From NCBI GenBank assembly GCA_963971535.1, contig OZ020591.1:270501-334500 (forward strand): 64,000 nucleotides of DNA. Reading direction: 5' to 3'. This document shows positions 1 through 64,000 of this stretch, piece after piece. Source of the stretch: Notolepis coatsorum (Eukaryota; Chordata; Actinopteri; Aulopiformes; Paralepididae). The position numbers were made by a program, and so were the translations under genes. Position 1 is the stretch's first letter. The number at the start of each line of letters is the position of its first letter. The notes under the pieces were generated by a model. The model saw nothing but the letters and a program-made list of their open reading frames with translations, had not been told where the DNA came from and made no database searches.

Positions 1-540
1 GATACTAGATAATAAAACCACTCTCCAGGGGATACTAGATAATAAAACCACTCTCCAGGCGATACTAGATAATAAAACCACTCTCCAGGGGATACTAGAT
101 AATAAAACCACTCTCCAGGGGATACTAGATAATAAAACCACTCTCCAGGCGATACTAGATAATAAAACCACTCTCCAGGGGATACTAGATAATAAAACCA
201 CTCTCCAGGCGATACTAGATAATAAAACCACTCTCCAGGGGATACTAGATAATAAAACCACTCTCCAGGGGATACTAGATAATAAAACCACTCTCCAGGC
301 GATACTAGATAATAAAACCACTCTCCAGGGGATACTAGATAATAAAACCACTCTCCAGGCGATACTAGATAATAAAACCACTCTCCAGGGGATACTAGAT
401 AATAAAACCACTCTCCAGGGGATACTAGATAATAAAACCACTCTCCAGGCGATACTTGATAATAAAACCACTCTCCAGGGGATACTACATAATAAAACCA
501 CTCTCCAGGGGATACTAGATAATAAAACCACTCTCCTGTT
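1..540. repeat. 30-bp satellite array with 150-bp higher-order period
   Basis: Eighteen consecutive 30-bp units begin gatactagataataaaacc. They are nearly identical apart from the last base, which is G or C, one T variant in unit 16 (gatacttgat) and one C variant in unit 17 (gatactacat). The last base runs g c g g c, g c g g c, g c g g c, g g, so the real period is five units (150 bp). The array starts before the window and ends in the truncated unit at about 536. No spacers and no coding sense are seen. Confidence 0.97.
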
Positions 541-595
541 GTTTTGACTATTTCAGTTCTAGAAGTAGTATTTATATATAAAACTAAAAGTAGAG

Positions 596-692
596 TGGCG
601 GTCAGGTGGCGTAGCGGAGATTGCGTTTGTCACCAACACCGGAGACGCTGGATTCACCTGTTCGAATCCAGCTCACAGCTCCGGCGTTGTCA
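596..692 (+). repeat. tRNA-like head of a SINE (5' fragment)
   Basis: The stretch has an A-box-like gtggcgtagcgg and a B-box-like ctgttcgaatccag about 50 bp apart, the layout of an internal RNA polymerase III promoter. The same head, with a long body, is present at 19702-20184 and 26591-27067. This copy stops after about 95 bp, so only the head survives. It is not a functional tRNA: the arms do not pair as a tRNA would. Confidence 0.7.
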
Positions 693-775
693 AAAGTAGA
701 ATACATTCAAAAGAAAGAAGGGACCGCACACTCCTCAGGACTGGTTTTTGCTTTTTTTATTGCACATATATATAT

Positions 776-1219
776 TAGGCCCGTCCCCGACTAAGGATTT
801 GTATAGTCGACTATGATTGGCCAAAATTTGTCGATAGTCGACTAGCAGTAGATAAATGTCATTCCATTTGGGCTGTGGGGGGTGCTTAATGTCTGAAGGA
901 GTCGACTGAAGGCTTCTTGTCCTCTGCAAAAGCATGCAATTGGTCCACTGATGGATACATCTTGATATTTGTCTAGTCTAGTGTGTTCATTAGATGGGTG
1001 AAATCCTCTTTCAGTGCCTCTGTGCCTGTTTTCGTAGGCAGTTAGCCTCTCCGGTATGCGCGCCATTAGCGTTAGCCACGCTTCTAGGCCTCTTTGCTTT
1101 TGGAAAGAAAATTATATTATTATAATTCATATATATATATATTTTGCATGCAACTGAGAGATTGGCAGTTGACTAGAGCTCCTTTCGATCAATTAGTCGA
1201 CTAGTCGAGGTCAGCCCTA
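776..1219. mobile_element. hAT-type MITE (tagtcgacta family)
   Basis: The left end TAGGCCCGTCCCCGACTA and the right end (reverse complement) TAGGGCTGACCTCGACTAGT form imperfect terminal inverted repeats, followed by subterminal tagtcgact motifs on both sides. The flanks are both tatata runs, so an 8-bp duplication is plausible but not provable. There is no transposase coding. The type is common in fish genomes. Confidence 0.7.
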
Positions 1220-1398
1220 ATATATATATAATTTTTTTCGTTTTTTTTAAGAAACACACCAACATTATGGGATCCTCTACATCATCTCTGTGCATTTAGT
1301 AGAAATCTGGCTGCAAGCTAGCCTAGCTTAGCACAAATGAATGGAAGCGGATATAGACCACTAGCCTAGCTCAAAACTCCAGGAGAGTTTTTGGCCAA

Positions 1399-1545
1399 CA
1401 GCTGGGCCAGCTGGTCCATATCCGTGTGCATCTTCCCACCCCATCAACAGCTGGGCCAGCTGGTCCATATCCGTGTGCATCTCCCCACCCCATCAACAGC
1501 TGGGCCAGCTGGTCCATATCCGTGTGCATCTTCCCACCCCATCAA
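1399..1545. repeat. 49-bp tandem repeat, three copies
   Basis: Three units start at 1399, 1448 and 1497, each beginning cagctgggccagctggtcc. They are nearly identical: unit 2 has ctccccacc where the others have cttcccacc. Confidence 0.95.
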
Positions 1546-1564
1546 CCGGTACGGTCGCCTAGTG

Positions 1565-2123
1565 CAGGGGTTCCCAAACTTTTCAGGCCAGGACCCAGAA
1601 AATAAGGCGTCAGAGAGCCGCGGCCCAATGCACATCGTCAGGCTTTTTTTTTTTTTTTTTTTTTGCCAGGCGACCGATTTTTTAAGCCAAATATCACTTC
1701 AATCTTATTAAGTTAGTTCAAGTTAGTTATTCATTTATATGTGCTATTTATGAGAGGGCTAACTTGTTGCAAAATAATAATATAATATAATATAATAATA
1801 ATAATAATAGCCTCATTAAAATATTATTGTTGCTTCGGTTGTTTTCAGCGTTTTATGTGCATAATCTGTTATTTAGTTTGAAATGTTCGTTGAAATAAGT
1901 AGATTTTTCGTTTTTGTTTATTTATATAGTCACATTTTAGAATACAATATAATAGAATTTTAGAATACAACTAGAAACACTGTCCTGGCCTGCTTCTAAG
2001 TTCAGTGGCCTGAAAAAAAATAATTGGATTTTTTTTATTTTATTTTTTGCAAATCATCTTGCGGCCCTCCCGTGGCTGCTCACGCCCCACCTTTGGGTCG
2101 CGACCTTACTTTAGGAACCACTG
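1565..2123. mobile_element. hAT MITE with perfect 8-bp TSD
   Basis: The element starts CAGGGGTTCCCAAACTTT and ends, read from the other strand, CAGTGGTTCCTAAAGTAAGG. The octamer gcctagtg flanks it on both sides (1557-1564 and 2124-2131). An 8-bp duplication with CAGNG ends is the hAT signature. The interior is AT-rich with no transposase, so it is non-autonomous. Confidence 0.93.
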
Positions 2124-2399
2124 GCCTAGTGAATAAGGATAACTCATTGTCTATGGAGCAGCCCCAGATTTTACATCACTGTTACTTCACCGATTGGAGG
2201 TTCTCTCTCTGATTCCTAGCTTTAGGAGAGAGTGGTGCGTGTTCACAAATACTGACTCAACTGTCCTGGGGCACGGGAAGAACATGTGAATTCTTAAAAT
2301 GTGTGGCATTCCCCTTTATTGTAATGCTCGGCTGCTGGTACATCTAGTAATCTTTGATGAAACCCTACCCCCCACCCCCCACCACACACAAAGCTGTAA

Positions 2400-2522
<123 letters not shown>

Positions 2523-2593
2523 TAAGTCTCTCTCGCACACACACACACACACGCACGCACGCACACACACACTCGCTCACTCATGCATTAACA

Positions 2594-2650
2594 CAGGGGT
2601 TCCCAAAGTCGGGGTTGCGACCCCCAGGAGGGTCGCGAGCCGCCGGGTGG
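2594..2650. mobile_element. hAT end fragment next to a long G run
   Basis: CAGGGGTTCCCAAAGTCGGG at 2594 resembles the left end of the element at 1565. It runs into an uninterrupted G tract at about 2647-2673. The matching right end is not evident. Confidence 0.5.
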
Positions 2651-3059
2651 GGGGGGGGGGGGGGGGGGGGGGGCCCGGTGATTAAAAAAAAATTCATATA
2701 TATATATTTTTTTTATGGAGTCAGGCTACTGAATTTAGAAGTAGGCCAGGCCAGTGTTTCTAGTTGGAGCAGCGCAATAGTTAGATAACCTAGGTGGGGA
2801 CCAACCAGGAGATCACTGCAACTCACACAAGTTGGAGAACTATCTCTCTCTCTTGCTCTCACACACACACAAAGGGAGCCGCATGTGATTGGCGGAGGCG
2901 GGACCCTTACAAAAAACGGTTGTTGCTAATCATTGACACATGCTAGCCTGTAATAATCCCCCCCAGAAAAATCTACTTTGCATTTGATATATTGCAAATA
3001 TATGCCATCACATACACTGGCATTTAAAGGGTTAGAATTATAAAATTAATATGTGGTGT

Positions 3060-3300
3060 TATGATCAGGACTGAAGTTGAATAAAAGTCTGTTTGTGGAG
3101 TGAAGTTGTGGAATAATTTACCTGAATACACCAAACTGAGTAAACATATGGCACAATTTAAAAAGCAGCTTTAAAAATACACATTAGAGAAATCCAGAAA
3201 TGAGTAATGCGGATAAACAAAGTTATGGTATATTGTGTTATGTAGTGTTGTATTGTATTTACTGCTGTCAAGCGAATAAAGTTTTTTCTTTTTGTATTAT
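3060..3300 (+). mobile_element. LINE 3' end fragment
   Basis: Read on the plus strand with several breaks, the stretch gives residues like VKLWNNLPEYTK and AQFKKQLKNT. This is the usual last part of a fish LINE ORF2 and resembles the end of the LINE at 24401-25919. An AATAAAG signal near 3278 and a low-complexity tail follow. It is too degenerate to be coding. Confidence 0.45.
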
Positions 3301-3372
3301 AAGTAAAAGTATATTCTATAATGTATTATACTAAATTATGTTATATCTAGTAAGATTTATGGAAGAACAAAA

Positions 3373-3731
3373 TAGGGATGCTCGATATTGGCTTTTTTAC
3401 CGATACCGATATACCGATATTGTCCAACTCTTAATTTCCGATACCGATATCAACCAATATCAACCGATACCGATATATATGCAGGGTTTTCCCCCCCAAA
3501 AAACGGAATCATTTCAGGTAATTAACATTACATATCTCTTGTTGTGTAATTAACACAACATTATGCATACTTTGACAATAAATAAAATTATTATTTGTTC
3601 TTACTTGCTTGCCTGGGTAAATAAAGGTTAAATAAATGTAAAAAATTAATAAAAAAATTTAAAACCGATACCGATATTTTCCGATATCAAATTTGTATGC
3701 CAATATCGGCAGATAATATCGGACATCCCTA
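3373..3731. mobile_element. hAT MITE (TAGGGATGCTCGATATTGG)
   Basis: The ends are TAGGGATGCTCGATATTGG on the left and TAGGGATGTCCGATATTATC on the right (reverse complement), with gataccgatat clusters inside each end. The flanks gaacaaaa and gaacaaat match 7 of 8, as expected for an aged 8-bp duplication. The interior holds a retroelement-like tail (aaataaaggttaaataaatg) that a second copy at 37484 also holds. Confidence 0.85.
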
Positions 3732-4027
3732 GAACAAATGTAAATGTAAGGGGGTAGGGATCAATAAGCTTAGCTTCCCTCTACTCCTTTTTTGAACAGG
3801 TCAACTAACTAAATACATTGCTCTTGACTTTTTGTTTATAATTTCTTTTTTTTATTATTATGATTGTTCTGTTTGATGGAGCTAGATACTGTGATTTGTT
3901 TGGTGGAATATGGAGAATACATGTTCAAAAATAAACTTTTTCATTTATTCATTAGTTTTTGAACGATTAGCAGCGGAGCAAAAAAAGCACTGCTGAGGTT
4001 GTAATCTTCACTTGCACACTGTGCGAG

Positions 4028-4446
4028 TACCGTAATTCCTCTAATAGTAACCGGGTCTCAAATACAAGCCGGGTCTCTATTAATGGCCGGGTGCGCTCTT
4101 GAGCTAAGCAATTATAAGCCGGCCTCCTAATACAAGCCGGGTTACTAATATACTGAGCTGCATACTGAGCGAGTTACTTGATTTCACTTTGAAAACGTTG
4201 AAATGACCAGTGACCACCTGTAATTGCACTGTTTACTATTTCATACAGTACTTGGTTTCAATAAATGAACCCAGTACATTTTACTGGGTTCAAACTGACA
4301 CAAAATGTTGATTTATTCATTATGATCCGTTTGAAAATTTGAAATATAGGCCTCCCTCTTATACAGGCCTCCTCCTAATACAAGCCTGGTACCCGCTACA
4401 GTTGAAACAAATACAAGCCGGGGTTACTATTAGAGGAATTACGGTA
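4028..4446. mobile_element. MITE with 25-bp TIRs and TA duplication
   Basis: TACCGTAATTCCTCTAATAG at the left is repeated in inverse at the right end for about 25 bp without mismatch. The terminal TA can be read as a 2-bp target duplication, which fits Tc1/mariner-like or ISL2EU-like families. Motifs of the type acaagccgggt recur inside. There is no coding capacity. Confidence 0.8.
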
Positions 4447-4599
4447 AATACATTTTGTGTATTGTTACACTTTACAAAGCTAGATGCAGACAACGCTCGC
4501 TGCAATATTATTATTAATAATAATATATATATATATATATATATTTTTTACAACTGAGGTACTGTAGGTAGATAACATTTTTAGAGACTAAAGTACTGA

Positions 4600-4681
4600 A
4601 AAAAGGTACCGTTGGGTACCGGTATCGATTCACAGCTACCGGTACCGGTATCGGTTCAAATGTGAATGGTACCCAACCCTA
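4600..4681. mobile_element. hAT-like end fragment (ggtaccggtatcg motifs)
   Basis: Alternating ggtaccggtatcg motifs and a terminal ggtacccaaccct resemble the subterminal part of a hAT MITE. No clear target duplication was found. Confidence 0.4.
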
Positions 4682-4689
4682 GATGGCGA

Positions 4690-5213
4690 CATCATTGTGT
4701 GTAGTGTCTGATTAAAGCCTTGGGTCTCATTCATGGCTCAGTCTACTACATTCAGCACTACCGTGTTGGACAGCGCTGTCCAGCGTGACACACACACAAA
4801 CTAATCTTTTTAGATTACCCCCTCCCAGAAAATGTTTCCAATTTGCCTGGGTCCAAGTTAAATGGGCTTGCCTAGTGTTTGATATTTTGTGAATGAAAAC
4901 CATATAGCCTAATTATGTTTTTTAGGCTGACTATGTTTCTGTCAAAGGAAACTCATATTTTTACAACATGTGGAGAGGTGTTGATTTGTCAGTCAAGTCA
5001 AGTTAATACAATAGTATTCAGTTGTAGCAAAAACGGCGTTAAATACATTTTGTATAGTTTTCCTAATTTTTTTTTATTCCAGTGTATAGTGGACCCGGAC
5101 TCATCAATTATGTCATAGACGGATCAAAGTACAAATAGATTAAATGAGCTTGGCTAAAAGGAGTGCTCTTGTCATGGCCGCTGGGAGAACACTGAGGGAG
5201 AGAAGGGGACAAT
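4690..5213. other. Interval without recognised feature
   Basis: I see no coding, RNA gene or element boundary here. The sequence is AT-rich with scattered stops in all frames. Confidence 0.5.
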
Positions 5214-5291
5214 GGGCCTCATTCACCAATACTTTCTTAACTCTCTTTTATTTTTCTTATTTTTTCTTAACTTTCTTAACTTAACTGTTAA

Positions 5292-6197
5292 CTCATTCAG
5301 CGCCAGCGTGTATCCCCATCCCTGTGGTCAATGGGCCAAGCTTTAAAAGATAGGCATTTTCACAATGCGTTACGATGTTTGCAGAGCTATATCTATATTC
5401 TATATTATAGCTATGGAGACAATACTATGGCTCATTTGACAGTCACTATCTCTCGTCCAACATGTAAAAAAGAGTAAATTTTTTCATCTATACGTTTGTG
5501 TGTGGTGAATATTGTATAGTTTCAGAGTGATCTGGGCTAATTCCTGGAAGCTGAGTTATGGAGCGCTATGTGCATTTTGCCAAAGCCGTTCGCGTTGCTC
5601 GCCTGGACACGATACTATTTCCAAATCATAGGTATAGAATAGGTATTATGTTTCATCATGAAGGCATCAAAGGGGGGGGGGGGGTCGTTTTGTGATGCTC
5701 TGATCATCAGCAACGGCATACGTTTTGGAGTACGTAACATATGATCGTTGCGATCGATGTGAAATCATTGTAGGATCAAAGTAGGATTGATGTCATATAG
5801 TCCTTACCTTTGCTAGGAGGTATTGCAAAAAGAATATTCCAATTGTCTGATCACAATTTCCAGTATTGATCAGGTCCCTGACATGACATGGGACAAACTA
5901 TGCATGAAGTGTGGGTATCATTTCTCCGCTCGGACCATATAAAATGTAACACACCGTGTGAAATAAGGTTTCAAAGGCTAGGCGATACTGCCACCTATAA
6001 GAATTCGGCCGGCATTGCAATCTCGGGGTCTCAAAATGAGTCCCAATGATACACAGAGGCCCGTGAGACTGTATAGAATAAAAAAAATCGAATAAAAGAA
6101 AAAACAATAAACTATCGAACACCCAACTTTTCTCTGGTTTTGGCGCTCAACGCATGGTGAGATAACCCGACTTTTTGCGTGATTGGCGCTGATTGAG
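5292..6197. mobile_element. TTAA-flanked non-autonomous element (A)
   Basis: TTAA stands on both sides (5288-5291, 6198-6201). The ends CTCATTCAGCGCCAGCGTG and CTCAATCAGCGCCAATCACG are inverted. The interior has the family hallmarks: a run of G followed by tcgttttgtgatg near 5680, and a tatagctatggagacaatac block. TTAA targets are used by piggyBac and Kolobok; I cannot decide between them without a transposase. Confidence 0.8.
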
Positions 6198-6668
6198 TTA
6201 AGAGAAAAATAAGAAAAGCCATCGCCGCATTCATCAACCCGTTCTTTATGTCCAAATCTGTTCTTACCCAGGTGTGTTGAATGATGAATCCCACTCATTC
6301 TTAAACTGAAATGTGCGTTCTCGATCAATACATATGCATACAGGCATGCCCCGCCAGCTCCTTATAAGGCGGATGAGGCGTGTGCAAAGCGGCGAGGGCG
6401 GTGTGCAAAACAAGAGGTTCGGCATTGCATCTGCACTATGCTGATCCATTCAACAGGAAGCGATTTGCGACTGATCTCAAAATGAGATTAGATAAAAAAT
6501 GTATTGTTATTATACAGCACAAGTACAATACACCATCCAACCAGAGTGGATAAATAAATGCTCCATAAATAGATAAATAAAAAAAAAAGGCTTAATGAGG
6601 CAGCCTCAGCGCACAAACACACACACACGTACTGTACGTGCAAAATTAATCGTTCCAGCAAAGTAGGC

Positions 6669-6675
6669 TTTGTCA

Positions 6676-6718
<43 letters not shown>

Positions 6719-7089
6719 TAGATACTTTATTAATCCCCTTGGGGAAATTCAGGGTATCTCGCAGCTCACACAGTATACAGACATTGACCGTTCTCATTCA
6801 GTTATTACACGTTATGTCTGCATCATGAATTAAAAATAAGCACATGATAAAATTCAATTAAATCATATCCATCAATATTAATAGGAGCGTGATTAGATAA
6901 AAGCAGGTGTATAAAACAGTGTATAAAAACAGGTGTAAAAACAGGTGTAAAAACAGGTGTGTGGGTCAGAGGTCAGGTCCCCCGCACTATATTACGCTGT
7001 TGTACAGTCTGATGGCTGTGGGGACAAAGGACCTCCTGTGCCGCTCAGTCCGTGAGTGCAGGGAGATGAGCCGTCCGCTGCGACTCTGA
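6669..7089 (-). mobile_element. LINE 3' end with (GATA)n tail
   Basis: On the minus strand, 7089 to about 6990 encodes SGRLISLHSRTERHRRSF followed by VPTAIRLYN and then a stop, the standard C-terminus of fish L2/Rex-type ORF2. An A/T-rich 3' UTR follows, then tccccaaggggattaataaa and a pure (ATCT)n tail (plus strand gata repeats, 6680-6718). Comparison with the partial X copy at 23215-23560 shows the empty site: there tcaata joins directly to ctgaacgac. Confidence 0.8.
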
Positions 7090-7822
7090 ACGACTGCGCT
7101 TGTCAAGAGCCAATCGAGCAGTAGGTTGGGAAATACCTGACCTGTCACCTACAGTATCTCTCTCTGTAAGGTCCCTGTGGCTAAAACCCAGAGTGCGCTC
7201 AGAACTTGTAGGTGTGGAGGCACAGGATTTGACCGGCATGTGTTGTGTCTGAGTTGAGGCTCCAGAGTATTGCATACATCTAAAAGGACCGCTCTTGGCA
7301 ATCTGAAACGGCTAAGCAGCCACTCATCTGGCTCTGCAAATAGATCTAGACAATCTCTAAATAATGCGTTCTATACGGCCTGGGCGGCCAGAGTATCCAA
7401 CTGTTCTAACAGCAATATATAATCCATTTCAGAATCAGAACGCATGCAATAAGGTCAGGGTTTCTAAAATCATATTTGGGGGCAATTGACTGGCTTTATT
7501 TTCCTTTTCTCATCTGAGTAAGAGTTTCTTATCTGGGTAAGAGTTTCTTATCTGGGTAAGAGTTTCTTATCTGGGTAAGAGTTTCTTATCTGGGTAAGCG
7601 TGCTCTCGACCACTCTTAAAATGTGGTCATGCCTGAGAGAAAAGCAAAAATAAGAAAACTTTGCTGAATCCCAGGTAAGAACAAAATAAGAAAAAATGCT
7701 AGTTAAGAACAAAATAAGAGGACATATGTTCTTATATCGCTTCGTGAATGAGGCCCAATGAGCTTAAGTGTAGAGAGGGGTGGGGGCCGTAGCCCCTCAT
7801 CTCTCACGTAGGTGTGAGTTCA

Positions 7823-8993
7823 CTCATTGAGCGCCACCCTCTTTCCCCATCTTTTTTTTTTACCATTTTCATGATATTTCACGATCTTTGCGGAGCTATT
7901 GTATATTCTATATTATAGCTATGGAGACAATAGTATGGCTCATTTGACAGACACTATTTGTAGTCCAACATGTAAAAAAGAGTTTAGTTCGTACCTTCGT
8001 TCGTTCACAATTCCAAGCTAAACATTGCCTTGTTTCAAAATAATCCAGGCTGGTTTTCTAGATTGTGAGATAAAGTGTGTTTTGTGCAGCGTATGAAACC
8101 TATATTATTGCCAGGTCAAAGGTAAACGCATGACCTTGTTTCTTCACAAGGGGGGGAGGGTCGTTTATCCGACGCTGTGATCATATAAACGCATGTTTTA
8201 TGATGGAGTTTCGGTAAAGTACACGTAAAATAGACGTTACCTTTGGTTTGGAGGTACTCCATTTCTCACGTCGAGTCCAAAAGTGTCTTGAATCAGAACA
8301 GGATCAATACATATAACGTTAGGTAGCCCTCATCAGTCTTCTTCATCTGCTCGGGCCAGACTATAGACGGAGCCGAGTCTGGTGGAAACGCACCTTATCA
8401 TCCATAATCATCATCCATATAATCCGTTTTGTCTTCTTCTTCATAATATCCAATAGTGCGCTCACCATTGCATTGCAGCCAGGTTACTATTGTGTGCTCG
8501 GACCAGACTATACCACGGAGCCGAATAGGTTTCCTCATCGGTCGGTTTGATTATAGTGGTTTTACGTTTTACCAGTAGTGCTTAGTCCAATAGAGTCTGG
8601 TGGAAATGCATTTTATCGTCCATAATCATCATCCATATAATCCATTTAGTCTTTTTCATAATATCCAATTGTTCGCTCTAGGCGATCGCGATTGTCGAAC
8701 GTGTCCTGCTCACTGCTGCTCACAACGAGTACCCAGTTGTTTAGGGGCTGTGGGGGCTGGCACTAACACACTAATAGCTGGCCCATGGATGTTCATAAGG
8801 TAGGCGATACTGCCACCTGGCGAGATTCGATCATCATTGCAACGTAGGCAGATGTGCCAGGGAGCTCCGGCTGAGTGTCTAGAACGGGGATCAAAGGAAA
8901 AATATCAAATGATCCAAAAACGAGTATACTCGTTATTGGCGCTCAAGCATTGGCGGCGAAACACGAGTATACTCGTTATTGGCGCCCAATGAG
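7823..8993. mobile_element. TTAA-flanked element (B)
   Basis: The ends CTCATTGAGCGCCACCCTC and CTCATTGGGCGCCAATAACG are inverted, with ttca (a decayed TTAA) at 7819-7822 and TTAA at 8994-8997. The family core gggggggagggtcgttta lies near 8150. Two perfect 14-bp palindromes, acgagtatactcgt, sit in the right subterminal region at 8920-8933 and 8963-8976. Confidence 0.78.
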
Positions 8994-9059
8994 TTAAGCT
9001 GTTGTTAGTGGGAAACCAAAAGGGATTCCTCAACACCGGGTAGTAACGTTATATCACCC

Positions 9060-9140
9060 ATCTTCAATCCCCAGCCTTAAGTAGAACCCTACACTGAATC
9101 CCCAGCCTTAAGCAGAACCCTACACTGAATCCCAGCCTTC
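9060..9140. repeat. Short ~30-bp tandem repeat (ccttaagcagaaccctacac)
   Basis: Two and a half units containing ttaagcagaaccctacact lie in tandem. The same units recur at 12358-12427 and 13383-13406, where they flank element D and show its insertion at TTAA. Confidence 0.8.
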
Positions 9141-9634
9141 CCTTGGGGGTCGGACCTGCTGTTTGCTACCGCATGCGGTAGAACAAATTGCCGAGAGCAT
9201 TCCTCAGAAATGCCCAAAGTGTTGCGCATTTCAGAAATGGTCAAAACAGAGAAATGGCATTTTTGAGTGCTTTGAACTGTTGTATATATATAAGCTAGGC
9301 TAATAATATTAACTGGACTTTGTCAGTCAGTCAGCCAGATAGCTTTCTACAGAACGAGTCAATGAATGAATCACGCTAGAAAATAAATAACGCCTACATG
9401 CTGGCTGGCTGTGTGTGCGTCTGTGCATTCAGTATAAAGCTATCAGGCTTTGTTATTAGCCTAGCTAACCGGCACTATCGCTTTCATTCATTGTGCTAAG
9501 CTAGGCTAACGTGATAATGCACAAGACATCACATGCATCACAGCTACTCTTACTAGTTACTATATATCTTTATTACATGGCGTTTTAACATTCGCCGAAA
9601 TGCTTGATTGTGATTGGTCAATAGCGCTCGTCAA

Positions 9635-9662
9635 AGGTCCGTTATTACTCGATAACGGACCT
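9635..9662. repeat. Short perfect hairpin
   Basis: aggtccgttat and ataacggacct are 11-bp inverted arms around a 6-base loop. This may be part of a MITE end; no element boundaries were found. Confidence 0.7.
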
Positions 9663-9916
9663 CTGCCGAGCAATAATGGCCGCTGTGCGCAGCTGGACCA
9701 ATCAAGCCCACTGACACACAGATCGCAGTCATGAAAGCTGCTCAGCATATGCACAGCTGCACTCAGTCATCAGTGCAATCAGACCACAGACCTGCCGGCT
9801 GCCGGAACAGAACTGCATCTGCATTTGATCTCGTCTTGTCGATGGTGTAAAATGAATTAGGTATATTGTTAGTAAGTTAGCGATGTAATAAGCGGGATAA
9901 TGTATAGCCTATACTC

Positions 9917-10023
9917 GGTCATTGTCGCAAAATAATTGACCTTCACTACGTTTAAAGAACACCTCGGCGAGGCGCCTCGGTATTCTAAACTCCGTGTTGG
10001 TAAATTATTTTGCGACAATGACC
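9917..10023. repeat. Inverted repeat, 21-bp perfect arms
   Basis: ggtcattgtcgcaaaataat (9917 onward) is repeated inversely at 10003-10023. The 65-bp centre contains a second small palindrome, ctcggcgaggcgcctcgg. It looks like a very small foldback element or a pair of element ends. Confidence 0.85.
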
Positions 10024-10039
10024 TCGTATATGTATCTCA

Positions 10040-10890
10040 GATATGTATCCCTTACATATCTGTACATATCCCTTACCTACTCTCACTACTTAGTTACTAT
10101 ATCTATGTATTTGCATGTCCCTTGCCTACTCTTGCTAGTAGTTACTGTATCTATATGATATGGATGTGGTGACTGCTGGTGGGAGTGGGTGGGGATATGT
10201 ACAGATATAGATATCTGTACATATCCCTTACCTACTCTTACTAGTTACTATATCTATATCTGTACATATCCCTTACCTAGGCTACTCTTAGTAGTTATTA
10301 TATATTATCTGTACATATCCCTTACCTACTCTTACTAGTTACTATATCTATATCTGTACATATCCCTTACCTACTCTTACTAGTTACTATATCAATGTCT
10401 GTGCATATCCCTTGCCTGCTCTAGCTGGTAGTTGCTATATCTATATGATATGGATGTGGTGACTACTGGTGGGAGTGGGTGGGGGATATGTACAGATATC
10501 TATATCTGTTCATATCCCTTACCTACTCTTACTAGTTACTATATCTATATCTGTACATATCCCTTACCTAGGCTACTCTTAGTAGTTATTATATATTATC
10601 TGTACATATCCCTTACCTACTCTTACTAGTTACTATATCTATATCTGTACATATCCCTTACCTACTCTTACTAGTTACTATATCAATGTCTGTGCATATC
10701 CCTTGCCTGCTCTAGCTGGTAGTTGCTATATCTATATGATATGGATGTGGTGACTACTGGTGGGAGTGGGTGGGGGATATGTACAGATATCTATATCTGT
10801 TCATATCCCTTACCTACTCTTACTAGTTACTATATATATATATCTGTACATATCCCTTACCTACTCTTACTAGTTACTAGTTACTATATA
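10040..10890. repeat. Tandem array with 290-bp higher-order repeat
   Basis: The basic motif catatcccttacctactctt recurs about every 45-60 bp. A larger block that begins gatatggatgtggtgact recurs at 10157, 10447 and 10738, a period of 290-291 bp. Frames that stay open through it encode only repeat-derived residues. Confidence 0.93.
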
Positions 10891-11009
10891 TGTAACAGAT
10901 GGTATCGTGAAGCGCAGTCATGAAGGGCTGGGGTGAGTAGCGGTGCTCTATGGGTTAAACTCACTCTCATCCTCAAAAGACACATAGACACGTTACAAAG
11001 CAGTGAGTT

Positions 11010-11082
11010 CACTTCTTGGTATAGTGGTCTGTGCTGTTGCTCGTGGCGTGGGAGACCCGTGTTCGAAACTCCCTCGGGGCAT
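11010..11082 (+). repeat. tRNA-Asp/Glu-like SINE head or tRNA pseudogene
   Basis: ttggtatagtggt matches a polymerase III A box and the start of tRNA-Asp/Glu, and gtgttcgaaactccc matches a B box 35 bp on. The sequence ggcgtgggagacc between them also resembles tRNA-Asp. Arms and anticodon are not intact, so it is a tRNA-derived repeat, not a gene. Confidence 0.55.
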
Positions 11083-11099
11083 CGAAGTAAGACACTAGA

Positions 11100-11300
11100 A
11101 CTCTATCTATTCATATCATTACTATAGTAAGAGACACTAGGCCTCTATCTTTTCATATCATTACTATAGTAAGAGACACTAGGCCTCCATCTTTTCATAT
11201 CATTACTATAGTAAGACACTAGGCCTCTACATTTTCTCATCATTACTATAGTAATACATAGGGCATCTATATTTTCATATCATTACTATAGTAAGACACA
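11100..11300. repeat. ~45-bp tandem repeat, about five units
   Basis: Units of the type tcatatcattactatagtaag followed by acactaggcctct recur five times with small indels. Confidence 0.9.
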
Positions 11301-11533
11301 ATACATTTAATGTATTACCTTTTTTCAACTGCAAAGTAAAACTTTGTCAACATGTTTTATCTAATAAAATAAGAGTTCAGTCTGTTCATCTCACTTCAAT
11401 AATTTGTATTGCAGAACATGGTATTTTCTCAAGCAGACAGATGTAAACACTGTAATCTGTGTTGCATGTACCTGACAAACTGAACTGTTTGTATTAGTCA
11501 TATAATAAAATAAATTCCAACTTAACTGAATGC

Positions 11534-11537
<4 letters not shown>

Positions 11538-11572
<35 letters not shown>
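11538..11572. repeat. (GT)n microsatellite
   Basis: About seventeen GT dinucleotides stand in a row. Confidence 0.95.
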
Positions 11573-11573
<1 letters not shown>

Positions 11574-12427
11574 ACTACTGTACTATTACAGGTATTGAAA
11601 TGAACACTGCAACTTCCTTATACAAAAAAAAGATATATAAATTTTTATGAATAATTAAATATAGATACTTGGCGTCCCTGTATCGATACAGTATCGCCAC
11701 GCAAAGTATCGTGATACTACTACGTATAGATTCCCCCCCCCCCCACCCCTAGTGTTTTGTGTATTCCAGTAAAGGGCTATTTTCGCTGATTTTTCTGGAA
11801 TCACTAGAAATCTTCAAAACTATACTTGTATTCAAAATGGTATAAAACGGAAATGTACTGATGAAAAAACAATCTGTTTCATACATGTTGACTGCAAGCA
11901 AGTCATTGATAAGCGACGGTTTCTATTAGACACATAGCCATAATTTAAGATATAGTTTATGCGTTCGCAAATATCCCCGTACTCTCATTGACTAAATCGC
12001 TGGCACTCAATCGATAAATAGCGCACCCCCTGCTGGCAACCAATGTGTTAAGGTTCTGAGATGATCAATACAGTAAACATTTATTTCTGATAGGCGTGCT
12101 GATTAGCAGTAATTCAACATCATGCTTATTATTATGAAGTTATTATTATTATGAAGTTATTATTATTATTATTAAATAAAAAATAACTCCTCTCCTTCAC
12201 TAGAATATAATATAATTATGAAATCAAATATAGGCCAGGGCTTTACAACTTAACCGTTTCGTGGCCAACCACGTATATTTACGTTATTGGGCGCCATCCT
12301 TAACACATTGTCTGCCACGCAGTTTGCCCATCTTATACCACTCTCTGCCAGTGCTGTAATTAAGTAGAACCCTACACACTGAATCCCCAGCCTTAAGCAG
12401 AACCCTACACTGAATCCCCAGCCTTAA

Positions 12428-13382
12428 TAACACATTGGGGACAAAGCACGTATTTATACGTGTTTCGAATCCATGCGTTGTGGACAGAATCACGTATAAA
12501 TACGTGGCAAGTTGTTATTGCTTTTATTCCATTTTAATAACCTGTTCAAGGTCGCCGACCGGCACTGCAGATCTACCCTAGTCTGTGAATTCGAGAAGGT
12601 GCAATACCGGCCAGATCCTCTTAGGGGCGCTATCACGATAATAGAGTGTTCCCTGTGGCAGAAGTTGTCTTTTTTTTTTTGGCTCTCTAATGTAGTTTTC
12701 TACTCATCTGAAGCGATAGCTATTGTCTGTTGCACGGGATACGTTTTGGATCACAGATTTCACCATGCAATAAGGGGATTTATCATCAGCCAATGGACAT
12801 ATCGATCTACCAGATGGCAATCGATAACGGGGAAATGCTCGGGGGGATCAGCCCCGACCACGGTAAGATCCCCTTCACGTAAATTACAGCCCGATCGGAC
12901 ACCGTTCTGATAGCCATCCAGGCGAACGGCCTATGTGGCTAGTTAGACGAACACTGTTATTGGTAATCAATAATAATAAACGACGTTCCCCATGTTCTTC
13001 ATTTTCTCACTTGCTATGTGAGAATGTTAGTTATTATGTTCTCAATGTTGCATTGTATGAGTTGTGCGGAAGCGTTTGCTAGTTCTAGTGCTATCCCTTT
13101 GTACATTGTGGCTGTGTCTGACAAAAGTTAACAATAAATAATGGTATTAGGAATACATTTGCCTCCTGCGTGAACTGTGCATAGCTGAGTAGACTGTATT
13201 TTAACGCCGGTCATATGGTGGTACTTGGAGAGCCAGCTACGTTCTCAGGTGGTACTTGGTGTAAAACGTTTGAGAACCACTGCTATAAAGTATAGATTTA
13301 GCTCTACAAAAAGACACACGTTTGTTTACATTCCCCGGTCCTCTTGACATTAATTAGACTCAGCCCAGTGGTTGCGAAAGTG
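12428..13382. mobile_element. TTAA-flanked element (D)
   Basis: TTAA at 12424-12427 and 13383-13386 bounds an element whose ends read aacacattggggacaaagc and CACTTTCGCAACCACTGGG. The outside sequence is continuous across the insertion: gcagaaccctacactgaa follows the right TTAA, and the same tandem unit lies left of it. Near the left end, cacgtataaatacgtgg and acgtatttatacgtg form a subterminal palindrome pair. Confidence 0.65.
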
Positions 13383-13763
13383 TTAAGCAGAACCCTACAC
13401 TGAAAGGATTTACTCACACAGTATTCTGAATACTTTAAAATGTTTTTATTAGGTCAGGTTAAGTACATTTTCATGTCCTTATCATCATAATTATGTATAA
13501 GGAAACAGATTATTGCAAGTATTGCCGTGGAAACAGAACTTACGCAAACAGCAGAACTTAACAGTAAATGGGACATGGTGTGTTTACATGCCTCAGTAGG
13601 TAGCTGACAGGCATATTATCCAAGCTTTCGTATTTGTGTTTCTCTTCTCCGGGATATGAGCCTAACCTCACTATTCAGGATATGGAATTCACATGCACCA
13701 AGCGTCCCAAAATAATATTGGAATATTAATGTAAAGAAACTGACTATGTAGGTGTGTTCAGTC

Positions 13764-15226
13764 TATGGTTGCACGGTATACCGGTATTAGTATAGTACCG
13801 CGGTACTAGAGTGTTCGAAATGATGCTATACTGCGTTTGGGGAAAAAACTCTACTTTTTTTTATTTATTTTTTATTCATTTATGCATGCGAATGCCTTCC
13901 TATTGGAGCATAGCGCTGCTGTCAGTGGTGACGTTGCGCTAGTTTACCGGAAGTAACCTTCTGGAATGAAGAACAACAAACTCTAGTTGAGACGAGAGCT
14001 GGCATGGCTCGTCCGGCGAGTGTTGGCATCGGCGGCATGACCGCAGCGCCGACAGGAGCCACCGCGGCACGCGGCGCCGGTTGTCGTGGCCATCGGCAGT
14101 CGCAGTGAGGATCTCCATCGACCGAGTTCGCCCCATGCGGGGTGTGCTAGCCAGCCAACGCCAATCAACAAAGATCCTCACTGCGACCAGTTAGTTATCA
14201 TAAACATCGGCAGTCGTGGTGAGTATCCTTGTTGACCAGCGTCGGCCGGCCAGCACACCCCGCATGGGGCGAACCCGGCCGGCGCCGGCCTGCATAGCTG
14301 GCGAGCTATGGTTCTAGTTGGAGCTAGCTAGCTGGCTCTGGTCGACGGAGATCCTCACTGCGACTGTCGATGGTTGTGGTGGCCGGCGTCGCCTTGCCGG
14401 CTCCCGTGACTACAGTTCCTTATACAAGCATTAGAAAATGTCCACAATGCTATTTGCAAGAATAGAAAATAAATTGAAATGCCTAATAATAGCCTAAACT
14501 GCCGTGCTGAAAGCTAGTAAACACAGCATCTCTATGGCTTAGTCACAAACTTGATTTATACAAAGACATTTGACAATTGCCCATTAATGGTTCATACATA
14601 CTGTATAACGGAAATCTATTTTATTTTTGTTAAACAGCCTACAATATGACATAACCTAGTTCTAGATTATGATAGGCTATAATCAGTCTCACTCATCAAA
14701 ATATTTTCTAGGTAACTTATGGTATCTCAAACTAATTAGGCCCTCTGCTATGACAAATGTATAATAATACAACCATACTTTTTTTTTAACTACAGAAGTC
14801 TGCTGCATTTGGCTCACAGAGTGACTCCCCCCACTCAGAAGCAACCTAACCTCCGCTTTTTTTTAGCAGCATTTTAAGTACACAAATTAGTCCAAAAGAT
14901 GATAAAAGGCTCAACAGGGCAGTCGCAGAGTTCATCTGTATGGACCAAGTTCCAATATATATAGACCTACAGTTGAGAAAGCTGGGTTCAGAAACCTTGT
15001 ACAGCAACTGTTTTGAGTGCAAAAAAAGTTCTCCATCATTTTTAATGCCATTGCTTTTAATTTAATTTATTTATTCTCGTCATTGTTGTGTTTTAAAATA
15101 AAGAACAATAATGACATCTGAGAGTGTTTCCCTGATTTTGAGGAAAAGCATCGAAAGTATCGAAAAGTATCGAAATTAATATTGGTATAGTATCGAAACT
15201 AAAATGTTGGTATCGTGACAACCCTA
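13764..15226. mobile_element. hAT element with unlike ends and GC-rich cargo
   Basis: A perfect 8-bp duplication, gttcagtc, flanks the unit (13756-13763 and 15227-15234). The left end is TATGGTTGCACGGTATACCG and the right end, reversed, TAGGGTTGTCACGATACCAA. These are related but look like two different hAT subfamilies. 13985-14400 is GC-rich, unlike the rest, and contains a 23-bp inverted repeat (starting gttcgccccatgcggggtgt at 14127, its inverse at 14253-14275). No transposase was seen. Confidence 0.88.
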
Positions 15227-15639
15227 GTTCAGTCCTTTATTCTTCCCATAGCCTGCAATGCCCAGGGTTGTAGAAGCTCCCCAAGCTCCTGTCCCAGGCA
15301 GCTCTCAGTCTAATGGGATTTCTCCAGTCAACCTGGCCATGTGGAACACACTGTGTGTCTAGGAACGGCCGCAAGCTAAGCTCCTTAGGGTCTCGCTAAT
15401 TTAGGCTGGAGGGATTGACACTAAACAGACGACTGAGAAATTTTTTATTTTTATCCCTTTGTCTTACCTGAGTGCCGGTGGCCAGCAGTGCATTATCCTC
15501 TGGGATCTGTGGTGGAGCTAGCTAGGCCATGAGCTTAACCGGTGTGTTCAGGAGGATGGAGCCAGTGTTATGACATGGGTGGTTTGAAATAGATTCAAAG
15601 GAACAGGGGCCTGTTCCACAAAAGGAGCCTGCCAAATTA

Positions 15640-15785
15640 CAGTACACACCTCTGTACATAGGTGAGACAGAGGTGGACAGGGTGAAAACCTTTAAATTCC
15701 TTGGAACCCACATCAGCGAGGACCTCACCTGGGCTCACAACACCCAACAGATAATAAAAAGATCCCAGCAACGTGATTCTCATGA
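15640..15785 (+). mobile_element. LINE ORF2 fragment (L2/Rex type)
   Basis: The plus strand encodes TEVDRVKTFKFLGTHISEDL and then TWAHNTQQIIKRSQQR, the conserved segment downstream of the reverse transcriptase palm in fish LINEs. About 45 codons survive. Confidence 0.75.
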
Positions 15786-15884
15786 AATCTTGATTTAAAA
15801 AATTCTCAAAATACATACCTAAGTAAATGCCACTGAGCTCATTCAGTACCTTCTTGAGATCACATGTACAAAAAAATCTAAGGA

Positions 15885-16110
15885 AATGAATAAAGGGAAG
15901 ATGATTAAACAGAAGGTTTTGTAGATACAGTACTGAATTCTGCCATCCAGACTCATGCTATTTGAAATATTATTATAGAATATAGAATATGAGGCATATA
16001 AATGACCTTATTATAGCCAACTTGCACAGCTATGGATCGGGCCAAATCTACTCTTTCCAATGGCAGAGTTCAATTTGGATTTAGTATCACCAGGCATGCA
16101 TGAAGAACGG
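15885..16110. repeat. Interspersed repeat R1, copy 1
   Basis: This 220-bp stretch (gattaaacagaaggttttgt and downstream) recurs at 43660-43885 in the same orientation, and inverted at about 41775-41960. The family is unclassified, with no coding. Confidence 0.8.
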
Positions 16111-16269
16111 AGAATGAAATCTACTGTATGTACAGTAGGTTTTTTATTCTTGCGACAGCTCTGCAATTTGAAACTGATTTCAAATTGGATGGTTGCTAAA
16201 TGTTTACAATAGGGGAGACAAACTAACTGCGCTCCAATATATGCCAATAACGTTTAGTTTTGTGGTATA

Positions 16270-17046
16270 TAATCCAGAGTAATAAGAGAAAAGAAAAAAA
16301 TCATACCCAAGTAATTTGCTTGAAGGCAGCTAGAATCTGTTGGGAAGTGTAGTTTAAAATAAAACCCAACGCTCATTGAAAGCTCTGGTTGTCCTCTTCT
16401 CAAAATGACTCAAAATGACTACATTCACTGACGGCCGGTAATTCAAAATGGCAGATTTACGCAACCACAACAACACATTTAAAAAAAAAAACTAAAATCT
16501 CACTAATAACACTTTAACCTATTGGTAAACAAACATATTGATGAAAATATACATTATAACTGCTGTTGTGACATGGTTATGATGTTTATTCTTGAATACG
16601 TAAAAAAAAAAAAAAAAGATTATGTCAGACAGTCTGGAGAGCATGATTTATGACATGATGTAATTTGCAGTCCGGCACCGGAACGCACGGGTGGAAGAGG
16701 TTATTGATTTTAGAATATTTCAGATAATGAAATTAAATGTTTATATCATCAACTATCCAGTTAGTATTTATAGTGTAACGTTTGGCTTTAAATCATTGAG
16801 CGTAGAGAGCGAGAGAGCACGAGAGAGCCACCCCCCCCCCCCCCCCCACCCTCAGGGTTTTGTTTTAGGTTTGCGTTTGAGTTGCCGTAGTTGATGATGT
16901 CACACTAGGATGTCAACACATGAACACGCAGAATTGGAACCTTGAGGAGCTCGATGCATGAAGCGATATAAAGAAACAAATAGCCAATAAATGTGAAGTT
17001 ATCTTTGAACCTCTGTTGTCGAGCCTCGTCAATATGAAATTACAAT
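16270..17046. other. Unassigned AT-rich interval
   Basis: It contains a short poly-A, a C run near 16831-16848 and a block near 16190-16390 that is similar to 47220-47420 (an unclassified repeat). No gene is seen. Confidence 0.4.
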
Positions 17047-17885
17047 TCAAGATTCAAGAGGTTTATTCATCACATACATACACAACACATATAGTGAAAT
17101 GAAGGTGGCCATGCCCACTTCGATTGTGCAAAAAAAACAAATAATAATAGAATAAAATAGAAATAAAATAGACATGATAAAAATACTAAGATAAAATACA
17201 AAAGGCAATGAGTCCTATGTACACTTCTATACAATATACACTTCTACCCTATGCCAGTATGCTATCCTATCAAGATAGGGCCAATATGGGGAAACAAATG
17301 TTTTTTTCATGTTTTGGCCTTAAATAGTTTTAAAATATCATTTCTGAAAATAAGTTACAAAAGTTTACAAAAGCGTTTTGGAAAATATCTCTTTATTTGA
17401 TTATCATAAAAAGGTGTTTTCTATACAGAGATATCGACATCGGTAAATATCGGTATCGGCCAGAACAGCTATATTAATATCGGTTATCGGTATCGGCCAC
17501 CTATAAAGTGACCTCTTCTCATGTGATTAAAGTGACCTGTGGTGTGTTTGTGTGTGAGAGAGTGTAGAATGTGTGGTATGTGTGCTTGTATGTGGAGAGA
17601 TCAGTGTTCAAAGTTCTGATGGCCTTGGGGAAGAAGCTGAGCCTGAGTCTCTCTGTTCTTGCTGCGTGTATGCAGAGGTGCTTGCCTGGCCACAGCAGCT
17701 TGCACAGGCTATTGTTGGGGTGGTGAGGGTCCTTCATTATTCTGCAGGCGCTGGATTTGCACCTCCTATTGTATAAGTCCTGCGGGGGTGGTAGTGCAAT
17801 ACCCGTAGTACGCTCTGCTGAGTGCACCACTCTCTGTAGGGCCTTCCTGTCCTGGGCAGTGCATTTTCCAAACCAGGCAGTGCAG
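17047..17885 (-). mobile_element. LINE 3' end (L2/Rex type)
   Basis: On the minus strand, about 17880 to 17590 encodes residues resembling KALQRVVHSAERTTGIALPP, then DLYNRRCKSSACRIMKDPHH and RLRLSFFPKAIRTLN: the C-terminus of a non-LTR ORF2. A 3' UTR follows, ending in a TTGAA-type tail at 17047. A related copy is at 20523-21645. It is 5'-truncated. Confidence 0.8.
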
Positions 17886-18041
17886 GGAACAAACTTAACT
17901 TTTTGACTTACCAGCCATTTGGTAGATTTTAAAAACTACCAGCCGGGCAGATTTTTTTACCAGCCAAAAATTATAAATAGCTTTTTAGTATATCGCCATG
18001 TGTTATTATTACTATATAATACTCTCATATGTTATTTTCAA

Positions 18042-18453
18042 TTAAAGGGGAACTATCTTATAAATGGCCTTCTTCAGTGTTTAGCATCGTTTCCTAGCTA
18101 TGTGGACTTATATTAATATGATCTATGTCTCTAATTCTCATATTGGCGCATTCTTCCAATTCTCCTCTCACAATATTCACCCTCACTGAACTGAGTCATC
18201 TGAAAATGTGATGATTTGTGATGTCAGAGAGACACCGCTGCATGATAATGTTCAGGCGGCGCAGTGGTTTAGGCCCAGGCTCAAAACGGCTTAAGATCTT
18301 GAGGTAGAAAAATGCTGTTTTTGAGGACTTGATTAGAAATACAAAACAATGAATTAAAAAAAATAAAAAATTACAGAGGTGTTCCATAAACTCACAGGAA
18401 TTGTGTAAAAGTGCCCAAATAGTGAAAGAAATAGTAAAATAGTTCCCCTTTAA
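18042..18453. mobile_element. TTAA-flanked MITE with AGGGGAACTAT ends
   Basis: TTAA at 18042-18045 and 18450-18453 brackets inverted ends AGGGGAACTAT/ATAGTTCCCCT. TTAA followed by AGGGG is typical of Kolobok-like MITEs in fish. The interior is non-coding. Confidence 0.75.
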
Positions 18454-19060
18454 TATCATAAACAACATAAGGAATATTAAACTTCAAACTTCCACTCCTC
18501 TCGAAACTTTTTTATATTTGAATATCAACATTATCTGTCCATCCTCAGTAATCCTCAGTTTACTATAATATACTCCTGTCCTGAGTCCTGACTAGTGACT
18601 TCGTCGTCTTTCCAAACGCACGCACACACACAGGGAAGGGGAGAGTGCCCCCCCATTTCCCTTTCCCCAGTCCACACTGTGTCTGCTGTTCTCTATGGCT
18701 CTGCGCCTCTGCCTCTGATCAGGATTAGCTCGTTAGCTTACGCTAACGTTGTAGTGATTGTAATGGTACATAAACGTTAATTTCGGGCGATGTGGACATA
18801 AAGGAATGACGACGGTGCAAAGCATGTAGATGCATTTGACCCGTTGTGGGATAATATGAACCTGAACGTTGCTAGCTGCCGGAGCCCAGATATTATGACT
18901 GGAGCTGCGCTTGGGGCGGAAATGAGACCCGCACAGGATTTTCAAAATAAGAGTATCGATATGAACTAAACGCCAGATGGTGGGCAGACCTATATTTTTT
19001 ATCGCCAAACCTTAAATCTACAGGCCATTGACGCTTGGCGGGTGGTTATTTTGTTCCCTG
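18454..19060. other. Unassigned interval
   Basis: No gene. gatcaggattagctcgttag and other fragments are seen but no paired element ends. Confidence 0.4.
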
Positions 19061-19089
19061 AGGCAGTGATGTTCCCAGTCAGGATTAGG

Positions 19090-19510
19090 ATCAGGATCTG
19101 TCTACCACCGCAGAGACACTGGTATCGAATCCAGCTGTCAGCGGTGCCTCCGGCTTGGCCGGTCGTCATACTGACACAATTGGCAGTGTTAGCGGGAGGG
19201 AAGCCGGTGGGTGGTAATCTGGTCGGTCAGGGCGCCTGCACAGTGAGGAAGGGATCTGGGTGAGGTAGTGTGCCCTCCCATGCGTTACACTCACCCAATG
19301 GGAGTCCTCGCTGCCAGGTGAAAAGAGGCTGCTGGCTGTCTCCTATGTATCGGACGAAGCATGTGATAGACTTCAGGGCTCCCTAGACTGGCAAGTAGGG
19401 GGGAAACATGCGCGACCAGGAAGGGGAGGGGGGAATTGGCATAACGACTAAATTGGGATGGGAGGAAAATACAAGAAAAATAGGAGGAGAAAAAGTGGAT
19501 AAAAAAAAGG
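19090..19510 (+). mobile_element. tRNA-headed SINE (family S), 5'-truncated copy
   Basis: It is collinear with the copies at 26591-27067 and 19702-20184: a degenerate B box (ggtatcgaatccag), the body motif acacaattggcagtgttag, caggtgaaaagaggctgctg, and the tail gggatgggaggaaaat then a short A run. Aggattagg occurs on both sides and may be the target duplication. Confidence 0.75.
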
Positions 19511-19512
19511 AT

Positions 19513-19600
19513 TAGGGATGGGAATCGAGAACCGGTTCCCGTTCCTAATTGTGCGATTCCTGGAATCGCATGCCTCCGTGACTATCGATTCCTCTTATCG
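19513..19600. mobile_element. hAT MITE left end
   Basis: TAGGGATGGGAATCGAGAAC is a common fish hAT terminus. The element interior is interrupted by the SINE at 19702. I did not find its right end with confidence. Confidence 0.6.
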
Positions 19601-19701
19601 ATGCCATGTTTTTTCCGACAGTTGCGCATTTGACAGTTGCGCATTGATTCCTTGACTAAATGAAAAACGAATGCTTTCACTGTATAAATATTCTCCCATT
19701 T

Positions 19702-20184
19702 TTTTTTTTTTTTTAATCTTTTTTCCCCTCCTTTTTCCTCCGATTTTCTCCCATCCCTAGTCGTTATGCCAATTCCCAATCCCCTTCCTGGTCGCTGCGC
19801 ACTTACCCCCCACAGTCGGTCTGGGAGAGTGGAGGCTACCACGTGCTTCCTCCGACACACGTCCAGCCAATCAACCGCTTCTTTTCACCTGGCAGCGCGG
19901 ATTCTCACTGAGAGGGCGTAGCGTGTGGAAGGATCACACTATCCCACTTAGATCCTATCCGCGCTTAGCAGGCGCCCCGACCGAACTGTAGGAGTCGCTG
20001 TTTACAACGACCCGGACCCACCCCGCCAGCTTCTCCCACCCTCTAATACTGCCAATTGTATTAGTGTGAACGGCCAGCCAAGCTGGTGACAACCCCGGAG
20101 CTGTGAGCTGGATTCGAACAGGCGAATCCAGCCGCTCCGGGGTTGGTGACGAACGCAATCTCCGTTACGCCACCTGACCGCCCC
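19702..20184 (-). mobile_element. tRNA-headed SINE (family S), full-length with 17-bp TSD
   Basis: taaatattctcccattt stands directly outside both ends (19685-19701 and 20185-20201). On the minus strand it begins with the head ggtcaggtggcgtaacgg, has the B box ctgttcgaatccagctc, a body of about 350 bp, and ends in a poly-A (T run at 19702). Target duplication, poly-A and internal polymerase III promoter together mark LINE-mediated retrotransposition. Confidence 0.93.
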
Positions 20185-20522
20185 TAAATATTCTCCCATT
20201 TCATCCATTTTAGATGATGACAATAGACTGAGGCTGCAGCTAGTGGTTCTCGCGCACCTCAGGAAAATCCTTTCACGCTAGCACAGTGGGGTAAAATTAG
20301 TCAGGAAAAGGTGAACGAGTGTCACCGAGCAGTCACTAAATTTGTAAGGGCTCGAAATTGCAACTGTTTTGGTCGCACATGCTCCCGAAATGTAATCTGT
20401 ACGACCTCAAAATATAATTGGGAGCATTTGTGCAAGTGCAAATAATTGTTCTGGTGCGTCCTCCTCCCCCCCTCCCCGTATGTCCCGTTCTTGCGTGCCA
20501 ATCATGCTTACCAATCAGAAGT

Positions 20523-21645
20523 AGCCCAAGGTTCAAGTTCAAGTTTCTTTATTAGTTGTCATACAGAAATACAGAATACTTTTGTATGAAATGCTTCTTT
20601 CTGTTTTGCTCCTGAGAGTGTGCTAGATAAAAATAGATAATTATATAATAAGTATAGAATAGAGAGTCAAGTACTCAAAACAAGTGTAAACAAAACAAGA
20701 ATGTTCAATATACATATATACAATATACAATGCAGAGTAGAGTTACAATACAATATAAATGGGATGAGGTAGCTTGTGGTGCCACCTTGTGGTGGTAAGG
20801 TGCAAGGCTTGGCTATGTGCAATGAGGTATGAGTTGCCAATAAATATAAAGTGTGTTAAAGTGTGTAAAGTGGGTGCTACAGTGAGTTGTTTATTTAAAG
20901 TGAGTGTGTACATGTGGATGTGTGTGCTGTGAGTGTGTGATGGTTTGTTACATAGGGCTAGATCCACAAAGAATGGATTGCACGGTGCTGGTTGCACCCT
21001 TACTTACAATTCATTATGAATTGAAAATGGGGGACCCTGATGTAAACAAGACTGTATTGTACCCATTCTGCAATCTGTTAATAAAATTTCCATTCAATCA
21101 ATCACCATGCAGATTGATTGATTGAATGAACATTGTATTAACAGATTGCAGAATGGGTACAATACAGTACGGCTCAATACATACAATTGTTAAGGGGATG
21201 CAGACCAGAGAAAGACTTTCATCTTGTTTACATCAGGGTCCCCCATTTTCAATTCATAATGAATTGTAAGTAAGGGTGCAACTTGCACCGTGCAATCCAT
21301 TCTTTGTGGATCTAGCCCATAGTGTTAATTGTCATTGAGCATCCTGATGGCCTGGGGATAGAAGCTCTTTCTGAGTCTCTCTGTGCTTGCGATGAGACTC
21401 CGGTATCGCTTGCCTGACTGCAGCAGTTCAATGAGGCAGTTGTTTGGGTGGCTAGAGTCTTTTATTATTCTCTTAGCCTTACTCTTGCAACGCTTGTTGT
21501 AAATGTCTTGGAGAGTGGGAAGCCCACCTCCAATTGTGCGTTCGGCTGAACGGGCCACTCTTTGTAGTCTGCTACAGGTAGCTAGTATACGCCCATCAAC
21601 AACAGCTTGTGAAACGTCCATCCGTGTGTGAAGACTTACAGCATA
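20523..21645 (-). mobile_element. LINE 3' end, interrupted by a foldback element
   Basis: Minus-strand 21621-21325 encodes a LINE ORF2 C-terminus (segments SRLQRVARSAERTIGGGLP, LQDIYNKRCKSKAKRIIKD, RLRKSFYPQAIRMLND). The 3' UTR runs to 20523, where gttcaagttcaagtttcttt is the (ACTTGA)n tail. The foldback at 20955-21318 sits in the UTR. The 5' part is missing. Confidence 0.8.
20955..21318. mobile_element. Foldback element, whole-length inverted repeat
   Basis: The element starts GGGCTAGATCCACAAAGAAT and its other end is the same sequence inverted. The arms pair over 20955-21050 with 21227-21318 and 21051-21083 with 21135-21167, with one 59-base insertion in the right arm. The triplet ata flanks both sides, which suggests a Harbinger-like 3-bp duplication. 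Each arm contains aaaatgggggaccctgatg through aatctgttaata, which is itself a dispersed repeat (48471-48590, 61829-61970). Confidence 0.9.
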
Positions 21646-21659
21646 GCTCCAGAGTGCTT

Positions 21660-22531
21660 ATAAGTCCCAGGTTTGTGCTAAAACTATATTAAATATTATA
21701 GCTATGGATCTAATACTATAGTCGATTGTCATTGAGTTTCTTCTGGTCAAGATGCAAAAAACTAAAAAAATGTCATCAATACATTCCCGTTTTATACCGT
21801 GGTGAATATGAGTATACGGTAGTTTAATTTAGAGTCATCCTGTGTAATCCCAGGAAACGCCGCTAAACAGCGTTTTATTGCATTTCATTAGGAAGCGTGC
21901 CATTCCTCGCTTGGATCGACAATCAATCTGAAATCAATGCTAGATTATCGGTATTATGTTCCTCATGCATGCATGAAAGGGTGGGGGGGGGGGGGTTTCT
22001 ATGCTTCGATCGTCACCAACGGAATACGTTACACAGTACATTACAGACACACGCTCCGATCGCGGGGAAGGAATTATCGGATCAACGCAAGATTGATAAC
22101 ATATAGCCCTTACCTTGTCTATGATGTACTGCAAAAAGAATATTCCAATTATCTGATCGCCATTCCAAGTACTGATCACGATCGGGTTTCCAGCGTAATC
22201 CAGCATTGAACATGAACGTCCCGACCCTCGTCGATGCATCCGTTATAAGCGCTTGCCTTGCTCGAGTAGTTAGACCCCGCCCGCACGCCGCAGCTCGGCC
22301 CAGACACCAAGCCACATCGTTTCAAATGGAGTGCAATAGTGGCCGCAATGCGTTAGGTGGCGGTATTGGACGTTTCAGACCCATTCAGGACAGCCTGCAC
22401 AGGCTGCCTGATGAATTATCAATGGAAATAGCGAATAAAAGAAATAACGATCAAGAAACGTGTTAATCCGTGAATGGCACTCAACCGTCGGGCGCCAGAC
22501 ACGTGTTTATCCGTGAATGGCACTGGATGTG
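21660..22531. mobile_element. TTAA-flanked element (E), left end uncertain
   Basis: It contains the family blocks attatagctatggatctaat and a G run after catgaaagggt near 21970-21995, and ends at ggcactggatgtg next to TTAA (22532-22535). The left boundary was not located. Confidence 0.55.
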
Positions 22532-22535
22532 TTAA

Positions 22536-23210
22536 CACATTAATTGCCAAGAACGAGTTAACTCGTTATTGCCCGCCAATCGAATAACGCCAATAACGAG
22601 TTTACTCGTTTTTATAATCGTTATTTCTTTTATTCGCTAGATCTATTCATAATTCATGGCTGCAGCCTCTGCAGACCCTGGTGAATGTGACGGTCAACAC
22701 GCCCTCTACTGCCTTGCGGAGCTATTGCACTCCATTGGAAACGGTCTTGTGTGTTTTCCGAGCCGATCTGAGCCGTGGGGGCGGGGTTTAAATACTCAGA
22801 CGAGGCAGGCGCTTGTAGGTATGGCATGGAACACTAACCCCGCCCGCCCGTTCATGTGTAGCGCTCAGTAATGTCGGGGACAGGATCGCTGTGGATAACT
22901 GGAATGGCGATCAGATAATTGGGTTATTTCTTTTGCATTACATCAGAGACGAGGTAAGAACGCTATATAAAATCTTGCGTTGATTTGATATTTCTTTCTC
23001 CCGCGATCAAAGCTGTCTGTGTGGACTGTGTGTGGCTGTTTACCGTTGGCTGCGGTGGGGGGGGGGCAGTCGACGGCGTTATTAGATCCATAGCTATAAT
23101 ATAAAATATAGTTTTAGGACTCGCAAGTTTGGCATTCTAAAACTATATCCATTGAATAATGCACTGGCGCTGAAGGCCATCAACGCCCCCTGCTGCTGGC
23201 GTCCAATGTG
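22536..23210. mobile_element. TTAA-flanked element (F), abutting E
   Basis: It starts CACATTAATTGCCAAGAACG after TTAA and ends ggcgtccaatgtg before ttta (a decayed TTAA, 23211-23214). Subterminal palindromes aacgagttaactcgtt and aacgagtttactcgtt are present. One TTAA serves both E and F, so one may have jumped into the edge of the other. Confidence 0.65.
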
Positions 23211-23572
23211 TTTAGAGGTTAACCGTTTCAGATTGAGATGTATGCAATACTCTGGAGCATCAACTCAGACACAACACACTCCGCAGTCGTTCAGTATTGA
23301 CAAAGCCTACATTGCTGGAATGATTAATTTCGCACATATACAATACGCAGAAGTATAAGTCTTTATTTGTCATCAGATTAACACACACACACATGCGATG
23401 GGCGATGCACAGGAACACACACACACATGCACTGAGACGTGTGTGTGTGTGTGCGTGCTCGGACGTGCGCTAAGGCTGCCTCGCTAAGCCGTTTATTTAT
23501 TTATTTCTGGAGCATTAAATGCATTTATCCTCTCTGGTTGGATGGTGTATTGTACTTGTGCTGTATAATAAC

Positions 23573-24034
23573 TATGGCTTCAATCGATTAAAATATTTTA
23601 TCTGATTAATCGCATGATTGTCCATAGTTAACTCACGATTAATCGCAAATTAATCGCATATTTTTTATCTGTTCTAAATCTACCTTAAACGGATCTTTTT
23701 CAAGTTTTAATACTCTTATCAACATGAGTCAACAACTGCTTGCTTTATACAGCCATTTAACACAAAAGGATGACCCTCATGCATTGCAAATTTGCATCAA
23801 ATTCAAAACAGAGTGATGCACAAAATAACTTAAAAGAAAATAATAATTTAAAACAACGAATAAAGTGTGCATGAAATAATAGGGGAAAGAAATGTTAGGA
23901 ACTTGTTACATTCACCCACACAAGGGCTGAGGACTTGCATCCCCCACTCCCTATCTCTCTCTCTCTCACACTCTCCCAGCTCTCTCTCTCTCTCCCAGCT
24001 CTCTCTCTCTCTCCCAGCTCTCTCTCTCTCTCCC

Positions 24035-24117
<83 letters not shown>

Positions 24118-24301
24118 TTTGAGTCAGAAACAAACATAGTATCAATGAGAGTATCAATAATACACCTGAGTGAAATAATTTAAGAAAAAGGAAAAAAAAA
24201 CGTTTAAAAAATAAAAAATTTAAAACGTTAATTGTGCGTTAAAAGAAATAGTAGCGTTAAAATAATTGTGCGTTAATACTGCGTTCAATTTGACAGCCTT
24301 A
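23573..24301. mobile_element. hAT MITE with 8-bp TSD
   Basis: ataataac flanks both sides (23565-23572, 24302-24309). The ends are TATGGCTTCAATCGATTAAA and, inverted, TAAGGCTGTCAAATTGAACG. Clusters of attaatcgca and gcgttaa lie at the two ends. A long (CT)n microsatellite fills the middle. Confidence 0.88.
23950..24112. repeat. (CT)n microsatellite with cccagctctctct units
   Basis: Four units of about 23 bp are followed by about 38 CT dinucleotides and then CA repeats. Open frames here encode only Ser-Leu or Arg-Glu runs. Confidence 0.95.
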
Positions 24302-24400
24302 ATAATAACAATACATTTGAATGTAATCAAATTTTGATATCAGTCGCACAAGCCTCATCCGCCTTATAAGGAGCATGCGGGGCGTGTCTGTATGCAAATG

Positions 24401-25919
24401 AATTCAGATTCAGAGTTTTTATTTGCCACATGGAAGCAATACAATCATACTGTTTTCATACAAAATCATAAATACAGTTCTACCATGGGCAAAAGGAGCA
24501 GGAATATGGTTAAACTTAAACTAAACAAGTATCAGTATCAGTTTCATTTGTTCATTTCAAACCATACAACCTATACAATACAAGACAACCACAAAACAGC
24601 ACTACAACCACCACAAAACAATAGACAACAGCAACAACAGACACCACCCATGGTCCGAAAAGTGGGACGGAAGAAGCCAAGCCTGTGAACTTCCATTCCC
24701 CACACCCCGGCCATCACCGCTACACACACAACATGCAACACAGCTCCGCTTCCCACATTCCCCCGACATCTCAACAAGACACACATGAGTCTGACCAGTC
24801 AATACATATTTTATATACATACTCCTTTTAATGCCAAACATCATGTTCACCCTCCTCCTTATACCTTTCCAATATTCCTTTTTTTAACTTTATTTTAAAC
24901 TGTTATATGTTTTTACTCAATTTAACCTCCTCGTCCAATCCATTCCATAATCTTACTCCACAAACAGATATACACATAGATTTTAGAGTGGTTCTTACAC
25001 CCGGTTGCTGGAGTTTCTGTTTCCCTCTAAGATTATAAATCCTGGTTCCTACCCTCTCAGTGAACCGATATTGGATGGGGGTTGGAAGAGAGTTATGTGA
25101 AGCTTTGAACATGATTTCGGCAGTTTTAATTTTGATCAAGTCCCATAATTTAAAAGCTGATGCTTGTAAAAACAATGGGGTAGAGTGTTGGTTGTACTTA
25201 GCATTGTACACAATCCTAATGGCCTTTTTTTGCAGAATATAAAGCTGTGATATCTTGGAACGATAAGTATTACCCCATACTTCCAGACAATAATTTAAAT
25301 ATGGGACTACAAGTGCATGGTAGAGGATGAGAAGTGACCTTTGGTTGACAAAATTCTTGGATCGATACATAATCCCCACACTTTTGGCCATCTTGGATTT
25401 TACATGACTGATGTGTGGTTTCCAGCTTATCCTGTCATCTATGATCACCCCCAGGAATGTGGTTTGATTGACTCTTTCAATACATACCTTGTCTATCATA
25501 ACTTTCATTGTTATGTCACTATTGCGCTTTCCAAATAACATTAATTTAGTTTTACTCAAATTCAACAACAATTTATTCTCATCAAACCATTTTTTTAACT
25601 TGATCAACTCCTGTGTGATCACCTGCAAAAGATCCTGCAAATCTTGCCCTGAACAAATTATATTAGTGTCATCTGCAAAAAGAATGAATTTCATGATGGA
25701 TGATACTCTACATATGTCATTAATATATAATAAAAACAATATCGGACCCAAAATTTACCCTTGCGGTACTCCGCAGACGATGTTCATCAGTGTTGACCTA
25801 TGTTTGTCAATTTGTACAAATTGTTTCCTGTCTTCCAAATAACTTTCCAACCAATTTAGAACAGTTCCTCTAATACCACATCGATCCAGTTTTTTTTAAT
25901 AATATACCATGATCTATAG
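24401..25919 (-). pseudogene. LINE ORF2, reverse transcriptase C-terminal half and 3' end
   Basis: An open frame of 282 codons (25751-24903) begins at the GPILFLLYINDI motif and includes the palm motif FADDTN, the FLGVIID block, the HALVVPYLNYCLEVWG segment and the C-terminal GVRLWNGLDEEVKLSKNI. Upstream, 25917-25758 continues in frame with a LESYLEDRKQFVQ stretch and CGVPQG, then a stop (TAA, 25755-25757) where the family has serine. The 3' UTR ends at 24401 in a tctgaatctgaatt-like tail. The other half lies at 31867-32440, separated by the hAT 25920-31866. It is dead as it stands. Confidence 0.9.
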
Positions 25920-26590
25920 CAGGGGTCAGCAACCTTTTTGACATAGAGTGCCTGTTTGAAATATAGTTGTAACTAGTGTGCCTCAACAATATTCCATGCA
26001 TCGTATTTTTTTCCCCTCATAATCAGGTATTTTTAATGATCATTTTTACATTATTACATCATTATTGTTATTATTAACAATATTATTATGATGGTTGTAT
26101 CAACCCTAAATCTGAGTTGGGGGGGGGGGGGGGATGCAATGCAGACAAACAGCTGCATACAGTGCGACCATTTCACTCACATTTGCCCATTCATTTTTGG
26201 ACACATCACACACCATCAGTGTGTGTACTGTACGTGTGCTGTCATAGCTCCACCTACAGGCCTAATGGAGAACACCAGGAGAACACCAGGATGTGAATGG
26301 AGGGTGAATGTGAGGTATATCGTGTAAATAAGTTTTGATTGATCGCAAGACTACACTGTAAAAAAAAAAATAATAATAAGTTACCAGAACTTAAAAATAT
26401 TGAGTTCAGTTACTGTGCATTAAGGTTTTCAGTTTTCAATCCATAATAAGTTAACAGAAAAATAAGTACACAACCACATTATTTCAACCTAATAAAACTA
26501 TGTTTATTGTCATTGTTTTAAGAACACAAGTTGACTTGGTAATACTCACATTTTGAGTAAAAAAATGGCTTTTAACATGTGCAATGTTCA

Positions 26591-27067
26591 GGGCGGCTAC
26601 GTGGCGTAGTGGGCAAGGCGCTCGCCACGAAATCTGGAGACGCTGGGCTCGCCTGTTCGAGCCCAGCGCTCCACATTTGCTTTCAGTTTAGCTGGTCGTC
26701 CGTACTAATACACATTGGCCGTATTAGGGGGTGGGAAACTGATGGGTGGGGATCGGGCGTTGTGGACAGCGACTCCTACAGGTCGGTTGGTGCGCCTGCG
26801 CAGTGGAATCAGGAAGTGTCGGGGGCAGCGTGAGCCTCCCACGCGTTACTCCTCACCACTGAGAGATCGAGCTGCGCAGGTGAAAAGATGCGACTGCTGT
26901 TACCTCAAGTACCGGAGGGGACTTGTGCTATGTATGACTTAGTCCACATTGCAGCCGGCTTGTGGGAGGCAAGAAACAGCGTTCGTGACAGGGGAGGGTT
27001 GAATTGGATGATACGAAATTGGGATGGGAGAAAATATAGAAAATGGGAGAAAAAGTGGATAAAAAAA
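26591..27067 (+). mobile_element. tRNA-headed SINE (family S), full-length
   Basis: The head has an A box ctacgtggcgtagtgggc and a B box tgttcgagcccagc. The body contains acacattggccgtattaggg and caggtgaaaagatgcgactg, and the tail gggatgggagaaaatat then an A run. aacatgtgcaatgttca is duplicated at 26574-26590 and 27068-27084. Confidence 0.92.
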
Positions 27068-27324
27068 AACATGTGCAATGTTCAATGAAATAGAAAAATA
27101 AATAATAAAATGTGTTGATTAATCCCACTGGTCACAATGGTGACCATAATAATCTTTTTGTTATAAGGCTCTGCAAATGTTACTGAATGATGTAGCAATG
27201 TATTTCCAGCTAAATTGAAATAATAAACAAATAAAGGGTCTCAATTAAATATGTGGTAGTAAAAAGAACCTGTGGGAGGATTTCAACAAGATAAATGCGA
27301 CAACAGTGCAAAATATTTCACTAT

Positions 27325-27517
27325 TGTGGTGATAAGAAAGTAGTGAGCCAGAGACGTAGGTCGAGTTGAGTACTTTACTTATCCTGCACATAGCATTTAC
27401 AATAACAACCACCCGTCACCCGGAAGTGGCATTTAACCTTTCCCCTAACCAGTACAACCCACACTCTTAAAGGCACAAGCCCACCTTGGTGAATGTCTCT
27501 TAATATAGGTCACCACA
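27325..27517 (-). repeat. Gypsy 3' LTR
   Basis: It runs TGTGGTGATAAGAAAG to GGTCACCACA and is a near copy of 31552-31750. On the minus strand a G-rich stretch (ggggggggcctg, 27518-27530) directly precedes it, as a polypurine tract would. Confidence 0.95.
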
Positions 27518-27813
27518 CAGGCCCCCCCCAGAATTCACCAAAACAAAAACTGCAACTAATTAATAGCCAGTGATCAGTCCATCAATGAACAGATTACCGC
27601 ATGAAATAGTGGAGGGGGACGGATCAAGCGGCCGAACCGACCGCGCTTAACCAGAGGGGGATTAAGGGAGAGAAGTGGGACCAGCGGCCGGGCCACGGAA
27701 GGGGCCAAGGCCGGAACAGAGGACGGGCAGGGGTCTGAGCCGAAACCGGGGGGCGCCCCCGCCGCGGGGGTAGGGCCAACTGAACTGGTTCGTCCTTGTC
27801 CAAGTGGGCAGGC

Positions 27814-29052
27814 TTAAGACGGTCTATAGTGACCCGCTCCGGCCTGCCCCCATGTCCACAACAAAGTTTTTAGTGCCTGCCTCCAGGACACGGAAAGGCC
27901 CGTCATAAGGGGGCTGCAGCGGGGTCCGATGGCTGTCGTGCCGGATGAACACATATTTGGCCAATGGCAGGTCCCTGGCGATGTAGGACTGGGGAGGGCA
28001 GTGGCGGGATGTTGGAATGGGAATAAGGGCATCGGCAACACCCCGGGACACTGTTTCGATGGGAGGCGACGGACCAGGAAGCTGTGGCCTCCGGAAGAAA
28101 CTCCCCAGGGACCCGCAGCGGCTGGCCGTACACCAGCTCGGCGGACGAGGCCTGGAGGTCCTCTGGAGGTCCACGGGAGGCGGTCAACCCAGTTGCCATC
28201 CGTAAGGGCAGCCAGAAGAGCGGCCTTCATGTCCCTATGGAACCGCTCGCAAAGCCCGTTGCCCTGCGGGTTGTACGCCGTAGTGCGGTGGATCTTCACC
28301 CCCAGGTGCTCTGCAACTGCAGTCCAGAGCTCCGAAGTGAACTGGGGGCCCCTGTCGCTTGTGATGTCCCCCGGTGTGCCAAAACGGGCCACCCAGCAGC
28401 CGATGAAAGCCCGGGCCACCTCCGCTGCCGTAGTGGAGGACAGTGGAACAGCCTCCGGCCACCTGGTGGTCCTGTCCACCATGGTGAAGAGGTGAGTATA
28501 TCCGCGGGAGGGGGGCAGGGGGCCCACCAGGTCCACATTCACGTGATCGAACCGCATCTCCGGCACTATAAACGGTGCCAAAGGGGCTTTGGTATGGCGG
28601 TGCACCTTGGCGCGCTGGCACGCCACACATGAGCCAGCCCAGGTCCTAACATCCTTCCGGAGGCCAGGCCACACAAACTTGACCCCCACCAGCTTAGTCG
28701 AGGCCATCACACCTGGGTGGGAAAGGCCGTGAATCATGTTAAAAACCCGGCGCCGCCAGGCCGTAGGCACCATAGGGCGCGGTTGGCCAGTGGAGATGTC
28801 GCAGAGGAGAGTGGCATTAGCTGTGTCGAACACCACATCCTCCAGCTGCAGTGCAGTAGGGCCCGTCCGGTAGGCCTGAATGTCTGAGTCTGTGGCTTGG
28901 TCTGCCGCCATGGCGGCATAATCGAGTCCCAAGTGGACGGACCCGATGACCGCCCTAGAGAGGCAGTTGGCGACAAAGTTGTCCTTGCCCGCCACGTGCT
29001 GAATGTCCGTGGTTAACTCGGAGATCGCCGATAGCTGCCGCTGCTCGACCAC
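27814..29052 (-). pseudogene. Gypsy integrase (frameshifted at its end)
   Basis: It begins at the end of RNase H (VAGKDNFVANCLSR) and continues into a zinc-binding HHCC domain (HGLSHPGVMAS to CVACQRAK). The catalytic triad is visible as HVNVDLVGPLP, ITSDRGPQF and NGLCERFHRD. Downstream of about 28190 the sequence continues in other frames (SSAELVYGQPLRVPGEFLP, then LPLAKYVFIRHDSHRTPLQ and YDGPFRVLEAG), so at least two more frameshifts separate catalytic core from C-terminal domain. Confidence 0.9.
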
Positions 29053-30398
29053 GGCTCCGAGGTCTTGGCCATGGAGAACGTCAGCGGCTTGTGGTCCACA
29101 AAGGCAGTGAACTGGCGGCCTTCCAACAGGAATCTAAAGTGCCTAGTGGCGAGGAACAGACCCAGCAGTTCCCTGTCGAAAGTACTGTACTTACGCTCGT
29201 TGTCGCAGATCTGTTTGCTAAAAAAGGCCAGTGGCTGCCAGGCCCCGCCCACCCACTGCTCGCACACCGCCCCCACTGCATAGTCAGAGGCGTCTGTCGT
29301 GAGGGCGACCGGGGCAGTGGGAGAGGGGTGCGCCAGCAGAGCAGCGTTGGCTAGCGCGGTCTTGGCAGCCCCAAAAGCGCTGTCCATCCCCGAGGACCAG
29401 TCTAACTCGTCCTTGGGCACCTTGCCCCACAGGGCCTCATACAAGGGGCGCATGAGGTGGGCAGCATGGGGAAGGAACCGGTTGTAAAAGTTCACCATGC
29501 CCAGGAACTCCTGTAGAGACTGTACTGTGCGGGGGCGAGGAAAACTGGCAACGGCCTCCACCCTTGCGGGGAGTGGGGTGGCTCCCTGTGGAGCGACGTG
29601 GTGTCCGAGGAAGGTGATGGAGGACTGCCAGAACTGGCACTTGGTCGGGTTGACGATGAGGCCGTGTTTACTGAGCCGCTCAAACAGCTGCTGGAGGTGT
29701 GTCATGTGCTCCTCTATGGATGCACTGGCTACAAGAATGTCATCCAAATACACAAACAAAAACGGCATGTCCTGGAGCACAGAGTCCATCAGCCGCTGAA
29801 ACGTCTGCGCCGCCCCCATGAGTCCGAAAGGCATTCTTAGGAACTCAAAAAGTCCAAAGGGTGTAATGACAGCTGTTTTGGGCACGTCCCGTGGATGGAC
29901 CGGCACCTGGTGGTACCCGCGCACCAGGTCCACCTTGGAGAAGATGACGGCCCCCGCCAGGTGGGTAGAGAAGTCCTGTATGTGCGGGACAGGGTACCGG
30001 TCGGGGGTTGTGGCGTTATTAATGCGACGGAAATCGCCGCAGGTGCGCCATCCCCCGCCAGTTTTTGTAACCATATGTAATGGAGAAGCCCACGGGCTGT
30101 TCGAGCGGCGCACAATACCAAGTCGCTCCATGGTGGAAAACTCCCCCCTGGCGATTGCCAGCTTGGCTGAGTCGAGACGCCAAGCCCGGGCATAGACTGG
30201 GGGGCCTTCGGTAGTAACATGGTGTTCCACCCCGTGTTTGGCCACTGCAGATGAGAACGTGGGTGTGGTGAGGTCAGGGAACCCGGCAAGCAGGCGTTCA
30301 TACGGGTCCCCGGTGGCAAGTGTGTTCAACAGGCAGAGAGCTCCACCCCCCCCCAACCGCCCCAAGTGTGCAGGGGTAAGAGGAAAAAGAGAAGGCAT
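29013..30398 (-). pseudogene. Gypsy reverse transcriptase and RNase H
   Basis: The frame of 461 codons holds, in order, the thumb-proximal HHVTTEGPPVYARAWRL entry segment, FSKVDLVRGYHQVPVHP, the polymerase active site FVYLDDILVAS, QEFLGMVNFYNRFLPH, and RNase H motifs (LTTDASDYAVGAV, FDRELLGLF, FVDHKPLTF). It ends a few codons after the RNase H HKPLT block because of a one-base shift near 29040, after which the integrase frame takes over. The catalytic residues are present. Confidence 0.92.
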
Positions 30399-30783
30399 CG
30401 ATCAAGCGACAGTTTTTCACATCTAACAACAGACTGAAGGCACAGAGGAAGTCTGCTCCCAGGAGCGGCGTGGACACCGCAGCTATCACAAAACCCCAGC
30501 CGAAACGGCGCTCCCCAAAACACACCTCCACATACCTGGTGCCGTAAGTACGTATGGGCGTACCGTTCGCTGCGTCCATCTGGGGCCCGTGTCTGCCGTC
30601 CATGGTGTCCACGCCCTGTGCCGGCAGGATGCTGCGTTGTGCGCCCGAGTCCACCAGCAGCCGCCGGCCGGACAAGGAGTCAGTGATGAACAACAGCTTG
30701 CAGTCATGGCCGGCACCCACAGCCACTAATGAGCGCCGGCCCTGGCGTTTCCCTGCCCCTTGAAGCTGCATGGCTTGCGACAC
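30298..30783 (-). pseudogene. Gypsy aspartic protease
   Basis: The active-site motif LLVDSGAQRSILPA is present, followed by the flap-like region and LLGADFLC. The frame differs from gag (overlap 30726-30783) and from the reverse transcriptase. It runs out at the G/C homopolymer near 30346-30365, where the translated text of the two frames overlaps (GAVGGGW against GRLGGGGAL), so a slip in that run is the likely break. Confidence 0.85.
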
Positions 30784-31529
30784 TGCTTGGCCCTGTCCCC
30801 AAACCTGGCATGGTAATAACAGAGCCCGTCGTCGGGTTGGCGTCTGGCTGTCACCGCAGCCGCGGTGTCTGTATAAGCATCCAGTGGTGGGGCTGAGGTA
30901 CCCTGGTGGGGCAGCAGTGCATGGACAAACTGCTGCTGCCTGTTGGCCAGGAAAACCCTGTCTGCTTCTGCAGCCAGGCCGCGATAGTCTTTGGTGGAGG
31001 AGAGGAGGGAACTGGCCAGTGCCGTGCGCACAGGCACTGGAAGCTGCCGTAGAAAAATGTGCGTGAACAGAAAGGAGGGATCTGCTGATCCCAGCACAGC
31101 CAGCATCTTCTCCATCAACTCTGATGGTTTGCCGTCACCGAGGCTGTTGAGGGACAGCAGGCGGTCCGCTTTCTCTAACTCTGACAGTTCATACAGCTTC
31201 AGAAGGAATGTCTTTAGCGCATTGTACTTGTCAGCTGCCGGCGGATCCTCCAACAGCATCATCGCCCGTGCCGTCGTCGAAGCATCCAACGCTGCCACCA
31301 CATGGAAGTATTTGGTTATGTCCTGCATTATTCCTCTCAGCTGGAATTGGGCTTCGATGTGTTGAAACCACGGCCGGGGATTATGCTGCCAAAAGTCGGG
31401 CAACTTCACGGTCGCAGTGTAAATGTTCGCTTGTAACATATTAGCGTCGTTAGCATTCGGCGCGGGTGCTTGCGGTTGCGCGACGCCGTTGTCTTGAGAC
31501 ATAATGCTAATGACGTTTAACGTTAACAA
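30726..31529 (-). CDS. Gypsy Gag polyprotein
   Basis: An open frame of 267 codons; the likely start is the internal MSQDNG (near 31502), which is followed by a low-complexity Ala/Pro stretch. The middle has the Gag fold signature PWFQHIEAQFQLRGI with the helical KADRLLSLNSLGD, DPSFLFTHIFLRQLP and STKDYRGLAAEADRV segments. The C-terminus carries one Cys-His cluster (CYYHARFGDRAKQCRKPC), a variant of the nucleocapsid zinc knuckle. The frame is intact and overlaps the next (protease) frame, consistent with a programmed or mutational shift. Confidence 0.85.
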   Translation of the reverse strand: MLTLNVISIMSQDNGVAQPQAPAPNANDANMLQANIYTATVKLPDFWQHNPRPWFQHIEAQFQLRGIMQDITKYFHVVAALDASTTARAMMLLEDPPAADKYNALKTFLLKLYELSELEKADRLLSLNSLGDGKPSELMEKMLAVLGSADPSFLFTHIFLRQLPVPVRTALASSLLSSTKDYRGLAAEADRVFLANRQQQFVHALLPHQGTSAPPLDAYTDTAAAVTARRQPDDGLCYYHARFGDRAKQCRKPCSFKGQGNARAGAH

Positions 31530-31551
31530 ATGTTCTTCACAGGGTCACCAA

Positions 31552-31750
31552 TGTGGCGATAAGAAAGTAGTGAGCCAGAGACGTAGGTCGAGTTGAGTAC
31601 TTTACTTATCCTGCACATAGCATTTACAATAACAACCACCCGTCACCCGGAACCGGAAGTTGCATTTCACCTTTCCCCTAACCAGTACAACCCACACTCT
31701 TAAAGGCACAAGCCCACCTTGGTGAATGTCTCTTAATATAGGTCACCACA
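31552..31750 (-). repeat. Gypsy 5' LTR
   Basis: It runs TGTGGCGATAAG to GGTCACCACA. Next to it on the minus strand, ttggtgaccctgtgaag (31551 downward) starts with TGG as a tRNA primer-binding site should. The tRNA was not identified. Confidence 0.95.
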
Positions 31751-31866
31751 CTATAATATTTCAAAGAAAAAGAAAAAAATTATTATAATATATATATATA
31801 TAATTTTTTTAATGCTGCCCCCTGTGCCTATGAAAATGCATGCGTGCCTAGGGTTGCCTACCCCTG

Positions 31867-32440
31867 ATCTATAGTATCAAACGCCTTCTTAAAATCTATA
31901 AATATTCCTACAGCTAATTTCTTATTGTCCATACATGTGGTGATTTCCTCAATTAGGTCTGTAAGTGCCAATAAAGTTGATCTATTATGTCGGAAACCAT
32001 ACTGGCTGTTGGAAAGCAAGTTATTTTTTTCAATAAAACTGAAAAGTCTTATTGAAAAATGCTTTTCTAGTATTTTTGAGAACTGAGGTAGGAGAGAGAC
32101 TGGCCGGTAATTTGTAAAAGTATGTTTATCCCCTGATTTAAATGGTGGTATTACTTTAGCTATTTTCATTTTATTTGGAAATGTTCCTGTTTGAAAGGAT
32201 AAGTTGCAAATGTGAGTTAGTGGTTTTATAATTCCCCCAACAATTTTCTTAATCGTCTCCATATCAATATCATTATAATCTTTAGATTTTTTATTCTTAC
32301 AGTTCAATACAGTGTCCATTACTTCATTTTCATCTACCGGATAAAGAAACATTGAGCTTGAGTTGAAGTCTATCAGTTTATCCAGTGACCCAGTTGTGAA
32401 TGTAATTTTCTCTGCCAATTCAGGTCCATTCAGGCACGTG
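31867..32440 (-). pseudogene. LINE ORF2, reverse transcriptase N-terminal part
   Basis: The frame 32418-31858 holds YNDIDMETIKKIVGGIIKPL, a FQTGTFPNKMKIAKVIPPFK block, NYRPVSLLPQFSKILEK, QYGFRHNRSTLLALTDLIEE and GIFIDFKKAFDTID, the standard fingers and early palm motifs. It then meets the hAT end at 31866. The continuing palm is at 25919 and below, so this is one LINE cut in two. Its own 5' end is missing, cut at the Harbinger-like copy near 32440. Confidence 0.9.
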
Positions 32441-33131
32441 AACGCTTAAGTTTAAGAATAAGTGGGATTCATCATTCAACACACCTGTGTAAGAACAGAT
32501 TTGGACGTTAAGAACGCGTTGATGAATGCGGCGGTGGCTTTTCTTATTTTTCTCTTAACTCATCCCCCGCCAACGACGATTCTACTCGTTATTGGCCGCC
32601 AATCGTTGAACGCCAACAACGTGTATACTCGTTATTTGATCGTTATTTTTTTTATTTGATATTTCTATTCATTACAGGCCCACTGACTCGGGGTTAACAT
32701 TGGGAATCGCATTGAGAATGCCTAGGTGCAATACTGGCCGCATCACGCTAGACGGCGGTATCGAGCACCCTTTCTAACATTGTATCCTGAGCTGTGGGAT
32801 GGCCAAGGGTTTCGCGTTACATTTTTCTTTGTCAGGCAAGACGAATGGTTCTGCCGGTTACATTGAAGCCCGTCAAATATGCCCAATCCTTTTTGGATTA
32901 CTCCCGGCCACAGGTAAGGGCGATTTGACGTACATTTTAGCTTGATCCTGCAATGCTTTCATACCGATCGGGCTGATAACCGTTTTTAGTGTTCAATACG
33001 AATGCCGTTACTGACTATCAAATAATCAGAAACTATCCGCCCCCCCCCCCCTTTTCATGCATTCATGATGGAACATAATAGCTATGATCTAGATTTGATT
33101 TCGGGATAATAGCGTATAAGGCCAAGACATA

Positions 33132-34908
33132 TAAAGGCTGACCTTCGAAGCTTTTTTTGGCAATCGAAGCTTCGGGGCCGAGCTTCGATTTTAATTCAAA
33201 GCTTAGAGAAAAAATAAATTTTTTTTTTTTATTTTTTTTTTTTTTTATCTAATGTTGTGGGACTTGTACAGCACTTTGGTAAACGTTGTTGTTTTTAAAT
33301 GTGCTCTATAAATAAAGTGGATTGGATTAATTAATTAAGTAGCCCCTTTCGTGACTGTGACGCAGCCAACAAGGTTTCACTCGGCTGCGCTGCCTGGGTG
33401 CAGTGGGGCTGCGCTCACAGCCAATGACATGACATTACATAATTATGTTGCAACCTTCGTCTATCAAGCAAACAATTATATAAATATTTATATGTAGTTG
33501 ATAGAGACAAAGGCAGAATTCGACTTAATTAAGCACGTTTTATTAACACTATGGTCGCCAAAAACGCCTTACCACGTCATTCCCCGCCATGCTCATTCTG
33601 CCAAAGACGCCGTACCACGTCTTTGATATCAATATTTCAAAAATCTGTGATCGCAATCATATTTCTCCCCCGGAGAGTTGAAATCTACTGTTGATCCCCT
33701 CTCAACTCTCCAACGGTTCAAGAGCGCCATCTGGTGGCCGATCGGCGGATCGCTCAAACCCGAAACAGGAAATGGAAGCTGGTGCTCATTCCAATTCGGT
33801 CCGATCACTCGCTAATAGTCCCAGGACTCGAGCTAGACACAATGGATAGCAATCCGTTACCAATAACTCGATAAACAACATGATTTGGACGTATATACTA
33901 TTATACAACCTGGAGATGGATCGCATATTTCTACATCCCATAATAGGAATATTTCTGCTCCACGCTCATCGCCCAACGGCCCGAGTAAGCTACGGTTAGT
34001 TTCAGCGTTGTTTTCTAACGTGTTCGATACAAACTGCTCTAATGATCATATCACCCACACTAGATGAATCATCTAACGTTGGCCACGGAATTATAAACGA
34101 CCCCCCCCCCATCCGGTCAACATCAGATGATAAGTAGTAACTTCTAGAAGCACGTCCATTTGAAATGTTTTATCTCGCGCCGATTGCTATCAAACTGTAT
34201 ACAATCATCAATATAATGCATTTAGGGCTATAAATCACGTTCTGGAGAAAGCTGCAGAAAACGATAAAAACATACTTATACTTTAGACCGTATTTTAGTA
34301 TGAATATGTGAATGAAAAAGTATAACGTTGCTACACCCTGAACAATAGATACTTGATGTTGAATGGGCCATAGTAATGTCAATTTAGCAATACAATTTAA
34401 AAAGTTATAGCCCTGCAAAGAAGGGGAACTTCTCCATAGACAAATAGAGCTGGCGTGGGATGGTTTATTAAGAATATAAGCCTGGCGACCAAAGTGTTAA
34501 GACATATTTTTATATGGGTCGGGACACGTTAAAAAAGCAGCACAATGAACACAAATCTGTCCGACATAGTCTTAAATAACAAACGGCATTGCTTCGCTTC
34601 TTCGTCGACATGTCTGCTGCACATGTCCTTGTTGTTTTCAACACAGATAATCTCCACGTGCTTGTTGTAGAGAGGTGGAGTCGAGGCGCCGCTTACTTTC
34701 GTTTCATTGGAATGGAGGCGGGAAGGCGCCGCTTACTTTCGTTTAATTGGAATGGAGGCGCAAGATTTTGGAGGCAAAAAAAATTTATAATAATATTAAA
34801 AAATAATTATATATTTTTTTCTTTTTTTTCACTTAGATTTTTTTTTATGTTTGAAGCTTGTGCCATCGAACGAAGCTTTGAAGCTTCGAAGTATTTAAGA
34901 CAGCCCTA
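33132..34908. mobile_element. hAT-like element (ttcgaagcttcg ends)
   Basis: The right end reversed is TAGGGCTGTCTTAAATACTT followed by CGAAGCTTC; the left is aaaggctgaccttcgaagc. A second right end of the same family is at about 36015-36052. Target duplications are not clear. The TTAA element H lies inside. Confidence 0.6.
33547..34496. mobile_element. TTAA-flanked element (H)
   Basis: TTAA at 33543-33546 and 34497-34500; inverted ends CACTATGGTCGCCAAAAACG and CACTTTGGTCGCCAGGCTTA. The family core aaacgacccccccccc lies at 34094-34110. Non-coding. Confidence 0.82.
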
Positions 34909-35584
34909 TGAATTACCCTAGACCGTTCTAAAACCATACTTATATTCACCATGGTATAAAACGGGAACATATGGATGGAAAAATTATTTCTTTTTTGCAT
35001 CTTGAACGGAATATAGGTGATGTCAAATGGGCCATAGTATTATCCATAGCTATAATATAGAATATAGTTATAGCTCTACAAACAAGGTGACTCAGTCCTA
35101 TATTTTAACAATGCGACCACAGGGCTCCGACTAATCCCCGGCGCAATGAGTTAACAGACGGTTAAGAAAAAATATAAGAAAGATAATAAGAGTATTGGTG
35201 AATGAGGCCCATTTTTTCTTCTCCTGCCAATAAGCTCTTGGTATACAAGTAGCATAGCTCAGTGCGTAGTGTAAACAGCATAGCTCCTTTAACACTTTCC
35301 GCGCCAGACCCGATGATGGTCGTTATTTCTTTTATTTCCTATTTCCATTCATTATCCATCCAGGGAGCCTGGTGTTATCATTGGGAATAGGTCTGAAATC
35401 GCAAAAGTCCAATACCGCCACCTGGTGGCTTGCGGCCGGTATTCCACATCCTTTGAAACTATGTGTATTGCGTTGATCCAATAATTCCTCCATTGCGATC
35501 GGAGCGCATGTGTGTAATGTACTGTGTAGCGTATTCCGTTGGTGATGATCAAAGCATAAAAAAACGACCCCCCCCCCCCTTTCA

Positions 35585-36245
35585 TAGAGCCATATGGAAT
35601 CCGCGATCACGGAATCGCGGACGGAATCGCGGAATTGAGCAATAAAAATGGAATCAACTATAAAAAAAATGAATTAAAAAACGTTTTTTTTTTTTTTACT
35701 TTTTTTTTTTTTATGTTGTGGGACTTGTACAGCACTTTGTTCAACTTTGTCAGTGCTGTAAAGTTGAAACCTTTTTAAATATTAGACAAACAAAGCACTT
35801 TGCTTTCATGACATGTTGTAAGCAGTCATTTGAGGCTTCATAAAAGCAGCACAATGAACACAAATCTGTCAGTGCCGAGTCCGACCTCATCTTAAATAAC
35901 AAACAGCATTGCTTGTTGTAGTTAACAAAGAGAGGCAGAGTTGATTTTGCAAAAATATATATACCTTTTTATTTTTTTTATAATCGAATTTTATTTTCAT
36001 ATTCGAATCCCATGCCCATCGAACGAAGCTTCGAAGTATTTAAGACAGCCCTATTAAATGGACTGTTATATCTTATTAAATTGTGGACATTTATTCATTC
36101 CCACTTATTAGACACTATTTCTGATGGTAAAATGAGCGTACAAAGCAAAATACAGAATTCTGAAATATTAAAACGGAAAAAACGGAATTTGGAAAAAAAT
36201 AAAATGGAATTTGGAAAAAAATAAAACGGATTTCATATGGCTCTA
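35585..36245. mobile_element. hAT MITE with 8-bp TSD (ccctttca)
   Basis: The ends TAGAGCCATATGGAATCCG and TAGAGCCATATGAAATCCG are inverted repeats. ccctttca is duplicated at 35577-35584 and 36246-36253. It contains an end of the ttcgaagc hAT family. Confidence 0.9.
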
Positions 36246-36468
36246 CCCTTTCATGTAGCATGTACAGACGAGAAATTACAAAGCTTTTAGTGAATTGCAC
36301 GTATTGCTGCATAGCGTCGTTTTCTGGGATTAGACAGGATTATTCTAAAACTATAGTCATATTCACCACGGTATAAAACGGGAATGTATGGATGAACAAA
36401 TTATTTCTTTTTCTCATATTGAACGATAGATAGGTGATGTCAAATGGGCAATATTATTATATCCATAG

Positions 36469-37423
36469 TAGGGATGCCCCGATCGATCGGCCACCGATCG
36501 TTATCGGCCGATACTCAGTATAAATATGCAATCTGTGAATTCCGATAATGAGTCATATTCGCCGATCGCGGAAACCGATCAAGCGAAGCTCTCACTCGCT
36601 GTCTGTCTCAGACACACACGACCTGCAAACTGCCGCTGCTCCTCCTCCCTAGCCCCGCCCGCCCCCGTGTAGAGTTTGTAAACAAAGAGGACTGAGAGCC
36701 AGGCGGCTCCTCTGCTCGAGTCTGTAGTGCATTCGACCTGCGCTAACGTTAGCTACCTAGCTATCGTTACTGTTTAAACAAAATTACCCAGTCAACTATT
36801 CACGTTTAGTAGGCATTGTCTAACGGTATTTAGCCGGCTAGCTACCGATAGCTCCTGATATCAACAAATGATCCAGAAAGTCTAGTAGTCCATGTTCATA
36901 CCTCCGTTAGCTTGCGTTAGCTGATGTTAGTTTACTGTTCAAAACGAAATGTCCCATTGAACTAAAGTTCTGTCTTAACGTCATCTAGCCGGCTAGCAGT
37001 AGCTACAGATAGCTCTTGATATCAATGTCTTATAACATTGATTTAATGCGTATTCGAGCTGAGGGCTTGCTGAATGTGAAATGACCAAAGCACACGTTAC
37101 CAATAGGGTCCCACTGCAGCGCCGGAGAATCCTTTTTGGAGCTGGAGGCTACTAGAGTACACACAGACAGTGGAGCTGTTTGCAGATAGCGAGCATTTTG
37201 ACTTGTTGCGTGGTGGCAATGTCTCGCAGATAATACAAGTACAAGTCTAATTATATAATATATATATTTTATAAAAAAAAAAAAAAAAAAAACTTTTTAT
37301 ATAAAATAATTTTTTATTTCTTTTTAATCAAAAACAATCGGTATCGGATCGGTATCGGCCGATATGGCTCACGACGATCGGTGATCGGTATCGGTGGCAA
37401 AAAACGTGATCGGGGCATCCCTA
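36469..37423. mobile_element. hAT MITE (TAGGGATGCCCCGATC)
   Basis: The ends TAGGGATGCCCCGATCGATC and TAGGGATGCCCCGATCACGT are inverted. atccatag (36461-36468) and atccgtag (37424-37431) form an 8-bp duplication with one mismatch. Interior 36580-36720 is GC-richer (gccccgcccgccccc), the rest AT-rich; no transposase. Confidence 0.9.
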
Positions 37424-37483
37424 ATCCGTAGCTATAATATATAATATAGTTTTAGCCCTGCAAACACCACCACGTATTCCTAT

Positions 37484-37803
37484 TAGGGATGCTCGATATT
37501 GGCTTTTTTACCGATACCGATATACCGATATTGTCCAACTCTTAATTTCCGATTTCCCCCCCCCAAAAAACTGAATCATTTCAGGTAATTAACATTACAT
37601 ATCTCTTGTTGTGGAATTAACACAACATTATGCATACTTTTGACAATAAATAAAATCATAATTTGTTCTTACTTGCTTGCCTGGGTAAATAAAGGTTATA
37701 GAAATGTAAAAAAAAAAGAAAATAATCAAATAAAAGAATTTTGAAAACCGATACCGATATTTTCCGATATCACATTTGAATGCCGATATCGGCCGATAAT
37801 ATC
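37484..37803. mobile_element. hAT MITE, right end missing (same family as 3373)
   Basis: It starts TAGGGATGCTCGATATTGG and follows the copy at 3373 through ccgataccgatattttccg up to tatcggccgataatatc, then breaks off a few bases before the expected terminus. Confidence 0.85.
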
Positions 37804-38695
37804 TGTATATAGTGTAGTTTTATGAAATGTATACGTGCATCGAAAGCCCTGGGTCTCCTCTTTCTTAGGACTACAACGATTTCATGACGGCGAACACTTA
37901 AAATCATTGCTAAACTAACGTAGTGCTGAAAATATACAATTTGACAGCTGTTTTGATAGGGTTAGGGTCTTTACTCTTTGCTACAGTACATTTGAAAAAG
38001 GAACACAACATCACTTAATTAAGAATTTGTTCTTAATTGCTTGCCTGGGTAAATAAAGGTTAAATAAATAAAAAATACTGACTGTATTGATCTATTTGTG
38101 ACGTGAAATAAATCTTGTACCGGGCCGATCGGGCTTAAGAGGTTATGCAATAGCTCAGTACATAGGTTGTATATGTAGCGAGTACTGTATGGACCAAAGT
38201 TGCCGGAAGCCTCCCTGTCATGCTTTCAAGATATGTCCACTTGCTTGTGACATTATATTGACTAGAAAGTTATCTATTTCTGAATGAAATGAGCTATAGG
38301 TTTGATATACATTTGATTGACAAAACAGGCGTTCTAACCATGAATGCTTATGATTCAATAGCGCTAGCTAAGTTACGCATAGTACTTGCGGGAAAGTAGG
38401 CTAATCTCAAATCGTTGGGGATGCACTCAGAATAGGCATTGGTTTAAAATAGGCTTAAAACCTGCTGTAAACCAATGAATTTGCAGTTTACCTGACATTT
38501 TGTGTCGAACAACATTCTTTTCTAAGATAGACATTGTTTGCCTATACTTGCGCTCAACAAATTATTTGGACAAAGTAACCACCTGGCCGGCTTATCAATG
38601 AGGACACTTTGAAGTGGGGAGAGAAAGAAAGGACAAGTTGACACACAGAGGAGAGAGCTCAGGGGGGATAGAGCGTTTGTGAGTAAAAGGCAGAG

Positions 38696-38696
38696 G

Positions 38697-38740
<44 letters not shown>

Positions 38741-38775
38741 TGTGTGTGTGTGTGTGTGTGTATGTGCGTGCTTTT
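38696..38775. repeat. (GTGC)n/(GT)n microsatellite
   Basis: gtgcgtgc repeats for about 45 bp, then gt repeats. Confidence 0.95.
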
Positions 38776-39109
38776 CCAAGGGACAGTGCACACTAATCAA
38801 ATCAAATCAAATGTATTTGTAAGGCCAGACCACACACGTTAATGTCCCCATGGGCCGGACACGTCTTCTTTAAACAAAACAAGAAGAAACATAACAATAA
38901 GTCAAGAACAAAACAAGAACACCATAAGGTCCAACAAATTTAAAATAAATGCAAATAAATAATAGAATTCAAGCACTCCCAGACATACCCCACGCGAAGG
39001 TAAGGAAACACATACTAAAAGCTAACAATAGGGGAAAAAGTGAACATCTTCAGTTTCCACATCAATGTAAATGTGCCAGAATTAGCTAAGTTTTCATCTG
39101 TAGTCCCTG

Positions 39110-39285
39110 CCTAACATGTATGTCTTTATGGTGTGGGAGGAAACTGGAGTACCCAGAGGAAACCCACGCGAAAACAGGGAGAACATGCAAACTCCACACC
39201 CCAGGCCCCCTGCTGGGGTTCGAACCCAGGACCTTCTTGCTGTGAGGCAGCAGTGCTAACCACTCTGCCACCGTGCGTGCATGTG
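39110..39285 (-). mobile_element. DANA/mermaid-type tRNA SINE fragment
   Basis: Minus strand: gcacggtggcagagtggtta starts the tRNA-like head, tcctgggttcgaaccccag is the B box, then gtttgcatgttctccctg and gtttcctctgggtactccag. This text is well known from fish and frog SINEs of the DANA/mermaid group. It is truncated at its 3' side. Confidence 0.8.
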
Positions 39286-39289
39286 TGTG

Positions 39290-40690
39290 TGTTTGTTGGC
39301 ACTGTGAAGTAGCTTACAGTCGGAATGGAATTAATTTAATTAAACCATTTCCTGCCCCGTGTTTATATTGAGTTACTGTAAGTTGTTCTGTTTTTATTTT
39401 CAGGCACACAGATCTCTGACATATTAAAGATTATTCGGCTATCCTAAATATACCATGTGTTATGTCTGTTTTAACTTTAGAAAAAAATACATTTAGCTAT
39501 CTATTCGATTTCTGGTATAGAGTTGCTATAATAACTGTACAGCCTAACTGATTAGCCTAACTTATCTGAAATCGTAGTAATTTTCATGAATACATTTTTT
39601 ACATGGAAATAACCAAACATGAATGTTTAGTATTTTGGGGTAGAGAGAAATGTTGGACAGTCCAATTGAGTTGTTAGTTAGTGTTATAAAACATTCCAGT
39701 TGGACTTTTGGACCCTCCAAAAGATTCATATAGCTCTAATAGATTATGTTGGATCATATGAAAGGTTTTGTTTGGGGATGGCTGAAGCTGACACGGTCTA
39801 AATGCAGGAAGCACCAAAGCATCAAGTTCCCCTGCATTGAATGATTCTGGTGGTTCTGTACTGAGGAGGGAGACATTTCCTTTGCATGAAATTAATCGAA
39901 TCGCACCTAAGAGGGTTTAGACAACTCATCTTACAGATGGAAGGGTCAATCAGAGTTCATGTGAAACCTAATTCTATGCATGAAATACGTATTAGAAGTT
40001 GATACATCTGATCTATGCACAAAAACGAGGATTCTTTTCAGCACATCTCTTAGTTACAACAACATTGTGTAAAGCTGGGCTGTGTTTAAAGGTGAAGTAT
40101 TTCCAATCTCTATCACTACACTATTCTGACTACACGCTCACAGTTGGGCTTCTTTTTTTGGTTTGGATTCCGGTAATTATAATTAACGGTAATAGATATG
40201 TCTCTGCATTTGTTGAATATTGTAGCCAAGTTTTTCTTTCCTCTGTGAGAGAGAATAAATGTGTTGAAACAGAGCTACAGAGAGGGCTAGGGCCTCCACA
40301 GGGTGCGTTTGATAGAGCTGGCGGACACTATGGGGTTGTGACTCCGATTAAGGAATCACAGAGGCGTGCTGCAGTTCATGATTGTATTTGGGAATTTGCA
40401 TGTGTGGTTGTCTACAAAGGAATACAATACAGTATACATTAGTAAACACAGTAGTGACGTACATAAACATAATGTCATAAACATGTGGTCTATAGCTACA
40501 ATAATATTCATTAGTAATATAGTGCAACTAGTAACTAAGACATTCACTTAGCCGGAGTTATTATATATAACCTACATAGCCTATGCAGGGAATTACTCGT
40601 GCAGTACATGTAAACAATATAAATAGGCAGACTGTAAACCAGGTGTAAAGATACATTCTATTCACTAACAGTAATGAGTGAGTTATATTT
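39290..40690. other. Interval without supported genes
   Basis: One frame (39999-40442) is open for 147 codons but lacks any recognisable domain, has no splice or promoter context and is AT-rich. I see no element ends here. Confidence 0.4.
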
Positions 40691-40692
40691 AT

Positions 40693-40828
40693 ATAGCGTA
40701 GGCTAGCTAACATGCGGCTAAGCTAACCAACGCAGCACGCATCTCAATAGCAGAGATAGCCTAGGCTAGCTAGCATGCGGCTAAGCTAACCAACGCAGCA
40801 CAGCAGCATCTCAGTAGCAGAGAGAAAC
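40693..40828. repeat. Two tandem ~63-bp units
   Basis: catgcggctaagctaaccaa followed by cgcagcac occurs at about 40711 and 40776, with gctagcta before and catctcaatagcagag (or agtagcag) after each. Confidence 0.85.
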
Positions 40829-41770
40829 AACATCGACAGAAATAGATCAATGTGAACATACTGTAAGTGTAGAGTAAGCTGAATGAATTAATTAGGCAGG
40901 AACTAAACATAAGTACTGTACTTAGGTCTGTCATTGACGCACACGTTCTCCAAAGGGACGGGAGTACACTACTGACAGCTGAACTGAGACCAGACTTGCG
41001 CGACGTTAGAAGAAACTCTTAAAGGGCCAGTAACCTTATCAGCAGACTAGAATGCGACACTAGCTGGAGCACATCACGCTGAACGATTACACTGGCATAA
41101 ATCAATTACCCTTTCCTGTCAACAACAACATATTAAAGGGCTATTACAGAACAAAGTACCGACCCCTTTTGACATTATGATCATATAGGCATATTTTTAT
41201 GAATGATGAAAATAATTTGTGATCTTAAAATCAACCGTTTTCAAGTATTAACATCACTACTATGTCACAAATGCATGTAGAATGTAAAACGTTAGGTTGG
41301 CAATAGTTTAGCAATAGGTTAAAAGTGTCCTTATATCGTTTTAAGTTTTCGATATGCAATCGTCTATCTGACCCGGAACCGGAAATGGAAATGTTGAACC
41401 ATGGGAATTGTAGTTTTTTTTGTAGAGGAGATTCATAGCTATCGGCCAGCATTGACATTTCTCCGATCTACACTTCCTGTCACATACTATGGTGGTTCAA
41501 AGTTCAGCGTTCTGAATGAATCATATCAATAATTGTTATGATTCGCGATAATAAGCCACAAAAGGTAACGTTTTTGACAAATATTGAAACACAGTCAGTT
41601 TCTCCTCACTATTGTTACCATGTAGGAACAGTTAGATCTGAAATTAGTTTCAAAATGGTTACACTGTGGGGGAAATAAAAAAGTACAGTCGATTACAGTA
41701 AATATCAGTATCTGTTATTATGCACGCCTGGTGATACTATATCCAAATTGAACTCGGCCATTTGAAAGAT
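40829..41770. other. Unassigned interval
   Basis: AT-rich, no coding. Ends in a (TA)n run at about 41777-41796. Confidence 0.4.
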
Positions 41771-42212
41771 ACTATATGTATATATATATATATATAAATG
41801 TGCGAATTGGCTATAATAAGGTAATGTATAAGCATATATTCTATATTCTATAATAATATTTCAAATTGCATTGGTCCGGATGGGAGAATTCAGTACTGTA
41901 TATACAGAACCTTCAGTTTTATCATCTTCCCTTTATTAATTTCCTTATATCTTTTGTACACATGATCTCAAGAGGGTACTGAATGAGGTCAGTGGTAGTT
42001 TTTTAAGTCTGGTCATTATTATCATGGTGTTATTCACTGTCAAAGATGAAAAGAAAAATCATAATTCATATTTTCCTTTGTTTCATCACAATTTAAGCAA
42101 GCCTAGTAATAGACACAATATTCCTTTGAGGTGCTTTGGTACCATGAGGTGCAAGCATAGTTGTAGTACCTTTGAATGAGTGCTCCTGCCAGAGTCTTCA
42201 GGGTATTCTTGT

Positions 42213-42655
42213 TTACCAGTGAGGAGATCCGTTCAAGAATCGTGTTCGTTGGTTGACTTTTTTTATTACATTGGATGCCATTTTGTCACAGGAAAGATTT
42301 GCCTCTAGGATGGAGCCCAGGTAGGTAATATCTTCTTTCCTTGTGACAATATTGTCACCCACTGTAACTGAGAAGCCGTCGGTCTTGCTGAGTTTGTTAT
42401 TTGAACCGAAGAGAATGGACTCTGTTTTGCCCATGTGTAATGATAGTTTGTTATCAGCGAGCCATATGCAGATTTTGCCTAGTTATGAGCTGAGGGTTTT
42501 TTCAACCTGTAACTTGTTCTTGTCAGAGACCAGCAGGGCTGAGTCGTCCACAAACAGGAACAAGTTGCAGTCACAAGCTGACGACATGTCATTTGGATAG
42601 ATTAGGAACAGTAGCGGACCTAGTATGCTTCCTTGTGGAACACCACAGCTCACAG
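42213..42655 (-). pseudogene. LINE reverse transcriptase fragment
   Basis: Minus strand, 42655 down: SCGVPQGSILGPLLFLIYPN, the palm motif LFLFVDDSALL, a stop (TAA, near 42481-42483), then LADNKLSLHMGKTESILFG and ITYLGSILEANLSC. These are conserved RT motifs of an L2/Rex-type LINE. Upstream of 42655 the frame continues (to 42815) into unrelated sequence that starts next to a TTAA (gagttaagcc), so a TTAA-type element end may cut it. Confidence 0.85.
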
Positions 42656-42819
42656 CTGGCAGTGAATGAGTTAAGCCACCGTTCGACGCAGTTTCTATAT
42701 CTATCTCACCGTGTCGGTGTAAAATCATGTACACGTTCTTTCTGAACGGACGTGAGATGTATATAACATTGTTTAGAAACCTTTTTGCGAACTTTAGCAG
42801 GTGTTTTTTGTCCATTTTC

Positions 42820-43330
42820 GTCCTCTGTATTCGTCGAGATGTAACGTTACTCTGTGGATGTTATTTGTTGTCGCCCCACGGCTATATCCTGGCAACAGAG
42901 AGAGCTGCTATTGGTCGAGCACAAGACACGTGACAGAACTTGCACCAATTACATCAAATATAAGTATGTGGTGACCAAGTATCCGTTCGCGAGGAAAGAT
43001 CTAGTCCCGACTTTAAAATTATGATTGCGCAAAACAGGCAGGATTGTAAATGGAGACACCAATATATCTTTCACCCAGAGTGAAAATTGTGTAGTCCGCC
43101 GAGGTGGGAACGGGATGAAACGATAACAGGCTTCACCTTTACGGCCTACAAAGGAACAGTGGACCGATCAATCACGTATTAGACAATGATGCATCTGTTT
43201 CTAAGCTGGCTGCAAGCTTTCACTGCAAAGAAAATAAAAAATTATTGTATTTAATAAAACAAAATCTATATATATTATTATTATTTCATTTTTTTTCAAC
43301 ACATGGTGGTGCTGGCACGTTGCCCCTATA
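42820..43330. other. Unassigned interval
   Basis: No gene. cgtgacagaacttgcaccaa and flanking text do not match another part of the window. Confidence 0.4.
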
Positions 43331-43331
43331 C

Positions 43332-43440
43332 CAGGGGTGGCCAACCCACGGCTCGCGAGCCACATGCGGCTCTTTGCCCGCCAATGTGTGCCTCCTCCCT
43401 CCTGTCATTCATTCCATAAGACGTAGAATAAACATTTAAA
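43332..43440. mobile_element. hAT left end (CAGGGGTGGCCAACCC)
   Basis: CAGGGGTGGCCAACCCACGG followed by cgagccacatgcggctctt is the common left part of hAT/Charlie-type elements in vertebrates. A T run interrupts it at 43441; the right end was not found. Confidence 0.7.
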
Positions 43441-43659
43441 TTTTTTTTTTTTTTTAATGGTTCATTTGCATGTTCTTGGTATCTGATTCTAGGGACATCT
43501 ATGGATCTCAGGGAATGTATTCCCAGTGTCAGAAATATTGTGTATGTTACTAGGCTTGAGTAAATTGTAATGAACCAAAGGAGAATATCAATTAAATTAT
43601 ATATATTTTTTTTTTATCTTTGACTGTGAATAACACCATGCTAAAATTGACCAGACCTG

Positions 43660-43885
43660 AAAAATCTAAGCAAATTAATAAAGGGAACATGATTAAACAG
43701 AAGGTTTTGTAGATACAGTACTGAATTCTGCCATCCGGACCCATGCAATTTGAAATATGATTATAGAATATCAGGCCTATAAATTACCTTATTATGGCCA
43801 TGTCGCACATCTATGGACCGGGCCAAATCTCCCCTTTCCAATGGCAGTATTCAATATGGATTTAGTATCACCAGGCGTGATTCAC
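43660..43885. repeat. Interspersed repeat R1, copy 2
   Basis: It matches 15885-16110 over about 220 bp with few changes, including gattaaacagaaggttttgt and ggatttagtatcaccaggc. A third, inverted copy is at 41775-41960. Confidence 0.85.
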
Positions 43886-44847
43886 CAGTAGGGGGTGTGA
43901 CGAATACGTGACAGCGCAAACATACCAGTCGCGCATGCAGGCACTCGCGAGGTCCGTGCGAGAACAGCGCATGTGGCCGGGCACACAGAGTCCGACTTCA
44001 GAGCGAGCGAAAGTGCACGGAGAAAGGCACATTTACATTAGAAGAACAGCTGCAGCCAGTCATTACAATTGTACAGTTTTTTTTCGTTTTCTTGTTCGCC
44101 CAATAATGTTAACCAAATGAAACCAATGGAAAGTCCTCCCAGTCCTCCCCAGCCCTTCCCAGAGACAGTCGCATTTCTCTCCTCTCCCCAGGCTCCTCAA
44201 GGCCGTTCCTACCGCCGCCTCTACTGCTCCATGGAGCCCGACGCTGCTATGCTCTGCTTCGTGCCGGTTGCCGGACTATACTCAAATCAACTCTAAATGG
44301 ATCTAATCAGTGGATTGCATATTTTCTTCAAGAAGCAGAATAAGGCTAACCCTCTCTGCCTATTGGGACGCATGAATATTAAAGGCAACCAACTTGTGTT
44401 CAGCGTTTCTCTGATTATTAAAGGCAACCAACTTGTGTTCAGCGTTTCTCTGATTGGCCACACGGCCACGTGACCGCCCTAGCACACGCCCTTATCCGCT
44501 GAGAGACGCGGCAGACGCGGCAGAGAGTGAGTTGGGATCATTTGGTGGTCGAACCAGTTCAGACAGAGGTGTTTATTTATATTAATAAACATATCTACTA
44601 GAAACACTGGTGTTCTGTTGTGTGACTGTACTAAACTCTTCCACCACATGACCGACATTTGAAATACAGTACACCTCCTATCTATGTTGGGATTATGTTT
44701 GGTCATGACAAAACAATAAAAATCGCTACTGTTAGTAACGCTGCCACCACCCACTTCAATGACAGAGCTCTCATATTTGCGAATGCATAAACTATATCTT
44801 AAATTTTGGCGAAAAATCGCTACGGTTAGTAACGCTGCCACCACCCA

Positions 44848-45022
44848 CTTCAATGACAGAGCTCTCATATTTGCGAATGCATAAACTATATCTTAAATTA
44901 TGGCGATGTGTCTAATATGGCTGTCGCGAAGTCATTGATAAGCGACAGCCATATTAGACACATAGCCATAATTTAAGATATAGTTTATGCATTCGCAAAA
45001 TATGAGAGCGCTGTCATTGAAG
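44848..45022. repeat. Hairpin with ~80-bp arms
   Basis: 44848-44927 and 44942-45022 are inverse copies with only a few mismatches, around a 14-base loop gaagtcattgataa. The left arm is itself preceded by a direct duplicate (44731-44814). The arm sequence resembles 11890-11960, near the end of a TTAA-type element. Confidence 0.95.
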
Positions 45023-45231
45023 GACTTCTACAACGGAGCACGGCCGCTGCTGCTGCTGGAGCTGGACCAAGTCAAGCCGCGGGCGGCGCACGGAAGCCGG
45101 GGACAAACCACCGCGTCGCCCCGCTGGCGCTTCAGCAGCCTCCACGGGCGAAATAACATATAACGTTACAGCGTACAGTTCCACACTGATGTACAGTGAC
45201 ACCCAGCAGAGTTTCTAGTTACAGTAGTGAC

Positions 45232-45412
45232 GCGTGAATCGATAGTCCTAACAGTGTTTATTATTAAGAGTCAGATAGACCGCACAGTGTTTATAGTCCT
45301 ATAACAGTGTTTATTAGTAAGAGTCAGATAGTCCTAACAGTGTTTATTATTAAGAGTCAGATAGTCCTAACAGTGTTTATTATTAAGAGCCCTAACAGTG
45401 TTTATTATTAAT
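45232..45412. repeat. ~35-bp tandem repeat
   Basis: About five units of the type cctaacagtgtttattatta followed by agagtcagatagt, with small rearrangements in the second unit. Confidence 0.92.
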
Positions 45413-45576
45413 TAACGTCATAAACCAACTACCAGATTTATTTTGCACCAGGGAACTTGAAGGTTCCTGCGCTTGTGCTCGCGGCAAAAGGGGGCGGGCT
45501 AGCGGCGTGGGGTCGTGGCCAATCAGAGAAAAGCTGAACACAAGTTGGTTGCCTTTAATATTCACGCTATTGGGAC

Positions 45577-46340
45577 ATCATAATCGGACTACCAACTTGA
45601 AGACGTGGTCATTTTTGGATTATCGAAGCTTTTGGACTGCAATAAGAAGATTTTGGATCTGTTTACCGTGCACAGGACCTACCAAATGAACTGATTAAGA
45701 CACTTGGACACTTGGACTAATAATGCATTCAGTCATTTGGACGGAGTTGTTAAAACTCACTCCACTCAAATCAATAGAGTTATATTTCACTCTATTCAAA
45801 TCAAATTTAAAGTGACGTGGCTGGGATAAATGTGCCAGTCAGTCAGACAAAACAAATTCCTGGACTAAGGTCGAACCATGAGCTGCTGGAGTCGAAGGCC
45901 TTCTGGGAGATAAGAGTGGCAAGCGGCTTCCCCCACCCCCAATCCCTACCCAATCCCCCCTCCCGCGTGTACGCCCGGCGCCACTCCCACGATGGTGACG
46001 GCAGCCGACTAGTACGCGCGCTGGAGGGGGGGAGCCTAAGACTGTCTCATCCAGCCCTGTAACAACCCCAACCCACTCCCCCCTCCTTCCGTACATGGCG
46101 CTGCCTATGACGGCTGCCAGTCTGTTTGCGGTGGTGAATACGCATATGTCTCAAGGCTCTGTACCATTATTACTATCTAAAATGTAATAATTGTGGAATA
46201 TTACTGTAATGAGCTGTATGTGTATGATCCAAGCGTCCTACGATCCTCATAGGAGCATAACAGAAAAAAGCATTCCATGTGAAGGTATTCTGTATTTTTG
46301 CATGTCAACTAATAAAGAAACTTGAACTTGAAACTTGAAG
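45577..46340 (+). mobile_element. Non-LTR retroelement 3' region with (ACTTGA)n tail
   Basis: The segment ends gcatgtcaactaataaagaa then acttgaacttgaaacttgaa, the same tail seen inverted at 20523. An ORF is not recognisable. Its upstream part probably continues left of the long-TIR element (44120-44360). Confidence 0.5.
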
Positions 46341-46525
46341 ACACACACACACACGCTGCACATCGCCAACACACACACGGCGCGCATCGCCAACACACAC
46401 ACACGCCGTGTGTCGCCAACACACACACGGGCCGCATCGCCAACACACACACACGCCGCGCATCGCCAACACACACACGCCGCGCATAGCCAACACACAC
46501 ACACACACGTGCGTCGCCAACAAAC
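46335..46525. repeat. ~25-30-bp minisatellite (catcgccaacacacac)
   Basis: Seven to eight units of gcatcgccaacacacacac plus a variable g/c stretch. Minus-strand frames give Cys/Val-rich text, an artefact of the repeat. Confidence 0.93.
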
Positions 46526-46842
46526 AACAACAACATTCTCCCCCGCCGGACTCACGCTGATCAAATAAAAAATATATACTTTTTCGGACTGATCATCTGA
46601 GCTCCTCTCCAGTTGAACTGCTATTGTGTTTAAATCCAAATAATCCTCTGCCATTGTTGTGTAACATGTCATCTGTTTTCTAGTCTTCAGTCTACAGTCT
46701 CGGCTTCACGTGAAGTTAAATCCTCTCTAGAAGTGAAACTGAAACTTACCAAGCCTATAAGTTCTTGGCCAGGTCTTGCTCGAAAAAGAGATCTTTGATC
46801 TCAAGTGACTACCTGGTCAAATAAAGGTTAAATAAAAAGTTG

Positions 46843-46900
46843 TTAAAGGGGCACTAGGCAATTCATTTACTCTGGATGCCTGAACACAGAATGACACCAG
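46843..46900. mobile_element. TTAA-AGGGGC MITE left end
   Basis: TTAAAGGGGCACTAGGCAA is a common start of Kolobok-like fish MITEs and resembles the ends of 18042-18453. The right end was not found. Confidence 0.45.
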
Positions 46901-47041
46901 TATCACTGACTACCACGGCAAGCCTATAGAAAATTATTCTATTTAATAATAATAATTATCATAATTATCATAAATATAATATATAAATTAAATTAAAAAA
47001 AAATTAAAAAAAATTATTATATTAATAATAATAATTATAAA

Positions 47042-47135
47042 TAATTTGTTTCTGTTGTACCGAACTCGTACCGAACCGTGACCCCAATACCGAGGTACGT
47101 ACCGAACCGTGGCTTCTGTGTACCGTTACACCCCT
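47042..47135. mobile_element. hAT right end (TAGGGGTGTAACGGTAC)
   Basis: The inverse of the end reads TAGGGGTGTAACGGTACACA and then agccacggttcggtacg. This is a frequent fish hAT terminus. The partner end is not seen. Confidence 0.65.
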
Positions 47136-47139
47136 ATTC

Positions 47140-48029
47140 ACCAGTACAGTTACTTTTTTATAATGTACATTTCTCCAAAAATGTTCATCAGATTGCAACG
47201 CAGTTTTTTGCTAGACGTTCACAAAAAGGTAGAGAAACTAACTGTGTTCTGTATTATGGCAATAACGTTCAGGTTTGTGGGAGATAATCCCGAAAAATAA
47301 GAGAAATTAAAAAGTTTATCCAGAAGTCAGATGATTGACAGGTGCTGGCGTGAGCTGGGTAGGGTAGTTTTTTGAAAGTCAAAAGCCCTGGGTCTCTTCC
47401 TTCAAAAGACTACACTCACTTTTGGCTGCGCCACTTCCTCCTGTCAATATGCGCCGGTTTTCGACTCAATGCCCTGAGATTTCTATAATCATATATTTCA
47501 CTAATAACAGTTACAATCATTGGTAAACAAACGTAATGCTGAAAATATACACTTTGACTGCTGTTTTGACAGGGTTAGGGTCTTTACTCTTGACTACATT
47601 TGAGAAGAAAACGCAACATTAATTCATACATTCTGTAGAGATGGATTTATGGCCTGACCACTTGGGCTTAAGAGGTTAACCCTGTGAGGCCCAAATAAAA
47701 AAGACATTAGCAACATCAGAGGCCAGAGGGTGGGACTTATAAACACATGAAGGGTGCCGTGACTGAAAAAAAGTTTTATACCGTGGTGAATATAAGTATG
47801 GTTTTAGAGCGGTTTAGGGTAATTCCTGGGAGGCTAGTAATAGGCCGCGACACATATTATACTTAATCCATTGGCATTTCGTCCCTATACACGCTACAAT
47901 TCAAATGCATATGATCGTATATTAGGTTCCATCATGAATGCATGAAAGGGGGGGGGGGGGTCGTTTCTGATTAATTGATTGTCAATATTACGTAACCATT
48001 GACTACAGGAAGGCTTGTTAGCTGGTCAA
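47140..48029. other. Mixed repeat remnants, no gene
   Basis: 47220-47420 resembles 16190-16390. 47760-47985 carries TTAA-family blocks (ataccgtggtgaatataagt, and a G run before tcgtttctg at 47950). No clean boundaries. Confidence 0.5.
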
Positions 48030-48353
48030 TGTTACATAATAAAGAGACGGTAGCCAAAGTATCTAAATAAAGAATATTTAATGTATAATTACCATGGTTT
48101 TGTAATCCAAAATGAACATCAAATAATAAACAGACAAACACAGAACTATACAGACAGGATCAGCACCAGACGGAAGGGATGACAGACTACTTATACACAG
48201 GGGAATGACGAGACAACACACACCTGGGGTAATGGTAATTGGGTACACCTGGGGGAAAACAATAGGGACTACACACCATGACAGCGGACTACATCTAGAC
48301 ATGACGACTCACATTAGGAGCGCCTGATCAGGGCACAAACATATACCCCCACA
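48030..48353 (-). repeat. 3' LTR of the second gypsy element
   Basis: A 324-bp segment with TG...CA ends next to a purine tract on the minus strand. Its partner LTR lies beyond the BEL insertion, outside the window, so the call rests on position and ends only. Confidence 0.65.
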
Positions 48354-48749
48354 TAATACCCCTCCCCCCTAAAATGTATGGCCATAACCCCAAAGTGAAA
48401 TGGGGAAATGGACATAAACAAGGAAAACCGTACGTAAATAAATAAAGGAAAAATAAATAGCGGTCGATAAATGGGGAACCCTGATGTAAACAAGACGAAA
48501 GTTGCCCTCCGGTCCGCATCCCTCCAACAACTGTGCATATTGAGCTGCACCGCACTGCACCCTGCAATCCGTCAATAAAGTCCTTGATCAACCAGGTAAG
48601 GAGAATGGGCAGCCTCAGCCTTACTCCTCATCACTCCCGACTCCTGGAACACAGAGCAAAATCAACAAAAAGCAAAAACAAAACAACAACACCTCTCACA
48701 CAACCCCCCCCCCCAGAAACACAGCACAAACCCCACACCCCACCACTGA

Positions 48750-49511
48750 CTACAGTCGTGACAACGCGTCGGCCAACACATTGTCCTTGCCCTTTACATA
48801 TACCACCTCCACATCAAAGGCTTGCAGGAAGAGGCTCCAGCGCATCAGCCGCTCGTTCGAAAACTGCATCCTGCCTATAAAGACCAATGGGTTGTGGTCC
48901 GTGTAAATTCTAATAGGTGATTGAGAGGAGCCGACATACACCTCAAAATGGGAGAGTGCCAGAATCAAAGCCAATGCCTCCTTCTCGATGGTCGAGTAGC
49001 GCCTCTGGTGTATATTAAACTTGCTGGAGAAGTACAACACCGGGTGCTCAATACCCCTGTCATCATCCTGAAAGAGCACTGCGCCAGCGCCCAACTCGCT
49101 AGCATCCACCGCCAATTTAAAAGGCGCCTCAAGGACAGGGGCACTGACCAGAATGGACTTCAACTGTCGAAACGCGAAGGAACACCTAGGCGTCCACTGA
49201 AATGGGATTTTCGGGCTCAGCAGATCTGTAAGGGGAGAGGCTACCGCCGAAAAGTTCCTACAAAACCCCCTATAATACCCCGTCATCCCCAGAAAGCACC
49301 AGAGATCCCGACGTGTAGCTGGCTCTGGGAAACCAAGTATAGCCTCCACCTTAGAATGGACAGGGCGGACCTCCCCCCGCCCCACTACCTTGCCAAGATA
49401 GGTGACGGTCGCCCTGCCAAACTCGCACTTGGCCAGGTTCAGTGTCAAGTTCGCCCCAACAAGCCGTCCAAACACCTCCCGCAAACTAGCTACTGTATGT
49501 GCCCCTCCCAC
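48750..49511 (-). pseudogene. Gypsy-2 RT connection and RNase H
   Basis: The frame of 253 codons holds LTLNLAKCEFGRATVTYLGK, the LRCFLG-type block RRDLWCFLGMTGYYRGFCRN, RNase H AVDASELGAGAVLFQ, YSTIEKEALALILAL, RIYTDHNPLVF and ends KGKDNVLADALSRL. It ends at the RNase H boundary; no integrase follows. The catalytic acidic residues of RNase H are present. Confidence 0.9.
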
Positions 49512-50243
49512 TCGTCAGAGTAAATGACGAGATCGTCGAGGTAGGCCTCACAACAAGCCACGCCTGACAACACATGATTAACCAACCTCTGGAAGGTCGC
49601 AGGCGCGTTGCGCATCCCAAACGGCATCACCGTGTATTGCAGGAAACTGTCAGGTGTCACGAATGCAGAAATTAGTTTAGCCCGGTTCGTAAGTGGCACC
49701 TGCCAGTACCCTTTTAGCAAATCCAACTTAGTTACAAAAGACACGCCCCCACCCTGTCGACACAGTCCTCCATCCTGGGCAACGGGAAACTATCTGGCCT
49801 AGTCACATTATTTACCCGACGAAAATCAGTGCAAAATCTATCTGTCTTATCAGATTTATCCACCAATAAGCACGGCGAGCTCCACGGGCTAAAGCTGGGC
49901 TCAGCGATGCCATTAGCGAGCATATATTCCACCTCTTTTTGTAACCGTGCACGTTTGTGTGGATTCACGCGATACGCGTGCTGTTTAATGGGCAATGCCT
50001 CCCCCACATCAATGTCATGGTACAAGACACTCGTGCGCGAAGGGATATCAGAGAAAAGTTCGCCATGAGTCCTAACCAGGCCCATGATATCAGCTCGCTG
50101 TAGATCCGATAAATGGCCCAGACGACAGCCAAGAGTGACCAAAGACTCTGTGTTTGTAAGACGGCCCTCCACAACCGCTTTAGACGGGATAATCACGTCA
50201 TCCTCCAGCCCACCACCACCGCCGTCTGAAAGAGAAAGACTGT
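49490..50243 (-). pseudogene. Gypsy-2 reverse transcriptase, N-terminal part
   Basis: From the BEL junction the frame reads an acidic GLEDDVIIPSKAV lead, then HDIDVGEALPIKQHAYRVNP, MLANGIAEPSFSPWSSPCLL, DFRRVNNVTRPDSFPLPRME, then shifts frame near 49740 (VTKLDLLKGYWQVPL, FGMRNAPATFQRL, AYLDDLVIYSDEW). All polymerase motifs, including the LDD active site, are readable, but a frameshift at 49740 and another near 49490-49510 break it. Confidence 0.88.
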
Positions 50244-51323
50244 TGTTCTGAAGGTCCAGATTAACACTGAAAGTCTGCGTTTATTATTTTGTATAACTTG
50301 TATATTGTTTATATATATAAGATATATATCTTTACGCCATCCGTTTGCATAATAGTATTCTTCGCTCGCCTCATTGGGTCCCGCCCTTGACATTGGAGGC
50401 GCCACCAGACGAGCCCCCCAGACATGGTTCTAGACATGTTCAGACAAGTTCAGACTTGCCCATAGCAGGTGCATTGATTCCGGACAGGTAAATCGGCTGC
50501 GCCCTAGAAATCAGTCTGAGTATATATATTGTGGATGGTGCAAGCAGCCGCGAGTCGGCAGTATCAGAACAGGAGAAGCAGCAGAGCGAGAGCGTGATAC
50601 GTCCGGTACAGTTGTACACAGACCTACCAGCGGTGTATCGTTACAGATAGCTAGTAGCTACTTAGATACGACTATAATATGGTAGAGCCATTATTGGCGC
50701 AGTATAGTGACTTGTGTAAGCGAAGTAACGTGGAGAAACGTATAGTTAAACCCAGCGGCGTTTGGATCTAACTACTCATTGAAGACCGTCTGCGGGCTAG
50801 CTTCCAGTACAAACGATGCTAGCTAGCTACCATCTATGCCAACAGGCTTTTGGATTAATAGCTATTAACCCTGCCATCGGGTGCTAGGATTACAAGGACC
50901 GGTTCCGTACGAGACCTATTTTCTTCCAGCGACGACAGGATTATCCGACCAGTCTCCAATTCCTCCGGAGCTTGGAGCTCCCGAGGGAAACCATTGTCTC
51001 CAGCTACCCTTGCTTTCCCCGTATCGCCTCGTCTCTTCTCACTCCCTGCAGAGCTCCGGTCGAGTATTCGTAACCTAGGAACTATTCATTACCGCTGACT
51101 TTGATACTCTGACATTCTATTATTAAAAGAGAAACGTGATAATTCAGATGTATGTTGCTATGACGATTAAAATGCTTATAAACCAGGTATCCTTGTCCCC
51201 GTGCCGTCAATTGAGTGTCCGCCATTTTGTCTAACTATACTGTCTGGCTATTAATATTCTTTAGTAGTGGTTTAATCTAAACAATCTTTAATACAGTCCG
51301 GGTTGTGTAGCCCCTTAGCTACA
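50244..51323 (+). repeat. BEL 5' LTR (1,080 bp)
   Basis: TGTTCTGAAGG to CTTAGCTACA, with TG...CA ends. The left boundary is fixed by comparison with 57599; the right is set by the primer site two bases further on. It contains a TATA-rich promoter-like stretch near 50520. Confidence 0.9.
50518..50560 (+). promoter_or_regulatory. Probable LTR promoter (TATA box)
   Basis: gagtatatatattgtggatg, conserved in both LTRs, is followed by a GC-richer stretch (gcagccgcgagtcggcag) as expected for a start region. Inferred from sequence only. Confidence 0.45.
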
Positions 51324-51325
51324 AT

Positions 51326-51342
51326 TGGTCCTTCGAGCCGGA
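51326..51342 (+). other. Primer-binding site complementary to tRNA-Tyr
   Basis: TGGTCCTTCGAGCCGGA is the exact complement of the 3' end of vertebrate tRNA-Tyr including CCA (as I remember it: ...TCCGGCTCGAAGGA plus CCA). It lies two bases after the LTR end, the standard place for retrotransposon minus-strand priming. Confidence 0.85.
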
Positions 51343-51376
51343 GGGTATCAGTAATAATAATCATATTAGTAATAAT

Positions 51377-52644
51377 ATGGCCAGCGGCGGACACTCTCCA
51401 ATCGGCTCTCCCCCATTAGAGCGCCCTAGGCACCAGCGTCAGCCCCCTCCCCACTTGGAGAACTACGCTGTAGATCTACCTCCTAGCTTATCTACGAGGA
51501 CGTTAAGCAAGGATAACGTTAGTAGCTTAAGTATGCCCAACCTTATCGACCTGTCAACCCCACCGGTAGAGACCCAAGCTAGTTTAAGTGAAACTGACTT
51601 AGCTCACGGGGGGGGGGGGGACAAGCGGGACATGACTTGACTATGCCCATAGAACACCGCGCCCCCGAGATGGACCTCGGAGCGCAAGAAGGTAAAGAAC
51701 GCGCCCCTGAGATGGACCTCGGAGCGCAAGAAGGTAACGAATGCGCCCCCGAGATGGACCTCGGAGCGCACCAGAGTAAAGAGCACCGCGCCCCCGAGAT
51801 GGACCTTGTAGCGCGAGAGAAGACAAAGTACAGCGCCCCCGAGATGGACCTCGGAGCGCGTAAGGAGACCAGGTCACCGCCAAGCCCTGCCAACTCCAAA
51901 TCACCATCATCAGCGTCATCCCCAAGCGAGGCCGACCAGAGGCTAGCGCAGATCCTGATCGCCACGCTAACCGCTTCAGCGGAAAGAGACCGCCTCCAGG
52001 GTGAGCGTGACCGCCTCCAGGCGCAACGAGAGAGTGAACGCGAACATCTCAGACTGGAAGAGAGTCGCCTCCAGGCTGACGCCACGATGACCATCAGACT
52101 GGAAGAGAGGCGCCTCCAGGCTGAAGAAAACATGGAGCGAGACCGCGCCAATGCACAGCGTGACGCAGCCAATGCGCAGCGCGATGCACAGCGTGACGTA
52201 GCCAATGCACAGCACGAGGCGGAGCGAGACCGTCTACAAGCACAAATGATGGAGCAAGCGCTCCAGAGGGTGACGCCCCACTCTTCCACCCGGAGCTCCC
52301 GGAGATCATCACGACACGGGTCTAGGGCACCTTCCCCTCCCCGACAAAGCTACACGGGACCCAGCCTACGGGAAGAACCTGCTTACGTTGCAGAGCAGCT
52401 AACCGAGCGACCACAAAGCCTAACGGAGGACGAGGGAGGACAGAAAGCCCACCCGCACGAACCCATCTCAGACCAAGAGGAACAGTGCAGCCCCGGTCTC
52501 AGTCCCGACACGCTGCATTATGAATCCCCAACCCGTCCCAGTGGGGAGTTCGAGCAACAGACAGCACAGAGGAATAGTGCCTGGGGGCCCAGCCTCTGGT
52601 TCCCGCCCACCACGAACCAACGACCCCACGTACGGGGAGACTAG
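51377..52644 (+). pseudogene. BEL Gag N-terminal region with repeats and coiled coil
   Basis: A first frame (51377-51640, starting MASGGHSPIGSPP) and a second (51637-52644) meet at a 12-base G run (51609-51620), which is probably where the frame slipped. The second frame opens with five copies of a motif APEMDLGAQEGKE (51655-51870), then a Ser/Pro-rich hinge, then a long charged heptad-like stretch (QGERDRLQAQRESEREHLRL and on) typical of a coiled coil, then a low-complexity tail. This N-terminal part precedes the conserved Gag core in BEL elements. Confidence 0.8.
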
Positions 52645-52674
52645 CCAAGGAGGCCTCTCCCCCCATGTGCATCA

Positions 52675-53211
52675 GTGTCACAGCCATCCATGGCATCCTA
52701 CATTGGGACACCCACATTCCCAGACTTCACAAGAGAAGACCGAGCGCAGTATACCGAGCTGCGTATGTGCCTAGAGACAATTATGTCCGGAGTACAGGAC
52801 GAGTCATACAAGTATGCCATCCTCCTTAAGCACCTCAAGGTAACTAGAGCGCACAACATAGCGCTGGCATACTCCAATTCACAGACTCCCTATTCTGATG
52901 CCCTGGTGGCTCTCGACGCACGTTACGGACGTACATGGGACTACGTCATTCAGGAGATACGTGAGATTGAACGTCTCCCCCCAGCTAAAGACAACCGAGC
53001 CCTGGACGACCTATCCGTCAAAGTACAATCTCTGGTAGGGATGCTCGGGTCCCAACGAGAGAAGGGGATGTACGAGTTGTACGCCAACTCCAACGTGGAG
53101 CGTATATTAGAGAAGCTCCCCCCATTCCGCCAAGAACGTTTTCGGCGGCAAAGAAACCATGTGACCCCAATGGCCCAGAACAATCACTCCTGGACCTTGC
53201 TGACTTCCTAG
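52675..53211 (+). pseudogene. BEL Gag core
   Basis: The frame reads FPDFTREDRAQYTELRMCLE, YKYAILLKHLKVTRAHNIAL, DALVALDARYGRTWDYVIQE and ALDDLSVKVQSLVGMLGSQR, the pattern of the BEL/Pao Gag domain (DUF1759-like). It ends in a frameshift at about 53150-53210, after which zinc-knuckle coding continues in another frame. Confidence 0.85.
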
Positions 53212-53312
53212 CCAGGGAGGTTAGCAGCCTAAGAATTGACACCTTCGCATGGGGTGGATCGAACATTAAAGAGGGACCGAGAAGGTTTAAAGACCAAAGC
53301 AGGCCCATCACC

Positions 53313-54255
53313 GTGATGCACCAGGCCGAGTCGGTGCCACGACAGAAGAGTCATAACCCCCCCGCCAAGGGAAAATGGAAGATCGCATGTCAATACTGCG
53401 ACAACGAACACTGGCTGTCACAGTGCGACGCATTCAAGAAACTGACCGCCGACGACGTAAGTCAGTGGATTAAAGCTAACCTCCGCTGTTTCCGCTGCGC
53501 GCGCCGCCACATGGCAGCCGAATGCCGCCTTAAGAAGAAGTGTGGCAAGTGTGACAGCGCTCACCTCGAAGCACTGCACGAGAGCAACAAGCGAAAACCC
53601 ACCCCACAAAGCAGCTCGAGAGCAGAAGTACGGGTCGGAGAAGACTCTCCTCCTCGCCTCCGCCGCGACCCAGTTGGACTTGCGGGGTCCAGAGGAGACC
53701 ATGACCATCCATACCATTCGTCGAGACTTAAAGACAATCAAAGGTGAAAATGGCTAGTTCACCATAGCAGCGATCGATCAGCCCGAGAAGCGGTACAGCA
53801 TCAACAAGGCGTTCACAAGCTACGACATAGGTTTGTCACACTACGATTACCCCATCCCACAGCTGAGGGAGAAGTACGAACACCTACGCCGACTGCCCAT
53901 ACCGCTTATCAACGGCGCTACACCGACCCTACTCATAGGCTCCGACCACGCGGACCTTATTGTCCCAACTGATGCGGTCCACATCGGACGCAGAGGATGC
54001 CCAGCCGCGGTTAAGACCCGACTGGGACGGACGCTCCAGGGCCCTCTCTCCGGGCCTTCCAACCGGCCAACGTCCACACGCTGCCTTTACACCAAGGTGA
54101 GCGACCCAGACAATACCCTCTTACAGCACGTTGAGAGGCTATGGACACTAGACTCACTGCCATTCAAGAACGAACGCAAGATGGTTCGGTCAAAGGAGGA
54201 CAAGTATGCCATAGTTCTACTCGAGCAGAAGACTACGAGGGTCGAGGTCGACTGA
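53313..54255 (+). pseudogene. BEL zinc knuckles and protease remnant
   Basis: 53313-53600 holds three Cys/His clusters (CQYCDNEHWLSQC, CFRCARRHMAAEC, CGKCDSAHLEALH), as in Pao-type nucleocapsid. 53620-53757 and 53758-54255 hold the later part of the protease region (LDLRGPEETMTIHTIRRDL, stop TAG near 53753, then AIDQPEKRYSINKAFTSYD, LLIGSDHADLIV). The aspartate motif expected before GSEKTLLL is missing, so an internal deletion removed the protease active site. Confidence 0.8.
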
Positions 54256-54279
54256 GTACTAAGATACGCGACCCCACTC

Positions 54280-55085
54280 TTGAGGCGGGAAGGGATGCCC
54301 ACTCTGCACGTGCCGAAGGGAGCGACACACCACTACCTACAGAGCACTGAGCGGCGCCTCGCCAAAGACCCCCCCCAAGCAACGATATATCGCACCGAGA
54401 TCGAGAAGCTGATCACGGCTGGCCATATAAAGAAAATCGATGACCACGAGGCAGAAAGGACGACAAGTCATGGTACGTGCCCCACCACAAGGTCACCCAC
54501 AACGGAAAGAACCACATCGTGTTCAATTGCAGTTATCAGATTGGACAGCAGAATCTGAATAACCTGCTCCTGCCCGGCCCGACACTCGGACCCTCCCTCC
54601 TCGGCGTACTGATACGCTTTCGTCAGAACAAAGTGGCCATCAGCGGCGACATCAAGGGAATGTTCCTACAAGTCCGACTGATGGAGGAAGACAAGCCTCT
54701 ACTGAGGTTTCTGTGGAGAGAGAGGCTCGACGACGAACAACCCTCGATATACCAATGGGAGGTACTCCCATTCGGCACCACCTGCAGCCCGTGCTGCGCC
54801 ACGTTCGCGTTACAGAAGCACGTGGCCGAAGACCCCGGAGCCGACGATGATGTCCGACACAGCGTGGAAAGAAGTTTCTACGTGGACAACTGCCTACAGA
54901 GCGTATCCACGGCAGAAGAAGCAGAGAGCATCCTACTGAAGCTACGAGCTTCATTAGCCAAAGGTGGATTCGACCTCCGACAATGGGCCAGCAGCGACCC
55001 TCAAGTTCTCCGAAGCCTCCCCCCAGAGACCAAGGCCGTGAGCAGCGAGACCTGGACGGCGCACACCCCAGGCGAAGCGCAATAG
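54280..55085 (+). pseudogene. BEL reverse transcriptase
   Basis: Two frames joined by a one-base shift near 54470: the first holds TIYRTEIEKLITAGHIKKID, the second NHIVFNCSYQIGQQNLNNLL, AISGDIKGMFLQVRLMEEDK, VLPFGTTCSPCCATFALQK and the active-site region RSFYVDNCLQS. The last reads YVDN instead of YVDD. The frame ends at TAG (55083-55085), after which 55086-55472 continues in frame (LASQYDPMGCILPYTTQAK), so this stop is a nonsense mutation. Confidence 0.88.
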
Positions 55086-55472
55086 ATGACCCTGGGCCTC
55101 GTCTGGCGTTTCAAGACTGACTCGCTTCACTACAGACACACACCCCTGAGGACGGATCGGGAGACGTCCACGACTAGACTGACCACTCGGCGGAGTGTGT
55201 ACCGAACACTCGCCAGCCAGTACGACCCAATGGGATGTATCCTCCCCTACACCACTCAGGCGAAGATGCTGGTGAGAGAACTGTGGGACAAGGAGCAGGG
55301 CTGGGACGACCCCATACCCGAGCACCTGGCTACCACATGGAGAGAATGGGAGGATGAACTTGTCTTACTCCGCAAGGTGACCATCCGGCGGAGTTACTTC
55401 CCTCCTACAGTGCGGCTGGAGACGTGTCAGATAGACCTCTTCAGCACAAATCGTCTTCAGCGACGCCTCTGA
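55086..55472 (+). pseudogene. BEL RT connection region
   Basis: Contains LGLVWRFKTDSLHYR, the diagnostic SVYRTLASQYDPMGCILPY block and a TWREWEDELVLL segment, all typical of the Pao RT thumb/connection. It is in frame with the RT fragment and shifts into the next frame just before the RNase H start at about 55440. Confidence 0.85.
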
Positions 55473-55473
55473 A

Positions 55474-57489
55474 GTGGCGTACGGATCAGTGGCCTACCTG
55501 AGAGCCCGAGAAGAGGGAGGAGAAGTCCACGTAGCCTTCGTCCTGGCCCGCTCGAGGATAGCTCCCCGCAAGCAGCAGTCGATCCCGCGGCTAGAGCTCT
55601 GCGCAGCTCTGGTAGGCGCGCAACTCGCAAAAATGATACAAAGTGAACTCACCATACCGGTGCGTGAGATCATCCTATGGTCAGACTCCATGACCGTGCT
55701 CACCTGGATCCAGTCCGCCTCCTGTCGGTACAAAGTTTTCGTCGGAGTCCGAGTAACCGAAATCCAAGACCTGGTAGGAGCGGCATGTTGGAGATATGTT
55801 GACACCAAGCAGAACCCGGCGGATGTCATCACACGGGGGATGTCCCTAGATGACCTCACACGTCCTAACCCATACAGTGATGGTCCAGAGTTCCTCAAGC
55901 TCCCGGAGGAGAAGTGGCCTATCCCCACACCACGGGAGGCGAACCAAGATGAGTCAGAGATGAAGAAGTCTATGTTCTGCGGGCTGAGTCAAGCCCCGGC
56001 TCCAACGGACCCGGACCTAGACGACTGTCTAACCCTTGAGAGTGCTCAGAAAAGGACATTCCTATGGCACCACCCGGAACTTCCCCCCTCCACAGACCTC
56101 GACGCATCGAACTACGAGGAAGCAGAACTTCTTCTACTAAAGAGAGCACAAAGAGACTCCTTCCCAGAAGAACTAGATTGTCTGAGAGGGGAAAAGCCAG
56201 TCCCCTCAGACAGTCGACTCCTCACCTTAGCCCCAGAGCTCGACGCCCAGCACCTCATCAGGGTGGGTGGTCGATTGAGACGGGCCCCGGACTTGACCGA
56301 AGATGCTAAGCATCCCATCGTCCTCAACAGCCGACACAAGATAACAGATCTGATCATCCAGAAGTACGACAAGGTGGTGCACCACGCGGGGGCTGAGCGA
56401 GTCTTTGCGGAGATCCGACGGCGCTTCTGGATACTCCAAGGGAGAGAAGCTGTACGTCGATTCCAACGGACTTGCCCGACCTGTCGCAAGTGGAGGGCAC
56501 AGCCTAGTATTCCGAAGATGGCCGACCTGCCTCCCTGCCGCCTCCGACTCGGCGAGCGGGCCTTCCACTCCACGGGTGTGGACTGCTTCGGCCCATTCAA
56601 CTTCAAGAAAGGAAGAGGGACAGAGAAGAGGTGGGGCATCGTGTACAAGTGCATGACCACCCGAGCTGTTCACATTGAGCTCCTCCAGACCATGAGTACA
56701 GACTCGTTCCTCATGTCATTCCGGAGGTTCCAAGCAAGGAGAGGGACCCCATCAGTGCTATTGTCCGACCAGGGGACAAATTTCCGAGGAGGAGACACGG
56801 AACTGAGAGAGAGCTTCCTGACTATGGGTGAAGAACTCAAGATCCGCCTCGCTCCTGCTCAGGTCACCTTTCAGTTCAACCCCCTGAACGCCCCCCATTT
56901 CGGGGGAACGTGGGAGAGAGAGGTCCGATCCATAAAGACTGCTATGTACACCGTACTTGGGGCCCAGACCGTGGGCGATGAAGTCCTAGCTACGGTCCTC
57001 ACAGAGATTGAGGGCATTCTGAACTCTAAGCCCCTCGGCTACGTTTCAAGCGACGTAGCTGACATCGACCCCATCACCCCAAACTACCTCTTGATGGGGC
57101 GGCTGGACCCTGCCCTTCCTCAGACGGTGTACAGACAGAACGAGATGAACGGCCGGAGGATGTGGAGACACAGCCAAGTACTGGCCGACCAGTTTTGGGC
57201 CCGCTTCCTCCTACACTATCTACCATCCCTTCAAGCCCGTCAGAAGTGGGTTAAAGACAGGGACAACCTGACAGTGGATACCGTCGTGATGATAATAGAC
57301 CAGTCACTACCCCGAGCTACGTGGCCGGCCGGCCGTGTGAGCAAAGTGATTACCGGTTCCGATGGGAAGGTCAGAGCGGCAGAAGTCATCGTCCAAGGGC
57401 GGACTTACACCAGACCAGTAGCCAAGTTGATAGAGCTGCCTGAGATCCCTAAACCCCCTGACGACGACGATAACCCACTGACTTTATAG
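55474..57489 (+). CDS. BEL RNase H and integrase, long intact frame
   Basis: 671 codons remain open. Residues ~1-125 are RNase H (IPRLELCAALVGAQL, WSDSMTVLTW, DTKQNPADVITRG; the first Asp of the domain lies upstream, in the SDAS read just before this frame's start). Integrase follows: zinc-binding His pair near 303 (VVHHAG) and CPTC near 334; catalytic Asp near 370 (TGVDCFGPF), Asp near 432 (LLSDQGTNF) and Glu near 481 (GGTWEREVRS). The C-terminal ~100 residues (LADQFWARFLLHYLPSL to RTYTRPVAKLIELPE) match the DUF5641-like tail of BEL integrases. The frame would be part of a Pol polyprotein, not a separate gene; the ATG-less start is set by the frameshift before it. It ends 109 bp before the 3' LTR. 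Confidence 0.93.
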   Translation: MAYGSVAYLRAREEGGEVHVAFVLARSRIAPRKQQSIPRLELCAALVGAQLAKMIQSELTIPVREIILWSDSMTVLTWIQSASCRYKVFVGVRVTEIQDLVGAACWRYVDTKQNPADVITRGMSLDDLTRPNPYSDGPEFLKLPEEKWPIPTPREANQDESEMKKSMFCGLSQAPAPTDPDLDDCLTLESAQKRTFLWHHPELPPSTDLDASNYEEAELLLLKRAQRDSFPEELDCLRGEKPVPSDSRLLTLAPELDAQHLIRVGGRLRRAPDLTEDAKHPIVLNSRHKITDLIIQKYDKVVHHAGAERVFAEIRRRFWILQGREAVRRFQRTCPTCRKWRAQPSIPKMADLPPCRLRLGERAFHSTGVDCFGPFNFKKGRGTEKRWGIVYKCMTTRAVHIELLQTMSTDSFLMSFRRFQARRGTPSVLLSDQGTNFRGGDTELRESFLTMGEELKIRLAPAQVTFQFNPLNAPHFGGTWEREVRSIKTAMYTVLGAQTVGDEVLATVLTEIEGILNSKPLGYVSSDVADIDPITPNYLLMGRLDPALPQTVYRQNEMNGRRMWRHSQVLADQFWARFLLHYLPSLQARQKWVKDRDNLTVDTVVMIIDQSLPRATWPAGRVSKVITGSDGKVRAAEVIVQGRTYTRPVAKLIELPEIPKPPDDDDNPLTL

Positions 57490-57585
57490 ATTATTTCCAA
57501 CTCCCCATAGCACATTATGGAGAAGTTGACTTGACCCTTAATATTAATCTGTGCCCCCATTTATTTACTAATTAGGTTCGGACTA

Positions 57586-57598
57586 ATTAGGGGGCGGC
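57586..57598 (+). other. Polypurine tract of the BEL element
   Basis: attagggggcggc directly precedes the 3' LTR (TGTTCTG at 57599), where plus-strand synthesis is primed. Confidence 0.6.
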
Positions 57599-57999
57599 TG
57601 TTCTGAAGGTCCAGATAAACACTGAAAGTCTGCGTTTATTATTTTGTATAACTTGTATATTGTTTATATATATAGGATATATATCTTTACGCCATCCGTT
57701 TGCATAATAGTATTCTTCGCTCGCCTCATTGGGTCCCGCCCTTGACATTGGAGGCGCCACCAGACGAGCCCCCCAGACATGGTTCTAGACATGTTCAGAC
57801 AAGTTCAGACTTGCCCATAGCAGGCGCATTGATTCCGGACAGGTAAATCGGCTGCGCCCTAGAAATCAGTCTGAGTATATATATTGTGGATGGTGCAAGC
57901 AGCCGCGAGTCGGCAGTATCAGAACAGGAGAAGCAGCAGAGCGAGAGTGTGATACGTCCGGTACAGTTGTACACAGACCTACCAGCGGTGTATCGTTAC
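57599..57999 (+). repeat. BEL 3' LTR, first 401 bp (interrupted)
   Basis: Aligned base for base with 50244-50644 there are four substitutions and no gaps. The next LTR bases (agatagctagtagctactta, 50645 on) reappear at 63976 after the insertion. Confidence 0.97.
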
Positions 58000-58744
58000 T
58001 AGAGTTGTTCCGATACCGATACCAGTATCGGAAAAGCCGCCGATACTGGCTAAAATGCTGGTATCGGTATCGGCAAGTACCCTCTAATGCTGCGCTCCGA
58101 TACCATATGACGTAATTTATCAACAACACTGTGGTCTGTTGAATAAGCATTATAAAACAAACGGGTGCTTAATCGATTAAAGTGTCAATGCCATTTGTCA
58201 TTTTAACAGCAGATACTTTCTTAAATGTGTCACCTCACAGCGCTTTATGCCAGATCTCTACATTTTCATTTTTTAGATTATTCCAGATTGCTAAAGTACA
58301 GAATCTAAGCTTTCAAATGATGTGTCATATGTTGACATCTGAGAATGTTTTGAACACGATGTGCCCAATTATAACTTCTAAAACTGGCTGTGTTCTAGAT
58401 TGCCTAAGAGGTGAAAAGGTGTCTCAAAGGAAGGCAACTTTTCACACTTCAGACAGTTTCAACTGGGCGTCAACAAACCCCCTCCAGCAACGCCCCTCAC
58501 CTGAATAGCATTAACATAATTAAGTGCTGCCATGGCAGTTATCTCTCCTCAGGACCCGATCTTCATTCTCTTGTTTGTATTGAGCTATAGACATTATTAG
58601 CATAGTAGGTAGTAGTAGTAAGATGGATACTAGTAAAAGATGGTATGAAGGTTAGTAGTTTCAGATATTAATTGAAGTTAATTTGGCTCGTCTTCTGCCA
58701 GCTTGTACAGACAGGAGCTTAAGCACAAACCAAAGTGCTTTAAT

Positions 58745-58950
58745 AAAATTAAATAGAATAGAATATTTCTAGAGTCTTTATTGTCATTATACAGACAGCG
58801 TTATATAGCTCAACAGTGCACAATTAATAAACAATAATAATTATTAGGAAGATACAATAAAATAGTCCATTTCTATGTACCCCCCCCCCCCCCCCCATGC
58901 TGCTTTGACACCAGAATTTCCCCAAGGGGATTAATAAAGGATCATCTTAT
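58745..58950 (-). mobile_element. LINE 3' tail fragment
   Basis: agtctttattgtcattatac followed by a C run and aatttccccaaggggattaa resembles the tail at 6718-6750. It is a short 3' piece without coding. Confidence 0.55.
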
Positions 58951-59104
58951 CTTAGTAGGTAACATCACAATAAAAAATAAACAATTTTAGGAAGATAAAA
59001 TAAAAGTCAATGTCTACAGTGTATGGATGCAGGGTCCATCTGTGTGTGTGTGTGTGTGTGTGTGATCTCAGCACTTATCTGTATCTTTGTGTGTGTTGGG
59101 TCTT

Positions 59105-59212
59105 CTAACATCGTACAGTCTTGTTCTGAGGTGCTGTAGACGTTGGTCTTGAGGGTATCTAACATCGTACAGTCTTGTTCTGAGGTGCTGTAGACGTTGG
59201 TCGCGGGCATGT
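59105..59212. repeat. 54-bp tandem duplication over the gene's stop codon
   Basis: ctaacatcgtacagtcttgt starts at 59105 and at 59159. The unit is 54 bp, a multiple of three, and differs mainly at its last few bases. Confidence 0.92.
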
Positions 59213-59420
59213 GATGTCTTTTCCCGCATCAGAACAGTATTGTCTTATCTCCTTAAAAAGATAATTCTGCCTGTCATTGTCCAGACCGGGTGGGGGTATC
59301 ACTGGAAAATTGGAGATGGTCGGGTAGCGTTTTGGGTCTTTCAGCAGTTGAAACTCGAATGGTTCAGCATCATCACGGTGTAATTTCGCCGTCACCATGC
59401 CAGGTCTGCTGGCATCGAAG
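59159..59420 (-). CDS. Last exon of the five-exon gene
   Basis: Acceptor tctattacag. It encodes FDASRPGMVTAKLHRDDAEP, a FQLLKDPKRYPT block, NFPVIPPPGLDNDRQNYLFK and ends PQNKTVRC then TAG (59161-59159). The final 54 bp, including the stop, are repeated in tandem just downstream (59105-59158). Its entry phase does not match exon 4. Confidence 0.75.
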
Positions 59421-59666
59421 CTGTAATAGAATAAAGAACACATTTAAAATATTGTCTATTTCGTAAAGAAAACACTGGTCCCAGCCTCCAGGACACTGTG
59501 AGTCAAGCATCCATGTCAACACATTTCGTACATTGATTACCAGAAACAAAATAAACCTTCTTCATCATAGCTAATAGTGCTAAGTAAATTAGCCTATTGC
59601 AATATTTGCAAACCAAAATTCTCTAAGATAAGAACAGAAAAAACAGGAGGAAAACATTTCCTCATT

Positions 59667-59667
59667 C

Positions 59668-59747
<80 letters not shown>

Positions 59748-59749
59748 TA
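59667..59749. repeat. Poly-A and (AAT)n microsatellite
   Basis: About 37 A residues followed by about fifteen aat units. It lies in the intron where the missing exon of the five-exon gene would be expected. Confidence 0.95.
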
Positions 59750-59773
59750 TGTTGGTATCTTGGAGTCTCTTAC

Positions 59774-59915
59774 CCTTACTCGTGGCCATCCCTTCGTCAA
59801 TAAGGTAATTCACCTGCTTTGTCAGCCCTTCACAATGTACGCCAAACAGGCCACACTTGCGCGGTGTTGCAAAATACATCGGCCCAACTTGAAGAGGGTG
59901 AGAGGGGTAGTGTAC
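59774..59915 (-). CDS. Exon 4 of the five-exon gene
   Basis: Acceptor cttccgccag, donor GTAAGA. It encodes VHYPSHPLQVGPMYFATPRK, then CGLFGVHCEGLTKQVNYLID and EGMATSKG, leaving one base. The next expected exon is not present downstream. Confidence 0.78.
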
Positions 59916-60107
59916 CTGGCGGAAGAAAAATGATACATTGAAATAATGTTGTAGTGTAGTAGTACAGTAGTGCTGTAGTAATTGTGATGGTGATTGTCAT
60001 TTTAAATATTACACAACATGATGTAATGCTGTAATACAGCAAACAAACGATTTTTGTCAAGTAAGTTAACAACAAAAAGCTACATTGTAATAGGATCGGA
60101 TTCTCAC

Positions 60108-60442
60108 CTGCTGTGCATAATCAAAGCTGTAGTGCATTGTGATGTCTTTGCTTGCCGGTGTGGCAGGGCCTAGACTCAGCTGCAATTCCGCACAGGTCTT
60201 TTGGGTGGAAGCAGTCATAGCCTGCAACAGCTTGCGCTCTCTCTTAACACGGGCCAGATGTTGTAATTGCACCTGCAATTTTTCTGTCTGCAATTTATCC
60301 GGCTTGCCAGCCGCTTGACTCAACTGGTAGTTGTTTTTGTAGCATTCCCAACACAAATCTGTCCTCGGTTTGATGATTGTTATCTGGGGCAGAAGGGTTT
60401 TCCACAGCTGAAGAAAGCTCCCCTGACCAACAACGCGATGTC
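60108..60442 (-). CDS. Exon 3 of the five-exon gene
   Basis: Acceptor ttttattctag, donor GTGAGA. It encodes HRVVGQGSFLQLWKTLLPQI, a CxxC pair (LCWECYKNN), a Lys/Gln-rich helix (QTEKLQVQLQHLARVKRERK) and DITMHYSFDYAQQ. It ends in phase 0. Confidence 0.8.
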
Positions 60443-60456
60443 CTAGAATAAAATAG

Positions 60457-60840
60457 TAATAGTACACATTACATATACACAATGCCAGAGGATGGCTACT
60501 CAGGAGGACTGGTCTATGCTGCAAATTTACACAATTGATGTGTAAACACGAGTGGTTTATGGAATGTTAGATCGTTAATGTCTTTGTCTTGGTAATAGTA
60601 CACATTACATATACACAATGCCAGAGGATGGCTACTCAGGAGGACTGGTCTATGCTGCAAATTTACACAATTGATGTGTAAACACAAGTGGTTTATGGAA
60701 TGTTAGATCGTTAATGTCTTTGTCTTGGTAATAGTACACATTACATATACACAATGCCAGAGGATGGCTACTCAGGAGGACTGGTCTATGCTGCAAATTT
60801 ACACAATTGATGTGTAAACACAAGTGGTTTATGGAGGGGG
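60457..60840. repeat. 135-bp tandem repeat in intron 2, about 2.8 copies
   Basis: taatagtacacattacatat recurs at about 60457, 60593 and 60728. The first unit starts 15 bp from the acceptor of exon 3, so the duplicate set includes the branch-point region of this intron. Confidence 0.92.
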
Positions 60841-61059
60841 GCTTGAACTTAAGTGATGTCAATAAGTACATTGGAGATATTGTATTGTGAGAAGGATATT
60901 TGATGAAAGCAGCTTGGCTCCTTCAACATTGCATTTCACAGTTGAACAGATCATGCTTATTATAGAACAGTAGAAAATTATCAACATTATGGAATGTTGC
61001 AGTCCAGGCGGCTGTACCTCATGTCATGAAATAAATTAATAAATAACAAACACACATAC

Positions 61060-61337
61060 CTGCTTCCTCCCCAGCCGGTTTGTATTGACGCCAGAGTGCC
61101 GCTTTTGTCAGATTGCTTGGAAGTAACTTGGCAGTGTAGTCTCTGTGGCCAGGATGTCTACCAGGCAAGACAATAGAATGGACCTCTGCATAATTGGTGA
61201 GAAAATCCACCACACGTTGACAGTCGTCTTTACAGAGAAACTTTTTGTGAGTTCTCGGTTGTTTTTTCCTATCACGTGGTGTCATTCCATTTGTCTTGTA
61301 GTGCTTGATAATAGCTTTGAGAAGTCCACAGCTTATC
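61060..61337 (-). CDS. Exon 2 of the five-exon gene
   Basis: Acceptor tttgtttag, donor GTATGT. It completes a Gly codon with exon 1 (phase match) and encodes ISCGLLKAIIKHYKTNGMTP, then VVDFLTNYAEVHSIVLPGRH and ALWRQYKPAGEEAG. Confidence 0.8.
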
Positions 61338-61828
61338 CTAAACAAAAAAAAATGTGAAATCATTATTATACACACATACACAGTCCCTGCTAGCTAGAGC
61401 CAATGATAATGTCTTCAATACAGTCACGTGCTTTGCACTATATAGAATATTATTGTATAGTACTGTAGTTCTCTATAGTTCTCAAAGAACACCTACGGGA
61501 GACTGCAATTCAAAACTGGACCCTACAAATGTCAGTATTCCAATGTACAGCCCCACCCAACCCACCTACCCAACCTCCTCCAATGTACAGTTTCTATGTC
61601 AAATGTATGTGAGTATTCCAATGTACAGTGCCCCCCCCCTACCCAACCCCCCCCCCACCTCCAATGTACAGCCCCACCCCACCTACCCAACCTCCCCAAT
61701 GCACATGTTTCTATGTCAAATGTATATTTTTTAGTATCACAAACAGTACTGTATTTGAAAATCTGGTATGTCATAAATGTATAGATGTAGCAGTACTGTC
61801 TATCTGTATGTCATGTGTGTCATATGAT

Positions 61829-61970
61829 GAATTGAAAATGGGGGACCCTGATGGAAACAAGATGAAAGTCTTTCTCAGGTCTGCATCCTCTTAACAATTG
61901 TATGTATTGAGCTGTACTGTACTGTACCCATTCTGCAATCTGTTAATAAACTTAATCAATCAAGGGTCTG
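61829..61970 (+). repeat. Dispersed repeat also found in the foldback arms
   Basis: tgaaaatgggggaccctgat through ctgttaataaacttaatcaa matches 21022-21090 and the inverse of 21135-21260. It ends in an aatcaatca tail, as a short retroelement would. Confidence 0.8.
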
Positions 61971-62079
61971 CTATGACATCACTACTATGACAACACAATT
62001 CAGAATGTTCCAGAATGTATACTAGCCTGTACTAACCGGTCATAGTTACACATGCACACAGAATAATAATGGCACTTAC

Positions 62080-62753
62080 CCATGGAGAAAGCAGAATGTT
62101 GCCCGGCAGACCACGACGTTATGGAATCTGTACACTGTCCGTGAAGCTTTGCGAATGGTGTTTACTCTCTTCGTGCTCTGTGTGACTTCAGAATCATTGA
62201 TGCCTGTTTGTATAGCCGAGAGCAGACACATGTCCCTCTCTTTCGGCGTCAATGAGGCCATGTCCAGTCTGCTATTGTATATCAATTCTTCCGACAGTTT
62301 TGTTGTACACGACAACGCCTGCCGTTCGGAATTCTCTTTCCGCTCTTTATAGCATTTGCAATCAAACGTTCTTATTTTTTTCAATTCTTCTTTGGTGTCA
62401 CTGTCTACGGTTACAACAGACACCATATCTGCGACATGTCTCATCGTTAATTCCGTTGAATAGCCCGGTGTGACGGTCCCGCTGTGAATAGAATCATCCT
62501 CTAAATCTGATTGATCCGCGCGCTCATCTTCCTCTTCAAAATCATCAGCGCGCTGCGGTATCGGATCGATATCAGGCACTACTTCGTTTTCCGAATCTTC
62601 TTCTTCATCTGAAGAGTCCGGTTTGGGCGGTGGTTCGGGGACACCTGGGTGAAAATAGTCCGTTAAGTACCCACTCATTAAATGCGATCCATCGATGGCT
62701 CTCCCCGCAGCAGATATCTTGTTGAGTTCAGCAGCGATCGTCTTCGCATCCAT
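62080..62753 (-). CDS. Exon 1 of the five-exon gene
   Basis: ATG at 62753-62751; 224 complete codons plus two bases, ending at donor GTAAGTG. It carries the start, the proline/aspartate-rich linker (PGVPEPPPKPDSSDEEEDSE) and the Cys cluster. High acidity and clean reading frame suggest recent selection or recent loss. Confidence 0.8.
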
Positions 62754-63069
62754 CTCTCAATCTCAACGCAAGACACATTAAAAGTGTCACCAGATGCCAA
62801 CAGGTGTATGTATAGGTATTGTGGGGGCGTTGCGCTCCGGGCTGGCTACCCCCCCAAGGTTTAGATTCGATTCAAATGCAAATTGTTATTACGCCTCCCG
62901 TTCCACTGAAATCATGTCGTGAACAGCCTACTTTTAAACAAAGGTTGTTACTATTTTTAAATATTCTAACTGTTCGTTTTTATAGTATATATGTGCTTAT
63001 ACATTCAATTTATAATAATATATAAAAAAAAAAAAGACAAAAAAAAAAAAACGTTTTCACGTGTAGACG

Positions 63070-63263
63070 AAAAAGGGGCGGGCCGAGTTGTGGTTGCAAG
63101 CGCTGCCAAGTGACACAAATGTCATCGTCCCGACAGAGCGGTGTTGACGGGGAGCTCATGGGTTCGCTTGGTGGCTGGTGTTATTAGCATTGAACAGCTA
63201 ACCGAAAGCTAGCTTTAACATTACCTTGGCTAAAGTTGGGGCTATTCATATAATCCAGCAATA
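63070..63263 (+). promoter_or_regulatory. GC-box promoter region of the ppp1r21-like exon
   Basis: ggggcgggccgag (63074 on) is a strong GC box in an otherwise AT-rich neighbourhood; the stretch to 63263 is CpG-richer and has no TATA box. It lies between the divergent starts of the five-exon gene (62753) and the exon at 63264, so it might serve one or both. Inferred. Confidence 0.45.
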
Positions 63264-63313
63264 ATGGCTGCAGACCTGCAAGCAAAGTACAGCAAGTTGG
63301 CAAAGGAGTATTC
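63264..63313 (+). CDS. ppp1r21: First coding exon of a ppp1r21-like gene
   Basis: ATG in a fair context (ataATGG) opens MAADLQAKYSKLAKEYS, cut inside the Ser codon by a GT. Vertebrate PPP1R21 (KLRAQ1, a coiled-coil protein of early endosomes) begins with the pattern MA..ELQ.KYQKLAQEYS (from memory). About 13 of 17 positions agree. Only this exon is present: within 650 bp the sequence turns into hAT end sequence. Since the whole stretch lies inside a transposed unit in a BEL LTR, this is a captured gene piece rather than the resident gene, unless the assembly is wrong. It may still act as a promoter plus splice donor. Confidence 0.65.
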
Positions 63314-63499
63314 GTTAAATCACAATGTCACCAGTAACGTTACAGTCTTTTCATATACCGGCAGCTCATGCTATGCTAACTTAGCTCACGTTGACGTCAT
63401 CATTGAGACCACCTCGCGTACACAATTAATGACATAATGCAGACAGCCATATCGGTGACAATGTTTAGCTTTTAGTGCCAAATGATAAGAGTCTGAGGC

Positions 63500-63967
63500 G
63501 GAGTCTCAAAAGAGAATGTTGAATATTTATTGTGCAAAAATCACAACAGATCCGACTGCTACTGAAACGGAGCCTTGTAGACAGACTGAGTAGGGTATAT
63601 CTGCAGAGCCAGTGGGTAGCGAGTGCAGCAATGTATAATGTCCGTGTGGATCATTGGAGTAGGGTATATCTGCAGTGCTGAAGCCCCATACTCATTGATT
63701 AATGATACTAATACAAATCTATACAATCACCTGTTGTTGAATAAATACCATTACTTTCTAGTTATTACTAAAAAACAGTATATATAAAACAGTATTTGTT
63801 AAAAAAAAATATATATATATATTTATAATTTTTTTTTATATAATATCGTTTTTTTTTTTTTTTTTTTGTATGCACTGGTATCGGATAAGTATCGGTATCG
63901 GCCGATACCCAAAGCTTAGGTATCGGAATCGGATCGGAAAGGAAAAAATGGTATCGGAACATCTCTA
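63500..63967. mobile_element. hAT MITE right end sequence of the composite unit
   Basis: From about 63500 the sequence (agagtagggtatatctgcag repeated twice, T run, clustered tatcgg motifs) follows the common fish hAT MITE pattern and ends in the TIR at 63967. Confidence 0.65.
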
Positions 63968-64000
63968 ATCGTTACAGATAGCTAGTAGCTACTTAGATAC
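63968..64000 (+). repeat. BEL 3' LTR resumed after the insertion
   Basis: 63968-63975 repeats the 8-bp target; 63976-64000 is identical to 50645-50669 of the 5' LTR. The LTR runs out of the window. Confidence 0.97.

Follow-up and report, generated by a model that had tools for sequence, protein, structure and literature searches.

Among the Pack-TIRs reported in animals, 208 of 370 are hAT elements, and one of these, the frog element hAT-N8_XT, carries 5' UTR sequence of CAPSL (Tan et al. 2021, PMC8277862). In the part of that survey at hand, multicopy animal Pack-TIRs comprise four cases in reference genomes together with Ssk-FB4 in flies, and those described there have few copies (PMC8277862). 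In bats, HelibatN3 captured and amplified the promoter of NUBPL together with a splice donor and a short stretch of N-terminal coding sequence, and the part of that paper at hand reports that promoters of 15 genes were amplified by bat Helitrons to 4,690 copies, with exon trapping shown experimentally (Nat Commun 2016, PMC4778049). The element described here, TE2, resembles the animal Pack-hATs, as the survey text presents them, in that a copied fragment of a host gene is enclosed by hAT ends and target duplications, and is unlike animal Pack-TIRs in that its cargo exists in thousands of copies and in successive subfamilies. It shares with plant Pack-TYPE elements and Pack-hATs nonautonomous hAT ends that carry coding DNA; those elements, however, are of plants, and the part of the relevant paper at hand describes no single fragment amplified to thousands (PLoS Genet 2022, PMC8903248). 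With HelibatN3 and NUBPL, as that paper outlines them, it has in common an amplified host-gene promoter region (putative in TE2), an N-terminal coding piece and, in older copies, a splice donor.

In the window, by which we mean the whole 64,000-nucleotide stretch of Notolepis coatsorum DNA that was analyzed, the 3' LTR of a BEL element is interrupted by 5,968 bp. An uninterrupted sister LTR at 50244-51323 spans the insertion site and is matched by 57599-57999 (401 bp, 4 mismatches) and by 63968-64000 (33 bp, 0 mismatches), and the two flanking pieces overlap by exactly 8 bp, which is the duplication ATCGTTAC. A previous sequence-only reading had proposed a hAT-type insertion into this LTR, and the exact 8-bp duplication on both sides of the 5,968 bp, the matched TIRs and the LTR comparison all support it. 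That reading had also held that the 5,968 bp were inserted as one piece, and this part is contradicted, since 58227-63116 belongs to another transposon, flanked by a 4-bp duplication of its own. Very probably, the insert consists of two transposons, with TE1 nested in TE2. The features are as follows.

57992-57999, no strand: left 8-bp TE2 target-site duplication ATCGTTAC, within the BEL 3' LTR
58000-58141, plus strand: TE2 left hAT end, with 18-bp TIR and subterminal GATACC/TATCGG motifs
58142-58222, plus strand: first part of the TE2 cargo, ppp1r21 upstream sequence, from alignment to the parent
58223-58226, no strand: left 4-bp TE1 target-site duplication AAAT
58227-63116, minus strand: TE1, nested DNA transposon of 4,890 bp, termini GTGTCACCTCACAGCGC / GTGTCACTTGGCAGCGC
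59159-59419, minus strand: last exon of the TE1 gene
59774-59915, minus strand: exon 4 of the TE1 gene; the DUF7869 core that follows in fuller copies is absent here
60108-60442, minus strand: exon 3 of the TE1 gene
61060-61337, minus strand: exon 2 of the TE1 gene
62080-62753, minus strand: exon 1 of the TE1 gene, from its ATG
63117-63120, no strand: right 4-bp TE1 target-site duplication AAAT
63117-63770, plus strand: second part of the TE2 cargo, sequence upstream of exon 1, exon 1 and pieces of intron 1, from alignment to the parent
63264-63313, plus strand: ppp1r21-derived exon 1, coding part (MAADLQAKYSKLAKEYS...), its donor lost in the young subfamily
63771-63967, plus strand: TE2 right hAT end, with AT-rich tract, subterminal motifs and TIR
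63968-63975, no strand: right 8-bp TE2 target-site duplication ATCGTTAC

As read from the sequence, TE2 is a compact nonautonomous hAT of ~1.07 kb that lies in two parts, 58000-58222 and 63117-63967, while the 4.9 kb of TE1 between them belong to an unrelated DNA transposon flanked by its own AAAT. The left TE2/TE1 junction, which was the one searched, occurs a single time in the 3.42-Gb genome with up to 2 mismatches allowed, and, judged by this junction, the complete 5,968-bp unit was not found between other flanks elsewhere in the genome. None of the 30 TE2 loci fetched from the genome holds TE1 at this position. In all 11 loci compared (L014-L024), 58000-58228 is joined straight to 63117-63967, and at both TE1 junctions in the window the duplication matches the empty site of these TE1-free copies. 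We are highly confident that the locus records two nested, independent and recent insertions, TE2 into the BEL LTR and, later, TE1 into TE2. TE2 would have entered the LTR by means of a hAT transposase acting in trans, making the 8-bp duplication, and TE1, with its DUF7869-type gene, would then have inserted into TE2, making the AAAT duplication. A long insert may be bordered by a clean duplication and still not have arrived in a single event, as a nested pair looks alike until the genome is searched.

Outside TE2, nine of ten fetched TE1 loci could be delimited, with lengths of 4.5-7.6 kb, and eight of the nine have a perfect AWAT duplication (flanks read by eye), a motif favored by the ranking of these loci by similarity to the window. 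A 6-bp duplication, AAATGT, was considered and dropped, the flanks at other TE1 loci showing 4 bp (8/9). The multi-exon gene that the hAT was thought to have moved does exist, on the minus strand, but it is TE1's own, and the left tip of TE1 occurs 360 times in the genome at up to 1 mismatch. The gene is of DUF7869 type, without the core in the window copy; fuller TE1 copies have a Pfam match to DUF7869 only. The inner protein of the window gave nothing useful against Pfam, PHROGs, solved structures and phage records, and its two solved-structure matches (E values of 0.24 and 0.62) were taken as chance. Sola DNA transposons have 4-bp duplications, TIRs and usually 2-9 kb, according to the part of the source at hand (PMC10741241), and TE1 is like them in its 4-bp target duplications, length of several kb and TIRs. 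Its placement among them is a guess.

The TIRs of TE2, TAGAGTTG / TAGAGATG, match at 17 of 18 positions, and the ends of the family are TAGAGTTGTTCCGATACC / TAGAGATGTTCCGATACC. TIRs of the hAT superfamily are short and of the form (C/T)A(A/G)NG..., which those of TE2 fit. Within the 142 bp of the left end, whose inner boundary was set by the start of the ppp1r21 alignment, there are 12 hits of two overlapping motifs, where mononucleotide shuffles give a mean of 0.14. From 39 scored matches besides the window, 30 TE2 loci were fetched; they were chosen by the ppp1r21 piece and not by the ends, so that cargo is present by construction. Both ends stand together on one compact 1.06-1.10-kb element in 27 of the 30, and the other three represent that element with truncated ends; this is at odds with the proposal that the two ends come from two different hAT MITE subfamilies. 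The delimited loci have a mean pairwise identity of 99.2%. Perfect 8-bp duplications, the length characteristic of the hAT superfamily, flank 24 of the 27 (22 of them distinct) as well as the window copy. The target consensus of the Ac branch of hATs is nTnnnnAn, and across the 24 perfect loci and the window T is found at position 2 in 21/25 and A at position 7 in 19/25. Helitrons lack TIRs and target duplications; TE2, unlike them, has both, the duplications being of 8 bp, and in this it does not fit Helitron gene capture.

In line with the sequence-only reading, which had proposed a route needing no internal transposase, no hAT transposase gene was seen within TE2. By its own terms that reading would be refuted if both ends belonged to one known autonomous hAT with the gene as its usual cargo; a single family with the ppp1r21 piece as usual cargo is indeed what we find, but the copies seen are nonautonomous. 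No cargo-free relative of TE2 was found, and its ends are shared within the family. We infer the founding hAT and the source of transposase, since neither a cargo-free member nor an autonomous partner with TE2 ends was identified. In viral contigs no relatives were found by DNA patterns or inner protein, and Rfam gave no match. In a genome contig collection the TIR pattern matched four times, in bacteria or archaea; these matches lacked hAT context in their 60-bp flanks and were taken as chance. Among papers screened by their titles and opening abstract lines, none combined ppp1r21 with such an element.

The interior of TE2 consists of the upstream region, exon 1 and the start of intron 1 of ppp1r21. 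The suggested search of the source genome for this locus found the parent gene, still present at C23:6.66 Mb and identified by its KLRAQ-domain exon, which is the sole match in the genome. Besides ends of a known consensus on both sides, a Pack-hAT or Pack-TIR is expected to have a host-gene fragment between those ends and a parental copy of it elsewhere, and TE2 has this latter arrangement. Parental exon 1 lies at C23:6664293-6664240 (E value of 0.010 by itself), collinear with the cargo, and TE2 positions 143-341 align to C23:6664938-6664727 with 75% identity over 220 columns, gaps counted. The exon-1 peptide had no match in Pfam or solved structures, and its ppp1r21 identity is settled because the parent gene was found. 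Flanked by ~142 bp of left end and ~197 bp of right end, the cargo is ~0.73 kb long, and ~0.44 kb of it still aligns to ppp1r21 in a young copy and 0.53 kb in an old one. A stretch of ~190-240 bp inside the cargo (about 63471-63706 in the window) has no alignment to the parent and is therefore either of foreign origin or was later lost from the parent. The insert had been said to carry the first exon plus promoter of another gene; a homologue of the first exon of ppp1r21, starting at 63264, and its upstream region were indeed captured, and the sequence directly upstream of the exon would be the promoter.

An exon 38-mer has 2,902 exact occurrences in the genome, a 19-mer comprising the exon end and intact splice donor has 1,659, and the hAT left end, counted as a pattern, has 1,594; the reversed control of each gave 0. 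Left ends were also picked regardless of cargo. Among 50 of these, taken from the listing for the first 117 Mb of C1, 25 have the exact exon within 2.2 kb downstream, 21 of them at 319-412 bp. Five of the other 25 were read and all five contain ppp1r21-derived sequence, L075 having the upstream part only; the remaining 20 have no exact-exon match. On the basis of the exon counts, the cargo-blind left ends with exon (25/50) and the cargo in 5/5 of those read, we consider TE2 to be an amplified Pack-hAT, of an estimated at least 4,000 copies. The family would have been founded when a hAT element acquired the ppp1r21 piece, possibly through template switching in the course of gap repair or replication, and would have amplified in more than one wave. 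In a tree, the parent is followed by older TE2 copies and then by a young clade, with low support (0.56) for the node that unites the parent and the oldest copy. One older copy was seen in which the splice donor is intact and which has a perfect 8-bp duplication of its own; the exon-1 donor is kept in some older copies and was lost in the lineage leading to the young ones.

The sequence-only reading had explained the insert by a pair of different hAT MITEs that were excised together with the host DNA between them and inserted as 6 kb. In maize, Ac/Ds macrotransposition uses the ends of two nearby hAT elements together, and this is the same mechanism in other words; TE2 differs in that one family gives both ends. 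The left and right subterminal sequences do differ beyond the 18-bp TIR, and the right tip has one weak inner match, at 59311 with 5 mismatches. Unlike ends are normal, however, as a MITE at 3373-3731 in the window also differs beyond its tip (by eye), and the GATACC/TATCGG motifs are common to both TE2 ends. The 59311 match lies within TE1, and among the 12 best hits for each tip on each strand no inner hAT tip at up to 4 mismatches was found in the unit. Together with the same two ends on one compact element in 27/30 loci, this leaves composite transposition with a negligible probability. A single 6-kb Pack-hAT that contained the multi-exon gene as well as ppp1r21 exon 1 and moved into the LTR intact would account for the perfect 8-bp duplication and inverted ends around all 5,968 bp, and we consider it very unlikely, given that the inner 4,890 bp form a separate repeat, which has ends and an AAAT duplication of its own, and that the left junction occurs nowhere else in the genome. 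A nested pair that transposed just before the LTR insertion keeps a small probability, and nothing was found in its support.

Gap filling in situ is the commonest inferred route for single-copy animal Pack-TIRs, but as the source of the cargo at this locus it is extremely improbable: the same cargo and ends occur at many sites with distinct duplications, so that the cargo was in TE2 before the LTR insertion, and TE1 has transposon ends and a duplication. An assembly or contamination artefact joining unrelated pieces has scarcely any likelihood; no evidence supporting it was found, the assembly being the one source for the unique TE2/TE1 junction, while cargo-bearing TE2 and TE1 each recur on many contigs and the TE1 junction duplications agree with the empty site in TE1-free TE2 copies.

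Under the preferred reading of two nested insertions, what is new is that TE2 has carried the start of ppp1r21 to, by estimate, thousands of genomic places. Gene capture by animal cut-and-paste elements is almost always single-copy in the part of the survey at hand (PMC8277862), and here one gene start stands at an estimated at least 4,000 sites, making TE2 a TIR-transposon counterpart of the bat NUBPL Helitrons. We tentatively suggest, from sequence features, that TE2 may have distributed functional ppp1r21 promoters to thousands of sites, although we think this rather less likely than otherwise. Older copies (up to ~1,659 with intact exon end and donor) might then supply a spliceable phase-0 first exon, joining downstream exons to an 18-residue ppp1r21 start, and younger subfamilies might have lost the donor through selection for less disturbance of host transcripts. 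The family offers a natural experiment, in which a single genome contains thousands of promoter-region copies that are related, have a known origin and differ in whether the splice donor is present.

In the source genome (3.42 Gb in 4,787 contigs) the window lies at G000:C23:270501-334500. The uninterrupted sister LTR at 50244-51323 is matched again at 57599-57999, with 4 differences over 401 bp, and at 63968-64000, with none over 33 bp, the two pieces sharing exactly ATCGTTAC as an overlap within the LTR, and 17 of 18 positions agree between the inverted tips at 58000 and 63967. These results bear out the 8-bp duplication, inverted tips and sister LTR described in the sequence-only reading. 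The element that was hit is of the BEL/Pao kind; a 300-residue piece matched Peptidase_A17 and a 213-residue piece RVT_1, while a third piece gave no match in the same profile comparison. Two elements occupy the insertion:

58000-58222 and 63117-63967, outer nonautonomous hAT of about 1.07 kb (TE2), inside the BEL 3' LTR
58227-63116, nested DNA transposon of 4,890 bp (TE1), with a multi-exon gene on the minus strand
58223-58226 and 63117-63120, target duplication AAAT of TE1, in agreement with TE1-free TE2 sequence

The genome was searched with the upstream/exon piece at 63060-63460 and 40 places were scored among 3,448 first-look candidates; 39 lay outside the window, with identity of 99-100% from 63117 onward. 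In 11 of the first 11 loci, 58000-58228 was joined straight to 63117-63967. Thirty of the 39 were fetched, a sample selected by the ppp1r21-derived cargo that thus contains the cargo, though not the ends, by construction. TE2 was delimited by its tips in 27 loci (1,060-1,100 bp), with a perfect 8-bp duplication in 24 of them (22 distinct duplications) and a mean pairwise identity of 99.2% (minimum 98.0%) over 1,053 columns; L057, L059 and L064 hold the same element with truncated ends. Because both ends are found together on compact copies at the fetched loci, what had been read as two different hAT MITE subfamilies are the left and right ends of the single element TE2. Dissimilar ends are normal, since the MITE at 3373-3731 also has ends that are unlike beyond the tip (by eye). 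GATACC/TATCGG motifs are dense at both TE2 ends, with 12 matches over 142 bp at the left end and 11 over 125 bp at the right when two overlapping motifs are counted (mononucleotide-shuffle means 0.14 and 0.10, respectively). No further hAT tip was found within the 5,968-bp unit at up to 4 mismatches, and a single 5-mismatch match lies at 59311, within TE1. At L068, the right flank of a TE2 copy resembles a TE2 left-end fragment by eye, placing TE2 next to TE2.

TE1 is an independent transposon, and there were very probably two insertions rather than one. Its left part as a genome query gave 40 other scored matches, one being a partial match adjoining another, and its right part gave 39; the left tip occurs 360 times genome-wide at up to 1 mismatch (control 0). 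TE1 was delimited in nine of ten fetched loci, at sizes of 4.5 to 7.6 kb, and in eight of the nine, inspection of the flanks by eye showed AAAT or ATAT as a perfect 4-bp duplication. Insertion of the 5,968 bp as one piece is contradicted by the AAAT duplication of the inner element and by the left TE2/TE1 junction, which occurs once in the whole genome at up to 2 mismatches, namely in the window. The simplest order would be BEL, then TE2 into the BEL LTR, then TE1 into TE2; it is conceivable, though improbable, that the TE2/TE1 pair moved together just before insertion into the LTR.

The multi-exon gene, formerly seen as captured by a hAT unit, is TE1's own; five exons with GT/AG splice sites are readable. 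A core region missing from the window copy was translated in three fuller copies, of which L044 and L049 contain the core, while the portion of L048 that was translated includes some of it. Against Pfam this core hit DUF7869 (E 7.6e-12 by itself, 2.1e-16 once neighbouring exons were joined by hand), and it may act as the catalytic domain in the group of transposons to which TE1 belongs. Since the main core peptide found no match in the window while the control exon 3 was recovered, and a second core peptide gave only two 12-residue matches (E 0.24 and 0.51), the window copy lacks the core. A 4-bp target duplication fits Sola transposons (a passage of PMC10741241), and on this fit Sola would be our guess for TE1. 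A 136-bp unit is repeated 2.8 times at 60456-60835 in a TE1 intron; the number of units may differ between copies.

Pfam KLRAQ (PF10205) matched the genome at one place, C23:6645461-6645610. Parent exons were located by tblastn using a human PPP1R21 sequence. Exon 1 lies at C23:6664293-6664240, with 72% over 18 residues and an E of 0.010 for a 60-kb stretch, and the coding exon that follows it lies at C23:6646369-6646301. TE2 positions 143-464, 527-577 and 813-877 are collinear with the parent upstream region, exon 1 and intron 1 (75-87% identity per block, gaps counted), confirming the ppp1r21 first exon proposed from sequence; some 190-240 bp of TE2 between the last two blocks did not align to the parent. 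Transfer ran from gene to transposon, since the TE2 exon encodes the start of PPP1R21 as it is in human. By its position the cargo probably contains the ppp1r21 promoter. TE2 143-464 has a CpG observed/expected ratio of 0.75; the ratio is 0.65 for the part of the parent that aligns to it and 0.47 over all 2.8 kb of the parent stretch. About 1.3 kb of parent intron 1 (G000:C23:6662842-6664162) is absent from TE2, so the captured version lacked this stretch, and the transposon preserves a form of the intron free of that insert. The stretch begins, by eye, like a repeat at window 61824-61948.

Genome-wide exact searches found an exon 38-mer 2,902 times, a 19-mer of exon end plus donor 1,659 times (which should include the parent) and the hAT left end 1,594 times, and the young-form left hAT/cargo junction occurred 461 times at up to 1 mismatch; each reversed control gave 0. 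Older cargo as query gave 4,529 first-look candidates, 40 of them scored (87-100%). Among the matches listed for the first 117 Mb of contig C1, there were 100 exon and 58 donor places, 10 in common, and scaling from these we estimate about 4,275 copies with a recognisable exon 1. There, an exact exon lay no more than 2.2 kb from 25 of 50 listed left ends, and for 21 of the 25 the distance was 319-412 bp. Five of the 25 others were examined and all carried ppp1r21-derived sequence: three had full cargo, L077 had it in three blocks, and L075 had the upstream part alone, after which the match stops. No cargo-free TE2 member was seen within the small part of the family examined.

An older TE2 copy, 1,069 bp long and flanked by the perfect duplication CTCAAAAA, lies at C43:65.88 Mb. 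It is nearer to the parent, at 88% versus about 81% for young copies (up to 543 columns), and retains the donor GAGTATTCCAAG|GTAAAT. The donor is lost in 28 of 28 aligned young copies (27 loci and the window); among three more distant copies, GT is kept in L074 and lost in L076 and L078. The tree runs from parent through older copies to the young clade, with support of 0.96-0.999 on the main steps and 0.56 at the parent/oldest node. That the donor has been lost at least from the young clade, L076 and L078 speaks against selection for donating the exon.

We observed nested insertions, common cargo and ends, a parent gene, and many sites with distinct duplications. TE2 would have been mobilised in trans by a hAT transposase, and capture may have come about when template switching brought the piece into a hAT copy that then transposed, a route that Tan et al. 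(PMC8277862) propose for multicopy Pack-TIRs.

The layout of a MITE with something inserted, as in TE2/TE1, recurs at 25920-31866, likewise from nesting; there a hAT-like end pair with duplication ATCTATAG surrounds a Gypsy-like LTR element (repeats 27318-27518 / 31545-31751). Self-comparison of the window also showed repetitive blocks at 1-536 (about 60-bp spacing) and 10056-10902. A tip-plus-duplication scan gave five further hAT-like copies, with three perfect 8-bp duplications and two with one mismatch:

1565-2123, hAT-like copy
3373-3731, hAT-like copy
17883-19060, hAT-like copy
35585-36245, hAT-like copy
36469-37423, hAT-like copy

According to passages of PMC8277862, animal Pack-hATs are known (208 of 370 Pack-TIRs), zebrafish has 8 Pack-TIRs, and multicopy Pack-TIRs in reference genomes number only four, the described cases having a few copies each. 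Pack-hATs share the hAT type with TE2, whose captured piece is carried by thousands of copies. In passages of PMC4778049, bat Helitrons amplified captured promoters (15 genes, 4,690 copies), the NUBPL capture comprising promoter, six codons and splice donor; they resemble TE2 in amplifying a captured gene start, but TE2 is a hAT. TE2 unites both, as a hAT element whose captured gene start was amplified much as in those Helitrons.
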